Positions 1-64,000 of a DNA stretch of 64,000 nucleotides are shown piece after piece (positions within the stretch are counted from its first letter, which is position 1; every line of letters begins with the position of its first letter). Under the pieces are notes generated by a model that ran no database searches, was not told the origin of the DNA, and was given only the letters and a program-made list of their open reading frames with translations. Location: assembly GCA_015060905.1 (NCBI GenBank), contig SUXQ01000006.1, forward strand, positions 62,001-126,000, read 5' to 3'. Position numbers and translations under genes: made by a program. The DNA is from Bacteroidales bacterium. GTDB taxonomy: Bacteria > Bacteroidota > Bacteroidia > Bacteroidales > Bacteroidaceae.

Positions 1-642
1 GGTGGGGTTTATGGCCTCTTTTATGGCGCTAATCTCCTGCATCATTGCTTCGTCGATGGCCAAGCGACCGGCGGTATCGATGATTACAAGGTTGTAGTTA
101 TTTTGTTTCGCCTCTTTGATAGCATTTTGTGCTATTTGTACGGGGTTTTTTGAGTCTGGCTCGCTGTATACGGGTACGCCTATTTGCTCGCCGAGGACTT
201 TAAGCTGGTCGATGGCTGCCGGACGGTAGACGTCGCAGGCTACGAGCAAGGGGTTTCTGTTTTTCTTCTTTTTGAGGTATAGTGCGAGTTTGGACGAGAA
301 TGTGGTCTTTCCCGAGCCTTGTAGTCCGGACATTAGAATTATTGCGGGGTGTCCTTCGTAGTTTATTTCGGCTGTTTCGCCACCCATAAGCGTGGTAAGT
401 TCGTCGTGTACGAGCTTTACCATCAACTGTCCCGGTTGGATAGAGGTCAGTACATTCTGACCGATGGCTTTATTTTTTACCGTGTCGGTGAATGTCTTTG
501 CTACTTTGTAGTTTACGTCGGCGTCGAGAAGTGCCTTGCGTACGTCTTTAAGGGTCTCGGCGACGTTTATCTCTGTGATGCGGCCTTCGCCTTTAAGTAT
601 TTTAAATGAACGTTCAAGGCGTTCGCTTAGGTTTTCAAACAT
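1..642 (-). CDS. ffh: Signal recognition particle GTPase Ffh (3' end outside window)
   Basis: Translation of the minus strand from ATG at 640-642 gives the Ffh N domain (about residues 1-85, opening MFENLSERLERSFK) followed by the SRP GTPase G domain. Walker A GLQGSGKTT is at residues 106-114 and a DTAGR motif follows near the window edge. Ffh binds 4.5S RNA and signal sequences of nascent membrane proteins and delivers ribosomes to FtsY. Only 214 codons are present; the rest of the G domain and the M domain run off the left edge. It lies 34 bases downstream of the DUF4831 gene on the same strand, so read-through from that gene's promoter is possible. Confidence 0.95.
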   Translation of the reverse strand, partial: MFENLSERLERSFKILKGEGRITEINVAETLKDVRKALLDADVNYKVAKTFTDTVKNKAIGQNVLTSIQPGQLMVKLVHDELTTLMGGETAEINYEGHPAIILMSGLQGSGKTTFSSKLALYLKKKKNRNPLLVACDVYRPAAIDQLKVLGEQIGVPVYSEPDSKNPVQIAQNAIKEAKQNNYNLVIIDTAGRLAIDEAMMQEISAIKEAINPT

Positions 643-676
643 TGTTTTTTATCTTTTTTATGTTATTATTCTTTTT

Positions 677-1735
677 TTAGTTTTCAATTTTTATTACTCC
701 GCCGGTGGCTTTGTCGAGTGTTACCTTTGTGGTGACATTTTTGTTGAAGAGATCTTTTGACAGGCTTTCTGTTGTTCCAAGCTGTGCAAAGGGTAGTTCC
801 TCTTCGAAGTAAACTTCTGCGGGAGAGTATATTTTTACTTTTGCTTTTCCGGGGATATTTACAAAGACTCCCTCTTTCTTCGGGGCTTTTTTCTTTTTGC
901 CGTTGTCTGCGGGCCGGGGGATGCTGAAGAGGTTTTTAAAGTCGTAATATATTGGTGCGCCGGCAAGGTCGTTGTTCTTTAGGATTCCCAATTTGCGCGA
1001 GAATCGGAAAAGTACGGCTTTTGTCGTGTCGCTATCCATTGTGGGCGTCATTTTAATGTTGCAGGTGTATTTTACTGTGTCGCATGTGCCGGTGAACAGG
1101 CTTTTCAGTGCTTGTTCCTGCATGTTAAGCTCATTAAGCACGAGTTGCATTGAGAGGCCGTCTTTTGGCATATTCTCGGCCTGACCACGTGTGATTGCAA
1201 GCTTACTCTCTCGTATGGCATAAATTTCTTTTGATGTAAGTTCGGCCATTTTTGCGGTGGAGGTTGCTTGCAGAATCTCCTCGGTAAGGTAGCTTTTGGG
1301 GTCGGGCATCTGTTTCGTGGTGTTCTTTTTTGTAACAGGGGTCTCCTCGGCGACAGTTGTGTTTATCGCTTGCAAAATACCATCTTTGCTCAGTTGTACG
1401 TTTGACGCGGTGCTTCCGTCGGCCAATTTGATAGTGTACATTTTCTCGGGGTTGGGGACTCCCTGCTGTACGATTTTTACCGATGATATTTCCCAATATT
1501 TCTCGGGCTTGCTTATTGCATCGTTAATATGCAGATAATTTCCTGCGTATGCACTGAACTCTCCCGGAGTGCGTGTAATTTCTATCGCTTCGAGCGTAAT
1601 GTCAAGCACAGTGTTGGGCAGATAATATGTGACGCCTGTTGCCGCGCCATTGCTGTATTGACTAACTTCAGTTTGTGCAAATACAGGCATTGTAGCAAGC
1701 ATGCATGTTAATATGTATAATATATTCTTTTTCAT
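677..1735 (-). CDS. DUF4831 family exported protein
   Basis: A 352-residue protein starting at the ATG at 1733-1735. The open frame extends 22 codons further upstream, but the chosen start opens directly into a signal peptide (MKKNILYILTCMLATMPVFAQ) and lies downstream of a strong promoter whose start site would be near 1782. The mature part (VSQYSNGAATGVTYYLPNTVLDI) matches my recollection of the Bacteroidales DUF4831 family, which has no known function. No catalytic motif is seen. Export to the periplasm or outer membrane is inferred. It may be cotranscribed with ffh. Confidence 0.8.
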   Translation of the reverse strand: MKKNILYILTCMLATMPVFAQTEVSQYSNGAATGVTYYLPNTVLDITLEAIEITRTPGEFSAYAGNYLHINDAISKPEKYWEISSVKIVQQGVPNPEKMYTIKLADGSTASNVQLSKDGILQAINTTVAEETPVTKKNTTKQMPDPKSYLTEEILQATSTAKMAELTSKEIYAIRESKLAITRGQAENMPKDGLSMQLVLNELNMQEQALKSLFTGTCDTVKYTCNIKMTPTMDSDTTKAVLFRFSRKLGILKNNDLAGAPIYYDFKNLFSIPRPADNGKKKKAPKKEGVFVNIPGKAKVKIYSPAEVYFEEELPFAQLGTTESLSKDLFNKNVTTKVTLDKATGGVIKIEN

Positions 1736-1786
1736 TGTATCATAAATTTTTAAGGTTGATACACTATTATTCCAATATAATTTTTT

Positions 1787-1818
1787 GCAAAGATAGTGCA
1801 AGCCGAGCGCAATACAAA
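1787..1818 (-). promoter_or_regulatory. Bacteroidota-type promoter of the DUF4831 gene
   Basis: On the minus strand a -33 TTTG (1815-1818) and a -7 box TATCTTTGC (1787-1795) are separated by exactly 19 bases, matching the Bacteroidota housekeeping consensus. The bases next to the -7 box read CTTGCAC, as in the btuB promoter. A GCCGGC hairpin with flanking A and T runs (about 1816-1836) overlaps the -33 side. Confidence 0.8.
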
Positions 1819-1847
1819 AAAAGCCGGCTTTTTTTTATTGCCGAGGC

Positions 1848-1970
1848 GCCGCCTATCTTATCAAAAGATAGTGCAAGCCACCTATTTTGCTTGCGCCGCC
1901 TATCTTATCAAAAGATAGTGCAAGCTACCTATTTTGCATGCCGCCTATCTTATCAAAAGATAGTGCAAGC
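1848..1970. repeat. Three tandem copies of a 31-base palindrome-bearing repeat
   Basis: Near-identical 31-base units lie at 1848-1878, 1895-1925 and 1940-1970, spaced 45-47 bases apart, with related spacers (CCTATTTTGC). Each holds CTATCTT-ATCAA-AAGATAG, a 7-bp stem with a 5-base loop. Read on the minus strand each contains CTTGCACTATCTTTT, one base from the promoter motif next door. A fourth copy is at 27279-27309. It is not a CRISPR because the spacers are short and similar to one another. Confidence 0.85.
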
Positions 1971-1972
1971 AT

Positions 1973-2009
1973 AAAAAAATAAAGGAGTTTGCAGAATGCA
2001 AACTCCTTT
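1973..2009 (-). terminator. Terminator after the DUF1080 operon
   Basis: A 13-bp perfect inverted repeat (AAAGGAGTTTGCA at 1981-1993 against 1997-2009, loop GAA) is followed on the minus strand by a T-rich run. It sits just downstream of the stop codon of the gene ending at 2035. Confidence 0.85.
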
Positions 2010-2034
2010 AATATATAAGGTGAAGTGAAATTAA

Positions 2035-5000
2035 TTACTTCTTGTCAAGACTCTTGATACGAACGTTACGCAACCAAAGTTCCGAACCGTGGCCGAGGAA
2101 ACCGATGTAACCTTTCTTGTTGAGCAATCCGGGGTGCTGCAATCCGTCGCGTGTCTTTGTACCATTCTCAGATGCTTCACGAATGTTACCCTCTGTAATA
2201 ACAATGCCGTTTACAGTGATGCGGATGTAATCGCCCTTAGCATAAATTTCTTCAGTGTTCCATTCGCCAACGGGTTTGCAAGCGTCGAATACTTTGGGAG
2301 CAATAACACCGTATACAGAACCGTGGTGCTGATAGGGTTTCAACCATGATGTGTAGATGGGGTTGAAGTGGTCAAGGATCTGAAGTTCCATTCCATGATA
2401 AGCAGCATCTTTGCCCATAGGTGTACGGATACCTACGCCGTTGTTGGCTCCGGGAGTAAGTTTAAACTCGAAACGGAAGATAAAGTCGCCATACTCCTCT
2501 TTTGTATAGAGGTTACCGAATCCGTGACCTCTTTTGCGTACTGCGATTGTACCATTCTCTGTTGCGTAGTTTGTCTTGTCGCCCTGCCACTCGTTGAGTG
2601 ATGTACCGTCGAAGAGAAGTTTAAAGCCCTCTTTCTTCTCCTGTGCTGAAAGCTGATAAGGCTCTGCTTGGGGAAGCTCTTTTATGTAGAGGTTGCGATA
2701 AGCTACCTTGCTACCATGAGCCTGAAGTTCAATCTGCTCTTTCAGGATGATGGGAAGTTCACGGTTCCAATAGTTCTCCATGATGACGTTGTTTACAACC
2801 AATTCACCGTTGAGGTATACTGTTACACGCTCGTCGGTCATCTTGATGTAGAAGCTGTTCCACTGACCTACGGGGTTGTCGGCTACCTTCAAGGGTTTGT
2901 TGTCGTTCTTGTTGTTGTAAAGACCGCCTGAGCCTACCTGTGCACCAACGTTTGTACGTCTTGTGTCCCAAATTTGTACCTGGGGTGTACCGCGAAGGTA
3001 GATACCTGCGTCGGGCTCTTTGCCGTCGTAGAGCATCCAGTCTACGTACATTTCAAAGTTGCCGTACTGTTTCTCTGTGCAGAGGCTGCTGCCCTGACCG
3101 TTGAAAAGAATTGTGCCGTCTACTGCTGACCAGCTTTTTGCCATAGCCTCGTTAGCCTCTTTCTGAAGTTTCGCGAGTTTGCTTGCGTTGAGTTTTGCAC
3201 GCTGGTAGGGGTTGTCGTAGGGTGCTGCCAAAAGGCCTTTCCAACCTGTAAGGTCTTTACCGTTGAAGATAGAAACAAAGCCTTTCTCGTCGATTTTTGA
3301 AAGTTTCTCAAGGTGCTGTTTGATAGCGGGTACCTCGTAGATGGCGTCGCCACCCTTGATTACTTCGGCTGCTCTGTTAAGAAGTGCTACAACCTCGGGG
3401 CCGTTGAATTCGATGTTGCCGAGTGCAAGTACGCGAACAGCCTGAGCTGCTGCCTGCTGCAATGCGGGAACTTCGATGAACTGACCTGCGTAGATAATGC
3501 CGAGGAATGTGTTTGTCTTAGCAACAGACTGAAGTACTCTTACTTTCTGAGCGTCGCTTGTTGCAAAGCCCATTGCGTTGCGGTACATCAACAGACGCTG
3601 TGCGCCGGGGAGCTTGTTGTCGATGCTCTTCATGTAAGCCTCGAATGCTGCCGAAAGAAGGTTGTTGTCTTTCTTTGCTACAAGGTCGTTGCAGATTGCA
3701 AGAAGCTGCTGGTTGTTGGCTGTCTTAAAGACGATGGGCCAGTAGAGGTTCTGTTTGCCTGCTGCAACTGATGCTTTGCGTGCGTTGATTGTCTTGAACT
3801 GCTCATCTTTGCTCATGCTTGACATTGCTGCGAGGATAGCATCTTGAACGGCGGGAACATATTTTGCATCGCATTTCTCGAGAAGTGTGTAGAGCGAGCC
3901 GAGGTTGTCTTTTGTAGAAACGTCTTTCAATGCTTTGTAAGCTGCGTCTTTAACAGCGGCGTCCTCTGCATTCAACTTCTCGTTTACGAGTGCGTTGAAA
4001 GATGCGTCCTTGCGAGCAGAGATAAGGTTGATTGTTGCTGTCTCGCCTTGTGCGCTTTTGCCTTCAACTGCAACTGCGGGCTGACAAACGTTGCCTTTGT
4101 ATGACTTAAGAACTTTCTCGGCAAGAGCAACTTTTTCTGCGTCAGCCGATGCGAGCAATGCTGCTACGTCGCTGATGTTGTCGGGGTTGCCGATGCGAGC
4201 CAATGCCCATGCTGCAGCCTCGACTGTTGCGGGACACTCAGATGCAAGCAAGGGAACGATAAGTTCTGTGTTTGCAATTGTGGGGTGGTTGCCCATCCAA
4301 TAGAGAAGGTCGATAGCCTGCTCACCTTTTGCTTTTGCAATTTTCTTTGTAGCCTCGTCCATGAGGGGCTTGATAGCCTCTTCGCTTGCTGCGTTTGCAT
4401 CTACTGCGTAGATTGTTGCAAGGCGGTACTGACGGCACTTGTCTTTGAGGGCTTTGAGAATCTCTTTCTTGCCTGCCTCGATGCCTACGCCTTCAACATA
4501 TTCGCTGATTGCAACGCAACGTGCAGCGTTGTTCTCGAAACCGGGCTTCAATTTTGCTGCGGCCTTGAGGTTTTTTGCAAGTGTTTTTGCGTCTGCGGGA
4601 GCAGCTTCAACCTCTGCAGCGGGCTTGATGATGCCGAGGAACTGCAACTGACGTACGAGGAACTCTTTGTTAGACACCAAAAGGGGCTTTGTCTGTGAGT
4701 CCTTGATGTTGTCGCCTGTGAGCTGTTTGCAGATTGCGTCGTACTCGCCCTTGATGGCGTCAACAACAATCTGACGTTTCTTTGCGTCGAATTTGGGGTC
4801 TGCAACATACGATACGTAACCGTTGATTGCATACTCGGCAAGGCGGCGAGTGTCGTCCTGCTTGTTCAAATAACCGAGGAGCATTTTTATACCCTCTGCG
4901 CCTGTCTCGGCAATGTCGCCCATAAGTTTGTTGTACTTGCTCTGTGTGTCGGCGGGCAACATGTTCAGCGCGTCTCCTATCTTTGTTGTTACGGCTCTTT

Positions 5001-5079
5001 CCGAACCCTGTGCATTGGCGTTAAGGCCAAAGAACAGTGCAACGAGGAGTGTAAGTATGATACTTTTATATTGTCTCAT
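2035..5079 (-). CDS. HEAT-repeat protein with two C-terminal DUF1080 (3-keto-disaccharide hydrolase-like) domains
   Basis: A 1014-residue exported protein with a signal peptide (ending NANAQ, about residue 24). Residues about 30-600 are an Ala/Leu/Lys-rich helical array typical of HEAT/ARM repeats. Two DUF1080 jelly-roll domains follow: about 605-805 (opens VSIFNGKDLTGWKG) and about 815-1012 (opens KLLFDGTSLNEWQG). DUF1080 proteins cleave glycosides after the sugar has been oxidised at C3 to a ketone. The oxidoreductase ending 21 bases upstream is the expected partner and both are probably one transcript. The second domain keeps the usual GVGIRTP and YHGMELQILD stretches. The long HEAT array may be a scaffold. 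Substrate unknown. Confidence 0.85.
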   Translation of the reverse strand: MRQYKSIILTLLVALFFGLNANAQGSERAVTTKIGDALNMLPADTQSKYNKLMGDIAETGAEGIKMLLGYLNKQDDTRRLAEYAINGYVSYVADPKFDAKKRQIVVDAIKGEYDAICKQLTGDNIKDSQTKPLLVSNKEFLVRQLQFLGIIKPAAEVEAAPADAKTLAKNLKAAAKLKPGFENNAARCVAISEYVEGVGIEAGKKEILKALKDKCRQYRLATIYAVDANAASEEAIKPLMDEATKKIAKAKGEQAIDLLYWMGNHPTIANTELIVPLLASECPATVEAAAWALARIGNPDNISDVAALLASADAEKVALAEKVLKSYKGNVCQPAVAVEGKSAQGETATINLISARKDASFNALVNEKLNAEDAAVKDAAYKALKDVSTKDNLGSLYTLLEKCDAKYVPAVQDAILAAMSSMSKDEQFKTINARKASVAAGKQNLYWPIVFKTANNQQLLAICNDLVAKKDNNLLSAAFEAYMKSIDNKLPGAQRLLMYRNAMGFATSDAQKVRVLQSVAKTNTFLGIIYAGQFIEVPALQQAAAQAVRVLALGNIEFNGPEVVALLNRAAEVIKGGDAIYEVPAIKQHLEKLSKIDEKGFVSIFNGKDLTGWKGLLAAPYDNPYQRAKLNASKLAKLQKEANEAMAKSWSAVDGTILFNGQGSSLCTEKQYGNFEMYVDWMLYDGKEPDAGIYLRGTPQVQIWDTRRTNVGAQVGSGGLYNNKNDNKPLKVADNPVGQWNSFYIKMTDERVTVYLNGELVVNNVIMENYWNRELPIILKEQIELQAHGSKVAYRNLYIKELPQAEPYQLSAQEKKEGFKLLFDGTSLNEWQGDKTNYATENGTIAVRKRGHGFGNLYTKEEYGDFIFRFEFKLTPGANNGVGIRTPMGKDAAYHGMELQILDHFNPIYTSWLKPYQHHGSVYGVIAPKVFDACKPVGEWNTEEIYAKGDYIRITVNGIVITEGNIREASENGTKTRDGLQHPGLLNKKGYIGFLGHGSELWLRNVRIKSLDKK

Positions 5080-5100
5080 GTCTTTTAATATTAATTAAGG

Positions 5101-6393
5101 TTAGAATTTCCAAGGACCTCTCATAGGCTGGTAAACAAGTGCGTTTGCTGCCTCGTCGTTTACAAACTCCTCTTTCTCCGAGTCAAACTCGAGTGTGCGG
5201 TTGAGCTGCAATGCAACAATACCCATGTTTACTAGTGTACAGCTACGATGTCCGTTCTCCTCGTTGAGGGCGAATTTCTGACGTGTTCTTACGCACTCCT
5301 CAAAGTCTGTATTCTGGGGCAGAGGATCGGGGAACTCTGCGAGTTTCTTCTGCCAATCGGGAATGTCGCATACGAAGTTGTTGTATACGTTTCCTTTGGG
5401 ACCAGAAATATAAGGAGTGTTGGGGTTACCGTAGTCGCCTCCCCAAAGTACAATCTGACAACCATCTGCGTATGTGTATGTGATTGAACGCCATGTGCCG
5501 ATTGCATCAGAGTGCTGCTGAGGTGCATCAACCTCAACCTTAACAGGGCTCTCATTGTCCTTGCCGAGGAAATACTGTACGGGGTCCATATAGTGCTGAC
5601 CCATGTCTCCGAGACCACCACCATCGTAGTCCCAATATCCACGGAATGTCTGGTGTACGCGGTGTGCGTTGTAGGGTTTGTAGGGAGCCGGACCTAACCA
5701 CATATTGTAATCGAGTTCTTTGGGAATAGGCTGGGGCTCGAGTTTGTCCTTACCTACCCAGTAGAATTTCCAGTCGAAGCCTGTGTGCTTAGAAATTGTA
5801 ACTTTCAAAGGCCAGCCGAGAAGACCGCTTGCAACGAGTTTCTTCAAAGGCTCAACGGGTGTGCCGAGGCCATAGAATGTGTCTTTGAAACGGAACCATG
5901 TGTTCAGGCGGAACACGCGGTTGTTCTGCTGAACAGCCTCGCGTACTTTTTTACCCTCGCCGATGGTACGTGTCATGGGTTTTTCGCAGAAGATGTCCTT
6001 ACCTGCCTTTGCTGCCTCAATGGCCTGCAATGCGTGCCAGTGGGGAGGTGTGGCAATGTGAACAATGTCTACATTCTGGTCGTAAACAAGTTCTCTCCAA
6101 TCTGCATAAGCTTTGGGGTTTGCGTCTACTCTCTTGTCGCCGGCTTCTGCTTTTTGCTTTGCAAGGTCAAGACCCTGCTGCAAGTGTTTCGCGTCGCAGT
6201 CGGCGATAGCAACCAAACGTGTGCTACCGTAGCCATAGTGTCCGCGACCCATACCACCTACACCGATGATACCTTTTGTCAATTGGTCACTAGGTGCAAT
6301 GTTGCCATTACCACCCAATACGTGCCTTGGAACGATAGAAAGCGCAGCTAACGCTCCCGAGGCTTTTAGAAAATTACGTCTGTTAATAGCCAT
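5101..6393 (-). CDS. Exported Gfo/Idh/MocA family oxidoreductase
   Basis: A 430-residue NAD(P)-dependent dehydrogenase. The N-terminus carries a twin-arginine export signal (INRRNFLKASGALAALS), consistent with export of a folded cofactor-bound enzyme. The Rossmann fold follows (GIIGVGGMGRGHYG), then the family EKP motif (CEKPMTR) and the C-terminal substrate domain (YDGGGLGDMGQHYMDP). It is the first gene of an operon with the double-DUF1080 protein. Exported members of this family oxidise the C3 hydroxyl of glycosides, which would feed the DUF1080 partner; this role is inferred from context. A second paralogue lies at 52600-53910. Confidence 0.88.
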   Translation of the reverse strand: MAINRRNFLKASGALAALSIVPRHVLGGNGNIAPSDQLTKGIIGVGGMGRGHYGYGSTRLVAIADCDAKHLQQGLDLAKQKAEAGDKRVDANPKAYADWRELVYDQNVDIVHIATPPHWHALQAIEAAKAGKDIFCEKPMTRTIGEGKKVREAVQQNNRVFRLNTWFRFKDTFYGLGTPVEPLKKLVASGLLGWPLKVTISKHTGFDWKFYWVGKDKLEPQPIPKELDYNMWLGPAPYKPYNAHRVHQTFRGYWDYDGGGLGDMGQHYMDPVQYFLGKDNESPVKVEVDAPQQHSDAIGTWRSITYTYADGCQIVLWGGDYGNPNTPYISGPKGNVYNNFVCDIPDWQKKLAEFPDPLPQNTDFEECVRTRQKFALNEENGHRSCTLVNMGIVALQLNRTLEFDSEKEEFVNDEAANALVYQPMRGPWKF

Positions 6394-6452
6394 TTTTCTA
6401 TAAATTTATAAAAAGTTATTTTGGATGTATACTAATTACCTAATTTAGTCCT

Positions 6453-6487
6453 TCAAAGGTACGATAAAAAAATGATAAAATCACAAA
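6453..6487 (-). promoter_or_regulatory. Likely promoter of the oxidoreductase-DUF1080 operon
   Basis: On the minus strand TACCTTTGA (6453-6461) fits the -7 box TAnnTTTG, with TTTG at 6484-6487 after a 22-base spacer, slightly longer than usual. The predicted leader is about 55 bases. The rest of the 277-base divergent region up to adk is AT-rich; TAATTTTGC at 6568-6576 could serve adk but lacks a good -33 box. Confidence 0.5.
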
Positions 6488-6670
6488 TACTCCCAACAAA
6501 AATTGCATTTTTATGTTATTGTGTACGATTGTTTGCTTTTTGCGTACGTTTTTTCGGAACTTTGTAGTAATTTTGCCAAGATTTAGAAAAAGGCTCTGTT
6601 GATGCAAATTTATTTGCATAATTTTACAGGGTGAAAATAAATATTGCGAACTATATTTTTTATATAATTT

Positions 6671-7243
6671 ATGCTTAATATTGTAATATTTGGTGCTCCC
6701 GGCTCGGGAAAAGGTACTCAGAGCGAGAGAATTTTGGAAAAATATGGCATTAACCATATATCGACAGGCGATGTGTTGCGTGCCGAGATTAAGGCCGAGA
6801 CTGAGCTTGGAAAAACAGCTAAAGGTTTTATTGATCAGGGACAGCTTATTCCCGATTCATTGATGATAGATATTCTTGCGGCTAAACTCGATGGCTTTGT
6901 AGATAGTAAAGGTGTTATTTTTGACGGCTTTCCCCGCACTATTGCTCAGGCCGAGGCTCTCAAGGCGATGCTTAACGAAAGAGGACAGGATGTTACAGTG
7001 ATGCTCGAACTTGATGTCCCCGAGGATGAACTTATGGAGCGTCTTATCAAACGTGGCATCGAGTCGGGAAGAACTGACGACAATGAAGAGACTATCAAAA
7101 AACGTCTCGATGTTTATCACAGCCAGACTGCTCCGCTGAAAGAGTGGTACAAGAATGACGGTAAACATTCCTATATAAACGGCTCGGGCGAGCTTGACCG
7201 TATATTTGCTGACATTGTGGCTGCAATCGAGGCAAAAAAATAA
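6671..7243 (+). CDS. adk: Adenylate kinase
   Basis: A 190-residue adenylate kinase that interconverts ATP, AMP and ADP in the cytoplasm. The P-loop GAPGSGKGT is at residues 8-16, followed by the AMP-binding stretch ([12 protein letters not shown]), FDGFPRT and the arginine-containing [15 protein letters not shown]. The length and the absence of a Cys4 zinc lid show the short form common in Bacteroidota. It is followed after 8 bases by obgE, a conserved pairing in this phylum. Confidence 0.97.
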
Positions 7244-7251
7244 ATTGCTTT

Positions 7252-8418
7252 ATGGCTGAATCGAATTTTATTGATTATGTGAAGATTGTTTGCCGTTCGG
7301 GTCGCGGTGGTCGCGGTTCGGCGCATCTTCATCGTGCAAAATATATTCCCAACGGCGGTCCCGACGGTGGTGACGGTGGTCGCGGAGGAGATATTATCCT
7401 TCGTGGCAATCGTAACTATTGGACACTGTTGCACCTTAAATATCAACGTCACGTATTTGCCGGAAACGGTCAGGGCGGCGGCATAAACAAAAGTACCGGT
7501 GCTGCCGGCGAGGATAAGATTATCGAAGTTCCTTGCGGTACGGTTGCCTATAATGCCGAGACAGGTGAGTTTTTGTGCGACGTAATGGAGGATGGACAGA
7601 AGGTTGTTCTTCTCAAAGGTGGTCGCGGAGGTCTGGGAAATGTACATTTTGCCACTCCTACACGTCAGACGCCACGTTTCGCTCAGCCGGGTGAGCCTAT
7701 GCGCGAAATGACGGTAACATTGGAACTTAAGCTTCTTGCAGACGTAGGTCTTGTGGGCTTCCCGAATGCCGGAAAATCTACGTTGCTGTCATCAGTGTCG
7801 GCCGCAAAGCCCAAGATTGCAAATTATCCTTTTACTACCCTCGAACCTAATTTGGGTATTGTTTCCTATCGTGACGGAAAGTCGTTTGTAATGGCCGATA
7901 TTCCCGGAATTATTGAGGGGGCGAGTCAGGGCAAGGGATTGGGATTACGTTTCCTGCGTCACATAGAGCGTAACTCTTTGCTTCTTTTCATGGTGCCTGC
8001 CGACGCCGATGATATTAAAAAGGAGTATGAGATTCTTCTGAATGAGCTTGCAACATACAACCCCGAAATGCTCGACAAGCAGCGTGTGCTTGCAATTACT
8101 AAGAGTGACCTGCTTGATGATGAACTTATTGAAATGTTGAGTGAAAATCTTCCCGAGGGGCTTCCTCATGTTTTTATCTCTTCGGTTACGGGCATGGGTG
8201 TTTCCGATCTTAAAGATATTTTGTGGCGCGAGCTTAACAGTGAGGATAATCGTATGCTTGCCGTTAAGCGCGAGGAGCTTGTTCATCGTAATTATGACGC
8301 GGGTATGCTCGCTCGCGATTTTGCCGATTGGGAGCCTGATTTTATTGACGAGGAAGAGGGTGACGACGAGGAGTATTACGACGAGGATAATTATGATGAG
8401 TATGATTTTGACGAATAG
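7252..8418 (+). CDS. obgE: GTPase ObgE/CgtA
   Basis: A 388-residue Obg GTPase involved in ribosome maturation and stress control. Residues 1 to about 158 are the glycine-rich Obg fold ([24 protein letters not shown]). The G domain follows, with P-loop GFPNAGKST, switch [12 protein letters not shown] and the specificity motif ITKSDL. The C-terminus is a strongly acidic Asp/Glu/Tyr tail ([19 protein letters not shown]) in place of a folded OCT domain. It is the second gene of an adk-obgE unit ending at a strong terminator. Confidence 0.97.
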
Positions 8419-8434
8419 TAAGGTTCCCGGATAG

Positions 8435-8461
8435 AAAAAGCGACGCATTGCGTCGCTTTTT
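8435..8461. terminator. Bidirectional terminator between obgE and the araC-type gene
   Basis: A 13-bp inverted repeat AAAAAGCGACGCA / TGCGTCGCTTTTT with A and T tracts on either side. It can stop obgE transcripts on the plus strand and, from the other side, the convergent regulator gene whose stop codon is at 8464. Confidence 0.9.
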
Positions 8462-8463
8462 AT

Positions 8464-9342
8464 TTATATAGTGGCTGCCAGGGCTCTTCGGGAACGAAAC
8501 TCCGAGAGGGAGTAGCCTGTGTGTCGTTTGAAGTATCTGTTAAGGTACGATTGGTCGGGGAAGTGATACTCATTAACCAATTCCTGAAAAGTTTTATGTG
8601 TATACATCAGGGCAACCTGAAGTTCTACTATCGTGTATCGGTCGATGATATTTTTTGCATTTTGTTCGGCGGCACGTTGGCATACGGAATTCAGATAGCG
8701 AGTCGAAATGTTTAGTTTGTCTGCGTAAAATTGTACCGAACGTTCCTCTCTGAAGTGTTGTGTGATAAGGTCGCGGAATTGTAAAAAAATTTTTTCTTTA
8801 TCCTCTATTCCCAGGTCTTTTTTTATCTGTTCATTCGATGCGACCTCTTGTGCATGTTGTACATACAGTAACAGTGCGTTGGCCAATAGAATGATGTTTT
8901 TTCTGCAATAATCACTCTCTTGAGGAATGTATCGCAGTTCGTCCTCGATAATTTCCACCTGTTTGAAGATGTTCGATATAAATGCTTGTTCATTGGATGT
9001 TCCCAATCCTTTGTATGGCCTGCAAGTGATTGCTTGTATCATTTCAGGACTGAACGAACAGCGTGCCGCAAGCCAAATATCTTCGAATACACCTAAAAAA
9101 CGTGTGGAAAAATCGCTTGTTATGTCGTGTACTGTAATATTGCTACCTTTGGGGCATATGATTGTACTTCCTTGCACGAATCTGAATCGGTGCCCATCTA
9201 TTGTAAAGATTGCTTCTCCACCTTGACACCAAAAAAATGTGGTGAATTGCAGTGTGTACGAGTGTCGTATAAATTGTTGCAAGGCTGATGTTATTGTCGA
9301 GAATCCCTGTTTTGATAATTTCTCAAAGTAGTGATTGTTCAT
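8464..9342 (-). CDS. AraC family transcriptional regulator
   Basis: A 292-residue regulator. The N-terminal half (about 1-170) resembles the cupin-type ligand/dimerisation domain (FTTFFWCQGGEAIFTIDGHRF). The C-terminal 100 residues form the two helix-turn-helix units of AraC proteins (VQFYADKLNISTRYLNSVC and FPDQSYLNRYFKRHTGYS). The ligand and target are unknown. It starts 33 bases after the stop of a small membrane protein on the same strand, so the two may share a transcript. Confidence 0.9.
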   Translation of the reverse strand: MNNHYFEKLSKQGFSTITSALQQFIRHSYTLQFTTFFWCQGGEAIFTIDGHRFRFVQGSTIICPKGSNITVHDITSDFSTRFLGVFEDIWLAARCSFSPEMIQAITCRPYKGLGTSNEQAFISNIFKQVEIIEDELRYIPQESDYCRKNIILLANALLLYVQHAQEVASNEQIKKDLGIEDKEKIFLQFRDLITQHFREERSVQFYADKLNISTRYLNSVCQRAAEQNAKNIIDRYTIVELQVALMYTHKTFQELVNEYHFPDQSYLNRYFKRHTGYSLSEFRSRRALAATI

Positions 9343-9375
9343 GTCGTCTCAGTTTTTATGTGTTTGATCCTTTCT

Positions 9376-9936
9376 TTACGATTCTCTTGATGCTTGTTCG
9401 CGACGCTCTTTTTTTCTTTCGCGTTTCTTCTTTATTATGTTTTTCATTCTTTTTGCTCCGTAAAGTGAGCCGTAGATAAGATACGTGCCTCCCCAAAAGA
9501 TTATTGCAAGGCATAGTATCGTAAGTATTGATAGTTGGCTGTCGGCCTTTGTGTGCAGGTTGGTGTTCTGCGTATATGTGATGTATTGAATGTAAAAACT
9601 TATAACTGTAGCTGCATTAAGTGCGGTTAGTGCTATTGCTGTAATTTTACCTATTCTTCCGCTTGTCATAGGGTAGAGTGAGAAGTATTGTAACCCCGAT
9701 TTTTTTTCTATCTTCATGAAATATAGCAGCCAAGGGAACAGTAGCAGAGTGTATGTTATGCAGAGGGCTGTGATGATGATTGTCTCTACTTGCAGAATGT
9801 TGAAGTCAGTGGGTAATACTACCTCTTGAGTGACTTTGTGGGTGGCCTCGAAGAGAAATCCCGAGGAGATAAGTGTGACAAACAGCATTGTTACTGCTGT
9901 AATGCCAACAATCTTTACAATTTTGATTGCTTTCAT
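9376..9936 (-). CDS. Small integral membrane protein of unknown function
   Basis: About 186 residues from the ATG at 9934-9936; a further in-frame start at 9963 would add nine residues and lies only 19 bases from the tmRNA 3' end. Four hydrophobic segments are visible: VGITAVTMLFVTLISSGFLF, TIIITALCITYTLLLFPWLL, ITAIALTALNAATVISFYI and LTILCLAIIFWGGTYLIYG. The cytoplasmic tail is extremely basic (KKKRERKKERREQASRES). I do not recognise the family. The gene sits between the tmRNA and an AraC-type regulator, all on one strand, and may be cotranscribed with the regulator. Confidence 0.6.
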   Translation of the reverse strand: MKAIKIVKIVGITAVTMLFVTLISSGFLFEATHKVTQEVVLPTDFNILQVETIIITALCITYTLLLFPWLLYFMKIEKKSGLQYFSLYPMTSGRIGKITAIALTALNAATVISFYIQYITYTQNTNLHTKADSQLSILTILCLAIIFWGGTYLIYGSLYGAKRMKNIIKKKRERKKERREQASRES

Positions 9937-9982
9937 TGCTCGGTGGTTTTTGAAATTAAACATCCATCGAGTACTAACTTTG

Positions 9983-10376
9983 TGGAGCTGGAGGGAGTCG
10001 AACCCTCGTCCAAACGAGGAAACAATATGCTTTCTACATGCTTAGCATCCGGTTGTTTTTTCGAGCGCAAGCAAGACCGGTGCCACCTACTTGTGCCTTA
10101 TCCTCTGAAATTTCACCGCGCCGACGAGGCTCGTCACGATTAGTCCCGAATTTGCTGCACCACCTTGTCGGATTGCCTCGGAACAACTGCGTCCGGGTGA
10201 TGTCTCGTTCCAACACCTTGTATCGGAATAAAGCTAATCTACTATACTTCGATTAAGCAGCGAGAGCATAAGAATTTTCGCCAGATAATTTTTGTCAGCC
10301 GAGATTATAGTGCCGACCAACGACGCACTGCATGCTTACATACCTTTTCTGCCCGCTGTCAAAACCAAACAGCCCC
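9983..10376 (-). ncRNA. ssrA: Transfer-messenger RNA (tmRNA)
   Basis: On the minus strand the 5' end GGGGCTG (10370-10376) pairs with CAGCTCC (9984-9990) as the acceptor stem; the discriminator A is at 9983 and CCA is not encoded. The T arm (GGGTTCGACTCCC) is intact near the 3' end. The internal reading frame encodes GENSYALAA followed by TAA, the proteolysis tag expected in Bacteroidales. tmRNA with SmpB rescues stalled ribosomes and marks the nascent chain for degradation. The rny gene lies upstream on the same strand. Confidence 0.95.
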
Positions 10377-10378
10377 GA

Positions 10379-10411
10379 AAAGTGTAGTCCTCTTTGTGGG
10401 AGGACTACAAA
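10379..10411 (-). promoter_or_regulatory. Hairpin that may be both rny terminator and tmRNA promoter spacer
   Basis: A 9-bp perfect stem (10384-10392 with 10400-10408) followed by a short T run resembles a terminator for rny. It also lies between a TTTG (10408-10411) and TACACTTT (10379-10386), 21 bases apart, which would place a start site at the mature tmRNA 5' end. The -7 box is a poor match, so the promoter reading is tentative. Confidence 0.4.
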
Positions 10412-10470
10412 GTTGATGTTTTTTGTTCAGAAATGCAAATGTTTTACGTTTTTTTTGCACTTGCTGCTTT

Positions 10471-12015
10471 TTATCGTGCGTAATTTACTGCTCGTGTTTC
10501 GCGAATGACGGTAATTTTCACTTGTCCGGGGTAGGTCATTTCGTCCTGAATTTTCTTTGCAATTTCACCCGATAGAAGTTCTGTTTGCTTGTCGTCAATC
10601 TTGTCTGCACCTACAATTACGCGCAGTTCGCGACCTGCTTGTATGGCGTATGTTTTTGTTACTCCGGGGTAGGACATTGCAAGCTGTTCAAGGTCGTGCA
10701 GACGCTTGATGTATGCTTCGACAATTTCGCGACGTGCTCCCGGACGTGCTCCTGATATTGCGTCGCACACTTGTACGATGGGGGCGATGAGGCTGTTCAT
10801 TTCTATTTCGTCGTGGTGTGCTCCGATGGCGTTGCAGATATCCGGTTTTTCTTTGTATTTTTCGGCAATCTTCATTCCGTACTCTGCGTGTGGAAGTTCT
10901 GTCTCTTCGTCGGGTACTTTTCCTATGTCATGCAAAAGACCGGCGCGTTTGGCTTTCTTGGGGTTAAGGCCCAGCTCTGCTGCCATTACTGCGCACAGAT
11001 TGGCTGTTTCGCGTGCATGTTGTAGCAGGTTCTGTCCGTATGATGAACGGTATTTCATCTTACCTATTATGCGCACAAGCTCGGGGTGCAGGCCGTGTAT
11101 GCCCAGGTCGATGGTGGTGCGCTTTCCTGTTTCGATAATCTCTTCGTCTATCTGTTTTTTTACTTTTGCTACTACTTCTTCGATGCGTGCGGGGTGTATG
11201 CGGCCGTCGGCTACAAGCTGGTGCAGGGCGAGACGGGCAATTTCGCGGCGAACGGGGTCGAACGCGCTCAGTACTATGGCCTCGGGGGTGTCGTCTACTA
11301 CAATTTCAACGCCTGTGGCTGCTTCGAGGGCGCGTATGTTGCGGCCTTCGCGGCCGATGATGCGGCCTTTCATTTCGTCGCTCTCTATGTGAAATACTGT
11401 TACCGAATTTTCGATGGCTGTTTCTGTTGCTACGCGCTGTATTGTCTGAATGACGATTTTCTTGGCCTCTTTTGTGGCGTTGAGCTTTGCATCGTCCATA
11501 ATGTCGTTGATGTATGATGCTGCTTCGGTTTTTGCCTCTTCTTTCAGTGACTCTATGAGGGTGTTTTTTGCCTCTTCGGCCGAGAGCCCGCTGATGGCTT
11601 CGAGCTTTTCGCGCTCTTGTGCTTGTAGTTTGTCAAGCTCTTCTTTTTTGCGTTCGATTGTTACAAGCTGTGCGTCTACATTGGCTTTGAATTTGTCTAC
11701 TTCGGCTTTGCGACGTTGAAGCTCTTCGTTGCGCTGGTTGACGTGCATTTCGCGCTGTTTTATGTGGTTCTCGGCCTGTTGCAACTTGTGGTTTCTTTGT
11801 GAGACTTCTTTTTCGAGTTCTGCTTTTTTGTTGAGGAATTTTTCTTTTACTTCGAGCAGTTTGTTCTTTTTTATTCTTTCGGCTTCTTTTTCTGCTTCTT
11901 CTAAAATACGTGCGTATTTTGTCTTTAGGCCGTATCGGAAAATCAGATACTGTACAACTCCGCCTATGATTAGGGCGGCGAGTGCAGTAATGATTATCAA
12001 TGTGGTTGTATTCAT
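10471..12015 (-). CDS. rny: Ribonuclease Y
   Basis: A 514-residue membrane-anchored endoribonuclease that initiates mRNA decay. The order is an N-terminal membrane helix ([21 protein letters not shown]), a long Glu/Lys/Arg coiled coil (about 30-200), a KH RNA-binding domain ([19 protein letters not shown]) and an HD phosphohydrolase domain ([12 protein letters not shown]). Length and architecture match the family. It lies downstream of zapA on the same strand, separated by 128 bases holding a structured element. Confidence 0.95.
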
Positions 12016-12061
12016 AATGTTTTTTGTTTATGTTAATAAATTAATTCTCTTCAGTTTAAAA

Positions 12062-12115
12062 TAAAAAACGCATTCCTTTCGTCGCGGCCGGGCCGTGAAC
12101 GACTGGTATGCGTGA
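12062..12115 (-). terminator. Nested hairpin with T run between zapA and rny
   Basis: On the minus strand three nested stems can be drawn: CGCAT/ATGCG outside, TCGT/ACGA in the middle and CGGCC/GGCCG inside, followed by TTTTTTATTTT. The simplest reading is a terminator for the zapA unit. The interrupted rod shape is unusual for a plain terminator, so a small structured RNA ending here is possible. Confidence 0.55.
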
Positions 12116-12143
12116 ATCGGTGAGTAACTATGGTGTTTGTTAC

Positions 12144-12431
12144 TTATTCTATGGCGTCGTCGATAAGTTTCGTAAGTTCGAGCAACTTGCCTGATATGCG
12201 TGAATTTCCCGATAGGTCGGTGTCTTTCATGCGTCTGAATGCTATGTCTATTGCAACCATTGTTATCAGTTTTTCGCTGCTTTCCGTTGCGAATGTATCT
12301 TTGTATTTTAGCAACTTTTCGTTTATTAAACGTGCTGCTTGTCGGTAATATGGTTCCTCTTCTCGTTTTACGACAAGGGGGTATGATATGCCGTTTACCA
12401 ATAAGTTTATTCCCACGTAGCCCTCTTCCAT
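12144..12431 (-). CDS. zapA: Cell division protein ZapA
   Basis: A 95-residue ZapA-family protein that binds FtsZ and promotes Z-ring bundling. The N-terminal beta-rich part (GINLLVNGISYPLVVKREEEPYYRQAARLINEKL) is followed by a helical dimerisation segment (SEKLITMVAIDIAFRRM). It begins 18 bases after the stop of a short coiled-coil gene, and the two form an operon from a promoter at 12768-12799. A ZapB-like role for that neighbour would be consistent. Confidence 0.85.
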   Translation of the reverse strand: MEEGYVGINLLVNGISYPLVVKREEEPYYRQAARLINEKLLKYKDTFATESSEKLITMVAIDIAFRRMKDTDLSGNSRISGKLLELTKLIDDAIE

Positions 12432-12449
12432 TGCTTTGCCTCCCTCGTT

Positions 12450-12749
12450 TTATTGCTTTTTTATAAGTGAATCAATGCATTGGTCGATTTCACGCACAAG
12501 TTTCGCAATGTGTTCCTTTGCGCTGTCTACTTCTTCGTAGCTTAAGCTTATCATGCGAGCTTGTTTTAAATTGGTGTAATTTTGTTCGAGCTCGTTGTAA
12601 CGTGCTTGCAATTTGTCTAACGATTCTTCTTTTTCGTTGATGAGTTTCGTCAGGCGGTCGTTAAATTCCTTTTGCTTATTGTATTTTTCTATAAGCTCGT
12701 GGAGTTTGGCCTCGAATTGCGTGAGTATCTGTTTTTCGTTTTCGTACAT
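12450..12749 (-). CDS. Short coiled-coil protein upstream of zapA (ZapB-like)
   Basis: About 99 residues, nearly all coiled coil (heptad-like LHELIEKYNKQKEFNDRLTK and LDKLQARYNELEQNYTNLKQ). The start at 12747-12749 (MYENEKQ) is chosen over the ATG at 12764 because the likely promoter would start transcription near 12763. Size, coiled coil and position next to zapA suggest a partner in Z-ring organisation analogous to ZapB. This is inference from context; no family signature is recognised. Confidence 0.7.
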   Translation of the reverse strand: MYENEKQILTQFEAKLHELIEKYNKQKEFNDRLTKLINEKEESLDKLQARYNELEQNYTNLKQARMISLSYEEVDSAKEHIAKLVREIDQCIDSLIKKQ

Positions 12750-12767
12750 ATTTGCACCAATCATTTT

Positions 12768-12799
12768 ACAAATATATATGTATTTTCGGAGAATCGAAA
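12768..12799 (-). promoter_or_regulatory. Promoter of the coiled-coil/zapA unit
   Basis: On the minus strand TATATTTGT (12768-12776) fits the -7 box and TTTC (12796-12799) is one base from the -33 consensus, with a 19-base spacer. Confidence 0.6.
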
Positions 12800-12860
12800 A
12801 AAATAATGATTTTTTTGGCTTTGTGGGGTTGTTTTTTTAGAAAATTACTTTTGCGGCCTC

Positions 12861-13054
12861 TTAGAAGCTGTTTAAATTTCTTTCAAAAAGTATATTACAT
12901 GACTCGCAAGTTGTGCTTGCCTTTTTATGCTTTTTTTTGCCTGTTTTTCCCTTTTTTGCAGTTGCATAGCCCGCTATGCGCCTTTGAAAAAATGAAAAAA
13001 TATACTAAAAAAGAACTATAAAATTTCAAGGACATAAATTTAAATAGCTTCTAA
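12861..13054. mobile_element. MITE-like element with 19-base terminal inverted repeats
   Basis: The ends TTAGAAGCTGTTTAAATTT (12861-12879) and AAATTTAAATAGCTTCTAA (13036-13054) are inverted repeats with one mismatch, enclosing 156 bases with no coding capacity. The interior has small hairpins (GCAAG/CTTGC and GCATAG/CTATGC). Size and structure fit a non-autonomous miniature transposon. A TA duplication at the borders is possible but not certain. The right end supplies the last codons and stop of the adjacent glycosylase-like gene. A sequence like one end recurs at 29506-29523. Confidence 0.65.
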
Positions 13055-13624
13055 TATCTTGCGGTAATATGCTGCTTTTTCTTTTAATGGCAGGGGGTAG
13101 GCGCGTGATGTGGAGGGCATACGCCATACTTCTGTTTTTCTGTCGGCGATTGTGATTGCAGTTTTTGCTCCTATGGCGGGTGGTGTTGCGCCGTAGGGGG
13201 TGAGTAGGGTGGTGGCTGCTTTTTCGCCTGTGACGGCTATTGTGTGGCAGTGTGGCATTTTTTTTAGCAGTCCCTCTATGTCTGATGCTGTTATTATTTG
13301 CAGAAAGTTGTCAGAGGCGTTCCCTTTCAGACGTTTCACTTCGAGGGCTGTGTCGTAGAGTGCTATGCCTTTTTCGGCCATGATGTTTTTTATCAGTGGC
13401 AGGTTGAAGATTTTCTCTTCCTTTAATATAAAATATGCGGGGTCGTCGAAGAGGATGTGTCCCATGATTTTCCAGAAGTCATTTTGTCTGTTGGGGTAGT
13501 AGAATTCCATTGTCCAACGTTTGCGTGGGGGCGGAAAGCTGCCCAAAAAGAGTATGCGGGCGTTTGTCGGGGCGAATGGTTCCCACGGGTGTTTCTCTAT
13601 GGTATATTTGTGCTCTTCGTTCAT
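13040..13624 (-). CDS. Uracil-DNA glycosylase family protein (MUG/SMUG-like)
   Basis: A 194-residue protein with the motif pattern of the uracil-DNA glycosylase superfamily: motif A region ILFLGSFPPPRKRW followed by FYYPNRQNDFWKIMG, and a C-terminal motif B-like RMPSTSRAY. Such enzymes remove uracil or damaged bases from DNA. The active-site variant is not one I can assign to a named subfamily. The last three codons and the stop (EAI, TAA) lie inside the terminal inverted repeat of a MITE, so the original C-terminus was probably replaced on insertion. A hairpin terminator of the preceding unit lies just upstream. Confidence 0.75.
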   Translation of the reverse strand: MNEEHKYTIEKHPWEPFAPTNARILFLGSFPPPRKRWTMEFYYPNRQNDFWKIMGHILFDDPAYFILKEEKIFNLPLIKNIMAEKGIALYDTALEVKRLKGNASDNFLQIITASDIEGLLKKMPHCHTIAVTGEKAATTLLTPYGATPPAIGAKTAITIADRKTEVWRMPSTSRAYPLPLKEKAAYYRKILEAI

Positions 13625-13640
13625 GGTTTTGTATTATGAT

Positions 13641-13676
13641 AAAAGGTAATCTTTGCGTTTGCTCGGATTACCTTTT
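13641..13676 (-). terminator. Terminator after the yidC unit
   Basis: AAAAGGTAATC (13641-13651) pairs with GATTACCTTTT (13666-13676) with a 14-base loop. It lies just past the stop of the 210-residue gene on the minus strand and before the start of the glycosylase-like gene. Confidence 0.7.
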
Positions 13677-13681
13677 TGCTT

Positions 13682-14314
13682 TTATTTTTTATCTTCTATT
13701 TCTCCTTTGGGGCGTGGCTCTTTTTTTGCCAATGTTACTATTTTGTATACATATTGTGTCATCCACTCGGCCGAATATCCCAGACGCTCTTTCTGCTGGC
13801 GTATGGCGTATACGGTCTTAAATGTTGCTTCGTCTTTCCAACTGTTTTTTGTGAGAATGTCGTTGATGATTTTCTCGGTCATGCTGTAAAGCAGTTTGTG
13901 GAATATGCCGGGGATGCGGAACTTCCACTGCATAAGGTTGCTTACGAGCATCATAAGGTCGTTGTTGAAGCCTTGAAATGCGAACAGGTATGTGCGTACG
14001 TCGTTTACTGTCTTGCAGTTGCGCTTGATAGAGAGGTCAATTTCTTTGAAGAAACTGTCGCTAAGGCCGTATAGCTGTTCGAGCATTTTCTTGCAACGGC
14101 TGCGCTCGGCGACGCCCAATTTGTTATTTTGTGTAGCCACTTTCAGTGTACGTTTGAATGTGGCAAGGTCGGGCAACATGCTTATGTTTGTAATACCCAG
14201 ATTGGCTGCGAGCACCGACTGGTAGTATACGCGTATGAGGGTCATGAAGTCTTCCATGCCACCGACCTTCTCTTTTGCTTCTCCTTTTTTCTTGAAGATA
14301 TTGAATAAACCCAT
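13682..14314 (-). CDS. Conserved hypothetical cytoplasmic protein downstream of yidC
   Basis: A 210-residue, mostly helical protein with no signal peptide or membrane segment. It starts MGLFNIFKKKGEAKEK, then has a helical body with many hydrophobic and charged residues (QGFNNDLMMLVSNLMQWKF). I do not recognise a family or catalytic motif. It begins 9 bases after the yidC stop and probably belongs to the same transcript, so a link to membrane biogenesis is possible but unsupported by sequence. Confidence 0.7.
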   Translation of the reverse strand: MGLFNIFKKKGEAKEKVGGMEDFMTLIRVYYQSVLAANLGITNISMLPDLATFKRTLKVATQNNKLGVAERSRCKKMLEQLYGLSDSFFKEIDLSIKRNCKTVNDVRTYLFAFQGFNNDLMMLVSNLMQWKFRIPGIFHKLLYSMTEKIINDILTKNSWKDEATFKTVYAIRQQKERLGYSAEWMTQYVYKIVTLAKKEPRPKGEIEDKK

Positions 14315-14323
14315 GATTTATAG

Positions 14324-16249
14324 TTATTTATTGTTCTTTTTCAACTCCTCGTTGCGACGCTCAAGCTCTTTTTGCATGGCTTCGAGGTTGGCCATGAAGT
14401 TTGTGCGTTTCGTGGGGTTGTTTTTGTTTTTTTCGTAGTATGTTTCCATCTTTTTCAAGAGGTCATCCTCGTTTACCTTATAGCGCAGGTAAATGAATAT
14501 TCCCACGCTGATGAGTGTCGAGAGGAAGTAGTAGTAGTTGAGTCCCGATGAGTAGTCGTTGAAAATGAAGAAGAATACTACGGGCATCAGGTACATCATC
14601 CAGCGCATTATCTTCATCTGCTGCTCTTGTTCGGGTGAGCCGCCCATGCTGGGCTGCATTTTCGATGTGTAGTATGTGTTTGCAATCTGTACTACGCAGA
14701 AAAGCAGGCAGAAAATGCTTATGTGGTTGCCGATGGGCCATATTGATGTTCCCCAACTGATAATATCGTCGTATGTTGAAAGGTCGTTTGCCCACAAGAA
14801 ACTCTGCTGGCGCAATTCTATGGCGTTTGGCACAAAGTTGAACATTGCGATAAATACGGGCATTTGTATGAGCATGGGCAGACATCCTCCCATCGGGCTT
14901 GCTCCGTATTTGCTATAAAGCATCATAATCTCTTGTTGCTTTTTCATTGCATCCTCCTGCTTGGGGTATTTTGCATTTATGGCATCAATGTATGGCTTTA
15001 ATGCACGCATTTTTGCCGAGGATACGTAGGATTTGTATGTGAAGGGGTATACTATTGTTTTTACTATGATGGTGAGCAACAATAGTACAAGTCCCATGCT
15101 CAATCCCCAACCTGTGAGCCAGTCGAAGAGGTACATTATAAAGAATCTGTTTATCCAGCGTACGATGGGCCAACCAAAGTAGATGAGCTTTTGTAATTGC
15201 AGGTCGTTGTCCTCGCCGCCGATAAGTTCGTTGCTCTCTTTTAGTATGCTGAACTTGTTGGGGCCAAAGTAGAATGAAAAGTCTGTTGCTACTTTGCCCG
15301 AGGGATCGAACGGTGCGGTCATGTCTGCCGAACAGTTTTTCAGGTAGCCTTTACCCTCGTGCAAGGTGTCCGACTTTACTGTTACGTCGTCGAAATTGTC
15401 TTTTGCGACCATTATGCACGAGAAGAATTGGTTCTTGAACGCAATCCATTGAACGGGCTCTTCTATATTCTCGCTGTCGTCGCCATATTCGCTCAGATAA
15501 TCTGTATCTTCGTCTAAAGGCTTGTATGTGAGTGAAGTGTATCGCTGCTCGAAGCTGAATCCTTTCTCTTGCTGACGCAGAATCTGGTCCCACACGATGT
15601 TTATGTGCTTTGTGGCTGTGGGGAGAAGATTTTCGATGTTGTGCGCCTCTATCGATAGGTCTACAACATAGCTTTCGGGCAACATATTGTATATAAAGTC
15701 TATATGTTTGTCTGCTCCGAGATTAAGTCGCATTGTTACACTGCTGTCTGTCTGTGCGATGGGGGTAAAATATAATTTGCGAGTGTCGATATTCTCTTGT
15801 TTGCCGTCGAGGGTAAAATATAGCTGATTGAATATTTTATCGTCGTTGCGACGGGCATTGCGCACGCTTATGTAATCCTCTTCGTTGAATAGTGTGACAG
15901 GGGCACCCTCTTGATTCTTATAATCTGCGAGGGTCGCCGAGCATATACGTCCTCCGAGTGTGGAGATGCGTACGCTTAGGTTGTTATTCGAGAGTGTTAC
16001 GAATTTTTCTTCTCCGTTAAGAGCGTTGAAGAGCATGGATGTGCTATCTTTGCTCTGTGCTTCGGCTTTTTCGGCCTCTTTCAAGGCAGCCTCTCTTGCA
16101 GCTGCCTCTTGTTGCTGCATGACAGCGGTTATTGAATCTTGATAACGTTTTTGCGCCTCAATCTGCTGTGGGTCGGGTTGGTTGAAGTATACAAATGCAA
16201 CGAGCACCAATCCTATCAATCCGAATCCTATGAGGTTGTTTTTGTCCAT
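14324..16249 (-). CDS. yidC: Membrane protein insertase YidC
   Basis: A 641-residue insertase of the Gram-negative type. It has an N-terminal membrane helix (LIGFGLIGLVLVAFVYFN), a large periplasmic P1 domain (about 60-340) and a C-terminal five-helix core (FDWLTGWGLSMGLVLLLLTI, CLPMLIQMPVFIAMFNFVPN, MMYLMPVVFFFIFNDYSSGL). The C-terminus is a basic coiled tail (LEAMQKELERRNEELKKNNK). YidC inserts membrane proteins alone or with SecYEG. A -7-like box TAACTTTGC on the minus strand at 16289-16297 lies about 40 bases upstream. Confidence 0.96.
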   Translation of the reverse strand: MDKNNLIGFGLIGLVLVAFVYFNQPDPQQIEAQKRYQDSITAVMQQQEAAAREAALKEAEKAEAQSKDSTSMLFNALNGEEKFVTLSNNNLSVRISTLGGRICSATLADYKNQEGAPVTLFNEEDYISVRNARRNDDKIFNQLYFTLDGKQENIDTRKLYFTPIAQTDSSVTMRLNLGADKHIDFIYNMLPESYVVDLSIEAHNIENLLPTATKHINIVWDQILRQQEKGFSFEQRYTSLTYKPLDEDTDYLSEYGDDSENIEEPVQWIAFKNQFFSCIMVAKDNFDDVTVKSDTLHEGKGYLKNCSADMTAPFDPSGKVATDFSFYFGPNKFSILKESNELIGGEDNDLQLQKLIYFGWPIVRWINRFFIMYLFDWLTGWGLSMGLVLLLLTIIVKTIVYPFTYKSYVSSAKMRALKPYIDAINAKYPKQEDAMKKQQEIMMLYSKYGASPMGGCLPMLIQMPVFIAMFNFVPNAIELRQQSFLWANDLSTYDDIISWGTSIWPIGNHISIFCLLFCVVQIANTYYTSKMQPSMGGSPEQEQQMKIMRWMMYLMPVVFFFIFNDYSSGLNYYYFLSTLISVGIFIYLRYKVNEDDLLKKMETYYEKNKNNPTKRTNFMANLEAMQKELERRNEELKKNNK

Positions 16250-16347
16250 AATGTTTTAAATACTTTTATCTTAAATTTATAACAGCGTGCAAAGTTAGAA
16301 AAATAAAACTATTTTGCGACTTATTCCTTGTAAAATTCTCTCTATTC

Positions 16348-16381
16348 TTTGCAAAATTCTATATTTATAATGTAAATTTGC
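16348..16381 (+). promoter_or_regulatory. Promoter of the DUF3078-antiporter unit
   Basis: TTTG (16348-16351) and TAAATTTGC (16373-16381) are 21 bases apart, matching the Bacteroidota consensus. The predicted leader is about 100 bases. Confidence 0.65.
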
Positions 16382-16488
16382 ACTCAAATATTGCTGTGAT
16401 ATGTTTTTCTGTCACTGTTTAGGTGCTCCAAACTGTGTGTGTGGCTTGGGGTAATTTGTTGTATAATATTGTATTATAGATTTTTTCT

Positions 16489-18009
16489 ATGAGAAACATT
16501 TTATTTTTGCTTTTATTTTTTGTTGCGATAAATATAAAAGTTTCGGTTGCAAGCAACGGAATTTATATATATAATGATAGTATTGATGTATCAGATACTC
16601 TTGCTGTTGCAGATAGTTTGACGGTTGATACTCTTGCTGTTCCTGATAGTCTGACAGTAGATACTCTTGCTGTTGCAGATAGTTTTACGGTTGATACTCT
16701 TGCAGTTCCTGATAGTCTGACAGTAGATACTCTTGCTGTTGCGGACAGTTTGACGGTTGATACTCTTGCTGTTGCAGATAGTTTGTCAGATATTAAATCT
16801 TTTTTTGTTGCACGCCTCGACTCTATTGTTGCAAAATACGACACGCTCAAGGTCGAGGGCAACGATGGCGACGAGAGTAATCCTGTATTTGTAAAAATGT
16901 TCATGCGTCCTACGCTTTATAAATCTGTTTTTGGAAAAAATTATTATAAGGATGTTAAGTTCGATGATATTTCCTTGGACAGTCGCATGGGCGATGATGC
17001 TAAGCGTAGCCGTATCATCGACGGAATGTTGCTTTCTTTGTATAAGGACAACCCTTCGCGAGTGTGGATTACCGAGGAAGAATTGCGCAAGGAGGTCTCC
17101 ACTGACGATGTAAGCAATCAGCAATTGTCGGGTATAATGCTTAATACTATTCAGCCTGTTGTTATTCCCGATAATTTAGAGGGTAACCTTGCCACAAAGG
17201 TTGTAAAACCTAATTATTGGCGTACTTATGGAGGCTTCGGCATTAACTATACGCAGAACTTTTTCTCGGATAATTGGCACCGAGGCGGTGAGAATACAAA
17301 AAATATGCTTGTCGAGGTTAATTTCAAACTGAAATATGACGATAAGAAAAAACTGCAATTCGAGAATATCCTCGAGGCGAAACTCGGCTTTTACACAGCC
17401 CCGTCCGATACAGTACACAGCATAAAGACTAATCAAGACCTCTTGCGTTTCACGTCCAAGCTGAATTATAAGGGAATGAAAAATTTCTATTATACAGTGC
17501 AAGCACAGGTGTGGACACAATTTCTGCCTTTTTACGACGCTAATCAAACTAATTTTCGTTCAAACTTCATGGCTCCGTTCAATGCCAACTTTTCGTGGGG
17601 TATTGACTTTAAGCCTTCCTTATCCAAAGGAACGCTGTCTGTCTACCTTGCTCCGCTATCGGCATACAACTATCGTTTCGTGAGGTACGGCGACCTTGCC
17701 GTTGCTCATTATGGCATACGCGAGGGGCGTCACCACTACGAGGACTTCGGTACAAAACTCGAGGTTAATGCAACTTTTAATATTTTGAAAAACCTTTCGT
17801 GGAAAACTCGTTTATATTATTATACAACATATTCCCGCGTCGAGCATGATTGGGAGAATACATTTTCGTTCAGTTTCAACAAATATATTTCGGCGAAAAT
17901 GTTTATACACTCACGTTTCGATGACAAGGCTGTCAGTCAGCGTAGTGACGATTATGGATATTGGCAGTTGTATCAGAATATGATGCTCGGACTTACATAT
18001 TCATGGTAG
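16489..18009 (+). CDS. DUF3078 family outer-membrane protein with an N-terminal tandem repeat
   Basis: A 506-residue protein with a signal peptide (MRNILFLLLFFVAINIKVSVA). Six 11-residue repeats (consensus DTLAVADSLTV) occupy about residues 36-101. The C-terminal half is DUF3078 (YWRTYGGFGINYTQNFFSDN, FGTKLEVNATFNILKNLSW), a predicted beta-barrel of the outer membrane ending in an aromatic residue (LGLTYSW), as outer-membrane barrels do. The function of the family is unknown. The antiporter gene starts 21 bases downstream and is probably cotranscribed. The repeat region probably forms a flexible periplasmic segment. Confidence 0.82.
   Translation: MRNILFLLLFFVAINIKVSVASNGIYIYNDSIDVSDTLAVADSLTVDTLAVPDSLTVDTLAVADSFTVDTLAVPDSLTVDTLAVADSLTVDTLAVADSLSDIKSFFVARLDSIVAKYDTLKVEGNDGDESNPVFVKMFMRPTLYKSVFGKNYYKDVKFDDISLDSRMGDDAKRSRIIDGMLLSLYKDNPSRVWITEEELRKEVSTDDVSNQQLSGIMLNTIQPVVIPDNLEGNLATKVVKPNYWRTYGGFGINYTQNFFSDNWHRGGENTKNMLVEVNFKLKYDDKKKLQFENILEAKLGFYTAPSDTVHSIKTNQDLLRFTSKLNYKGMKNFYYTVQAQVWTQFLPFYDANQTNFRSNFMAPFNANFSWGIDFKPSLSKGTLSVYLAPLSAYNYRFVRYGDLAVAHYGIREGRHHYEDFGTKLEVNATFNILKNLSWKTRLYYYTTYSRVEHDWENTFSFSFNKYISAKMFIHSRFDDKAVSQRSDDYGYWQLYQNMMLGLTYSW
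16594..16791 (+). repeat. In-frame 33-base tandem repeat inside the DUF3078 gene
   Basis: Six 33-base units beginning GATACTCTTGC. Units alternate between GCAGATAG (Ala-Asp) and CCTGATAG (Pro-Asp) versions, giving a 66-base higher-order period, which implies past duplication of a two-unit block. The last unit diverges at its end. Copy-number change would keep the frame. Confidence 0.9.
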
Positions 18010-18030
18010 CGGGCAATTTTTAAAAAAAAG

Positions 18031-20088
18031 ATGATGGATGTGATGAATTTAAGTAACCTGTTTCCGATTACAGACACCACGTGGATATTTTTCTTGGTGT
18101 TGTGTATAATATTGTTTGCGCCTATTTTATTTACCAAAATGCGTCTGCCGCACATCATTGGCATGATTTTTGCCGGATTGTTGATTGGTCCGCATGGGTT
18201 TAATATTTTGGCATATGACAGCAGTTTCGAACTATTTGGTGACGTGGGACTTTACTACATAATGTTCCTTGCCAGCCTCGAAATTAATATGCAGGAGATG
18301 AAAATGGCTAAGGGTGGTGCTATTTTATTGGGTCTTACGGCGTTTATATTCCCTCTTGCCATAGGAGTCGTAGCAAATGTAACCATACTCAATTATGGCC
18401 TTGCAGCGTCGGTGCTGTTGGCGAGTATGTATGCTTCGCACACGCTTATTGCCTATCCTATTGTTGCTCGTTACGGCCTTTCGCGTCTGCGTTGCGTGAA
18501 TTTTGCTGTTGGCGGAACTATTGTGACAGACACGCTTACGCTGTTTGTGCTTGCGGTTATCGGCGGAATGTATAAGGGTGAAACGGGTGCATGGTTCTTG
18601 CCGTTGCTGCTTGTTAAGATGGTGCTTTTGACGCTTGCGATAATGATTGTGTTTCCGCGTGTGGCACGATTCTTCTTCAGAAAATACAACGACGGAATAA
18701 TTCAGTATATATTTGTAATGGCAATGCTTTTTTTGGGTGCCGGTCTTATGGAACTTGTGGGCATGGAGGGTATTCTGGGTGCCTTTATTACGGGTATTGC
18801 CTTGAACAGGCTCATTCCCCGGTCGTCGCCATTGATGAAGCATATTGAGTTTGTGGGAAATGCTATTTTTATTCCTTACTTCTTGATAGGGGTGGGCATG
18901 ATTATTAATCTAAAGGTGCTTTTGGGCGGCGGTAACGCTCTGATGGTGGCGGGTATCATGATTGCTATTGCTCTCTTCGGTAAATGGCTCGCTTCGCTTA
19001 TTACTCAAAAGGCATATGGAATGTCAGGCGACGAACGTCGATTGATGTTCGGTCTTAGTAATGCTCAGGCTGCTGCAACGCTTGCTGCGGTGCTGGTGGG
19101 TTACAATATTATTCTCGAGGATGGCTCGCGTCTGTTGAACGATGATGTGCTTAACGGTACTATTGTGCTTATTCTTGTCACATGTGTCGTAAGTTCTATA
19201 ATTACAGAGACTGCGTCGCGTAAAATAACTGTTTCGGGTGAGGTTGTTGAAAAACCTGTCGATACTGCCGATAAGACTCTTATAAGTCTTGCTAACCCCG
19301 GAATGGTCGATAGGCTTATGAATCTTGCGTTTATGTTGCGCAAAGAGAATTCCAAGATTCCTCTTTCGGCTGTGAATGTAGTGCTTGACGAGGATGAGGC
19401 GCAGATGGCGCGTGGTGCAAAGATTCTCGATCATGCGTCGGATATTGCTGCATCGGTAAATGTGCAGTTGCTTACCAAACTGCGACTCACTACAAATATT
19501 TCGCATGGTATTATTCACGAAATGAAAGAGAATGGGTACAGTGAACTTATCGTCGGATTCCACGAAAAATCCTCGCCGAATGACTTTTTCCTCGGCACAG
19601 TGCTTCCCGAACTTCTCACAGGTCTCTACTGTCAGATAATAATGGCGCGTCTGACAATGCCCATAAATACAATAAGATGCATACATATAACTTTCCCTGC
19701 AAAGACCGAGTTTGAGGCGGGATTCTTCCATTGGGTAGAGCAGACTGAGCGTTTGGCTGTGGGGTTGGGCTGCCGCATAAAGTATCATGGTCACATAGAT
19801 ACTATGAATCTGATAAAGAAACATATAAAGCATACAAAAAGTCAAGTGCGTGCCGAGTTTTACGAAACAGACGGCGGCAACGACCTTAAACGTATATCCG
19901 AACTTGTCAATCCCGACCATCTGCTGATTGTTGTCAGTGCCCGTCGCGGTTCAATATCGTTCCGCCCGTCGCTCGATCACATATTCACGCAGATACAGCG
20001 CAACTACACAGGTCGCAGCATTCTGCTCATTTATCCGAATGGTTATTCTATAGACACGGACATGACAGAAATGCCGCCGACAATGTAG
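18031..20088 (+). CDS. Cation:proton antiporter (CPA2 family) with C-terminal soluble domain
   Basis: A 685-residue protein. The first about 385 residues form 11-13 membrane helices of the Na+/H+ exchanger fold (LPHIIGMIFAGLLIGPHGFN, VGMEGILGAFITGIALNRLI, LSNAQAAATLAAVLVGYNII). The remaining about 290 residues are soluble and resemble tandem universal-stress-protein-like domains (NPDHLLIVVSARRGSISF), which could regulate transport. It probably exchanges Na+ or K+ for protons in the inner membrane. It follows the DUF3078 gene by 21 bases and converges on a GadC-like permease 7 bases away. Confidence 0.85.
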   Translation: MMDVMNLSNLFPITDTTWIFFLVLCIILFAPILFTKMRLPHIIGMIFAGLLIGPHGFNILAYDSSFELFGDVGLYYIMFLASLEINMQEMKMAKGGAILLGLTAFIFPLAIGVVANVTILNYGLAASVLLASMYASHTLIAYPIVARYGLSRLRCVNFAVGGTIVTDTLTLFVLAVIGGMYKGETGAWFLPLLLVKMVLLTLAIMIVFPRVARFFFRKYNDGIIQYIFVMAMLFLGAGLMELVGMEGILGAFITGIALNRLIPRSSPLMKHIEFVGNAIFIPYFLIGVGMIINLKVLLGGGNALMVAGIMIAIALFGKWLASLITQKAYGMSGDERRLMFGLSNAQAAATLAAVLVGYNIILEDGSRLLNDDVLNGTIVLILVTCVVSSIITETASRKITVSGEVVEKPVDTADKTLISLANPGMVDRLMNLAFMLRKENSKIPLSAVNVVLDEDEAQMARGAKILDHASDIAASVNVQLLTKLRLTTNISHGIIHEMKENGYSELIVGFHEKSSPNDFFLGTVLPELLTGLYCQIIMARLTMPINTIRCIHITFPAKTEFEAGFFHWVEQTERLAVGLGCRIKYHGHIDTMNLIKKHIKHTKSQVRAEFYETDGGNDLKRISELVNPDHLLIVVSARRGSISFRPSLDHIFTQIQRNYTGRSILLIYPNGYSIDTDMTEMPPTM

Positions 20089-20095
20089 TATCCTG

Positions 20096-21556
20096 TTATT
20101 TTTTCTCCTCCCAATGGAAAGGCTCGAATGTGGAACTTTTATCTACCCATCCGGGCTTTCGGGCAGCGTATATAATAAAAGGTGCGACAACAACCACTAT
20201 ACAGCCAATCGTCAACACTGCGTACCACACAACGTTGCTGCCTATCGCTATTTGCGCCGGGGGGATGAAACTAAGCACAAAGGCAAGCAGACTGCCCAAA
20301 AATCCCATTCCTGCAACCACCCACATGAGCATATTGCCACTTTTCCCTATGCGGAAAGGACGCTCGCTGTTTTTCATGCTGTATCTCAGGTAGATGGCAG
20401 CGGCAAACATAAGCAGGTACATTATAAGGTACAAAAGCACAGTCAGTTGCGAAAGAATCTGATAGAAACTCTGCACCGAGGGCATCACCACAAAAAGCAG
20501 GCTCAGCAACGTGACAGCCGCACCCTGCAGCAACAAAATATTCTTCTGCACCCCAATCTTATTCTCCTTCTGAAAAAACGGTGGCAAATATCCGGCCTTT
20601 CCGACGGCGAAAAGACCTTTTGAGGGGCCCGACACCCACGTAAGCACTCCCGCAAGCACTCCAAAGGCAAGAGCAATGGCAATTATCGGCGACAGCCACG
20701 ATGCATTAACAAATTTAAAATAGTTGTCGAATCCCACCAGCAGACTCTGCGTAAGGTTAATATCCTTCTGCGGAATTATTATACCCAACGAAAAAGTTCC
20801 AAGCACAAAAATAAGCACTGTGATAAGCGCGCCTATGAATATTGCTCGCGGATAGTTACGCGACGAATTTTCCATATCCTTCACATGGATGCCTGTCATC
20901 TCCATTCCTGCATAAAAGAGAAAAATTCCCGAGGCAAGCACCAGATTGTCCAGTTTGGTAATGTCGGGAAAGAACCGCCCATCAAAGTTCATCTGCGACA
21001 CACCGCCCGATGCAAGGTAAATGATTGCAAGCACAATAAGCAGTCCTGCGGGAATAATAGTGCCCACAAGACCACCAATCTTCGCCACCTTACTCACCCA
21101 GCCTAATCCTTTCATTGAAATAAAAGTCGCCAACCAATAAATTATTAGCACTACAGCCAATGTATACATTTTATTCGACGCCAATGCCATATCTTTTGCA
21201 TCGTCAGTGCCGATAAAGGCAAATGCAACGGCTCCGAAAGTAAGCACCGTAGGGTACCAGATGGTACTCTCTATCCACTGCAGCCATATAGCGAGGAATC
21301 CGGCACGTTTACCAAACGCCTCGCCCACCCAGCGGAACACTCCTCCTTGTTTATCCTGAAACATAGCCGCAAGTTCGGCTGCAACAAAGGCAGTAGGGAT
21401 TAAAAAAACTATTGCCGCGAAAAGATAATAAAAAGCCGATGATACTCCATATTCAGCCTCGGCGGGCAGTCCGCGCAACGACACTACGGCCGTCACATTC
21501 ATAATGGCGAGTGTAAATACACCCAATTTAAAGGTTTTTTGAACGTTAGAAGACAT
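20096..21556 (-). CDS. APC-family amino acid permease, GadC-like (glutamate:GABA antiporter)
   Basis: About 486 residues from the ATG at 21554-21556 (MSSNVQKTFKLGVFTLAIMN); an earlier in-frame start would add six residues. It has twelve predicted membrane helices and the APC stretches AVVSLRGLPAEAEYGVSSAF and FQDKQGGVFRWVGEAFGKRA, characteristic of GadC-type exchangers, which import glutamate in exchange for GABA during acid stress. No glutamate decarboxylase or glutaminase gene is beside it, so the substrate pair is inferred from homology only. It follows the B12 uptake genes on the same strand after a 178-base gap with a weak hairpin. Confidence 0.8.
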   Translation of the reverse strand: MSSNVQKTFKLGVFTLAIMNVTAVVSLRGLPAEAEYGVSSAFYYLFAAIVFLIPTAFVAAELAAMFQDKQGGVFRWVGEAFGKRAGFLAIWLQWIESTIWYPTVLTFGAVAFAFIGTDDAKDMALASNKMYTLAVVLIIYWLATFISMKGLGWVSKVAKIGGLVGTIIPAGLLIVLAIIYLASGGVSQMNFDGRFFPDITKLDNLVLASGIFLFYAGMEMTGIHVKDMENSSRNYPRAIFIGALITVLIFVLGTFSLGIIIPQKDINLTQSLLVGFDNYFKFVNASWLSPIIAIALAFGVLAGVLTWVSGPSKGLFAVGKAGYLPPFFQKENKIGVQKNILLLQGAAVTLLSLLFVVMPSVQSFYQILSQLTVLLYLIMYLLMFAAAIYLRYSMKNSERPFRIGKSGNMLMWVVAGMGFLGSLLAFVLSFIPPAQIAIGSNVVWYAVLTIGCIVVVVAPFIIYAARKPGWVDKSSTFEPFHWEEKK

Positions 21557-21681
21557 ATAGAATTTGTTTATCAATTAATAATCATAATTAATAACAGATT
21601 CTAAGTCCTAATGTTTTTTTGACAAATTTTTTTGTTCAAATGGCCTTTGAAGGGAAATTGAAAAAAGAGAAGCATTAAATA

Positions 21682-21728
21682 ATACAACGAGGGTGGTCCA
21701 TGTTTACTTTTGGGTCACCCTTGTGAAT
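21682..21728 (-). terminator. Possible terminator after the B12 uptake operon
   Basis: An imperfect stem (AGGGTG at one side, CACCCT at the other) in the gap past the btuC stop. On the minus strand it is followed by TA-rich sequence, not a clean T run, so termination here is uncertain. Confidence 0.35.
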
Positions 21729-21734
21729 TTAATA

Positions 21735-22763
21735 TTATACCCCTCTGTTTTTCAGCACCACATACAGAATGACAGGCGCGCCCAGCAACGGCGTTACAGC
21801 ACCGAGAGGCACAAGGCCACTCTCGCCGGGCAACTGACAAATTATATTACAGAGCAGAGTCGTTGCGCCACCCAAAATAATAGCCATCGGCAGCAGAATA
21901 CGGTGGTTGTTAGTCCTATGCAGCATACGCGCCACATGAGGAACGGCAAGCCCCACAAAAGTAATAGGGCCGCAATAAGCAGTAACCACTGCCGCAAGAA
22001 GTCCTGTGAGCAGCAGCAACAAGGCACGCACACGCTTAGTCCTTACGCCCAGATTGGCCGCATAGGAATTTCCCAGCAGTAGGGCATTCAAGGGCTTCAT
22101 CATCATCAGCGACAGTACCAATGCAACAACCGAAAATGTGGCAAAAAGAGGCAACTGCTGCAGCGACACTCCGCCGAAATTACCCATTCCCCAAATAAGA
22201 TAAGAGTGCACACCCTCGGCCGTCGAAAAGTAGTTGAGCAACGAAATTACAGACGACGCAAGATAGCTGAGCGACATTCCCGCAATAAGCAGAAAGATAT
22301 TTCCGCGCAACAGCGTCGAGAAAAGAAGAATCACTCCTATTGTAAGAATCGCCCCCAGAAAGGCACCTGCAAGGACAGCCATATACCCTCCGACAGTCAT
22401 ACTGCCCGCAACAAAAGTCCCCTGCATAAGCAGCATCACCACTGCAACGCCAAGGCCCGCGCCACTGTTTATTCCAAAAACCTCGGGTCCTGCAAGCGGA
22501 TTATTGAAAAGCGTCTGCAGCATCAGTCCCGCAGCCGACAGCGACATTCCGCCGAGAAGCGCGACAACCGCCTGTGGCAGACGCGACTGCAAAAGTATCA
22601 ACCGCCAACTTTCGTGTCGCGGCTCGCCGCCTGACAAAATATCGCAAACGTCGGCAAAGGGAATATCCACCGAGCCGAAAAAGATATTTGCGACAAAAAG
22701 CAGTATAGTCACAAGCAGCGCAAGAAGCAAAGGTGCAAAATTTCTACTCTTGCAATTTCTCAT
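21735..22763 (-). CDS. btuC: Cobalamin ABC transporter permease BtuC
   Basis: A 342-residue FecCD/BtuC-type permease of the inner membrane. The start at 22761-22763 (MRNCKSRN) is chosen; it overlaps the end of the btuF-like gene by 20 bases. Ten membrane helices are expected, and family stretches are visible (LRLILLQSRLPQAVVALLGG-like region, NPLAGPEVFGINSGAGLGV, GPITFVGLAVPHVARML). Position as the fourth gene behind a cobalamin riboswitch supports B12 as the substrate over iron or haem. The partner ATPase BtuD is not encoded next to it. Confidence 0.88.
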   Translation of the reverse strand: MRNCKSRNFAPLLLALLVTILLFVANIFFGSVDIPFADVCDILSGGEPRHESWRLILLQSRLPQAVVALLGGMSLSAAGLMLQTLFNNPLAGPEVFGINSGAGLGVAVVMLLMQGTFVAGSMTVGGYMAVLAGAFLGAILTIGVILLFSTLLRGNIFLLIAGMSLSYLASSVISLLNYFSTAEGVHSYLIWGMGNFGGVSLQQLPLFATFSVVALVLSLMMMKPLNALLLGNSYAANLGVRTKRVRALLLLLTGLLAAVVTAYCGPITFVGLAVPHVARMLHRTNNHRILLPMAIILGGATTLLCNIICQLPGESGLVPLGAVTPLLGAPVILYVVLKNRGV

Positions 22764-23871
22764 AGTATCGGAATTTATAATCACCATTAAGTTCGGGGTG
22801 CAGCAGGCAGGCAAGCTCCTCGAGGAGAATATCGGGGCGGAAAGGAGTCTCCTCGTAGAAACGTTTTTTGCTTACATTGCATGCAAAGATACTCTTTTCG
22901 CGGAAAGGACGCAACAGAGTGTACCCCGTAAATTCCTGTTCGAGCGACGAATAACTTTTATCCCTCTCTGCGCCATATTTCACCAGCCACACGTCGGCAC
23001 TGTCGGCACGCGCAAGTACCGTCTCGAACGAAAAGGGCACAGAGCCGCTGCTGCCATTGTCGCCGAAAATATAATCGGCACCCGCGTCACGATAAAGTTG
23101 TCCCATAGTGCTGCAACCACCGGGCATGTACCACGCTGAGCCTGTTTTTAGCTCGCACATCAGTCGGGGACGCGAGGCACACGACGCAACCGATTCTTTC
23201 ACACGCTCGTAATTTTCACACACAGCAAAAAAGAGCGAGTCGGCCCGCGCGCCTACACCCAGCAGACGCCCATAGAAACGCACCCATTCGGCGCATCCGA
23301 GAGGAGAATCCTCCATATAATCGACACACTCTATAAGAGGAACATCCACACGTTCCATTTTCCCGTAGCCACCATTTTTAAAAGGAATTACCCACGCAGC
23401 CTCGGGCGACAGTTGCAGCAGACGTTCGAGATTCACATCCATAGAACTGCCGCAATCGACAATCTTTCCGCCGGAAATTCGCTCGCGCACTTCGGGCACA
23501 GACATATAGCGCGCATCGCACACACCCGAAATTGCATCCACGCATCCGAGCGTTACAAAAAGCTGTGCGTGCAACGTTGCAAAGACCAATTGATTGCTTA
23601 CGGGAGTGCGCAACAGTGTAACCCCCTGCGGAACAGTGAGGGTTGCACTATCCTTCGGCAGAAGCATATATCTGTGCAGAAAAGTACCTTCCTTCCACGG
23701 ATTCTTCACATTTACAAGTGTGTAACCGTCACATTCGACCATCTGTAACAGCGACGAGTGGCGCATAGGCAGTGTGTCACCGCCCGCCGCAAAATCTGCG
23801 GCGGGGGCGACTCTGCCGCACGATTGCAGCATGATGCCTATAAATGTCAAAAATGCTATAAACAGACGCAT
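22744..23871 (-). CDS. btuF: Cobalamin-binding periplasmic lipoprotein, BtuF-like
   Basis: A 375-residue substrate-binding lipoprotein. The signal peptide ends in a lipobox-like MLQSC at about residue 18. The mature protein has the two-lobed PeriplasmicBinding-2 pattern (VTLGCVDAISGVCDARYMSV, LERLLQLSPEAAWVIP, GQLYRDAGADYIFGD). It hands cobalamin from the outer-membrane receptor to the permease. It starts 8 bases after the btuG stop and overlaps btuC, so translation is probably coupled. The assignment rests on riboswitch context plus fold. Confidence 0.82.
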   Translation of the reverse strand: MRLFIAFLTFIGIMLQSCGRVAPAADFAAGGDTLPMRHSSLLQMVECDGYTLVNVKNPWKEGTFLHRYMLLPKDSATLTVPQGVTLLRTPVSNQLVFATLHAQLFVTLGCVDAISGVCDARYMSVPEVRERISGGKIVDCGSSMDVNLERLLQLSPEAAWVIPFKNGGYGKMERVDVPLIECVDYMEDSPLGCAEWVRFYGRLLGVGARADSLFFAVCENYERVKESVASCASRPRLMCELKTGSAWYMPGGCSTMGQLYRDAGADYIFGDNGSSGSVPFSFETVLARADSADVWLVKYGAERDKSYSSLEQEFTGYTLLRPFREKSIFACNVSKKRFYEETPFRPDILLEELACLLHPELNGDYKFRYYEKLQE

Positions 23872-23879
23872 ATATTATT

Positions 23880-24962
23880 CTAATTGCGGAATCTTGCTCC
23901 CGAGGTATAATATCCTACCTCAAATACTCCTTTTTGCTCGCCGGCCGGGCTATATACTCGCATAGTGCCAAAGTCGTTCGCCTCGGGCGAGAATCCAACG
24001 TAAATATCGCCTGTGGCAGGATTAACATCCAACGAATATACACCGTTCATCTTATCGGCCGGGAGTAATTCGCTCTTTTCGCTCGTTGCAACATCCATTT
24101 TGTAAAGTGCCGAATAGTCGTAAGCGTTTGTCGCATAGTTCCAGCTTGCATTAACATAATAAATATATTCTCCACAAGTGGACATAAGCGTAGCATTATC
24201 AGCAATTTTTACAAGCTTCTCGCCGGCAACATCCACACGGTAGATTGCAGGCAAAATATCAGCGTAGTTTCCCGAGTCTATTATATAAACCTCGCCGCCA
24301 CACACTACACTTTGAGCATAAGGGTTGCAGGCATTCTCTTTTATTAATTTCGATTCGCCCGAAGCAACGTTAATCACAGCCACGCTCGGCTCGCCACCGC
24401 CGTAACCTCCCCAATTGGAATTGTTTACAAACAACGAGCCGTTCAGATAGCTGATGCCTTCAGGGTAACTGCCCGAGTATATTTTTGTTATTGAATCGCC
24501 GCTGAGTGCATTGTAAACATAAACATTGCCATCGTAGTTGGTAACATAAACATTCGCACCATCGGTTGCCATATAGCGCGGTTGCGCACCCTCGGCAGTA
24601 TAAGTATATTGACGCACACGCTTGCCCGATTCGTCAAGAATTTCGAGTTTTTGAGAATTACTTACTGTGACGAACAGTTTGTTGCCCACCCACAATAAAT
24701 CCTGTGCAACGTCACCCAGAAGCTCGCCATTTGCTGTGTAAAAAATATCACTGTTGCAGTCGGGCGAAGAGGCTGTTCCCAAGTTTATGTCATACACCTG
24801 CAGGCTCGCATTATTATAGCTCCAGCTACCTTGATTAATTATGTAGCAAGAGGTTGTGCCACCTGTGCCTGCACCACCGCCATTATCATCATCCTCGCTA
24901 CACGACGAGAATGTTACCATACTAAATGCTAAAAGCATCCACAAAAATAAATCCTTTTTCAT
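23880..24962 (-). CDS. btuG: Surface cobalamin-binding beta-propeller lipoprotein BtuG
   Basis: A 360-residue lipoprotein with a lipobox (VTFSSC) followed by an acidic and Gly-rich linker (SEDDDNGGGAGTGG), the kind of signal that sends Bacteroidota lipoproteins to the cell surface. The rest is a YncE/DUF5074-like seven-bladed propeller (GSWSYNNASLQVYDINLG, YMATDGANVYVTNYDGNVYV, SLDVNPATGDIYVGFSPEAN). BtuG proteins bind cobalamin very tightly and cap BtuB. It starts 12 bases after btuB, as in characterised Bacteroides B12 loci. Confidence 0.88.
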   Translation of the reverse strand: MKKDLFLWMLLAFSMVTFSSCSEDDDNGGGAGTGGTTSCYIINQGSWSYNNASLQVYDINLGTASSPDCNSDIFYTANGELLGDVAQDLLWVGNKLFVTVSNSQKLEILDESGKRVRQYTYTAEGAQPRYMATDGANVYVTNYDGNVYVYNALSGDSITKIYSGSYPEGISYLNGSLFVNNSNWGGYGGGEPSVAVINVASGESKLIKENACNPYAQSVVCGGEVYIIDSGNYADILPAIYRVDVAGEKLVKIADNATLMSTCGEYIYYVNASWNYATNAYDYSALYKMDVATSEKSELLPADKMNGVYSLDVNPATGDIYVGFSPEANDFGTMRVYSPAGEQKGVFEVGYYTSGARFRN

Positions 24963-24974
24963 AGTCTACAAATA

Positions 24975-26975
24975 TTATAAGGTTAATATAAATGTTAAAG
25001 CATAGTTGCGTCCGGGCATCGGGTAGTAACGTATAATTTCGTAATTATCGTCGGTGATGTTTTTTGCCTCGACTTTTGCGAGAAGCGTTAGTTTCTTAAA
25101 ATTCCATGTACGTGCAAGCCACAGTGAATGCTCGCCGTAAGATGCAATTTCGTTCGACGGAATATTCCTTGCATTGTAGTAACGCTTGCCGCTCCACAGA
25201 AGAGAGTAACCAAAATCTGCTAAAGGAGTGAGAATAGAAGCATCGACTGCCCCCGAGTGTAGCGGAGTGTAAACTATCTGATGCCCATAGAGCGACGAGC
25301 CTGACGTGCGATTTTCGGCACGCATATAGCTGTACGCCGCCGATAGGTGCAGTTTCGTGCGCGACGGGAGAGAAAAAATGCTTTTTATGTTCACATCCGC
25401 TCCGGCAGTTTCAACATAATCGATGTTACTCATTTTCCAGATAAAAACTGCGGGAACAGCAACAATCTTATCCTTAATTTCGCCACGATAAGCATCGACC
25501 GACACTGTAAGCTCGTCGCACCGGCCGAAAGGATGCGCCGAATATGCCGCACCCACATTATATTGCCGCGTCTTTTCGGGCGCGAGCTTATAATTTCCTA
25601 TCTCTCTATAATAAAGGTCGTTGAAAGTGGGCATACGGAAAATACTCTTATACGAAGCTCGTAAGCAAAAATCAACATCGGCAAACGGGTAGCACGAGAA
25701 AGCCACAGAAGGCGAGAAACGGCTGCGGTCGGGCGCAACGTCACCCACCGGCGCATACTCCGAAGCGTATGTGTGCAACAGCGAGCCTGTCAGCGAAAAT
25801 GCACGATAATTGTAACGCACGCTGACAGCACTCAGCGTCGTCACACGCTCGGGCTCTGCGGGCATTGTAACATGATTATTAGTGGTGCGCAGAGTATTTT
25901 TGAAAATCTCCTCACTCCACGCAAACGACAATCCCCTGACAAAAGATGGGGTCCATTTAAACGTACACGAAAAATCAGTTTCATGCTGGCGGTAACTATC
26001 GACAGATACTGATGCTGCAAGGGGCTCGCGCATACGGTCATAAGCAAGATTATGCTTCAGGGCAAATTTCATTTTCAATGCGGGCGACGGAATATACTCA
26101 TAAAAAAGTTGCCCAAAAGCATTGTACCCTTTCAAGCGGTCGGTCGCAAGAGGGTCATTCACAATAACCCCGCCCGGAAGGCCACGCTCGTATCCGTAGC
26201 CATACATTTTCATGCGCAACAGATGGCGGTCGGATGGTTGCCACGAGAGATTAACCTCGGCACGCGCCTCTTCAACGTCCGTATTTTTGCGTTTCCCGCT
26301 GACAGTAGTCGTAGGATTTTTTATTTTATAAGGATACTCTCCACCCGAATTTACATATTCGCCAAAAGAGGATACTCCCCATCCCTGCCCGAAACTTTTG
26401 GAATATTTTACACTACCTTTATAAGTCTCGAACGACGCGGCACGCACACCCGCCTGCCAATTTCCCGAACGACTGCCATCGGCAGTGCTCTGACTCTCCA
26501 AAGAGACAACTCCGGCAGCCGCAAGCACACGCGCACTCTTGTAAATATCGTCGCCCTGCCCGATGAGAAGTTCCACACCCGCAAGATTCTCGGTAGAGTA
26601 ACGTCCGAGGTCTACCTGTCCACTCTGACAGTCGCCCACAGCAACACCATCGTAAAAAACTGCCGTATGCTGCGCACCCAGCCCTCTGATACTCACAGTT
26701 TTAAGGCCGCCAATGCCACCATAATCCCTGACAGTGACACCACTCATATGCTTAAGAGCATCACCCACAGAGGTTGCACCAATACGCGCAAGTTCATCAG
26801 TCGTCAGACGCTGCAACGGCGAAGAACTTTCGGACGCACCACGCACCGTCGAGCCATTCACCAGCAACGAGTCGAGCAGACGCACATCGCCATTCTGTGC
26901 CATAATGGAACAGAAATGCGGCAAGCATAAAAACAGTCCTGCAACAACAAGGACAACCGCGCGAAAAAATCGCAT
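24975..26975 (-). CDS. btuB: TonB-dependent vitamin B12 receptor BtuB
   Basis: A 666-residue outer-membrane receptor. The start at 26973-26975 leads directly into a signal peptide (MRFFRAVVLVVAGLFLCLPH). The plug domain (about 45-160) includes ATSVGDALKHMSGVTVRDYG and TVSIRGLGAQHTAVFYDGVA; a 22-strand barrel follows and ends in a TonB-receptor-like C-terminus (NITDDNYEIIRYYPMPGRNY). It imports cobalamin using TonB energy. It is the first gene of the operon and its leader carries a cobalamin riboswitch, so expression should fall when B12 is plentiful. Confidence 0.92.
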   Translation of the reverse strand: MRFFRAVVLVVAGLFLCLPHFCSIMAQNGDVRLLDSLLVNGSTVRGASESSSPLQRLTTDELARIGATSVGDALKHMSGVTVRDYGGIGGLKTVSIRGLGAQHTAVFYDGVAVGDCQSGQVDLGRYSTENLAGVELLIGQGDDIYKSARVLAAAGVVSLESQSTADGSRSGNWQAGVRAASFETYKGSVKYSKSFGQGWGVSSFGEYVNSGGEYPYKIKNPTTTVSGKRKNTDVEEARAEVNLSWQPSDRHLLRMKMYGYGYERGLPGGVIVNDPLATDRLKGYNAFGQLFYEYIPSPALKMKFALKHNLAYDRMREPLAASVSVDSYRQHETDFSCTFKWTPSFVRGLSFAWSEEIFKNTLRTTNNHVTMPAEPERVTTLSAVSVRYNYRAFSLTGSLLHTYASEYAPVGDVAPDRSRFSPSVAFSCYPFADVDFCLRASYKSIFRMPTFNDLYYREIGNYKLAPEKTRQYNVGAAYSAHPFGRCDELTVSVDAYRGEIKDKIVAVPAVFIWKMSNIDYVETAGADVNIKSIFSLPSRTKLHLSAAYSYMRAENRTSGSSLYGHQIVYTPLHSGAVDASILTPLADFGYSLLWSGKRYYNARNIPSNEIASYGEHSLWLARTWNFKKLTLLAKVEAKNITDDNYEIIRYYPMPGRNYALTFILTL

Positions 26976-27039
26976 AAAAATAAGATGAAAAATAAATACC
27001 GGCTCGCGTCCTTTCCTCGAGAACAAATGAGCGTTAACT

Positions 27040-27214
27040 TATCTTGCAGGTCTTCTGACTCACCCCGTTCCAATCGCCTTCCCACCCTTAACGGCAGTGG
27101 CAACAGATTGAATGGAACAATCTTGTGGAGCTTACAGCAGCGGGACTGTACAGGAATCTCACCTGTTTCCCTTTTAATCCTCGGCCTCGAAAAAAGCCTT
27201 ATGAGGAACAAGAC
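27040..27214 (-). promoter_or_regulatory. Cobalamin riboswitch
   Basis: On the minus strand the leader contains the conserved core: GGGAAACAGGTGAGATTCC, then ACAGTCCCGCTGCTGTAAGC, and near the 3' end GTCAGAAGACCTGC, which correspond to the B12-box elements. A closing P1 helix can be drawn between 27209-27213 (TCTTG) and 27042-27046 (CAAGA). Binding of adenosylcobalamin is expected to repress btuB-btuG-btuF-btuC. Confidence 0.93.
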
Positions 27215-27217
27215 GCT

Positions 27218-27249
27218 GCAAAGATAGTGCAAGTTGAGAGGAGAACAAA
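27218..27249 (-). promoter_or_regulatory. Promoter of the B12 uptake operon
   Basis: TTTG (27246-27249) and TATCTTTGC (27218-27226) are 19 bases apart on the minus strand, an exact match to consensus spacing. The start site would fall at about 27213, the first bases of the riboswitch. CTTGCAC precedes the -7 box, as at 1787. Confidence 0.85.
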
Positions 27250-27278
27250 ATAAATTCATTTATTTTTTATCCCGAGAC

Positions 27279-27309
27279 GCAGCCTATCTTATCAAAAGAT
27301 AGTGCAAGC
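27279..27309. repeat. Fourth copy of the 31-base palindromic repeat
   Basis: Matches the units at 1848-1970 at 30 of 31 positions (GCAGCC in place of GCCGCC at the left end). The preceding bases (TTTTTTATCCCGAGACGC) also resemble those before the first unit at 1848. As there, it lies about 55 bases upstream of a promoter bearing CTTGCACTATCTTTGC. Confidence 0.85.
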
Positions 27310-27382
27310 CGCTGTTTATAAAAAAATGCGACAACCCCCAAACGAAGATTATCGCAATTATTGTATAGAAAAGTGATTGAAA

Positions 27383-28771
27383 CTACACTAAAGTCTCTAC
27401 AACCTTCATAATTTCAAGACCAACTGCATCAGCCTCCTCTTGAGTGGGAGCCTCGGAGTAAACGCGGATGATAGGCTCGGTGTTACTCTTTCTCAGATGT
27501 ACCCAACTATTCTCGAAGTCGAGCTTTACACCGTCAATGTCGTTGATTGCAGCCTTGCCTGCATACATTTCCTTTATTTTTACAAGGATAGCATCAACGT
27601 CGGTACCCGCTTGAAGGTCTATTCTATTCTTACCCATAAAATAAGCAGGATAGGTTGCTCGCAGTTCGCTCACCTTCTTACCCTCGTGCGCAAGATGGCT
27701 CAGGAAAAGTCCTATTCCCACAAGCGCGTCACGACCATAGTGGCTCTCGGGGTAAATTACTCCACCGTTACCCTCGCCGCCAATCACCGCGCCCGTCTCT
27801 TTCATCAATGTAACAACATTAACCTCGCCGACAGCCGACGCTGCATATTCGCCGCCACGCGCAACGGTAACGTCGCGCAACGCACGTGTCGAACTAAGGT
27901 TGGAAACAGTGTTTCCGGGAGTATGTTTAAGCACATAGTCGGCAACAGAAACAAGCGTATACTCCTCGCCGTACATTTCGCCATTCTCGCATATTATTGC
28001 CAAACGATCAACGTCGGGGTCCACCACAAATGCAACGTCGTTGCCCCCTTTTGCCATAAGCTCCATAATGTCACAAAGATTCTTTGCCAATGGCTCGGGG
28101 TTGTGCTGAAAATCGCCCGTAGGCTCGCAGTATAGCTTCTCGACGCTCTTGACGCCAAGCTGCTCCAGCAGCATGGGAAGAACAACGCCACCCACCGAAT
28201 TTACACAGTCAATAGCCACCTTGAAGCCTGCTTTTTTAATGGCCTCGACGTCTACAAGCGGCAATGCAAGCACTGCATCAATATGTTTCTGATTGTAAGA
28301 TTCATCAAGACGGTACTTTCCAAGAGTCTCAACGTCGGCGTACACAAACTCCTCGGCCTCGGCTATGCGCAGCACCTCTTGCCCCTCGGCAGCATTGAGA
28401 AACTCGCCACGCTCGTTAAGAAGCTTAAGGGCGTTCCATTGACGGGGATTGTGGCTCGCAGTGAGAATAATACCTCCACACGCACCCTCCATTGTCACGG
28501 CAAGCTCGGTTGTGGGGGTAGACGCAAGGCCAATGTCCACTACGTCGAAGCCCATGCCCATGAGCGTGCCACAAACAAGCTTATTGACCATTTCGCCCGA
28601 CAGTCGCGCGTCGCGGCCGACAACAATCTTGTTGCTCAATACTGTGGTTGTCTTACGTATCAGCGAAGCGTAGGCCGATGTTAATTTTACAACATCCAGA
28701 GGCGTCAATCCCTCATCGGCGTGTCCGCCGATGGTGCCTCTTATTCCCGAAATTGATTTAATTAACGTCAT
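27383..28771 (-). CDS. glmM: Phosphoglucosamine mutase
   Basis: A 462-residue alpha-D-phosphohexomutase. It has the active-site serine loop (ILTASHNPRQWNALK), the metal-binding loop (VVDPDVDRLAI), the sugar-specificity loop (GGEGNGGVIYPESH) and the phosphate-binding loop (RKSNTEPIIRVYSE). GlmM converts glucosamine-6-phosphate to glucosamine-1-phosphate for peptidoglycan and LPS; phosphomannomutase activity cannot be excluded. Its start overlaps the DUF4827 gene by 14 bases, a pairing I recall from other Bacteroidales. Confidence 0.9.
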   Translation of the reverse strand: MTLIKSISGIRGTIGGHADEGLTPLDVVKLTSAYASLIRKTTTVLSNKIVVGRDARLSGEMVNKLVCGTLMGMGFDVVDIGLASTPTTELAVTMEGACGGIILTASHNPRQWNALKLLNERGEFLNAAEGQEVLRIAEAEEFVYADVETLGKYRLDESYNQKHIDAVLALPLVDVEAIKKAGFKVAIDCVNSVGGVVLPMLLEQLGVKSVEKLYCEPTGDFQHNPEPLAKNLCDIMELMAKGGNDVAFVVDPDVDRLAIICENGEMYGEEYTLVSVADYVLKHTPGNTVSNLSSTRALRDVTVARGGEYAASAVGEVNVVTLMKETGAVIGGEGNGGVIYPESHYGRDALVGIGLFLSHLAHEGKKVSELRATYPAYFMGKNRIDLQAGTDVDAILVKIKEMYAGKAAINDIDGVKLDFENSWVHLRKSNTEPIIRVYSEAPTQEEADAVGLEIMKVVETLV

Positions 28772-29390
28772 AAAAATTCTTATCAGGTATAAATGTTATT
28801 TGATAAAAGCAGGGGTAAACATACGAAGAGGCGTTTGACGTACCCTTTGTATGCGGTACTATTAAATTTACTTTCGCATACTGCGAAGAATTTCTTGTAA
28901 GATACAGGTAAGGGAACGGTACCAACCAGCCCTCGGGGACAAAGCCACTATAGGTGGAATACATATAACCACTTGTGAAGGTGGCGGAATATGATCCGTG
29001 GCTCAATTCTACACGAAGATGGTCGGGGTTGTCCGAATCGAAAATGTTGCCTGTGATTGTGTCACCCTCGGAAATATTATACTCAAAGAAACGAGCCATA
29101 ATATTAAGTGTTTCACCCTCGTACATCTGACGGGCATTTTCCACGCCCTTTGGGTTGCTGACTATCTGCATGTAAACGTCGTCTATACACACATACTCAT
29201 TATTCTCAACGTCGGTTATAGAATCTTCGATAAATTCGTCAAATGAAATAACGTTAATGCCCTCGCTACGGATAAAAGCATTTATGGCGTCTCTCTCGCG
29301 TTCTTTCATGTCAGAATATGTAACTTCATCGTCACATGCTACAAATATTATTGCCAATAAAGGCAGTAACAGCAATAAAAGTCTATTTTT
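28758..29390 (-). CDS. DUF4827 family lipoprotein
   Basis: A 210-residue lipoprotein from the ATG at 29388-29390 (MKNRLLLLLLPLLAIIFVAC), with lipobox FVAC; nine extra codons upstream are open but unlikely to be used. The mature part (MKERERDAINAFIRSEGINV) fits DUF4827, related to exported FKBP-like proteins. A catalytic role is not established. It overlaps glmM, so the two are cotranscribed. A -7-like TAACTTTGC on the minus strand at 29448-29456 probably serves both. Confidence 0.82.
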   Translation of the reverse strand, partial: KNRLLLLLLPLLAIIFVACDDEVTYSDMKERERDAINAFIRSEGINVISFDEFIEDSITDVENNEYVCIDDVYMQIVSNPKGVENARQMYEGETLNIMARFFEYNISEGDTITGNIFDSDNPDHLRVELSHGSYSATFTSGYMYSTYSGFVPEGWLVPFPYLYLTRNSSQYAKVNLIVPHTKGTSNASSYVYPCFYQITFIPDKNFYDVN

Positions 29391-29708
29391 CATTTTTAAT
29401 ATCATCAATAATAACAATGTAACTACACTTTTTCGTGCAGCATAAGCGCAAAGTTACAATAAAAGAGAAACAAATAAAAATTTTATTTTGTTTTTTAGAT
29501 AATGTTTAGAAGTTGTTTAAAATAGTGTTTAAGATAATTCCATAATCAAAGGATTTATGTTCAATTTGAATTTAGGATACAAAAACCATGATAATGGAAA
29601 ATATGCGCTGTTTTTAACTTTTATTAATGCTAAATTAGTTGTTAAAAAGAGCAGTGGTAAACTTTTTTTATATAAAATCATCGTATATTTGCAAACAAAA
29701 AAATAATA
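29391..29708. other. AT-rich divergent region between DUF4827 and the LPS-kinase gene
   Basis: No gene is seen in these 318 bases. It holds candidate -7 boxes for both flanks: TAACTTTGC on the minus strand (29448-29456) and TATATTTGC on the plus strand (29684-29692), each with a poor -33 box. Bases 29506-29523 match one end of the MITE at 12861 at 16 of 18 positions, with no partner end visible, so this may be a relic. Confidence 0.5.
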
Positions 29709-30467
29709 ATGTTAGTACACATACATCCTAAATATATTCATCTGAAAAAAGAATTAGCAAAGATTCCTAATGGCGATTATGAATGTCTGCATACATTCTG
29801 CAACAACCGCAATATTGTGGAGCAGATAAAGGTCGCAGATTGCAACTTTGTATTAAAAAGGTACAAGGTACCCAATTTTGCCAACAGAATAATATATACA
29901 TTTTTCAGGAGGAGCAAAGCTCGTCGTGCTTACGACAATGCGCTTAAAATTTTGCGATTCGGGGTAAGTACCCCCTTTCCGGTCGCGTATATAGAAACGA
30001 AGCAAAAAGGGCTGTTCCACACAGGATATTTTATTTCGGAGTATATGGGATACGACACTCTCTCCAAATATAAGGACATTGAGCTTACCGAGGCAGAGAA
30101 TGATAAATTCAAAGAGGATTTTTTAAATTTCACCATAGAGTTGCACGAAAAAAGCATCCTGCCGCTTGACTATAATTCCGGAAATATTTTCTGCTACAAA
30201 GAGGAAAAAAACGGGCGATACAAATTTGCTCTTACCGATATTAACAGGGCTACTTTCGGTGATTTTCCAAGGTACAAGCCTATGCTCTCTTTTGCGCAGA
30301 TGGGGTTGCCACCCAAAGAGCTTGTGACGGTAATGACGGAATATTCCTCGCGTCGTAAACTTGACCTTGATGTTTCGCTTTTTCTTGTGTTATATTATAG
30401 AATAAGGCACAAGGTTAGGGCGTTTTTGAAAAAAAAGATAAAAAGGTTCTTCTCTGTTTTCAAATAA
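29709..30467 (+). CDS. Lipopolysaccharide (Kdo/WaaP-type) kinase-like protein
   Basis: A 252-residue protein kinase-like fold. The N-lobe lysine is in CNFVLKRYKVPNFANR; the catalytic-loop equivalent reads LHEKSILPLDYNSGNIFC with Asp and Asn in place; a metal-binding DFG equivalent reads ALTDINRATF. This pattern matches the Kdo kinase/WaaP/InaA group that phosphorylates the LPS core on the cytoplasmic side. The C-terminus is very basic (VRAFLKKKIKRFFSVFK), fitting membrane association. It is a single-gene unit ending at a strong terminator. Confidence 0.75.
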   Translation: MLVHIHPKYIHLKKELAKIPNGDYECLHTFCNNRNIVEQIKVADCNFVLKRYKVPNFANRIIYTFFRRSKARRAYDNALKILRFGVSTPFPVAYIETKQKGLFHTGYFISEYMGYDTLSKYKDIELTEAENDKFKEDFLNFTIELHEKSILPLDYNSGNIFCYKEEKNGRYKFALTDINRATFGDFPRYKPMLSFAQMGLPPKELVTVMTEYSSRRKLDLDVSLFLVLYYRIRHKVRAFLKKKIKRFFSVFK

Positions 30468-30486
30468 CCTTGTTTAATAATGAAGC

Positions 30487-30531
30487 ACCCAAAAAAGAGT
30501 GTCATTTTTTTCGACACTCTTTTTTGGGTGA
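30487..30531. terminator. Bidirectional terminator with an 18-bp perfect stem
   Basis: CACCCAAAAAAGAGTGTC (30487-30504) pairs exactly with 30514-30531 around a T-rich 9-base loop. It separates the kinase gene from the convergent isomerase gene ending at 30552. Confidence 0.92.
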
Positions 30532-30551
30532 AAGTAAGAATTACTAATCTA

Positions 30552-31547
30552 TTAATGTTTGTGGTCGCAACCCTCGTGCTTGTGCTCTTTTTCGGCAGCG
30601 CAAGGCTTTTGCTCTCTTACCTTTTTAATATACTCCATGCTCATGGCTATACACTCCATAGGAGATTTTCCCATGCTAGGCTGGTCCTGCTCGACGATGA
30701 GCCATTTGCTACCGGCCTCTTTGGCAGCTTTCATAAGAGCGGGTACATTCTGAACACCGCAGCCCAAAGGACGGAATTCAAACGCAGTGTTTGATTTTTT
30801 TTCATCCTCGTTAAGGCCGATAAGAGCATAGGGGTCACCTACCTGCTCGCCCTCAACATAATAGTCCTTCAAATGAACAACGGGGGCGCGGCCTGTGTAT
30901 TTGAGAAGATAATCAACGGGGTCCTGACCTGCATATTTTACCCAACATTCGTCAAGCTCCGTCTGCAAAAGGTCGGCTGGAATTGCGCTGTAAAGATAGT
31001 CGAGCCCAAACTCGCCACTCTCGAGTTTCTTAAATTCAAAGTCGTGGTTGTGATAAAGAAGTACAAGGCCTGCATCTTTTGCTTTCTGACCAATGGCGCG
31101 AATCTCCTCGACCATCTGCATGAATAGCTCACCACCGGGACGACGCTCCTCTGTTACATAAGGAACAACAATATATTGGCAACCAATAGCTTTATAGTCG
31201 GCAATTACCTTATCGACGTCTGCCAACATATCTGCCAAAGGAACGTGAGCAGAAATAGGATTAAGACCAATTTCGGCACACATAGCTTTTACCTGCTCGG
31301 GAGTATTGCCGAAGAGTCCTGCAAACTCAACGCCATCGTAGCCCATAGCTTTAATCTTCTGAAGAGTGCCTTTAAAGTCACTTGCCATTGCATCGCGCAC
31401 ACTGTAAAGCTGCACGCCTACGGGAAGACAACACTCTTTTTCTGCACACTCACTTTGCGCATCTGCACTTTTTGCTGCACCGCCACCACAAGAGATAAAA
31501 GTCATAATTGTAGCGCTGAGCATAATGAATTTTGAAAATTTTCTCAT
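30552..31547 (-). CDS. Exported sugar phosphate isomerase/epimerase-like TIM-barrel lipoprotein
   Basis: A 331-residue lipoprotein (lipobox TFISC) of the xylose isomerase-like TIM-barrel family: PVGVQLYSVRDAMASDFKGT, MGYDGVEFAGL, LLYHNHDFEF and WLIVEQDQPSM hold the likely metal and active-site residues. Exported members act beside Gfo/Idh/MocA oxidoreductases and DUF1080 proteins in 3-keto-sugar metabolism, and both occur elsewhere in this window. The C-terminus has a His/Cys-rich tail (CAAEKEHKHEGCDHKH) outside the barrel, which may bind metal. A -7-like TAAATTTGC lies at 31593-31601 on the minus strand. Confidence 0.85.
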   Translation of the reverse strand: MRKFSKFIMLSATIMTFISCGGGAAKSADAQSECAEKECCLPVGVQLYSVRDAMASDFKGTLQKIKAMGYDGVEFAGLFGNTPEQVKAMCAEIGLNPISAHVPLADMLADVDKVIADYKAIGCQYIVVPYVTEERRPGGELFMQMVEEIRAIGQKAKDAGLVLLYHNHDFEFKKLESGEFGLDYLYSAIPADLLQTELDECWVKYAGQDPVDYLLKYTGRAPVVHLKDYYVEGEQVGDPYALIGLNEDEKKSNTAFEFRPLGCGVQNVPALMKAAKEAGSKWLIVEQDQPSMGKSPMECIAMSMEYIKKVREQKPCAAEKEHKHEGCDHKH

Positions 31548-31720
31548 AGAAACAATTTTATAAAAATATTGATAATTAATCGAAAGGTTGGTGCAAATTT
31601 ATCAATATTATTGTAAAAACACAACAATTTGTCAAAGAGAGATATTAAATTTCTTTTTTAAATTGTTTTTTTTATTATCACATCTTCTATGTTAAAATGT
31701 ATTAAATGTAAGTACTGTGT

Positions 31721-31753
31721 ATTGCAAGGTACTATATATGTGGTTATATTTGC
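31721..31753 (+). promoter_or_regulatory. Promoter of the padR-pspC unit
   Basis: ATTG (31721-31724) and TATATTTGC (31745-31753) are 20 bases apart. The leader to the padR ATG would be about 45 bases. Autoregulation by the PadR protein at this site is plausible but no operator is clear. Confidence 0.6.
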
Positions 31754-31804
31754 AATGTGAAAATAGACAACGGCAACGGCTGTCAGTCGAAAAAAGTAAA
31801 AAAT

Positions 31805-32167
31805 ATGTATGTAGAAAATGTAAAATCCCAAATGCGCAAGGGGATGCTCGAGTACAGCATAATGCTGTTGCTGCGTGCGAAGCCCTGTTACAGTTCGGAC
31901 ATAATAGATGAGCTTGAGCATGCTAACCTTATTGTGGTCGAGGGAACATTGTACCCTCTGCTCAATCGCCTGAAAAAAGAGGGGATACTCGACTACGAGT
32001 GGCAGGAAAGTTCGGCCGGTCCCCCGCGTAAATATTACAGGCTGACCGAGGCGGGACTGCAGGCTCTTGCCCAATTAGATGAAAGTTGGTGCAACCTATC
32101 GAGCACCGTTACACACATTAAAGAAAAAAATAACAGTTTACCGACAATAAAAGATACAGAGCTATGA
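31805..32167 (+). CDS. PadR family transcriptional regulator
   Basis: A 120-residue regulator. The start at 31805 (MYVENVKSQMRKGMLEYSIM) is chosen because upstream codons overlap the predicted promoter. The winged helix includes GMLEYSIMLLLRAKPCYSSD, the recognition region VVEGTLYPLLNRLKKEGIL and the wing GPPRKYYRLTEAG. PadR proteins usually repress nearby membrane-stress or transport genes. It overlaps the PspC gene by four bases (ATGA), so translation is coupled. Confidence 0.92.
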   Translation: MYVENVKSQMRKGMLEYSIMLLLRAKPCYSSDIIDELEHANLIVVEGTLYPLLNRLKKEGILDYEWQESSAGPPRKYYRLTEAGLQALAQLDESWCNLSSTVTHIKEKNNSLPTIKDTEL

Positions 32168-33882
32168 AAAAATCATTTGAAGTGAATCTTGGCGGCAGAA
32201 TTTTCAATTTCGACGAGGATGCTTACGAACTACTTAATAATTATATAGAGAGCCTGAAAGGCTGCTTCGCGGCGCAGGATGGTGGCGACGAAATTATTGC
32301 AGATATTGAGGTGCGTCTGGGAGAATTGTGCGAGACACGTATGCGCGAGGGCAGTGCCCGCATAGTGGACTTTTCTATGATAGACGAGTTTATCACCCGC
32401 ATGGGGCGTCCCGAGACGTTTGCTCGGGAGAGTGTCGAGGAACAAGCGTCACCCGATGAAACAACCTCCGCATCCGACGGGCAGCAGAAGCGCGAGCCTT
32501 GGCGCGACGCAATGCTGCTGGGCAAAAAGCTCTTCCGCGACACGCGCAACGGGCTTTTAGGCGGAGTATTCAGCGGCCTTGCTGCATATACTGCTCTCAA
32601 CGTGTGGCTGTTGCGCATTGTTGCTATACTGCTTTTTATTTTTGTTGGCGGCATTATAGTTCCCATTGTATATGTGGTTGCGTGGCTCACCTTGCCGATG
32701 GCTGTGTCTGTTACCGACCTAATGCGTATGCGCGACATTAAGGCTGCTCCCGGCGAAAGGGTCGAGGATGCTTGGGCGCGCGAGTATGAACGCTGCTCGG
32801 CCGAGATTATGAACGGTGGCGTTGCCCGCGACAATAAAGGCTGTCTGTCGTGGTTTATAATTGTACTGTTGCTACTGATTCTTCTGCCGATAATTTTTAT
32901 GCTTGCGTTTCTCGGATTTATAAGTAATACAATTTTTGGTGAATTACCTTCTTTCTTCGACTCTATGGGTGGCAATAATTTTATAGAACTATCTTTGATG
33001 CTGGGAGAAATAGTGTATCCTTTCCTTATATTTATTCCTATATTCCTGATAGGCCACTATTTACTTAAAAAGAAGAATAAAGTGCGTCCGCTTAAAAAAT
33101 GGCTGAAAATATTTCTTATTGCCTTGTGGGTAATATTGTTGGGAATATTCCTCGTCTCCGACAATAAAAGCGTGAAACTTCCTTTCTTTAAATATGAAAA
33201 GAGAATGTATAATAACAGCCCTTCCACAATGAAAATGACCGAGACTGTGGTTGAAACGCCCATCGAGAATATAAAGAGCCTTCTCGCCGAGTTTGAAAAA
33301 ATAGCAGCCTCGCCCGAAGCAACGAAACTGAAAAACTATTTTTTCGCTCCCGATAAATATGCCGACAGTGATAGATGTACCCGCGTACTGTGGCATTGTA
33401 TCACTAAGGCAAGCAGTGATTCGCTTGTTCCTTTTGCAGTTGAATGTACCAGACTGGACGATAAAGTAATATGGACAATTATGCCTCGCGACGAGTGGAT
33501 GGAGTATGTAGAAACTCCAGCCTCTGTCGCAAGGATAGAGATTGTGGGCACTATTAATCCCTCGCTTGATTATTTATCAAATATTTCTTGTGTGGTCGAC
33601 ACTGTGGAAAAGAAAGTGTATGTGAGCAGTTTCCATAGTTGCGTTAGCGATAGTGTGCAAATATCAAAGAATTCAATTCCCGGTTGGAGCGTGGAACTTG
33701 TGGATGAGGAAACAACGCAGCCTGCTCACTCCGACAGGGTAGAATTACTAATGAGAGTAGGTTATCCCATAAAAGGCTCTTTGCCATCATTGTTGGTGAG
33801 AGAAATTGCACCCGACAATTCTGTTGTTGAAAAAAATATTCTTCAGACAGTTTACAAAGATCGTGAGCGTACGTTAGAATAA
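32164..33882 (+). CDS. PspC domain membrane protein
   Basis: A 572-residue protein. The N-terminal about 110 residues are cytoplasmic and acidic. The PspC domain follows (RLFRDTRNGLLGGVFSGLAA-type stretch with LRIVAILLFIFVGGIIVPIV). Further membrane helices lie at about residues 237-262, 285-306 and 315-332, then a periplasmic C-terminal domain of about 230 residues without a known signature. PspC proteins sense envelope stress. Cotranscription with padR is a common Bacteroidales arrangement. A terminator follows directly. Confidence 0.85.
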   Translation: MKKSFEVNLGGRIFNFDEDAYELLNNYIESLKGCFAAQDGGDEIIADIEVRLGELCETRMREGSARIVDFSMIDEFITRMGRPETFARESVEEQASPDETTSASDGQQKREPWRDAMLLGKKLFRDTRNGLLGGVFSGLAAYTALNVWLLRIVAILLFIFVGGIIVPIVYVVAWLTLPMAVSVTDLMRMRDIKAAPGERVEDAWAREYERCSAEIMNGGVARDNKGCLSWFIIVLLLLILLPIIFMLAFLGFISNTIFGELPSFFDSMGGNNFIELSLMLGEIVYPFLIFIPIFLIGHYLLKKKNKVRPLKKWLKIFLIALWVILLGIFLVSDNKSVKLPFFKYEKRMYNNSPSTMKMTETVVETPIENIKSLLAEFEKIAASPEATKLKNYFFAPDKYADSDRCTRVLWHCITKASSDSLVPFAVECTRLDDKVIWTIMPRDEWMEYVETPASVARIEIVGTINPSLDYLSNISCVVDTVEKKVYVSSFHSCVSDSVQISKNSIPGWSVELVDEETTQPAHSDRVELLMRVGYPIKGSLPSLLVREIAPDNSVVEKNILQTVYKDRERTLE

Positions 33883-33896
33883 TGATTATATTAAAA

Positions 33897-33938
33897 AACA
33901 GCACCTCAAAAGCCGTCGCTTTTGAGGTGCTGTTTTTT
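33897..33938. terminator. Terminator after the pspC gene
   Basis: A 16-bp perfect stem (33897-33912 with 33919-33934, loop CCGTCG) followed by a T run on the plus strand and flanked by A on the other side. It can also serve the convergent metallophosphoesterase gene ending at 33972. Confidence 0.92.
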
Positions 33939-33971
33939 ATTGGGCGGCTGTGTCAATCAGCCTTTCTGTGA

Positions 33972-36900
33972 TTATTCAATTGTGCCCATTGTTGCAATCT
34001 GCTCGGCTGTAAAGGCCTTGTTCCAGAAGTAAATACCTGCAATATCAATATCAGCAACCTCACCATCATTGTCACAGAAGAGGTAAGCACCACTCTTGTC
34101 CATTACCCATCTGTCACTGTTGGTGCTTGTTGATGTATTTACCAATTTACCATTTATATACACCGAAGGATAACCAGCCTTTACAACGATAGCAATTTTG
34201 CACCATTCATTAGTGGGAACGCTACCGGCGTAGCCGAATCCGGACACGCCTAACCCAACCTCACCGGTTGATTTTATAAAGATTCCGGCATCCCCATCGT
34301 TTTTCAAGTTCGTTTGAAGCAGTCCGCGCCACGTGTGAGAAGGCACTCTAACATCAAACACAACAGTGTAGTTGCCGAGATTCTCAGACTCGTTAAGCTC
34401 CATTTTAAAACATGTGGAACTTTTCAAGGTGATTCCACCTTCTATTACATTGACAGTAGCACTTTCGGGAGAAGCATACGCAGTGGGGGCACTGTTATTT
34501 GCGCCAAATTTGTAGGGAACGAGCTTTGCACTACCCTCGCTGCTTGTATAAAGGTCGGTGGCATTATCGAACAACCATTTGCCGGAGCATTTGGGAAGGG
34601 TACCTCCGCTGAATTCTTGTTTAACGTTGATTGTTACAAATACAACGTCGTCGCCATCTTTTTCTTTGATGGATATTGTACCCTCGCGGGTGCCTGCTGT
34701 TTCAAGGTCGTCGGCCTTGAATTTGTAGGTTGTCGAGCCTGTGGCGGGTGTTCCTTCGACGAGTTTAATCCATTCGGGAAGCACAAACTCAGGAATTACA
34801 GAAGAATTTAAGTCGATGGTAAATTCGTTCTTATTTTCGAGAAGTTCTATGCTCTTGGTCTCAGAATAGATGTATTTGTAATCAATCTCGCCCAATGCTG
34901 CTACTTGCATTGTGCTTAAAGGCTCGTCCCAATAGCGTATTTCGGCAACCTCGAAATTCATACGTTCACCATTTTCATCTCCAAACAGATAGCACCCTTT
35001 GGGGTCGAGGCACCATGCGCCGTTATAATCATTCTTTCCGGGGGTTACAAGCTCGCCATCAAGATAAGCATTGGGTATTCCGTTTTTAACTGTTAAGATT
35101 ATTCTGTGCCAACGTCCTGCGTACACATGACCTCCATAGCCCCAGTTTCCATTTGCATATACACCTACCTCTGCTTTTTCGTTTATGAAGACCATTGCAT
35201 CAGTGGCGTTGTCGAGGTCGGGTTGCAACAGGGCATTAAAATCGTTGTTCTTCTCCTCGCGCAGGTCGTACATAATGGTGTAGTTCTTTATTTTCTCATC
35301 AGAAGCTGCAGCAAATTGTACGTTAAGCAAGATGTCTTTGGGCAGCAATATAGCTTTATTATCGGATGCGGGGCCGGCTGTTTGCTCTATTTTAGAGCCG
35401 AGAATATCGACCATTGTTACCTCTTTACCATTCATGCGTCCGGCCTGCATTGTAAAGTTTGCATCACCACTGTTTGCAAGTACATTTTCTGCATTTTCAA
35501 ATGTCCACACTCCTTTTGCAGTAGGAATCTCGCCATTGCTATTCTTTTGTACCAATGGGATTGTAACTGGTGTAATGCCGCTACCTTCGGGAGCCGAAAT
35601 TACAAGTTCGCCTGTGCGCTTGAGAACATCTTCGGGCATTGCATCCACTGCAAACACGTATGTGAAGCTACCCATAGAGGGAACGGGGCGTAACAGATGT
35701 ACCCATTCGGGGCATGCAAACGAAGGTTCAACTGTTGATGTTACGGTTAATTTGAACTCTTTTTCATCGAGGAGATTAACTTCTTTTTGCGCAACTGTCA
35801 TCTTTTCCTCGTTTGTTATAAATCCAAGAGTTACCACCTGTGCATCGTTCAATGCTTCGTCCCACAATGCAATTTCGGCAACATCAATATCATCAACCTC
35901 GCCATCTTCGTCGCAGAAAAGGTATGCGCCGGCAGATTGAATTTCCCAACGTACATCGCTAAATGTTGCTTGGGTTACTTTTTCGCCATCAACATAAATT
36001 GCGGGACTGCCATTTGATACGCTTACAACAATACGATGCCATGTATCTGTTGCGCATTGACCGCCATAACCCATTGTCTTATAATTCAATCCCACATTAC
36101 CGGATTTGTTTATAAATATATCTGCATCGTTGTTGTTATTGACGCTTGTTTGCAGAAGCGCATGGTAATTGCTGAAGCTTGATACGCGAACGTCATACAT
36201 AATGGTGTATGAAGATAATTTACCTGAGGGCTCTAATTTGAACATTGAGCCTTTGGACAGATGCAACGCTCTGTTTGTTGCTGTGGGACCATCAACATAC
36301 TGCATATTCGACTCGGAGAGCTTCTCGTTCATTGTAATATATCCGTTGCTTGCCACAACACCGGGGGTTATTTGTATAGGGCCTTCGCTGTTGGAAATTA
36401 TGTCGTTGGGGCTGTCAAATTTCCACAGGCCTATACGTTGAGGAATTATAACATCACCCACATTGGGTGTAAACGTGGAACTTACAATTTTTTCGGAAGC
36501 ATTTTCGTAAGAATCGTATGCAACAACCGCTGCCGTATATTCTGCACCAATTTCGAGACCGCCGAATGTTACTGTCAATGAGTCGGGCATTTCGCTGTTC
36601 TTGTAGAATTCCGAGAATATCCAACGGTTTTTCACTGCGTAGCCTTTGCTGTTTATAATCTGTACTTTGTAGCGGAAAACAACATCGTTGTCGCTTGCCT
36701 GCGGGAAGGTTACAGACACGCCCGAACCTGTTGTAACTATCTTAACAGCAGCCTCGCTTGCAAATTCGGGTGCGGGGAGGCCGTCGCGCAGCTTTTTGCC
36801 GTAAATATTGTCGTATGTATCGCGTATGTCGGCGTATGCAAACTGTGAGCCGTCGAAAGGAGCCTTCAGCAACCAACGGTTGTCGGGCTGAATCTCTTCG

Positions 36901-38123
36901 TTGAGTTTGGTATCGTAACGACGTACCTCTACATCACCGGCAGGCTGTACATCTACTAACAAGCCTTCGGTAATATTCTCATAACCGTTGGGATGAATAC
37001 CTGCATCCACGCTGGGGCCGTGTATCTCGCTATATGTAGTAGAAGCGGTATTGATAACAGTATAGTAATTTTGTTTGTCGCTATTGGGGTTTACGCCCTG
37101 ATGGATAGAGCGGGGGTCGCCTAAGGGGAAGTGGCTGTGACCACAGAATACTACTGCCTGAGGATATTTGTTGAGTATTGGATTGAGTACTCGCATACCC
37201 CATGTGGGCCATGTGTCGCCGTCGCCTTCGCCCGGCCATGTACAGTAACAAGTATTTTTGGGAGGAACGTGGGTAAAGACAAATATAGGCTTTCCGGGAC
37301 ACTCTTTTGCTGCGCGTGCCAACCAGTTTTCAAGTGTGTCACGTACCTCTTTCGGGTAAGCTCCCTCGCCGTTAGAGAGGGATGCGTCGTCGTTGTTCGA
37401 GCCATTTCTATTGCTTATACAGATAAATGGATAACCTTTAATTACAATATATTGGTCGAGGGGGTACTGTTCTCCATCGTTGAAGGCTTTCAATCCATTC
37501 TTATAGGTGGAATTTGCCGCATAATTATCGTGGTTACCCATCATGAAAATAGTCCTATCGACAGGATTGGTAAAATTACCTTTGTTGCTGAACACTTGTA
37601 CAAGCTGCCTGTATTGGTTGGCATCGCCCGTATTAGTAAGGTCGCCTACTACGAAAATAGCATCGAGTTTTTTATGCGATGATATATTTTTAAGCGCACG
37701 AGGAACTTTTACCATAGGTCCCTCGCCCATGGTGTTGCCGAAGTGTACGTCGGAAATTACGGCAAAGGTAGGGGGTGCATATTGTGTCACTTCTATAATC
37801 TGTACATGACCGTCCTTGCCTTTTATTGTTATAAGGGCGGTGCGGTCCTCGTTAGCCTCGCTGGCCTTAACGGAGATTTTCACAGACGCGCTCTCTTTTT
37901 CCACTGTGCACCAATCGGCATCACTTTCTACCTGAAAATTGATGTTTGAACTTACTGCCACAGTTTGCTCGCCACCCGCAAGGTCGAACTGCAAACTTTT
38001 TTCGGCTACGTTAAGATAGGTTGCTCCTTGCTTTGCAACGGAGGTTACAACATAATTCTGAGCGGTGGCAAACTGCAATGCACACGCCAGAATAAGAGTA
38101 TATAATATGTGTAATTTTTTCAT
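33972..38123 (-). CDS. Secreted metallophosphoesterase with BACON and repeated LamG-like modules
   Basis: A 1383-residue exported protein with a signal peptide (ending QFATAQ). A BACON-like domain (about 38-115) precedes a calcineurin-type phosphoesterase (about 118-400) with all metal motifs visible: ISDVHFG, VVGDLT, MMGNHDN, FTHVPP and CGHSHF. A fibronectin-III-like stretch follows, then three LamG-like concanavalin modules (each ending like GAYLFCDEDGEVDDIDVAEI). BACON-like segments lie between them (for example PSFACPEWVHLLRPVPSMGS). BACON and LamG modules usually bind glycans or mucin, so this is probably a surface enzyme targeted to carbohydrate. Its substrate is unknown. A small lectin-like gene lies 11 bases upstream in the same operon. 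Confidence 0.85.
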   Translation of the reverse strand: MKKLHILYTLILACALQFATAQNYVVTSVAKQGATYLNVAEKSLQFDLAGGEQTVAVSSNINFQVESDADWCTVEKESASVKISVKASEANEDRTALITIKGKDGHVQIIEVTQYAPPTFAVISDVHFGNTMGEGPMVKVPRALKNISSHKKLDAIFVVGDLTNTGDANQYRQLVQVFSNKGNFTNPVDRTIFMMGNHDNYAANSTYKNGLKAFNDGEQYPLDQYIVIKGYPFICISNRNGSNNDDASLSNGEGAYPKEVRDTLENWLARAAKECPGKPIFVFTHVPPKNTCYCTWPGEGDGDTWPTWGMRVLNPILNKYPQAVVFCGHSHFPLGDPRSIHQGVNPNSDKQNYYTVINTASTTYSEIHGPSVDAGIHPNGYENITEGLLVDVQPAGDVEVRRYDTKLNEEIQPDNRWLLKAPFDGSQFAYADIRDTYDNIYGKKLRDGLPAPEFASEAAVKIVTTGSGVSVTFPQASDNDVVFRYKVQIINSKGYAVKNRWIFSEFYKNSEMPDSLTVTFGGLEIGAEYTAAVVAYDSYENASEKIVSSTFTPNVGDVIIPQRIGLWKFDSPNDIISNSEGPIQITPGVVASNGYITMNEKLSESNMQYVDGPTATNRALHLSKGSMFKLEPSGKLSSYTIMYDVRVSSFSNYHALLQTSVNNNNDADIFINKSGNVGLNYKTMGYGGQCATDTWHRIVVSVSNGSPAIYVDGEKVTQATFSDVRWEIQSAGAYLFCDEDGEVDDIDVAEIALWDEALNDAQVVTLGFITNEEKMTVAQKEVNLLDEKEFKLTVTSTVEPSFACPEWVHLLRPVPSMGSFTYVFAVDAMPEDVLKRTGELVISAPEGSGITPVTIPLVQKNSNGEIPTAKGVWTFENAENVLANSGDANFTMQAGRMNGKEVTMVDILGSKIEQTAGPASDNKAILLPKDILLNVQFAAASDEKIKNYTIMYDLREEKNNDFNALLQPDLDNATDAMVFINEKAEVGVYANGNWGYGGHVYAGRWHRIILTVKNGIPNAYLDGELVTPGKNDYNGAWCLDPKGCYLFGDENGERMNFEVAEIRYWDEPLSTMQVAALGEIDYKYIYSETKSIELLENKNEFTIDLNSSVIPEFVLPEWIKLVEGTPATGSTTYKFKADDLETAGTREGTISIKEKDGDDVVFVTINVKQEFSGGTLPKCSGKWLFDNATDLYTSSEGSAKLVPYKFGANNSAPTAYASPESATVNVIEGGITLKSSTCFKMELNESENLGNYTVVFDVRVPSHTWRGLLQTNLKNDGDAGIFIKSTGEVGLGVSGFGYAGSVPTNEWCKIAIVVKAGYPSVYINGKLVNTSTSTNSDRWVMDKSGAYLFCDNDGEVADIDIAGIYFWNKAFTAEQIATMGTIE

Positions 38124-38134
38124 GGTCGTCTATT

Positions 38135-38848
38135 TTATTCGATTGATACTTTCTTTGAAACGCTTCCGACGGTAACAATATACACGCCCTTTTCGAGGCT
38201 TGCGTCTTTGCGAAGTTCAATGCCTGCGAGGGTCGTTACCTTATAGTCCGTTGCATTTTCTACAATGATTCTGCGGTCGGCTGTGACTGAAATTACAAAT
38301 TCCTCGGCCGAAATTTCCTCAACTCCTGTGGGAATAATCTCTAGCGCTACCCACGCAAATGCCGAGCCTCCTATATTCTCTTCGTCAAGAACAACGCCCT
38401 CGGCCGATAGTTCCTGAATAGCAAGGTAACGTTCAATTCCGTCACTCTCGATGGCGCTGAACGAATATTGTCCGTCGCCCACCAGCGCAACCTTGAAGCC
38501 TCTGTTCAATGAGTCGAGACCTATGAGAGTAGCATTGTAAATACCCTCGGCGCGCGAGTCGGAAAGAATTTGGTTGCCACTCTTGCGGTTGATAATGTAA
38601 ATGTTCCCGGTCGAAGCATCCTCGACAAATTTCCACTGCTGGCTCTCGTCATTTTCCTCGAGTGCTGCCATGCTGATGGGAAAAACCGCGTCAGCACTTT
38701 CTGTGATTGCAAGATTTTCGACTCCGCTTTTAGCCGACAGCAGATTGTACCAAAATTCATCGCTGCCGTTGCTGTACTTTATCTGCGCATTGACGCTCGT
38801 CACGCAAGCTAACAGAAAAAGGGTGAACGTTAAAATTGTTTGTTTCAT
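38135..38848 (-). CDS. Secreted beta-trefoil lectin-like protein with a C-terminal sorting-like domain
   Basis: A 237-residue protein with a signal peptide (MKQTILTFTLFLLACVTSVN). The middle part resembles a ricin-type beta-trefoil (ESQQWKFVEDASTGNIYIIN, GNQILS, ERYLAIQEL). The last 60 residues (SVTADRRIIVENATDYKVTT, EKGVYIVTVGSVSKKVSIE) look like the C-terminal Ig-like tail common in secreted Bacteroidota proteins, similar to a type IX sorting domain. It is the first gene of a two-gene operon with the metallophosphoesterase. The binding partner is unknown. Confidence 0.7.
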   Translation of the reverse strand: MKQTILTFTLFLLACVTSVNAQIKYSNGSDEFWYNLLSAKSGVENLAITESADAVFPISMAALEENDESQQWKFVEDASTGNIYIINRKSGNQILSDSRAEGIYNATLIGLDSLNRGFKVALVGDGQYSFSAIESDGIERYLAIQELSAEGVVLDEENIGGSAFAWVALEIIPTGVEEISAEEFVISVTADRRIIVENATDYKVTTLAGIELRKDASLEKGVYIVTVGSVSKKVSIE

Positions 38849-39087
38849 AATTACTTTTATTTTATTTATTATAGATTTTTTTACTTTGTTTATATGGCTT
38901 TTGAGAAATTACACTCTTTTCTGCAAAGAAAAGATTTTTATGCAATAAAAACAAATGAATATTGAAGAATAACAAAAAATGTTTTTTTATGGTGGCAGAC
39001 AAGTTATTGTTTTTATGCTTGCGACGATAGTGTTAATTCTGCAACCTACCGGGGGCAATGTTGCATTACTTTTGCTACAAAAAAAGT

Positions 39088-42000
39088 ATGCAAAAGATTA
39101 ATATTCCCTTTTTAGGACTCACGACAAACAGCGAGGCACGAGGCATAAAAGATGGCGAGTGCAGCATAATGCACAACCTTACAGCCGACGGTGGCGGCAC
39201 AAAAGTAATTACTCCGCCCACAAAAGGCGTTGCAGTATCGGCCTACAAATACAAAGAGTATTTTCACGAGAAGGCTGAACAGTGGCTCTTTATCAAGCAG
39301 AGCAATGTGTACGACGAAAATGGTGTACGTGTAAACACCCTCAATGGAGAAGCTGACGGAACGGTAGAAGAGCTCTCTTTTATGGGTAACATTGTAATAA
39401 TGTACTGTCCCGACGGGGTGCGTTACGCAATTTACGACAGCGATTATCGTTATCTGGGAAAATTACCCACTCTGCCAAAAATGAATATCAACATAAAGCC
39501 GTTGCACATAACCACCCTCAGCGATTCTAAATATTACACCGAAGAGGCCGACCTTTCCGAAACAGACGAGGGCCTGCGATGGATAAATGCCTCAAAAGGA
39601 TATTTCGACGAGTGTCTGAGCGCACTTTACAACAAAGGAGCATTTATCGACCGTACACTCTTTCGCATGGCGGCCCGTCTTTTCGATGGCAGCTATATTT
39701 GCTATTCTCCCGTATATTATGTCGAGGATACTGATACAATGATCGAGAATATAGGCTACTATTGGTTGGGTGCAAGCTACAGCATCGGACGCGATAATAA
39801 AAATTTCTTCTCGCGCAAACTCAGTACCACAAGCTCGCACAGCTCACAATTTTTCACTTCGGTGCGCGGCTTTATTCCTACATTTACGCTAAAAGATTAC
39901 AACCTTAAAAATTGGCGCGATATTATTGTTGCGATAGAATTGTTTGCGACCCCTTCTATAATGGGGCACGAAAGCCGTAACGACTCGATGGCTACAAAGA
40001 GTGTGTATCTTGATTCAGGCAGTGCAATGGGGCAGGCAAGCGCGAATATTACGACAATGGGCGGTTACGACCGATACGTCTGGAAAGGAGCAAAAAAGAT
40101 ACGCGAAGAGGTTGCCGACGCGTCGCTCTTCTATAAAATAGCAGAATTTGACCTTGAGGGCAACGAAGTGTGGCGACTCGACAACACCTCACCCTCGCAG
40201 CTTGCTGTTCAGACACGATTGCCGCTTAACGAGCAGCCACACGAATTAAATTCGGCGGCTTTTAAATATATATACAACAGCAAGATGCATCTTGCCGGGG
40301 TAAATGAAATTTTTGCCGACGCGTACAAGAATTACGCTATTGCAGCCCGCAGCTCCGAGGCGGTCATTCAAATAACATCGGTGGTGACCATCAGCACCGA
40401 GCAGGGCGAGCGTCAAGTAGTTACAACCTCCAAGGGGCCTTCCCTGCACAAACGTGACGATAAGTATATGTTGCCCCCTCTGTTGCATTATGCCGATGCG
40501 AGGGCAAAGAATCTGCGAATATATGTAGCTTATTCCGGTGCTTTAAATTACAGGCCTGCCGAGTACAAGGATTTTCCGCTGACGGCGCACAAGGCTCTTA
40601 ATATAGCCTATTATCTGAATGGTGCCAATTATGGCAATGAACATAATGTAGAGGTTACAAACAGCTCCTCAATTTACACGGTGGAGGTAGATGATTCTAA
40701 CAAAGAAAATGCTTTTGTTGCTGCTGTAAAAAAAGCAATCCCCGACCGTAGCGACTATTCGGGTACATATATATTTACAAACACTAGTTTTTTTTATTGG
40801 AATCTAAAGGTAACCTTTACGGATAATTCTGTTGCCGAGAAAGAAAATGTGACTCTTTATGGCTTTGGTCTCAGAGCTTTAACAACGGGAGTATCAGACG
40901 TCGGGGCGGGTGACACTGTTACCGTCAAGCTGGAGTATGGCACAGGAATGCTCGCCGGCCTTAAGCCCATAGAGGTTGGTGGCGAGGGGTGGAATACATT
41001 GACAACTAATGATGCTGATTTTACTTACGATTCGAGCAACAAGATTACAGGCTTCAGCCTTAAAAATGTCAAAGAGAATAGAAATTATACGCGAAGCAAT
41101 GTGTTGCGGGTATCCAATGTGGATAATCCCTTCTTTTTCCCCGCGAAAAACACCTATTCTTTCGACGCTGATATTGTGGCTCTGTGCAGTAACACCGTTG
41201 CAGTGTCGCAAGGACAATTCGGACAGCACCCTCTTTATGTTTTTACCAACGAGGGAGTGTGGCTGATGAGTGTCGATGCCTCGGGCGCGGGAAGCTATCT
41301 TGCTCAGATACCCTGTTCGCGCGAAATTTGTAACAATGCAGCCGGCGTTACCGTTACCACACGCGGGGTTGTGTTTCCAACCACTAAAGGGCTGATGCTT
41401 ATAAACGGTAGCGAGGTTGTGAATATTTCCGAAGTACTTTCGGGGCTGCACACACCCGAACTTGTGCGCGACGGTGACATTATCGGCAGTATCTGCAACA
41501 TTGTAGGAAGGGGGAGCGTACAAGGCGCAACAGCTTTTCTCGACTATCTGCCCGAGGCTTTTACAGCCTTCGACTATAATGCGAACCTTCTATATGTGTG
41601 TAACCCCGCTTACGACTATGTTTATGTTTATAATAATGCGTCGGGAGTGTGGAGCACCGCCGACGGCCGTTACTCTGTAAAGGTGGAATACTCCGACAAA
41701 CTTATTCTGGGGTGCGAGTATCGTGGCGACAGTGGCTACGAGTATGTGCGCTACACTTTCGACAAGCAGAATAGCAGTGTCGTAGGGGTGCCTGTGGTTG
41801 TTGTTACGCGCGGTTGCAGTTTCTCGACGATGAGTTTCAAGCGCGTGTCGCGTGCGGCTCTGCGTGCAACCTTTCATGCAGCAAAGATGGGATTCTACAC
41901 TCTTGGCAGCGTCGATGGCGTTAATTGGACGCTTGTCGGCGGACGCGACTTTTCAAAAGAATCGGCAGCATTGCATCGTGACGTTGTAACATCCTTTGCC

Positions 42001-42117
42001 CGCTCGCGAGCCTGCCGTTACTTCTCTTTTGCCTTTGTGGGCGAGCTTAGAAACGATGCACGTCTCGCGCTTATAGAGGTTGCCGCACAGACTGATTTTG
42101 AACGTAGAATAAGATAA
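39088..42117 (+). CDS. Orphan phage-type virion protein (stabilization/tail-like)
   Basis: A 1009-residue protein from the ATG at 39088 (MQKINIPFLGLTTNSEARGI); ten upstream codons are open but overlap a possible -7 box. It has no signal peptide or membrane helix. The N-terminus (ECSIMHNLTADGGGTKVITP) and the C-terminal half (NPFFFPAKNTYSFDADIVAL, VSQGQFGQHPLYVFTNEGVW, IPCSREICNNAAGVTVTTRG) resemble, from memory, large tail or 'stabilization' proteins of podovirus-like and crAss-like phages of Bacteroidota. No capsid, terminase, portal, integrase or lysis gene is nearby; neighbours are secreted chromosomal proteins. The frame is intact, so it is either a retained prophage remnant or a domesticated gene. 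Other possibilities remain open. Confidence 0.55.
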   Translation: MQKINIPFLGLTTNSEARGIKDGECSIMHNLTADGGGTKVITPPTKGVAVSAYKYKEYFHEKAEQWLFIKQSNVYDENGVRVNTLNGEADGTVEELSFMGNIVIMYCPDGVRYAIYDSDYRYLGKLPTLPKMNINIKPLHITTLSDSKYYTEEADLSETDEGLRWINASKGYFDECLSALYNKGAFIDRTLFRMAARLFDGSYICYSPVYYVEDTDTMIENIGYYWLGASYSIGRDNKNFFSRKLSTTSSHSSQFFTSVRGFIPTFTLKDYNLKNWRDIIVAIELFATPSIMGHESRNDSMATKSVYLDSGSAMGQASANITTMGGYDRYVWKGAKKIREEVADASLFYKIAEFDLEGNEVWRLDNTSPSQLAVQTRLPLNEQPHELNSAAFKYIYNSKMHLAGVNEIFADAYKNYAIAARSSEAVIQITSVVTISTEQGERQVVTTSKGPSLHKRDDKYMLPPLLHYADARAKNLRIYVAYSGALNYRPAEYKDFPLTAHKALNIAYYLNGANYGNEHNVEVTNSSSIYTVEVDDSNKENAFVAAVKKAIPDRSDYSGTYIFTNTSFFYWNLKVTFTDNSVAEKENVTLYGFGLRALTTGVSDVGAGDTVTVKLEYGTGMLAGLKPIEVGGEGWNTLTTNDADFTYDSSNKITGFSLKNVKENRNYTRSNVLRVSNVDNPFFFPAKNTYSFDADIVALCSNTVAVSQGQFGQHPLYVFTNEGVWLMSVDASGAGSYLAQIPCSREICNNAAGVTVTTRGVVFPTTKGLMLINGSEVVNISEVLSGLHTPELVRDGDIIGSICNIVGRGSVQGATAFLDYLPEAFTAFDYNANLLYVCNPAYDYVYVYNNASGVWSTADGRYSVKVEYSDKLILGCEYRGDSGYEYVRYTFDKQNSSVVGVPVVVVTRGCSFSTMSFKRVSRAALRATFHAAKMGFYTLGSVDGVNWTLVGGRDFSKESAALHRDVVTSFARSRACRYFSFAFVGELRNDARLALIEVAAQTDFERRIR

Positions 42118-42318
42118 AAAAGCAGTGTGATATTTGTCTTATATGTGCAAAAGTCTGATAGATAATAGTTTATTTTTTAATTTTCTTTTTATAAATTTGT
42201 CAAATTTGAAACATTTAATATCATTTTTGAAAATCAAAAATAGTAAATACATTCTTAAATTTGCAGCAAACGTTTATGTGAAAATTGAAAAATATTTATT
42301 TTTTAACTGAATAAGCCT

Positions 42319-44889
42319 ATGAAAAAGACATTATGCATTTTTAAAGTGCTTGCTGTTGCAATAGCCCTTGTGTTTGTTTATAGTTGCGGAACAAGGACTG
42401 CATCCGAGGTTGGAACACTTGTCGATGCCCTTGATGAATCTGCGTGGGGCGCGTCAAAATGGATATCTGTGGTTGATGCACCCATAATAAGCGACCACAA
42501 TATAGAGCGTGCCGCCGATGGCGCAAGCTGGTTCGTTTCCACAGTGAAAAACGAACAGAAGGTAATTTCTGCCAAATGGATGACCACAGGATTGGGCGTG
42601 TTTCAATTATGGTTAAACGGACAGCCTGTTGGAAAGGAAGTTCTTAAGCCCGGCTTTACAAATCCATTCAAGACTAAACTTTCGTTTACTTATGATGTTA
42701 CCGGCGCTTTTCGCTGCAAGGCAGGCGCCGAGAATATACTCTCGGCACAGGTGACTCCCGGATGGTGGGGCGACAAAATTGTCACTCCCGGCGGAAACAA
42801 GGGAATGTACGGCACAAAATGCGCTTTTCGCGGCGTACTTGAACTTACATTTGCCGACGGCTCTACAAAATTGTACGGAACGGACCTTGAAAATTGGAAG
42901 GCAGGCATTGCCGGCCCGGTGAAACATGCGGCAATCTTTGACGGCGAGGAATATGACGCCCGAGAAAAGATGGGATTCGAATGTGTAGAGACACTCTCTG
43001 CACCCGAGGAAAATAAAGAGTTTCGAGGCAAGATTTTCCCCACCAATGGTGCCGAAGTTTATATGCGTCACGACCTTACGTTGCGCCCTGTAAAGGCTTA
43101 TCTGTGGAGCGGGGTAGAAGGCAATAAAGAGAATGAGTATGGAAAAGTTGTTGTTACCAAAGAATTTGCGCCCGGCGAGCCAATGACCATCAAACAGGGC
43201 GAGACTCTTGTGGTCGATTTTGGACAGAATTGCGCCGCTGTACCTTCGTTCGAGTTTAAGGGTAAGGAAGGTACTGTGCTCACATGCTTGCCCGGTGAAA
43301 TTCTAAACGATGGCAACGGTGCCCGCAGTCGCGGAATGGACGGTCCCGAGGGTAGTGTGCACCGCGAGAATCTACGCGCCCATAAAAATTGTTTCCGTCT
43401 GCTCTATACGTTCGCCGGTACTAAGAATTTTGAAACATACTATCCACGCTGCACATTCTTCGGTTACCGTTTCGTGTCAATCACTGCAACAGACGAGGTT
43501 ACCATAAAATCAATAGCTTCTATCCCCGTAACATCTATCGCCAAAGAAATAGAAATTGGCACTATTACCACAGGCAACGACCTTGTGAACAAACTTATCT
43601 CAAATACCTATTGGGGACAACTTTCCAACTATCTGTCTGTGCCCACCGACTGTCCGCAACGTAACGAGCGACTCGGGTGGACAGCCGACACTCAGGTATT
43701 TACCGAGACAGGCTCTTTCTTTGCCAATACCGCGAATTTCTTCCACAAATGGATGCGTGACATGCGCGACAGCCAGAATAAATTAGGCGGATTCCCCGGA
43801 GTTGCACCTTTGGCGCAATATGGCAACGAGAAAATGCGTTTAGGGTGGGCCGATGCGGGAATTATAGTTCCTTGGACCATTTGGAAACAGTTTGGCGACA
43901 CGCAGATTGTCGATGAAAATTGGGATGCGATGAATCTGTTCATGAATCACATTAACGACACTAAATACAATCACGAAACTCTTCGTGGCGAGAATGGTAA
44001 CTATCAGTGGGCCGATTGGCTCAGCTATGAACCTTTAGAGAGTTGCAGCGGACGGGCCTTTTCGTCCGAAGGACCTTTGCCCGAGGCTCTTGCTTATTGG
44101 AACTATCTGAGCGCATCCTATTGGGTGATTGATGCAGACATGATGGCTAATATGGCCGGGGCTACCGGACGCGATGCAGGTAAATACCGGCAGATGGCCG
44201 ACTCGGCAAGAATTTATATCAGAGAGAATTTCATAAACCCCGACGGAACTTTTAAGACCGAAATTCTAAATACTATGCAGACACCGGCACTCTTTGCCCT
44301 GAAGAACAAAATTGTTGATGGCGAGGCAAAAGAAAATATGATTGCTCGTCTGCGCGAGAATTTCAAGCAGCATGATAATTGCTTGCAGACAGGTTTTTTG
44401 GGCACCTCTATCCTTATGGGTACGCTCACAGAGAATGGAATGTCGGATATTGCCTACGAACTGCTTTTCCAGCGTAAAAATCCCAGTTGGCTCTATTCTA
44501 TTGACAATGGTGCAACTACTATTTGGGAACGTTGGAACAGCTATATGCTTGATAAGGGAATGGGCCCGCGTGGCATGAACAGTTTCAATCATTATGCTTA
44601 CGGTTGCGTGTGCGAGTGGATATGGGAGACTGTTGCAGGAATAGCCGCCGACACTGCTGTCCCCGGGTTTAAGCATATAATAATGAAGCCTGTACCCGAC
44701 AAACGATTGGGACACATGACAGCCGAATATAATTCTGCTGCAGGCCTTATAAAGAGTGCGTGGCGATACGAGGGTGACGTGTGGACATGGGAATTTACAA
44801 TCCCCGAGGGAGCTACTGCCAGCGTGACACTGCCGGGGGAAACAGAAGCACAGGTATACGAGGCAGGAACCTACACTGTTACCAAGTAA
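42319..44889 (+). CDS. GH78 family alpha-L-rhamnosidase lipoprotein
   Basis: An 856-residue lipoprotein (lipobox VFVYSC). The N-terminal beta-sandwich domains (about 40-400, including LGVFQLWLNGQPVGKEVLKP and VVDFGQNCAAVPSFEFKGKE) precede the (alpha/alpha)6 catalytic barrel with the GH78 signature SVPTDCPQRNERLGWTADTQ, containing the general acid Glu, and NGATTIWERWNSY with the probable base Glu. A C-terminal beta domain ends the protein. GH78 enzymes remove terminal L-rhamnose from pectin and glycosides. It is preceded by a -7-like TAAATTTGC at 42256-42264 and ends at a strong terminator. No SusC/SusD pair is in the window. Confidence 0.9.
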   Translation: MKKTLCIFKVLAVAIALVFVYSCGTRTASEVGTLVDALDESAWGASKWISVVDAPIISDHNIERAADGASWFVSTVKNEQKVISAKWMTTGLGVFQLWLNGQPVGKEVLKPGFTNPFKTKLSFTYDVTGAFRCKAGAENILSAQVTPGWWGDKIVTPGGNKGMYGTKCAFRGVLELTFADGSTKLYGTDLENWKAGIAGPVKHAAIFDGEEYDAREKMGFECVETLSAPEENKEFRGKIFPTNGAEVYMRHDLTLRPVKAYLWSGVEGNKENEYGKVVVTKEFAPGEPMTIKQGETLVVDFGQNCAAVPSFEFKGKEGTVLTCLPGEILNDGNGARSRGMDGPEGSVHRENLRAHKNCFRLLYTFAGTKNFETYYPRCTFFGYRFVSITATDEVTIKSIASIPVTSIAKEIEIGTITTGNDLVNKLISNTYWGQLSNYLSVPTDCPQRNERLGWTADTQVFTETGSFFANTANFFHKWMRDMRDSQNKLGGFPGVAPLAQYGNEKMRLGWADAGIIVPWTIWKQFGDTQIVDENWDAMNLFMNHINDTKYNHETLRGENGNYQWADWLSYEPLESCSGRAFSSEGPLPEALAYWNYLSASYWVIDADMMANMAGATGRDAGKYRQMADSARIYIRENFINPDGTFKTEILNTMQTPALFALKNKIVDGEAKENMIARLRENFKQHDNCLQTGFLGTSILMGTLTENGMSDIAYELLFQRKNPSWLYSIDNGATTIWERWNSYMLDKGMGPRGMNSFNHYAYGCVCEWIWETVAGIAADTAVPGFKHIIMKPVPDKRLGHMTAEYNSAAGLIKSAWRYEGDVWTWEFTIPEGATASVTLPGETEAQVYEAGTYTVTK

Positions 44890-44904
44890 CTTAGTTGTTG
44901 GAGA

Positions 44905-44944
44905 AATATAAGCGGGTCAAAATTAATTTTGACCCGCTTATATT
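44905..44944. terminator. Bidirectional terminator with a 20-bp perfect palindrome
   Basis: AATATAAGCGGGTCAAAATT and its exact complement form one 40-base palindrome between the convergent rhamnosidase and FadL-like genes. Confidence 0.92.
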
Positions 44945-44949
44945 GGTTT

Positions 44950-46464
44950 TTAAAATCTCACTCCAAAAGTAAAGATTAGTTTATTCTGAAAGTTTGAAAC
45001 TTCTGTTGCCGGCAGACTAAATTTCGGGTCTTTGTATGTATAGAAGTCCGCATTCTGCATCATACATTGGTAGGCGGCGTCAAAATACATACTCTTACCC
45101 CGATAGCCCAATCCTAAAGTAAACAGATTAGTATCTTTTGTATTTGTATAATCGGTGGCGGTTGTTGCCGAGCTTGGCGAAATATATTTCCACGCATCCT
45201 CTCTGAATGCCGATGAAATATAGTTATAACCGAAACGCATGCTGAGGTTGTCGTCGAGTCGCATTTCCGCACCCAGACGCAGAATATGCTGGGTCTTCAT
45301 GTTGCTCTCAAATTCCTCTTCCATTGCGGGCATTTCTGTACCATCGTCATACTCCATATTTGCCGACGAGTAGTCCACTAATTCATATTCGGCGTTCAAG
45401 GCAAGGTAATTGTCGAATGTGTAGCCGGCACTTACGTTCATACGCCACGGCGAGCTTACATTATAATCGACAATATAATCTTCGCCGTAAGCTTCGGGCC
45501 AATAAGTTGCCATTTCTCTGTATTCTCCATCAATTTCGGGGCCGGCAATATAAGCGTTGCTATATTCCGTTAATTTATAGTATGCGGGCAGGTGAAACGC
45601 AAGTCCCACGCGGAAAGGTGAATATTCAAACGGACGCAAAATAGCTCCAAGCTTTACGTCGAAGCCCGAGCCTTCGGTCTTTTGCCAATTATCGAGCATG
45701 TAAATTTCTCCATAATCATCATATTCGCTGTATATTGATGAACGCTGATAATCAACATACTGCATGCCTATTGTCGCTCCCAAATACAGCCTGTCGTCTA
45801 TGTTGCACGAGAGGTTAAAATCAATTTGGTCCACTCCTCCTTTATCCTTGCTGAAGAATGTTGCGTCGGTAGGCAGATAGTTTATTCCCCCTTCATCGTC
45901 GAGCAGTCCCGCATCGGCAGCCAACAAAGGCAACCATGCGTAGCGCGGGTTCCAATATGAGTCGCTTGTAATGTTGCTAAGGTCGGGCAGACTATTATCG
46001 TAAAGATTCTGTATCTGATACTGTTGCGAATAGTCTCCATCGTACCATCCGTTCATGGCAAACTCTTTGCGAAAGTTGTTACGGTGGGTGTAATTTATTC
46101 CAATATTTACGTATTTAAGCGATTCCCCGCCGACGTGTCCCGAAAATACAATGCCTATATTGTCGAACGAAAAGTTTACATTGTCCTTGCTCAACGACGA
46201 GCCTAAAAAGTCGGCCTTAGTGTTTAGAAAGTTCAGCGAGGCTGTTGCTGCAAAGTCGTTACTGCGGTAGATTCCTATTCCCGCAGGGTTGGATGACATT
46301 GATGAAATATCGCCGCCGAGGGCACTCATGGCTCCTCCCATGCCCACGAAACGTGCCGTTCCTGTAAGTTCGGGGCTGAACAAAGGTGTTACGTTGTATG
46401 TGCTTTGCGCACTCAGTTGCATTGCTACTGCAAACAATGCCAATATGTTTATTATTCGTTTCAT
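44950..46464 (-). CDS. OmpP1/FadL-like outer-membrane transport protein
   Basis: A 504-residue outer-membrane protein with a signal peptide (MKRIINILALFAVAMQLSAQ). The N-terminal region of the mature protein (ARFVGMGGAMSALGGDISSM, SNPAGIGIYRS) matches the FadL/OmpP1 pattern that forms the plug, and the rest is aromatic-rich beta-barrel ending LIFTFGVRF. FadL proteins carry hydrophobic compounds; the substrate here is unknown. It follows two low-complexity secreted proteins on the same strand (110-base gap). Its signal peptide is about 80% identical at DNA level to that of the upstream Asn-rich repeat gene. Confidence 0.78.
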   Translation of the reverse strand: MKRIINILALFAVAMQLSAQSTYNVTPLFSPELTGTARFVGMGGAMSALGGDISSMSSNPAGIGIYRSNDFAATASLNFLNTKADFLGSSLSKDNVNFSFDNIGIVFSGHVGGESLKYVNIGINYTHRNNFRKEFAMNGWYDGDYSQQYQIQNLYDNSLPDLSNITSDSYWNPRYAWLPLLAADAGLLDDEGGINYLPTDATFFSKDKGGVDQIDFNLSCNIDDRLYLGATIGMQYVDYQRSSIYSEYDDYGEIYMLDNWQKTEGSGFDVKLGAILRPFEYSPFRVGLAFHLPAYYKLTEYSNAYIAGPEIDGEYREMATYWPEAYGEDYIVDYNVSSPWRMNVSAGYTFDNYLALNAEYELVDYSSANMEYDDGTEMPAMEEEFESNMKTQHILRLGAEMRLDDNLSMRFGYNYISSAFREDAWKYISPSSATTATDYTNTKDTNLFTLGLGYRGKSMYFDAAYQCMMQNADFYTYKDPKFSLPATEVSNFQNKLIFTFGVRF

Positions 46465-46574
46465 CTTCGTGATGTTGTTTGTTAGAGACTTTTACTTCTT
46501 GTGGAGGTGTTGTAAACTAATAATAAAATTTCCATTCGATGGTTGTTCAGTTTCGGCCTTTTTTGTGGTATTGT

Positions 46575-47270
46575 TTATTTTACCCTCTTTTGCTGAGTCG
46601 CGTCGCGGGTGGCGCGTCCAACGTTCTTGTTATTGTTGCTTTTTGCGTTTCTTATTCTTGTACTGTTATTGTTGTTTGTATTTTCAACATTCTTGTTATT
46701 GTTGCTTTTTACAGCGTTTTTTATTCTTGTGCTATTGCTGTTGTTTGTATTTTTAATACTCTTGTTATTGTTGCTTTTTACGGCGTTTTTTATTCTTGTG
46801 CTTGAGTTATTGCTGTTCTCTTGCTTAATGGTTTTGTTGTTCTGTACAGCGTTTTTTATTCTTGTACTTGAGTTATTGCTGTTCTCTTGCTTAATGGTTT
46901 TGTTGTTCTGTACAGTGTTTTTTATTCTTGTGCTTGAGTTATTGCTGTTCTCTTGCTTAATGGTTTTGTTGTTGTTCTGTACAGCGTTTTTTATTCTTAG
47001 GCTTGAGTTGTTGCTGTTCTCTTGTTTAATGGTTTTGTTGTTGTTCTGTACAGCGTTTTTTATTCTTGTGCTATTACTGTTGTTTGTATTTTCAATATTC
47101 TTGTTATTGTTGCTTTTTACGGCGTTTTTTATCTTTAAACTTGTATTGTTGTTTGTTACTTCAATATTCTTATTTTTATTGTTTTCTACTGCGTTTTTTA
47201 TAACCAGTCCTTGTGCATTAAGTTGCATTGCTATTATAATCAGTGCAAGTGCGTTTATTATTCGTTTCAT
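46575..47270 (-). CDS. Secreted Asn-rich protein made of 22-23-residue tandem repeats
   Basis: A 231-residue protein: signal peptide (MKRIINALALIIIAMQLNAQ), then nine tandem repeats to the C-terminus. The repeats start IKNAV and come in two types, one with KSNNNKNIENTNNSNSTR and one with QNNNKTIKQENSNNSSTR. The four QNN-type units are contiguous and flanked by KSN-type units. The tail is GRATRDATQQKRVK. No known family is recognised. It lies 37 bases after the W/Y/H-rich gene, whose C-terminal part contains a similar segment (TNNAVRENNNTNVKRN), and 110 bases before the FadL-like gene, whose signal peptide it shares. The plus-strand open frame over the same bases (46609-47286) is a shadow. Confidence 0.7.
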   Translation of the reverse strand: MKRIINALALIIIAMQLNAQGLVIKNAVENNKNKNIEVTNNNTSLKIKNAVKSNNNKNIENTNNSNSTRIKNAVQNNNKTIKQENSNNSSLRIKNAVQNNNKTIKQENSNNSSTRIKNTVQNNKTIKQENSNNSSTRIKNAVQNNKTIKQENSNNSSTRIKNAVKSNNNKSIKNTNNSNSTRIKNAVKSNNNKNVENTNNNNSTRIRNAKSNNNKNVGRATRDATQQKRVK

Positions 47271-47307
47271 ATTAATGTGTTTTTAATTAATGATTCTTAT
47301 TTATCTG

Positions 47308-48639
47308 TTATCTGCGTCCGCCACCGCTGCGTCCTCCGCTGCTGCGTGAGCTTCCGCCACTGCTGCGTCCTCCGCCACCCGAGAAGTTGCTACCGCGTGA
47401 TTGGCTGCCTATCGTCGAGCGTGAATTATTGTTTCTGCTGCCACTGTTGTTGCTGCGCGATACGTTCGAACGATTCTCTGTTCGGTTGTTGTTATACGAC
47501 GAACGGTTGTTTCTCTTGCTATTGCTGTTGGTTTTTACCTCTTTTTGTCGGGTAGTGCTACTGTTATTGCGCTTAACATTAGTGTTGTTATTTTCGCGTA
47601 CAGCATTATTTGTTCTTGTGTTTGTACCTCTATTATTGTTTACTCTTGTGCTGTTATTTGTTCGTTCAATATTGCTATTGTTACGGGTGCGTTCGTTTGT
47701 AACTCCGTTACGTGTAACATTGGTGCGAGTGCTGCTGGGGCGGTCGTATACTCGTTGGGCGTTATTCGTGCGACGAACGGTGCGGTCGCTTTGTGCAGAT
47801 GCACTTCTGTTGTTACGTGCAACTGTTCCTGCGCGAACGCCAGCGTCGGCTCGTGACGGACCTGTTGCACGGGGAACATAACCTGTGCGTCCGCCTCCGT
47901 TGCGATTACTGTAAACAGCCTCGCGGTAACCTCCGTTGAACGAGTGGCGCCAACCGCCTATGTAGTGTCCATGATGATGGTGAATGCCACCGATAGGATA
48001 ATAAGGGTAGCACCAATGTGGATGATGGTAACCTATGTTCCAATACCACGATGAGTGTCCCCAGCCAAACGAAAATCCCCATCCGCAGCCTGTGTACCAA
48101 CTCCACGAGGGTGAATACCAGGGTGAAACATATATAGACGAGTAGCTGTAATCGGGATAAACGTCCCAATAAATTCCATCGTCGTAAATTGTCCAATTAT
48201 CAAGGCCGCAGTTGTAGACTACGTCCCAATAGAGGGGGCTGCTGAGCACTACTGCTCGGCGGGGGCTGTGGAAACGTACGATGCGGCTCGAATATGTATA
48301 ATCGGCGTCGCTTGCAGGCTCGTCGATGTACTCCTCTTCGTAAACTTCTTCTTCGGCATACTCTTGCTCGGTCGAATATGTAGAAGTTGTCGAGCGGCGG
48401 TTGTACGCATCCTCGTCAATGCCGTTTACAATATTGCTTTTCTGCCCTATTCTTACGACGCTTGTGCCATTTTGTGTGGCGTTTGTAGCGGGATCAATTT
48501 TAACGGTGTTACTGCTTGTTGTTGCCTTAACCTCCTTTTTTACTTTCTTCTTTGTGGGTACATAATACAAATCATCGACCTGTGCCATTATTCCCGCCGG
48601 AAGAACAAGCATCATCAATATAAAAATAATCTGTTTCAT
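47308..48639 (-). CDS. Secreted low-complexity protein: Trp/Tyr/His-rich core and Arg/Asn/Ser/Gly tail
   Basis: A 443-residue protein with a signal peptide (MKQIIFILMMLVLPAGIMAQ). Residues about 20-110 are charged and acidic in part (EQEYAEEEVYEEEYIDE). Residues about 130-235 are strikingly aromatic (SPWYSPSWSWYTGCGWGFSF, GYHHPHWCYPYYPIGGIHHH). The last 200 residues are Arg/Asn/Ser/Thr repeats ending in Gly/Ser/Arg (GGGGRSSGGSSRSSGGRSGG). I know of no function; similar uncharacterised proteins occur in Bacteroidales. The composition suggests disorder, metal or polyanion binding, or surface assembly. It is the first gene of a probable unit with the Asn-rich repeat gene and the FadL-like gene. 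Confidence 0.7.
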   Translation of the reverse strand: MKQIIFILMMLVLPAGIMAQVDDLYYVPTKKKVKKEVKATTSSNTVKIDPATNATQNGTSVVRIGQKSNIVNGIDEDAYNRRSTTSTYSTEQEYAEEEVYEEEYIDEPASDADYTYSSRIVRFHSPRRAVVLSSPLYWDVVYNCGLDNWTIYDDGIYWDVYPDYSYSSIYVSPWYSPSWSWYTGCGWGFSFGWGHSSWYWNIGYHHPHWCYPYYPIGGIHHHHGHYIGGWRHSFNGGYREAVYSNRNGGGRTGYVPRATGPSRADAGVRAGTVARNNRSASAQSDRTVRRTNNAQRVYDRPSSTRTNVTRNGVTNERTRNNSNIERTNNSTRVNNNRGTNTRTNNAVRENNNTNVKRNNSSTTRQKEVKTNSNSKRNNRSSYNNNRTENRSNVSRSNNSGSRNNNSRSTIGSQSRGSNFSGGGGRSSGGSSRSSGGRSGGGRR

Positions 48640-48685
48640 ATATCCTTATTTTATAGTGTTAATAATCGTTTGCAATATTCCTGTT

Positions 48686-48713
48686 GCGAAGATAGTGCAA
48701 ACTTTTGTGCAAA
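48686..48713 (-). promoter_or_regulatory. Probable promoter of the W/Y/H-rich gene unit
   Basis: The minus strand reads TTTGCACTATCTTCGC ending at 48686, close to the btuB and DUF4831 promoters but with TCGC in place of TTGC. A TTTG at 48710-48713 gives only a 15-base spacer, so the -33 assignment is uncertain. Confidence 0.5.
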
Positions 48714-48769
48714 AAAGGGGAATTTTCCTAATTTGCGGGGGAAATTTCCTATAATGTTTTTTTTATTGG

Positions 48770-51259
48770 TTACTCGACTAAAAGTTCCAGTATTCCTACG
48801 GCTGCATCTTTCTGAGGGGTAGCGTATATTCGCAACTTGTCAGTCTCGACATTTCCTTTGAAATTTACCTTGTTGAAACAATCGCCCGCAGTGCCGAATT
48901 TTCCCGATGCGACGGGTGTATATTTATTATATTTCCCATCGGCATAATATTCTGCGTGCCATTTTACAGGTAGTTTCACTCCGCCATTGTCGTTGTACCA
49001 ATATATAGAGACTGATTTTATTGGTGACTTTTTCTTCAAGGTAATATCAATCTGCTGCTCCTTGCCCAACTGCGGCCAGCTTGTCCAGCGTGGAATGCTC
49101 GTGTCGGCCGAACTTGTGGGCCGTTTGCCGTCGGCAACGGCAGTCTCTTGGTCGTGTGCGTATGTGAACGATGCTCTTACGTCGGCTATATTTCCTGTGA
49201 GCATTGTCACGCTGTTGCGCACTGTGGCTGCGTCGCGTGCGAACCATACGTTCATCTTCTTATAGTCGCCGCGATTGTTCCACGCATAGTAGGGGATGAG
49301 CGTCAGTGTGGCTTTTTCCTCTTCGCTGTCTGTGGCGGCTGCGGCCTCAATCTTTATGGTTGGGATATTTTTCAATATTCCCTCTGCGAGGGTGCTTATA
49401 TTCTCTTTTGTCTCTGTGTCGGCAATAAAATATTGCGATACGGGGAATTTATTGTCTGCCTCTTCGGCGCAATAGACAAGCGGACCACGTGTCACGCATA
49501 CACGGTTGCTGTCGGCCTTTACACGTTCGTCGGCTACCGACATACGCATGGACATTGGCAGGTTAAGCTCCACAGTGTCGCCCTTTTTCCATCTGCGACG
49601 GATGGGCAGGAATCCGTCCACTGCATTGTTCTTTACAATTTTATCGTTTATTGTGACGCTTGCCTTGTCCGGGGCATTGTCGGCGTAAGTATATAGTTTG
49701 CCCGCTACGAAACTACTGTCTCCGCACCATGTGGGTATACGCATCCACAGTGTAAATTCTTCATTTTCGCATGTGGGGGTAACATTTATCGTCACTTTTC
49801 CGTCGAATGGGTAGTCGGTCTTTTGTTCAAGTTTAACGTTGCCGCTTTTCAGGGGAATTTCCACGTTGCTGCCGGCGTATAGCGCACAGAAAATATCATC
49901 GTCGGTGTGCGAATATATCATGCCCGATACTTGCGGAATGAGGCGTGCGAGGTTCGACGGGCAGCATGCAGTGCCGAACCACGGCGAGCGTCCCGAATGT
50001 CCTACATTGAATGCTTTGCGACCGTCTGCCTCCAGCGGATTAACATAGAAGAATTTGTTGCCCTCGAGGTTTACCCCTGCAAGTACATTATTATATAGTG
50101 AAACTTCGGCAACGTCTACATATTTTGCGTCGCCCGACATTAGGAACATACGGTAGTTGAAAAGAACATTGCCCACAGCCGAGCATGTTTCATTGTAGGT
50201 GTCCTTGTTGGGAAGCACATATTCGGGCCCGAATCCTTCAATGTTGCGCACTGCGCCCAATCCTCCGGTAATGTGCATCTTTTTGTCTACAATGTCGTGC
50301 CATACAGCCTCAAGAGCAGGAATGAGGGTCGTGTCGCCGGCTATGGCTGCAACATCGGCCATTCCCGAGTATAAATATGTGGCGCGAACAGCATGTCCCA
50401 CCGCAGTTTTCTGTTCGCGGGCAGGAAGATGCTGTTGGGCATAATCGGCGGCTCTTATGCTTTTTCCTTCGGGGCTGAATGTTACTCCGCGAATGTCTAT
50501 GAAGCGTTTGGCCATGTTAAGATAGAGTGTGTCGCCCGTTACACGATACATTTTTACAAGCGCAAGCTCAATCTCTTGATGGCCCGGAGCTTGGTTCACA
50601 GGCTTTCCATCGTTGTAGGCAGGGTCGCCTTCGAAGAATACCTTGTTAATGTGGCGCGCGCTCTTTTCGGCAACATCCAACCATTTGCGTTTGCCCGTTG
50701 CCTGATAGTAGGCTATTGCTCCTTCGTACATGTGCCCCATATTGTAAAGCTCGTGGCTGAAAAGTACGTTGGAGTAGGGGCGGTCGCCTGTTCCCCATTT
50801 ATTGTCGGGGTTGCGCATCCACTCGGCAACCTGATGATATTCGTACAGATAGCCATCGTCGGCCTGTGCATCGGCAATTACATCTATTATTTCGTCCATC
50901 TGTTTTTCGAGATTCTCGTCTTTCTCGAGTGTCAGCAGATAGGCTGCTCCCTCCATCACTTTGAACAGGTCGGACGACACGTAAAGGGCAAGAGGTATTA
51001 GTTTCTCCTCTTTTTCTCCTTTTATATATGCTGCCGTGCGTCGCAGATTCTCTACGGCAGTCTCGGTCTTTTGCAGTGCAAAGGGTACGAGCGTCTTTTT
51101 CTGTATCTGCAATCGAGGCAACCAGAAGTTGTCGTTCAGTGTAACTTTTTCAAACGATACGGGCGTCAGCGCCTCGTCTACTTTGGTAATATTATTGTTA
51201 CAGGCTGTCAGTGTGGTGGTTGCTATTATGACCGCCGGCAGAATGTTACGTATTTTCAT
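48770..51259 (-). CDS. GH127 family beta-L-arabinofuranosidase lipoprotein
   Basis: An 829-residue lipoprotein (lipobox TLTAC) of the DUF1680/GH127 family. The (alpha/alpha)6 barrel occupies about 35-480, with NETCSAVGNVLFNYRM and WFGTACCPSNLARLIPQ. The conserved Glu and Cys of the first and the double Cys of the second correspond to the zinc ligands and nucleophilic cysteine of GH127. Beta-sandwich domains follow, and a further C-terminal domain (about 700-829, SADTSIPRWTSWPQ) is F5/8-type-like. It removes beta-L-arabinofuranose from plant glycans or glycoproteins. It is a single-gene unit with a palindrome at its predicted start site. Confidence 0.88.
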   Translation of the reverse strand: MKIRNILPAVIIATTTLTACNNNITKVDEALTPVSFEKVTLNDNFWLPRLQIQKKTLVPFALQKTETAVENLRRTAAYIKGEKEEKLIPLALYVSSDLFKVMEGAAYLLTLEKDENLEKQMDEIIDVIADAQADDGYLYEYHQVAEWMRNPDNKWGTGDRPYSNVLFSHELYNMGHMYEGAIAYYQATGKRKWLDVAEKSARHINKVFFEGDPAYNDGKPVNQAPGHQEIELALVKMYRVTGDTLYLNMAKRFIDIRGVTFSPEGKSIRAADYAQQHLPAREQKTAVGHAVRATYLYSGMADVAAIAGDTTLIPALEAVWHDIVDKKMHITGGLGAVRNIEGFGPEYVLPNKDTYNETCSAVGNVLFNYRMFLMSGDAKYVDVAEVSLYNNVLAGVNLEGNKFFYVNPLEADGRKAFNVGHSGRSPWFGTACCPSNLARLIPQVSGMIYSHTDDDIFCALYAGSNVEIPLKSGNVKLEQKTDYPFDGKVTINVTPTCENEEFTLWMRIPTWCGDSSFVAGKLYTYADNAPDKASVTINDKIVKNNAVDGFLPIRRRWKKGDTVELNLPMSMRMSVADERVKADSNRVCVTRGPLVYCAEEADNKFPVSQYFIADTETKENISTLAEGILKNIPTIKIEAAAATDSEEEKATLTLIPYYAWNNRGDYKKMNVWFARDAATVRNSVTMLTGNIADVRASFTYAHDQETAVADGKRPTSSADTSIPRWTSWPQLGKEQQIDITLKKKSPIKSVSIYWYNDNGGVKLPVKWHAEYYADGKYNKYTPVASGKFGTAGDCFNKVNFKGNVETDKLRIYATPQKDAAVGILELLVE

Positions 51260-51285
51260 AGTTGTGTATCTTTTGTTTGTTCTAT

Positions 51286-51310
51286 TTGCAACATTTATGT
51301 TGCAAAGTTA
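51286..51310 (-). promoter_or_regulatory. Promoter -7 box with an overlapping 20-base palindrome (GH127 gene)
   Basis: TAACTTTGC (51302-51310, minus strand) is a good -7 box; the -33 side is poor. The palindrome TTGCAACAT-TT-ATGTTGCAA (51286-51305) covers the expected start site, so it could be an operator for a dimeric regulator. Confidence 0.5.
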
Positions 51311-51376
51311 TCTTTTTTTTATGAATGTGAACTAAAAAAACGATGCAATGTTTTTGTGTATAAACAGTTTATATTT

Positions 51377-52423
51377 ATGAATTACGGCATTAGTGTACTT
51401 TTCAGGGCCATTCCTGTGTTTATGGCACTTTTTTGTTTCTCGTTCGGGTCGTTTGTATACGAAGATAGTCTTTTCCCCGGTCGCCTTGTGGCAGGCCCTG
51501 TGCTTATAGCGTTGGGGGGAATATGTGTGGCGTTGTTTGCGACGGCGGCAACTATCATCCGGCAGATTATAAACAGTTACAATGTTGTTGCAAAATATGC
51601 TCTTCCAATTTTGGGCTACAGTGTGGCAATTATTACTTTTTTGTGTGGCCGGTGGTATATGCACGATGGTGATACTGCTGCTCATTTTGTTGCGGGACAC
51701 GTTATTTGCGGAATTTCTTTTATTGTGGCGTGTGTCTCTACAACCGCAGCAGTATCGACGCGTTTCATGCTTATTCCCGAGAATGCGGCGAGCAACGATG
51801 ATGTTTTTCCGGTAACGGCTTTTACCCCTGTGCAGGTGCGCATTTTCATTGGCATTGTGGCGACGATGGCTGCCGTTGCGTGGCTGTGGGCATTGTATCT
51901 GCTCTCTCGTGCGGCCGATGGTGACGCTTTTTATATTGCCGGGCATGTAATGTCGGGGCTTGCATGCGTGTGCACTTCTCTTGTGGCGTTGGTGGTTACC
52001 ATTTTGCGGCAAATTTGCAACAGGTTCGTCGAGAGTGACGGCCGACGTTACCCTTTTCTTGTCATTGCAATGGGTACGCTCGCGATTCTTTGGGGGCTTG
52101 TGGTGCTTGCAGGCAGGGTAACATCGTTGTCTGTGACGGGGTATATTATGATAGGGCTGGGGCTTGTCTGCTTCAGTATTTCGAGTAAGGTTATACTGCT
52201 CGCGGCTGTGTGGAGACGTACATTCAAGCTGGCGAACAGGATTCCGCTGATTCCTATATTTACTGCTTTTATATGCCTTTTTCTTTCGGCTTTTCTATTT
52301 GAGATGGCAAGCACGCATAGTGCCTATTTTGTTCCTGCGCGTGTGCTTGCAGGGCTGGGGGCAATCTGTTTCACACTCTTTTCTATTGTTAGTATTTTGG
52401 AAAGTGGAACTTCGGGAAAGTGA
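51377..52423 (+). CDS. DUF2776 family multi-pass membrane protein
   Basis: A 348-residue protein from the ATG at 51377 (MNYGISVLFRAIPVFMALFC); the open frame upstream is not coding-like. About ten membrane helices are arranged as an internal repeat whose units recur as FPGRLVAGPVLIALGGIC, FVAGHVICGISFIVACV, YIAGHVMSGLACVCTSL, VTGYIMIGLGLVCF and FVPARVLAGLGAICFTLF. The C-terminal part (FKLANRIPLIPIFTAFICLF) matches my recollection of DUF2776, which has no known function. It stands alone and is followed by a hairpin terminator. Confidence 0.7.
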   Translation: MNYGISVLFRAIPVFMALFCFSFGSFVYEDSLFPGRLVAGPVLIALGGICVALFATAATIIRQIINSYNVVAKYALPILGYSVAIITFLCGRWYMHDGDTAAHFVAGHVICGISFIVACVSTTAAVSTRFMLIPENAASNDDVFPVTAFTPVQVRIFIGIVATMAAVAWLWALYLLSRAADGDAFYIAGHVMSGLACVCTSLVALVVTILRQICNRFVESDGRRYPFLVIAMGTLAILWGLVVLAGRVTSLSVTGYIMIGLGLVCFSISSKVILLAAVWRRTFKLANRIPLIPIFTAFICLFLSAFLFEMASTHSAYFVPARVLAGLGAICFTLFSIVSILESGTSGK

Positions 52424-52525
52424 TTTTTCTTGTTGTCGGGCACGCTATCTTTTGTAAAAAAAACATAGCATAGACAAAATAAAAAGGAAAAAGTATAAGA
52501 AATAAACAATTTTTTTACTACATTT

Positions 52526-52557
52526 ACAACCGTTCAAAAAATGAGCGGTTGTTTTTT
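52526..52557 (+). terminator. Hairpin terminator or attenuator before the second oxidoreductase gene
   Basis: ACAACCGTTC pairs with GAGCGGTTGT (one G-T pair) and is followed by TTTTTTG. It lies 100 bases after the DUF2776 stop and 43 bases before the next start, so it could end the upstream transcript or attenuate the downstream one. Confidence 0.7.
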
Positions 52558-52599
52558 GTAACGACTGATTAAATATTTTTAATTTAATATATAAAAACT

Positions 52600-53910
52600 A
52601 TGAGCATTTCACGTAGAAACTTCTTGCGCTTTTCGGCATTGGGAGCATCGTCGTTGATTCTCCCCGACGCAGTGTCAGCAATAACTCCCGCTGCGAAAAA
52701 AAGTAAAAAAACAAGTGCCAACGACATTATTAACATTGGCTTTATAGGATTGGGACAGCAGGCTATTTACCTGATGAACGGTTTTATTACAATTCCCGAT
52801 GTACGTATCGTTGCAGCTTGTGATATTTATGATATTAAGCGCGACCGATTCGAACAGCGTGTGAACAAATATTACGCTGACAAAAAAATAAAGAACAAAC
52901 TGACAATGTATGTGCGCTACGAGGACCTGCTCGCACGTCAAGATATCGATGCAGTTGTTATCGCAACCCCCGACCATCAGCATGCACTTATGGCAATCGC
53001 TGCCTGCCGCGCCGGAAAGGACATCTATCTTGAAAAACCCATCACATTTACCATCTACGAGGGACAGCAACTTATAAAAGCCGTTCGCGAGAATACCCGC
53101 ATAGTTCAGGTTGGTAGCATGCAACGCTCAATGAAAGAGTTTATCCACGCAGCAAATGTTGTTCGCGAAGGACGTTTGGGTAAAGTATCGTTGATAAAAG
53201 CATACGTTGGTGACGGTCCCAAGCCCTACGACCTTCCCAAACAAGAGGTTCCCGCAGGCCTCGATTGGGACTTGTGGTTAGGTCCCTTGCCCGAGAAATT
53301 CCACTACAACCACCAGCTTAACCCGCTACTCACCCAGAATGGACACGACGAGTGCTGGGGCGCATGGCGTTGGTACCAAGGCATGGGCGGTGGCTTTACA
53401 ACCGACTGGGGCGCACACATGTTCGACGTTGCACAATGGTGCATCGGCAAGGACGGCTCTGGTCCTTCAGAGATTCTTCCTCCCTCGGCAAGTCCCTACG
53501 ACTGCCTCACTTTCCGTTACGACAATGGCATTGAAGTTGCACAGATGAGTTTCGGTCACGGACAGGCAGTGAAAGTTTACGGCGAGAATGGCTGGATAAT
53601 TGTTGGTCGCGGTAAATATCTTGCATCGTCGCCCGACCTTATGCCCAACAAGATGGACGAGCAGAAAGTTTACGAGACAAACGTACCCCACTATCAGAGC
53701 TTCATCGACAGCGTACGTTCGCGTCGCGACCCCAGCGTGCCCATCGAAACAGGTCACAGCTCATGCGTAATGTGTACACTCGGAAACATCGCCTACGAGC
53801 TTAACCGTCCTTTGCAGTGGAACCCCATCGTCGAGAAGTTCATGAACAACGACACAGAGGCAAACTCTAAACTGCACTACGACTATCGCAAACCCTATAA
53901 ACTCGACTAA
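52600..53910 (+). CDS. Exported Gfo/Idh/MocA family oxidoreductase (second copy)
   Basis: A 436-residue enzyme with a twin-arginine signal (SISRRNFLRFSALGASSLIL), a Rossmann fold (INIGFIGLGQQAIYLMNGF), the family motif LEKPITF and a substrate domain (GMGGGFTTDWGAHMFDVAQW). It is related to, but clearly diverged from, the copy at 5101-6393. Exported relatives oxidise sugar hydroxyls. Here it is a single-gene unit with no DUF1080 partner beside it. A strong hairpin terminator follows. Confidence 0.88.
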   Translation: MSISRRNFLRFSALGASSLILPDAVSAITPAAKKSKKTSANDIINIGFIGLGQQAIYLMNGFITIPDVRIVAACDIYDIKRDRFEQRVNKYYADKKIKNKLTMYVRYEDLLARQDIDAVVIATPDHQHALMAIAACRAGKDIYLEKPITFTIYEGQQLIKAVRENTRIVQVGSMQRSMKEFIHAANVVREGRLGKVSLIKAYVGDGPKPYDLPKQEVPAGLDWDLWLGPLPEKFHYNHQLNPLLTQNGHDECWGAWRWYQGMGGGFTTDWGAHMFDVAQWCIGKDGSGPSEILPPSASPYDCLTFRYDNGIEVAQMSFGHGQAVKVYGENGWIIVGRGKYLASSPDLMPNKMDEQKVYETNVPHYQSFIDSVRSRRDPSVPIETGHSSCVMCTLGNIAYELNRPLQWNPIVEKFMNNDTEANSKLHYDYRKPYKLD

Positions 53911-53933
53911 GAAAAACAAGTTTATACCTTATT

Positions 53934-53974
53934 ATATTGAAGATGCCGGCTCTGATGGCCGGCATCTTCAATAT
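53934..53974. terminator. Bidirectional terminator with a 17-bp perfect stem
   Basis: 53934-53950 pairs exactly with 53958-53974 around TCTGATG. It separates the oxidoreductase from the convergent rarA gene. Confidence 0.9.
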
Positions 53975-54012
53975 TGTTGCATTTCTATGTGAAGACTGTT
54001 TTTATTTACAGC

Positions 54013-55293
54013 TTATTTATACTTTTTATATTCGCCCCAACAGCCTTTCATTCTCTCTCTCATTTTTTCCTCGACAGCATTTTCTTGTGGTTCCCAGAAT
54101 ATTGTTCCGGTGAGGCTGTCGGGCATAAACTGCTGGCGCACAAAGTGTCCCGGATAGTCGTGTGAATATTTGTATCCGTCGGAGTATCCCAGGTCTTTCA
54201 TAAGTTCGGTGGGGGCATTGCGCAGATGCAACGGCACAGGCCTGTTGCCTGTTTCTCGTACTTTTTCGAGCGCGGTGTTTATGCCCATATATGCGGAATT
54301 GCTTTTTGGTGACGTTGCCAAATATACGGTTGCTTGGGCAAGGGGGATGCGTCCCTCAGGCCATCCTATTTTCATCACTGCGTCGAAGGCGGCGTTTGCC
54401 ATCAGCAGGGCATTGGGGTTGGCAAGGCCTACATCTTCCGAGGCCGAAATTACCAAACGACGGGCTATAAAGGCCGGGTCCTCGCCTCCCTCTATCATGC
54501 GTGCGAGCCAATAGAGTGCTGCGTCGGGGTCGCTGCCGCGAATGGATTTTATGAATGCCGAAATAATGTCGTAGTGCATTTCTCCATCTTTGTCGTAGGC
54601 TGCGGGGTTCAGCAGGATGCGCTGCTTTACTTTTTCATTTGTTATTATGATGGGGGAGTCACCGTCGGCCTCAACTACAAGCTCAAGTACGTTCAGCAGT
54701 TTGCGTGCATCGCCACCGCTGTGGGCGAGCAGGGCCTCGGTCTCTTTAAGCTCCACTTGACGTTTTTTCAATATTTCGTCGGTGGCAACCGCGTGCTGCA
54801 AAAGTGTCAGAAGGTCCTCTTTTTCAAGAGATTTTAGCACGTACAGCTGGCAGCGTGACAGTAGCGGGCGTATAACTTCGAAAGAGGGATTTTCGGTTGT
54901 TGCGCCTATGAGTGTTACAACTCCTGTCTCTACGGCGTTAAGCAGTGAGTCTTGCTGGGACTTGCTGAATCGGTGAATCTCGTCGATGAATAGTATGGGC
55001 GAGCCCCCCGAATTAAAGAGTGGGGCGGATTTTGCTTTTTCAATAACCTCGCGCACGTCTTTTACGCCTGCCGATACTGCGTTCAGCGTGTAGAAGGGGC
55101 GGTTCAGCTTGTGGGCAATGATTTTTGCAAGCGTGGTCTTTCCTGTGCCCGGAGGCCCCCAAAGAATAAATGATAGTATGCGCCCCGATTCTACCATTCT
55201 TCTGAGTACTGCATCTTCGCCTACAATGTGCTTTTGTCCTACAAAGCCGTCGAGTGTCGTCGGTCTTAATCGTTCTGCTAATGGTTGCCCCAT
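54013..55293 (-). CDS. rarA: Replication-associated recombination protein RarA (MgsA)
   Basis: A 426-residue AAA+ ATPase. The start at 55291-55293 (MGQPLAERLRPTTLDGFVGQ) matches the family start; 33 upstream codons are open but overlap the promoter. Walker A GPPGTGKTT, Walker B LFIDEIHRF, sensor 1 LIGATTENPSFEV and the C-terminal tetramerisation domain (LARMIEGGEDPAFIARRLVI) are all present. RarA acts at stalled replication forks. It is transcribed divergently from a glycosyltransferase gene through overlapping promoters. Confidence 0.95.
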   Translation of the reverse strand: MGQPLAERLRPTTLDGFVGQKHIVGEDAVLRRMVESGRILSFILWGPPGTGKTTLAKIIAHKLNRPFYTLNAVSAGVKDVREVIEKAKSAPLFNSGGSPILFIDEIHRFSKSQQDSLLNAVETGVVTLIGATTENPSFEVIRPLLSRCQLYVLKSLEKEDLLTLLQHAVATDEILKKRQVELKETEALLAHSGGDARKLLNVLELVVEADGDSPIIITNEKVKQRILLNPAAYDKDGEMHYDIISAFIKSIRGSDPDAALYWLARMIEGGEDPAFIARRLVISASEDVGLANPNALLMANAAFDAVMKIGWPEGRIPLAQATVYLATSPKSNSAYMGINTALEKVRETGNRPVPLHLRNAPTELMKDLGYSDGYKYSHDYPGHFVRQQFMPDSLTGTIFWEPQENAVEEKMRERMKGCWGEYKKYK

Positions 55294-55385
55294 CTTTTTT
55301 TTGTTTCTTGTTAATATTATTGTAAAATTGTACGACGGTCGTCCGGTTAAAGTTTGCTTAAACTTTGCTGAATGTTCCGGTACTA

Positions 55386-55418
55386 TTTGCAAAGATAATC
55401 ACAAAATAGTAACTTTGC
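55386..55418. promoter_or_regulatory. Overlapping divergent promoters (rarA / glycosyltransferase)
   Basis: On the plus strand TTTG (55386-55389) and TAACTTTGC (55410-55418) are 20 bases apart. On the minus strand TATCTTTGC (55389-55397) shares the same bases in its -7 box, with ATTG at about 55418-55421 as its -33 box. The two promoters therefore interlock and RNA polymerase should occupy only one at a time. Confidence 0.6.
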
Positions 55419-55450
55419 AATAATGTAATGCGAACATAGGCTGCACTCAC

Positions 55451-55484
55451 TTTGCAACTGCAAACATGCTTGTACTATCTTCGC
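55451..55484 (+). promoter_or_regulatory. Second promoter of the glycosyltransferase gene
   Basis: TTTG (55451-55454) and TATCTTCGC (55476-55484) are 21 bases apart, with GCTTGTAC before the -7 box, like the CTTGCAC motif elsewhere in the window. The leader would be about 20 bases. Confidence 0.6.
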
Positions 55485-55507
55485 AGTGGTTTTAAAATTA
55501 GAGTCAG

Positions 55508-56398
55508 ATGCTGTCGATACTTATTCCGACCAAAGATTATAATTGTCGCATTCTCGTCGAGGCTCTCTCGCGTCAGGGCGAACTTTTGGCCGTTCCTTAC
55601 GAGATTCTTTTGGGCGAGGATGGCTCGTCGTGCGAGGGGGTGGAACTTAATCGTCCATTGTCGGGGCTGCCCGGGTGCCGCATTATTGAATATAAAGAGA
55701 ATCAAGGACGTGCGCGCATCCGCAACCGTCTGGCCGAGGAGGCGCGTTACGACAATATTCTTTTTATCGACAGCGATGCTGTTGTCGAGAAAAATGATTT
55801 TCTGGCAACATATTTACAGGCTCTGAAAAAAAATGATGTTGTGTGTGGCGGGCTTTATCATCCGGTTGTAATTCCTTCGTTCGATTGCACATTAAGGTAT
55901 AAATATGAAAAGAGGGCCGACAAGAAACGTTCGGCGGCGATACGCTCGAAAAGCCCTTACAGCAATTTCTCAACATTTAATTTTGCTATTAAACGCGACC
56001 TGTTTCTATCTATCCGCTTCGATGAGAATATAAAAGAGTATGGTTACGAGGATACTCTCTTCGGGCATCAGATAAAGGCTCGCGGTTATATTATAAAGCA
56101 TATAGATAATCCTTTGCTGCACACAGGGCTCGAAAGTAACAGACAGTATCTTGAAAAAATAGAGCAGTCGCTGGGGACGTTGTATGCTATCCGCGAAAAG
56201 ATTGATACAACACCGCTTCTTGCGGCCTATCGTCGCTTGCACAGTTTGGGACTTGTCTCTTTTGCTGCTTGGTGGTGGCGGCAAGCGCAGCAGCTTTTGC
56301 GCGAAAATCTTATCGGTGAAAAGCCCTCACTCTTTCTGCTTAATATGTACAAACTAGGGTATTATTGCAATTACGTGATAAATGGCTGCAAGAAATAA
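55508..56398 (+). CDS. Family 2 glycosyltransferase
   Basis: A 296-residue GT-A fold enzyme without signal peptide or membrane helix. It opens MLSILIPTKDYNCRILVEAL, has the nucleotide-sugar region EILLGEDGSSCEGV, the DXD-type metal motif ILFIDSDAVVEKND and the acceptor region FNFAIKRDLFLSIRFDENIK followed by GYEDTLFGHQIKARGY, the usual ED catalytic motif. It transfers a sugar in cell-envelope or polysaccharide synthesis; donor and acceptor are unknown. It is a single gene between rarA and glnS. Confidence 0.88.
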   Translation: MLSILIPTKDYNCRILVEALSRQGELLAVPYEILLGEDGSSCEGVELNRPLSGLPGCRIIEYKENQGRARIRNRLAEEARYDNILFIDSDAVVEKNDFLATYLQALKKNDVVCGGLYHPVVIPSFDCTLRYKYEKRADKKRSAAIRSKSPYSNFSTFNFAIKRDLFLSIRFDENIKEYGYEDTLFGHQIKARGYIIKHIDNPLLHTGLESNRQYLEKIEQSLGTLYAIREKIDTTPLLAAYRRLHSLGLVSFAAWWWRQAQQLLRENLIGEKPSLFLLNMYKLGYYCNYVINGCKK

Positions 56399-56543
56399 AA
56401 CTGTAACTTCTGTCAAAAAATATTTTCTTGTAAAAGTATATATGATATAAGAACTTTTCTTATTTTTGCAATTTGACAAACAATAGGCGCCGGCGCAATT
56501 TGTGTCGCGCCACCATAGTATGCAAATTCAACTGTTACCAAAC

Positions 56544-58283
56544 ATGGAAATAAAAGAGAACGAAAATCTTGAAAAGAAAAGTGTTAGTTTCATCGAACAA
56601 GAGATTATAGATGATCTTAGTCAGGGTAAAAATGGTGGACGTGTACAGACACGTTTCCCGCCCGAACCTAACGGTTATCTTCATATAGGCCACGCAAAAG
56701 CTATCTGTATGGATTTTGGAATGGCCGAAAAATATAATGGAATATGCAACCTGCGTTTCGACGACACTAACCCCACAAAAGAGGATACAGAATATGTGGA
56801 CGCAATAATGGAGGATATTAAGTGGCTGGGCTTTGAGTGGGCGAATGTCTACTATGCGTCGGACTATTTCCCTCAACTTTGGGATTTTGCCGTTCGCCTT
56901 ATAAAAGAGGGCAAGGCCTACATTGACGAGCAGACGTCGGCGCAGATTGCCGAGCAGAAGGGTACTCCCACTCAGGCAGGAGTGAACAGCCCCTATCGTG
57001 ACCGTCCCATCGAAGAGAACCTTGCACTGTTCGAGAAAATGAACAGCGGCGAGGTTGAAGAGGGGGCTATGGTGCTGCGTGCCAAGATAGACATGGCACA
57101 CTCGAACATGCACTTCCGCGACCCTATTATCTATCGTGTCGTAAAGACTCCTCACCACCGTACGGGCGACACATGGAAGGCGTACCCCATGTACGACTTT
57201 GCGCATGGTCAGAGTGACTTTTTCGAGGGCGTGACACACTCGCTGTGTACGCTTGAATTTGTCCCCCACCGTCCTTTGTACGACTATTTTGTGGACGAAC
57301 TTAAAGAGGGTAAGGACCTTGACGACAATCGTCCCCGTCAGTATGAGTTTAACAAACTCAACTTGAACTACACGCTTATGAGCAAACGCAATCTGCTCAT
57401 TCTTGTGAAAGAGGGCCTTGTGAACGGATGGGACGACCCTCGTATGCCCACACTCTGCGGATTCCGCCGTCGCGGTTATTCGCCCGAGTCTATCCGCAAT
57501 TTTGTAGATAAGATAGGTTATACAAAATTTGATGCGCTTAACGACTTTGCGCTTCTCGAATCGGCTGTGCGCGAGGACCTTAACAGTCGCGCCACACGTG
57601 TGTCGGCGGTAATAAATCCGCTGAAACTCGTTGTTACAAACTACCCCGAGGGACAAAGTGAAACATTGCAGGCTATAAATAATCCCGAAAAGCCCGAGGC
57701 AGGCTCGCATACAATAGAGTTCAGCCGCGAACTGTGGATAGAGCGCGACGACTTTATGGAGGATGCACCTAAGAGTTTCTATCGCCTTACTCCCGGTCGC
57801 GAGGTGCGCCTGAAGAACGCATACATTGTACTTTGCACCGGTTGCAACAAAGACGAAAATGGCAATGTTACAGAGGTGCTCTGCGAATATATCCCCGGAA
57901 CAAAGACCGGAGAGCCCGAGGCTAACCGCAAGGTGAAAAGCACGCTCCATTGGGTAAGTTGCAACCACTGCATCAAGGCCGAGGTACGCCTTTACGACCG
58001 TCTGTGGAAGGTCGAGAATCCCCGCGACGAAATTGCAGCCATTCGCGAAGCAAAGGGCTGCGACAGCCTCGAAGCAATGAGAGAGGCTATAAATACCGAA
58101 TCGTTGAAGGTGCTTACAGAATGTTACGTCGAGAAATTCCTTGCCGAAGCTAAGCCTTTGGACTATCTGCAATTCCAACGAATAGGATATTTCAATGTAG
58201 ACCCCGACAGCACTCCCGAACACCCTGTCTTTAACCGCACAGTGTCACTTAAGGACACATGGAGCAAAATAAAAGGAAAATAA
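56544..58283 (+). CDS. glnS: Glutamine-tRNA ligase
   Basis: A 579-residue class I aminoacyl-tRNA synthetase. The start at 56544 (MEIKENENLEKKSVSF) is preferred to an upstream in-frame ATG. The HIGH motif is in FPPEPNGYLHIGHAKAI, the KMSKS equivalent is YTLMSKRNLLILV, and the C-terminal anticodon-binding beta-barrels follow (VRLKNAYIVLCTGC). It charges tRNA-Gln directly. A long open frame on the opposite strand inside it is not a gene. The TPR gene follows after seven bases. Confidence 0.96.
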   Translation: MEIKENENLEKKSVSFIEQEIIDDLSQGKNGGRVQTRFPPEPNGYLHIGHAKAICMDFGMAEKYNGICNLRFDDTNPTKEDTEYVDAIMEDIKWLGFEWANVYYASDYFPQLWDFAVRLIKEGKAYIDEQTSAQIAEQKGTPTQAGVNSPYRDRPIEENLALFEKMNSGEVEEGAMVLRAKIDMAHSNMHFRDPIIYRVVKTPHHRTGDTWKAYPMYDFAHGQSDFFEGVTHSLCTLEFVPHRPLYDYFVDELKEGKDLDDNRPRQYEFNKLNLNYTLMSKRNLLILVKEGLVNGWDDPRMPTLCGFRRRGYSPESIRNFVDKIGYTKFDALNDFALLESAVREDLNSRATRVSAVINPLKLVVTNYPEGQSETLQAINNPEKPEAGSHTIEFSRELWIERDDFMEDAPKSFYRLTPGREVRLKNAYIVLCTGCNKDENGNVTEVLCEYIPGTKTGEPEANRKVKSTLHWVSCNHCIKAEVRLYDRLWKVENPRDEIAAIREAKGCDSLEAMREAINTESLKVLTECYVEKFLAEAKPLDYLQFQRIGYFNVDPDSTPEHPVFNRTVSLKDTWSKIKGK

Positions 58284-58290
58284 ACGCAAG

Positions 58291-59691
58291 ATGGATACAT
58301 CGTTTTTCAAGTCGAAAAAGTTTCGTTCGCTTCTCAACAGGTACGAACAGATGCAGGAATATGGAATTAATTCATATTTCAGCAGTGACGACCTGCTTGA
58401 GATTGCGTCGTACTATCTGTTTAAGAACAGCCCTCTCGATGCGGAAAATGTAATATCCTATGCTCGCAAACTGTACCCGAGCGACCCGCAAATAACCGAG
58501 GCCGAAATACGCACCCTTCTCAGTAAAGGTGAGGTACAAGAGGCTCGTCGCAAGCTCAACAGAATATCGGTGATGGACACTCCCGAGCTTCAACTGCTAA
58601 AAACCGAAGTAGACATGGCCGATGGTGGCGATAGTTCCATTGTTCGCCTTAACGCCATAATGGAAGAGACTAATCTGCGAGACGACCTTGCGCTGAACAC
58701 TTTGGATGTAATGATAAAAGGTGGCTTTTTGACCGAAGCATTAACATGGATAGAAAAGGGCCTGCGTCGTTACCCATCGGATGTGCCGTTGCTCGAGGCG
58801 AAGGCCGATTGCCTTGTCGAACAGCGTCGCATGCAAGAGGCCCTTGCACTATACAATAGTCTGCTCGACAATAATCCCTATAATTATTTCTATTGGGAGC
58901 AGTTGGGCTACATTTATTATGTTACGGGACGTTGGGGAAAGGCTCTCGAATGTTTCGACTACGAACTTACCACCAACAGCGAGGCTGAATATGCAAAAAT
59001 GATGCAGGCATATTGTCACTACTATCTTAAAGATTATCAAAAGGCTTATGATGCTTTTTGCGAATTGACGGCACTGTATCCGGGTAACGTTGTTTCCACC
59101 TTTTTTACAGCCCTGTCGCTGTGCGGACAGAAAAGATACGCCGAGGCTCTTCGTTATTTCGAGGATTTACAGCTCAGCGGCGAGCTTACAACCGCCGAGG
59201 CTCTTATCGTTGATATAAACAGGACGCTTATATACGACACTGCCGGTAACGCCGATGCTGCACAGATGATGATGGGAAAATTGTTGTCATTCGATATTCC
59301 CGACATTAATATGCTTGCCCTGCACGGTGCCGGTTTTTTAGAGATACACGACAAAGAGAGCCTTCTGCTTCGTCACATGGAGGTAATAGAGCGCGAGCCC
59401 AGGAACCGCGACGAAATATTGCTTGAATTTGCATTATATATATATTCATACGGTCACACTTCATTGGCTGTTACCGTATTGAAGCATACGCGTGAGAAAA
59501 TGTTCGATTCGGCAGACGTAGATTCATATATAGTATATATGTTGTGCCATTCGGGGCGTAAGGATGAGGCACTGCCTTATATAAAGAGTGCGATTGATGG
59601 AAAGTCTAATCTTCTGTTCGACCTTTTCGGAACAAAATATGACGCCTCTGTCACTGCCGAGGATTTTTTCGAACGTTTGAATGAAAATTAA
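58291..59691 (+). CDS. Tetratricopeptide repeat protein
   Basis: A 466-residue cytoplasmic protein of about ten helical TPR-like repeats. Clear examples are MQEALALYNSLLDNNPYNYF, WEQLGYIYYVTGRWGKALEC and MQAYCHYYLKDYQKAYDAFC. There is no signal peptide and no catalytic motif. TPR arrays mediate protein-protein contacts; the partner is unknown. It lies 7 bases after glnS and 17 bases before the ABC-F gene, so the three may form one transcript. Confidence 0.85.
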   Translation: MDTSFFKSKKFRSLLNRYEQMQEYGINSYFSSDDLLEIASYYLFKNSPLDAENVISYARKLYPSDPQITEAEIRTLLSKGEVQEARRKLNRISVMDTPELQLLKTEVDMADGGDSSIVRLNAIMEETNLRDDLALNTLDVMIKGGFLTEALTWIEKGLRRYPSDVPLLEAKADCLVEQRRMQEALALYNSLLDNNPYNYFYWEQLGYIYYVTGRWGKALECFDYELTTNSEAEYAKMMQAYCHYYLKDYQKAYDAFCELTALYPGNVVSTFFTALSLCGQKRYAEALRYFEDLQLSGELTTAEALIVDINRTLIYDTAGNADAAQMMMGKLLSFDIPDINMLALHGAGFLEIHDKESLLLRHMEVIEREPRNRDEILLEFALYIYSYGHTSLAVTVLKHTREKMFDSADVDSYIVYMLCHSGRKDEALPYIKSAIDGKSNLLFDLFGTKYDASVTAEDFFERLNEN

Positions 59692-59708
59692 ACAAAAAGG
59701 ATAGAAAG

Positions 59709-61646
59709 TTGATATCTGTAAACGAATTACGCGTTGATTTTGGTGGAACTAATCTCTTTCACGATGTTAGTTTCATTATCAACAAAAGGGACCGCATAGC
59801 TCTTGTCGGCAAGAATGGTGCCGGAAAGACGACGATGCTGCGCATACTCTCGGGTGAACAATCGCCCAGTAGCGGCTGCGTTGCATTGCCCCGTAACATT
59901 ACTATCGGTTATCTGCCGCAGGTGATGAGGCACGTTGATGGTCGCACAGTCTTTCAAGAGGCCGAGCAGGCGTTCGAGCATATTCATGAAATGGAGCAGC
60001 GTCTGAACAGCCTGAACAACGACCTTGCCACACGCACCGACTATGAGAGTGAAAGTTACAATGAACTTATAGAAGAATATACCCATCTGAACGAACAGTA
60101 TACGATGATGGGTGGCAGCCACTATGAGGCTGAGATTGAGCGTACTTTGCAGGGATTGGGCTTCAAACGAAGCGATTTTACACGCCCCACAAGCGAGTTT
60201 AGCGGCGGATGGCGCATGAGAATAGAGCTTGCGAAACTGCTGCTGCGTCACCCGGATGTTCTTTTGCTGGACGAGCCTACCAACCATCTGGATATTGAGA
60301 GTATACAGTGGCTCGAACAGTTTCTTGCTCGCAGCGGCAATGCAGTTGTGCTTGTCAGCCACGACCGCGCATTTTTGAACGCTGTGACTACCCGCACGAT
60401 AGAAATTACATGCGGACGCATACACGACTATAAAATGCCTTACGACGAATTTATGCAGTTGCGCAAAGAGCGTCGCGAGCAACAGATACGTGCTTACGAG
60501 AATCAGCAGAAAGAGATTGCCGATGCGCGGCAATTTATCGAGCGTTTCCGCTACAAGCCCACAAAAGCCGTGCAGGTGCAGAGCCGCATTAAGCAGCTTG
60601 AGAAGATGGTGCCCATCGTCATTGACGAAGAGGATACGAGCCGTCTGCGCCTGAAGTTTGCGCCTGCCACACGCAGCGGAAACTATCCTGTTGTGTGCGA
60701 GGATGTTGCGAAAAGCTTCGGCTCGCATAAAGTATTCGGCAATGTGAATTTTACCATAAACAGGGGCGAGAAAGTAGCCTTTGTCGGTCGCAACGGCGAG
60801 GGAAAGACCACGCTTGTGCGTTGCATCCTCGGCGAGCTTGACTATGATGGAAATATTACCATCGGACACAATGTCGAGACTGCCTATTTTGCCCAGCATC
60901 AGGCACAGTTGCTCGACGAGAATCTGACGGTTTTTGAGACAATAGATAATGTTGCGACAGGGGATATTCGCCTGAGGATACGCGATATTCTCGGTGCTTT
61001 TATGTTCGGCGGCGAGGCCTCGGACAAGCAGGTGCGCGTGCTCTCGGGTGGCGAGCGCAGTCGTCTGGCAATGATAAAATTACTGTTGCAGCAGATGAAT
61101 CTGCTCATCCTCGACGAGCCTACCAACCATCTGGACATGCAGTCGAAAGATGTACTGAAAGATGCCATCCGTGACTTTGACGGAACGGTGATAATCGTCA
61201 GTCACGACCGCCATTTTCTCGACGGCCTTGTAACAAAAGTCTACGAATTTGGCGACGGCAAAGTGTGCGAGCATCTTGGTGGCATTTACGAGTTTCTTAA
61301 CGCAAAAAACGCTCAAAATATAAACGATGCAGTGGCGGCTACCGTAAAGCCGGCGGTAAAAGACGCGCCCAAACAACCGAGTGACAACCGATTGAGCTAC
61401 GAGGCAGAAAAACAGCTTGCCCGACAGCGCAAGAAAATAGAGCGACGCATCGAAGAGAATGAGCGTGCCGTTAATGAGTTTGAATCGGCAATAGCAGCCG
61501 TCGAAGCACTTATGAGCACTCCCGAAGGCGGTGCCGACGCAGCAAACTACGAACGTTACGCCTCGCTTAAAAAGCAACTGAACGAAGCAATGAACGAGTG
61601 GGAGGCGAGCATGGAAGAACTAGAACTTTTAGAGACTAATAAATAA
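59709..61646 (+). CDS. ABC-F family ATPase
   Basis: A 645-residue soluble protein with two ABC cassettes. Walker A motifs are GKNGAGKTT and GRNGEGKTT; signatures are FSGGWRMR and LSGGERSRLA; both are followed by LLDEPTNHLD or LILDEPTNHLD. The linker (about 245-310) is charged, and the C-terminus is a coiled coil (KKIERRIEENERAVNEFESA), as in the Uup/YheS type. ABC-F proteins act on the ribosome. The start codon is TTG (LISVNELRVDFGGTNLF) because a stop lies upstream in frame and the next ATG would remove the first Walker A region. Confidence 0.92.
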   Translation: MISVNELRVDFGGTNLFHDVSFIINKRDRIALVGKNGAGKTTMLRILSGEQSPSSGCVALPRNITIGYLPQVMRHVDGRTVFQEAEQAFEHIHEMEQRLNSLNNDLATRTDYESESYNELIEEYTHLNEQYTMMGGSHYEAEIERTLQGLGFKRSDFTRPTSEFSGGWRMRIELAKLLLRHPDVLLLDEPTNHLDIESIQWLEQFLARSGNAVVLVSHDRAFLNAVTTRTIEITCGRIHDYKMPYDEFMQLRKERREQQIRAYENQQKEIADARQFIERFRYKPTKAVQVQSRIKQLEKMVPIVIDEEDTSRLRLKFAPATRSGNYPVVCEDVAKSFGSHKVFGNVNFTINRGEKVAFVGRNGEGKTTLVRCILGELDYDGNITIGHNVETAYFAQHQAQLLDENLTVFETIDNVATGDIRLRIRDILGAFMFGGEASDKQVRVLSGGERSRLAMIKLLLQQMNLLILDEPTNHLDMQSKDVLKDAIRDFDGTVIIVSHDRHFLDGLVTKVYEFGDGKVCEHLGGIYEFLNAKNAQNINDAVAATVKPAVKDAPKQPSDNRLSYEAEKQLARQRKKIERRIEENERAVNEFESAIAAVEALMSTPEGGADAANYERYASLKKQLNEAMNEWEASMEELELLETNK

Positions 61647-61668
61647 GTTGAACTAATTTATATAATCA

Positions 61669-63699
61669 ATGAAGACAATTATCATCAGCACAATAGTAGC
61701 GCTTGGTATAACTGCCTGCATGATGCCTAAACCTATGGAATCGAAAATTGATAAGACTAACCTCGACACTACGCTTAAACCCGGTGACGACTTTTACGAA
61801 TATGCCAACGGTGGATGGATGAAAAAGAATCCTCTGACGGCCGAATATGCCCGTTACGGACAATTTGACGCTCTTGCCGAGAAAAATCGCGAGCAACTGA
61901 AAGAGCTTGTGCTCGAACAGGCTGCGCAGAAAGATGCACCCGAAAATTCAAATGCAAAAAAGATAGGCGACCTTTACAATCTGGCAATGGACAGCACCCG
62001 TCGCAACGCCGATGGTTATACGCCCATCGTCCCGTTGCTCGAACAGGCTGCGAACTTGAAAAATGCAGCAGAGGCTCTTCCGCTGACAGCCGAACTTATG
62101 CGTCAGGGAGTTTCGGGCTTTTTTCACGTATTTTTCGAGGCGGATATAATGAACAGCAAAAATAATCTTCTGCAAATATATCAGGGAGGATTGTCGTTGC
62201 CCGAGAAAAGTTACTACTTCGACGAGGATAGTGCAACGGTGAATATCCGCGAAAAATTCCGCGAACATGTGGTTAAAATGTTTATGCTCTGTGGCGTCGA
62301 GGAGCAACAGGCGGTTAAAAATATGGAGGCTGTAATGCGCATAGAGACACGCATAGCCGAAAAATCCTACGACAATGTGCAACTGCGCGACCCTGCCGCA
62401 AATTACCACAAATTCACCTATGATTCTCTTAGACAAGAGTATCCGTCGGTCGCGTGGGACCTGTTCTTCGGAAATTTGGGTATTAAGAATGTTGCCGAAC
62501 TTAACGTAGCGCAGACTGCTCCCATCGCCGAGGTTGCGGCTATTCTGGGCGATACTCCCATGAACGATATTATAGCATATTTGCAGTGGAATATAATAAA
62601 CAGCACTGCCGGGGAATTGAGCGACGTAATCAGTGAACAGAATTTCGATTTTTACGGCCGCACGTTGAGCGGAACGCAGGAGCAGCGTCCACGCTGGAAA
62701 CGTGCCCTCGGGGCAGTAAATGCCGCTCTTGGCGAGGCTGTCGGCCAACTGTATGTGGCAAAATATTTCCCTCCCGCAGCCAAAGAGCGTATGCTCGAGC
62801 TTGTGCGCAATCTGCAAATTGCGCTTGGCGAACGTATCGATGCACAGGAGTGGATGAGCGACAGTACCAAAAAGTTTGCTCACGAAAAGTTGAACACTTT
62901 CAGAGTAAAAATCGGTTACCCCGACAAATGGAAAGATTACAGTAAATTATCTATTGACCCATCTGATAGTTATGCAGCAAACTGTCGCCGTATATCCGAA
63001 TTTATGTGGGACGATGTTATTGCACGCAAACACAATAAACCCGTAGATGTTGATGAGTGGTACATGACCCCTCAGACGGTAAATGCTTACTATAATCCCA
63101 CGACTAATGAAATTTGTTTCCCGGCCGGCATTCTGCAATATCCTTTCTTTGCAATGGAGGCGGACGATGCGTTTAATTACGGAGCAATAGGCGTGGTTAT
63201 CGGTCATGAAATGACACACGGATTCGACGATCAAGGTCGCCGTTTCGACAAGAATGGCAATTTTACCGATTGGTGGACAGAAAAAGATGCCGAGAGTTTT
63301 ACGGCTCGCACAAAAGTTATAATCGACCATTTTAATAAAATATATGTGCTTCCGGACATGAAGGCCAATGGCGAACTTACCGTTGGCGAGAATATTGCCG
63401 ACCACGGCGGCCTTACGGTTGCGATGCAGGCCTTCCGCAACGCAACGAAAGAGTCGGCGTTGCCTGTGCTCGATGGCTTTACTCCCGAACAGCGTTTCTA
63501 CCTTGCATACGCAAACGTGTGGGCGGGGAATATTCGCGACGAGGAGATACGCAACCGCACGAAGAGCGACCCGCATTCTTTGTCTCGTTGGCGTGTGAAC
63601 GGTACGCTGCCTCACATAGAAGATTGGTATAATGCTTTTGGAGTAACAGCCGACGATAAGCTGTATATTCCCGAAAGTGAACGTTTGAATATCTGGTAA
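61669..63699 (+). CDS. M13 family zinc metallopeptidase (neprilysin/PepO-like) lipoprotein
   Basis: A 676-residue exported peptidase with a lipobox (GITAC). The N-terminal helical domain (KTNLDTTLKPGDDFYEYANG) is followed by the thermolysin-like catalytic domain: NAYYNPTTNEICFPAGILQ, the zinc motif GHEMTHGFDDQGR with catalytic Glu, the third ligand in GENIADHGG, and DPHSLSRWRVNG near the end. Such enzymes cleave oligopeptides in the periplasm or at the surface. It begins 22 bases after the ABC-F gene. Confidence 0.94.
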   Translation: MKTIIISTIVALGITACMMPKPMESKIDKTNLDTTLKPGDDFYEYANGGWMKKNPLTAEYARYGQFDALAEKNREQLKELVLEQAAQKDAPENSNAKKIGDLYNLAMDSTRRNADGYTPIVPLLEQAANLKNAAEALPLTAELMRQGVSGFFHVFFEADIMNSKNNLLQIYQGGLSLPEKSYYFDEDSATVNIREKFREHVVKMFMLCGVEEQQAVKNMEAVMRIETRIAEKSYDNVQLRDPAANYHKFTYDSLRQEYPSVAWDLFFGNLGIKNVAELNVAQTAPIAEVAAILGDTPMNDIIAYLQWNIINSTAGELSDVISEQNFDFYGRTLSGTQEQRPRWKRALGAVNAALGEAVGQLYVAKYFPPAAKERMLELVRNLQIALGERIDAQEWMSDSTKKFAHEKLNTFRVKIGYPDKWKDYSKLSIDPSDSYAANCRRISEFMWDDVIARKHNKPVDVDEWYMTPQTVNAYYNPTTNEICFPAGILQYPFFAMEADDAFNYGAIGVVIGHEMTHGFDDQGRRFDKNGNFTDWWTEKDAESFTARTKVIIDHFNKIYVLPDMKANGELTVGENIADHGGLTVAMQAFRNATKESALPVLDGFTPEQRFYLAYANVWAGNIRDEEIRNRTKSDPHSLSRWRVNGTLPHIEDWYNAFGVTADDKLYIPESERLNIW

Positions 63700-63711
63700 A
63701 AATATAAGAAT

Positions 63712-64000
63712 ATGCCGTTAAAAGTACCTACAGGATTGCCCGCACTCGATGCTGTTCGTGCCGAGGGGGTAAAGATAGAAGAGTTTGACACTGTTACTCC
63801 CGACACTTTTCGAGTAGCATTGCTCAATATTATGCCTACAAAAGAGACTACCGAGGCTGACTTTATACGTCTGCTTGCAGGCTCGTCGCATAATATTGAA
63901 CTGACGCTTGTGAAGCTCGATACGCATGTGCCTAAAAATGCGTCGCCCGAGCATATGGCGCGTTATTATAAAGGCTTCGGCGAGGTGCGCAAGCAACATT
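63712..64000 (+). CDS. metA: Homoserine O-acyltransferase MetA (3' end outside window)
   Basis: The first 96 codons are present, opening MPLKVPTGLPALDAVRAEGV, with the typical LLNIMPTKETTEADFIRLL and THVPKNASPEHMARYY segments of MetA. The enzyme acylates homoserine (succinyl or acetyl donor) in methionine synthesis. It starts 12 bases after the M13 peptidase gene. The catalytic Cys and His lie beyond the window. Confidence 0.92.
   Translation, partial: MPLKVPTGLPALDAVRAEGVKIEEFDTVTPDTFRVALLNIMPTKETTEADFIRLLAGSSHNIELTLVKLDTHVPKNASPEHMARYYKGFGEVRKQH

Follow-up and report, generated by a model that had tools for sequence, protein, structure and literature searches.

In the window (the whole 64,000-nucleotide stretch of DNA analysed, part of contig C25 of genome G000), an uninterrupted frame of 1009 codons with a promoter-like element upstream is predicted to encode a tail nozzle protein and lies among chromosomal genes, namely those for a 237-aa protein, an alpha-L-rhamnosidase and a 1383-aa multidomain protein (Table 1). 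The mechanically called open reading frame of the nozzle gene begins 10 codons upstream, at 39058; we consider the ATG at 39088 the better start because of the promoter-like box listed in Table 1. The protein belongs to no Pfam family at E values up to 0.01 and matches two PHROG families, 32516, of unknown function (1.6e-37), and 511, an internal virion protein (2.2e-4). Three Bacteroides phage records match it in tblastn (24.6-36.6% identity), in one case across 88% of its length, and the homologues in these records are annotated as hypothetical. Codon usage of the window gene is chromosome-like (z -0.83 against 69 reference genes); it deviates in three other genes of the set described below, a lysozyme (-3.9), one small paralogue (-3.0) and an adaptor-like gene (-2.4).

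By structure comparison, the predicted fold of the window protein is that of a podovirus tail nozzle, including the beta-propeller and ring-joining part of the class formed by P22 gp10, T7 gp12 and the crAss001 muzzle. Identity to nozzle structures is 8-14% in the structural alignments, and a PDB profile search with the nozzle alignment gave a single, irrelevant match (0.12). The window gene is, by its predicted fold, a podovirus-like tail nozzle gene. The initial annotation, made from the letters alone, had described an intact phage-type gene between ordinary chromosomal neighbours, had likened its product to the large tail or stabilization proteins of podovirus-like phages, and had proposed structure prediction against phage tail proteins as a check. 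The open frame with its PHROG and phage matches, the domain content of the flanking genes and the nozzle fold agree with it on all of these points.

Table 1. Features of the window and of the related loci in the same genome (positions without a contig prefix are those of the window)
Feature	Position	Strand	Description
Tail nozzle (muzzle) gene	39088..42117	+	1009 aa; open frame, PHROG 32516, predicted nozzle fold; relatives in 41/44 genus genomes
Upstream promoter element TGTTAATTCTGCAACC	39031..39046	+	Exact copy, ends 41 bases before the nozzle gene; one of the sites used to define the motif, hence not independent evidence for it
TAnnTTTG-like box TACTTTTG	39067..39074	+	Probable -7 element
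1383-aa neighbour	33972-38123	opposite to nozzle	BACON, metallophosphoesterase and laminin-G-like domains; no connection with the nozzle found
tmRNA gene	9982-10376	-	
Locus I, head/packaging	C18:64147-81017		Terminase large subunit, two small paralogues, small protein, scaffold-like, capsid-like, adaptor-like, small genes
Insertion in locus I	C18:68461-76038 (L093:4461-12038)		Separates the terminase side from the scaffold-like gene; by eye like type III restriction-modification
S24-domain (S24/CI-like) regulator	C18:81904		After the head genes of locus I
Locus II, lysis	C18:103542-104849		Holin-like, phage lysozyme, spanin-like lipoprotein; ~22 kb beyond locus I
Locus III, portal	C29:8707-16187		Portal, 1494-aa ejection-type protein, 208-aa gene
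82-aa gene facing the portal operon	L189:16262-16510 (C29)		Own exact motif
Locus IV	C25, window 39088..42117	+	Window nozzle

One nozzle copy was detected in G000, and the genome holds particle genes at no fewer than four places, two of them on C18 and one each on C29 and C25. The earlier statement that no other phage gene lies around the nozzle is thus correct within the window and misleading for the genome, where particle genes are intact at other loci. Profile searches found one intact capsid-like gene and one intact terminase, both on C18. The terminase of locus I matches PHROG 2 (6.1e-20), and all 32 terminase frames examined contain the Walker-type string ARQWGGST and the string VDVGG, which we take to mark terminase functions. 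Genes for PheS, MurB and PanB lie near this locus. The lysozyme of locus II has a strong Pfam match (1.2e-39), the portal of locus III matches P22_portal (3.1e-39) and PHROG 156 (1.2e-60), and the 1494-aa protein is of the type that precedes the portal in related phages. The 82-aa gene opposite the portal operon is conserved in 18 of the 19 genomes from which portal loci were retrieved, and a search gave no clear family for it. We use the name capsid-like on the basis of gene order, phage homologues and a weak Pfam match, which 10 of 21 members show at E values up to 0.01 (best 4e-5, the first member falling under the curated cut-off); the predicted structure has a pLDDT of 39, and a PDB sequence search with the capsid-like profile returned nothing. 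In the loci retrieved we found no tail fibre and no gene that is with certainty a small terminase, for which the 82-aa gene is a purely positional candidate. The flanking genes scanned, which cover part of the neighbourhood, include no phage replication or integration gene.

The particle genes are present in nearly the whole genus of the window, which belongs to the Bacteroidaceae and is recorded in ruminant gut metagenomes. Among its 44 genomes the nozzle is absent in G006, G021 and G026, the capsid-like gene was found in 43 (in G016 only via a divergent copy, its cassette contig starting within the adaptor-like gene), and the portal in 41, a few of these portals being fragmentary or interrupted by one stop within the matched stretch; as a yardstick of completeness, rpoB was recovered in 32 of the 44 from the same incomplete assemblies. 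The main nozzle and capsid-like copies are free of stops. The nozzle search gave no match among the genomes searched from other genera of the family and weaker matches in four genomes from other families of the order, and three genomes from other genera have a weaker capsid-like match (301 family genomes searched). The 42 loci matched by capsid-like patterns in named genome records, which we take to be of this genus, all come from Bacteroidaceae or Bacteroidales metagenome assemblies, 38 of them from ruminant gut samples.

Retrieval of 40 nozzle-family loci yielded 34 of a cassette type (from 34 genomes), four displaced orthologues and two extra copies. In all but one of the cassette-type loci, adaptor-like or capsid-like genes stand upstream of the nozzle on the same stretch; in the remaining one (G008) the contig begins at the nozzle. 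Cassette nozzles are 28-34% identical to that of the window in a sample of 16 aligned. The usual cassette opens with a group of genes on the opposite strand, namely the terminase large subunit, a pair of small paralogues and one small protein; it continues with scaffold-like, capsid-like, small, adaptor-like, small, holin-like and spanin-like genes and the nozzle, after which a third paralogue and an S24/CI-like regulator often follow. Spanin and ATP synthase identities were assigned by eye, and small genes were missed in some loci because gene calling used a simple greedy script. ATP synthase genes lie inside the listed stretch of 14 of the 34 cassette loci; their operon separates the cassette from the portal module in G020 and G004, and the portal module comes after the cassette without this operon in between in G030 and G019. 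The four displaced orthologues, in the sister species G041, G012, G002 and G028, are 50-69% identical to the window nozzle and, as in the window, stand apart from the head genes. Of the extra copies, one lies on a short contig (G033, C3) and the other (G009, C6; L070 / L147) belongs to a second, phage-like set that has a portal of its own and a disrupted nozzle frame; the cassette is present in G009 as well.

The scattered operons of G000 have a promoter motif in common. The element found upstream of the window nozzle also precedes the scaffold gene, with a partial copy before the terminase operon, and in each case the TAnnTTTG-like box, which we take to resemble the Bacteroides -7 consensus, lies about 20 bases downstream. 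Because the motif was derived from these three upstream sites, they cannot serve to test it. Searching the whole of G000 (2.5 Mb) with the pattern TGTTAWTTCTGCAACC at up to two mismatches gave 17 sites, eight of them exact; the reversed pattern gave three. Half of the exact sites are at particle operons (the window nozzle, the scaffold and both sides of the portal operon start); the others lie upstream of BspA-like repeat proteins (two), ahead of a gene whose product weakly matches GIY-YIG (one) and at a position without a clear gene (one). Weaker versions precede the terminase and holin operons. BspA-like leucine-rich-repeat or related secreted proteins of G000 (L251, L252, L260 and L262, on C14, C15, C18 and C2) have the element 270-390 bases upstream of their called starts with 0-2 mismatches.

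Across the genus, 25 of 36 scaffold upstream regions (G000 included) contain the motif with at most three mismatches, compared with a mean of 5.9 and a minimum of 3 in shuffles, and four have no site (6 mismatches); control upstream regions of the capsid-like (38), rpoB (26) and adaptor-like (39) genes never fall under four. Portal-operon promoters were taken from 20 loci, two without the leader gene, and the pairing of portal with scaffold sites omitted two genomes that have no scaffold site. In nine of the 16 genomes with both, the portal site is within one mismatch of the scaffold site of the same genome, as with TTATAATTCTGCAACC, found twice in G038, and TGTCAATACAGCAACC, found twice in G029. 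Over the 16 genomes, mismatches between portal and own scaffold sites total 28 versus 51.7 when genomes are shuffled (p about 5e-5), a result favoured by the picking of sites by similarity. Displaced nozzles differ from the scaffold motif of their own genome by 0 (G000), 1 (G012), 3 (G041) and 5 mismatches (G002 and G028). A related element is present at four mismatches in the phage contigs L154 and L156 (5-6 at the other phage loci tested), and the motif may therefore derive from a phage promoter. The best reading of these upstream regions is that one promoter motif joins the nozzle, head and portal operons in a regulon. The S24 regulator was weighed as a common activator: its gene is preceded by a palindrome, TAGCCAAATTTGGCTA (L093 near 17905; C18:81904), which G000 and G041 share and G002 has in nearly the same form. 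Visual inspection of the particle promoters did not reveal this palindrome, which may be the regulator's own operator.

Codon-based trees of seven genes were compared to assess inheritance. The capsid-like tree shares 11 of 23 splits with rpoB, the nozzle tree 10 of 23 and the portal tree 7 of 18; shuffled controls for six rpoB comparisons have means of 0.24-0.38 and maxima of 2-3 in 200 shuffles, a control that takes no account of relatedness. Between the capsid-like and portal trees, whose genes are unlinked, 15 of 22 splits agree. The particle genes thus appear partly congruent with the host tree, with at best about half of the rpoB splits recovered, incomplete agreement being expected because synonymous sites are saturated. 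One conflict concerns G010, whose rpoB places it with G029 and whose particle genes place it with G014 or G031; since these agree even at the unlinked portal, the rpoB contig of G010 may be the odd one. The clade of the window, comprising four to six species depending on the gene, has a support of 1.0 in all seven trees, including rpoB and the unlinked portal, which suggests a single departure of the nozzle from the cassette, probably in the ancestor of this clade. A split supported at 0.994 divides the capsid-like proteins of 38 genomes from those of the G009 prophage and six phage contigs.

Estimates of dN/dS (Nei-Gojobori, nine chosen pairs, with dS measurable for the nozzle in six) are 0.079-0.162 for the nozzle, 0.012-0.054 for the capsid-like gene and 0.017-0.046 for rpoB; in all-pair summaries the adaptor-like (up to 0.42) and scaffold-like (up to 0.35) genes are looser. 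These substitution ratios indicate that the particle genes are under purifying selection. The initial annotation had read the 3-kb open frame as a sign either of selection or of very recent arrival, and had suggested a comparison of related genomes. That comparison found a set conserved in the genus with dN/dS well below 1, which upholds selection and dismisses recent arrival, the gene being old and co-inherited. Its suggestion of a domesticated virion part used as a particle gains from the same conservation and selection; its other suggestion, the last gene of a decayed prophage, fails, the other particle genes being intact elsewhere in the genome. We reject both ideas, recent arrival and a decayed prophage, on the strength of presence across the genus, selection and the agreement of trees.

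Homologous genes are also found in true phages. A scan of viral contigs with the capsid-like alignment found six in IMG/VR (L153-L158), with portal, terminase, scaffold-like, capsid-like and adaptor-like genes in the order of the cassette and capsid-like proteins 62-65% identical; L153 also has a nozzle homologue beside its portal. They differ from the genus set in being phage contigs whose capsid-like proteins fall outside the genus clade. A scan with the window protein alone gave 16 pattern-matching stretches, none of them confirmed. The Bacteroides phages BF1-TP2, BS-TP4 and BKO1-TP3 carry nozzle homologues together with the small paralogue family, within phage genomes. The SU10-like and crAss-like podoviruses resemble the set in the nozzle (muzzle) fold and in weak SU10 capsid and adaptor Pfam matches within the genus cassette; they differ from it in being infectious, with all genes in one genome (PMC10172136), and show the low structural-alignment identity to the window protein given above.

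Taken together, we consider it probable that the nozzle belongs to a domesticated, vertically inherited, multi-locus podovirus-like particle, for which a gene transfer agent (GTA) is the likeliest identity. The genomic data support domestication and co-regulation well; the GTA function is a best guess. Points that weigh against this reading are the tail fibre and certain small terminase that were looked for and not found, the weak basis of the capsid-like name, the partial tree agreement with its G010 conflict, the motif sites at genes outside the particle, the scaffold promoters and displaced nozzles that fit the motif poorly, and the metagenomic origin of all 42 records. A review defines GTAs by six features (PMC9662315), among them a preference for packaging random host DNA, a head that cannot hold the full set of its own genes, and delivery of the packaged DNA to other cells. 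The remaining three are found here. These are descent of the proteins from tailed phages (portal, terminase and lysozyme profiles, the nozzle fold, and phage homologues in the same gene order), residence in the host at several loci flanked by chromosomal genes (C25, C18 at two places, C29) and, partially, mostly vertical inheritance (the splits shared by rpoB and the capsid-like gene, against the G010 conflict). In the proposed mechanism, a trans-acting factor would switch on the scattered operons together in some cells, and scaffold, capsid and portal would form a procapsid that the terminase would fill, by analogy with GTAs, with chromosomal DNA. The adaptor and the window nozzle would close the vertex, the lysis operon would burst the cell and free the particles, and these, again by analogy, would eject their DNA through the nozzle into relatives. 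Joint packaging of all particle genes would be unlikely because they are scattered.

Conservation, selection and co-regulation would fit any useful particle, and a domesticated particle may serve another use, such as killing rivals without delivery of useful DNA, protein delivery, or lysis that releases products. The Bacillus element PBSX, which packages DNA and does not inject it (PMC12946183), offers a precedent, and no tail fibre turned up in the loci retrieved. However, terminase, portal, adaptor and nozzle have all been kept, which favours packaging and ejection since a tail-only killer would not need them, and we regard such another use as rather unlikely, if still a serious competitor.

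A quite different account is an ordinary temperate phage, or a prophage family that was acquired repeatedly, is slowly decaying and was scattered by rearrangement. The existence of phages with homologous genes speaks for it, as do the second phage-like copy with its own portal in G009 and the second nozzle copy in G033. It is nevertheless improbable in view of the presence of the genes in 41-43 of 44 genomes, the stop-free main copies of the nozzle and capsid-like genes, dN/dS well below 1, the single genus clade apart from phages, the recurrence of the same window clade in rpoB and particle genes, and the lack of replication or integration genes in the part of the neighbourhood scanned; the set is not one contiguous unit in G000, and neither patchy presence nor decay is seen. 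Mixing of phage contigs into metagenome assemblies, or faulty binning, could be suspected given that all 42 records are metagenome assemblies and several genus contigs are short. We judge such an artefact highly improbable, as the nozzle and head genes of G000 are internal to contigs of 143 kb (C25) and 174 kb (C18) beside ordinary chromosomal genes, and the same arrangements recur in assemblies from different animals.

The preferred reading, a GTA-like particle, has a close counterpart by description in FpGTA of Faecalibacterium, a podovirus-like agent in two operons (head/packaging and tail/lysis) that is near-ubiquitous in its gut genus and for which particles, about 9 kb of packaged DNA and proteomics are reported (PMC12946183). 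Both are podovirus-type, split sets of a gut genus, and both include terminase, portal, scaffold, capsid and lysis genes; FpGTA has a Bacillota host, two operons and observed particles, whereas the present set occupies four or more places, shares a promoter motif and is known through its gene content. RcGTA is a long-tailed form. Its phage-derived genes are fully host-resident, lie at five loci in R. capsulatus and are mostly vertically inherited (PMC9662315). The present set resembles RcGTA-like agents of the Alphaproteobacteria in host residence, several loci and mostly vertical inheritance; unlike it, RcGTA has another phage ancestor and another host phylum, and its transfer was shown by experiment (PMC9662315). 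Among the matches listed in a literature search on GTAs and domesticated prophages, whose scope left aside preprints and most subscription papers, there was no Bacteroidota case.

A more specific scenario, which we put forward tentatively and think less likely to be right than wrong, is a Bacteroidota GTA that arose by a single domestication of a SU10/crAss-like podovirus in the ancestor of the genus and then broke up into a regulon of scattered operons that a co-evolving promoter keeps together; this regulon would also drive BspA-like surface proteins that may replace the tail fibre or prepare recipients. Bacteroidota are a dominant phylum of mammalian guts and engage in much gene exchange; if our interpretation is correct, a genus-wide, co-regulated, host-inherited particle set would be a dedicated route for such exchange, and a further case of a podovirus-type GTA beside FpGTA. 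Ordinary prophage finders would probably miss the set because its genes are scattered and mostly unnamed, and the shared promoter would provide a handle for finding its remaining parts and the factor that controls it.
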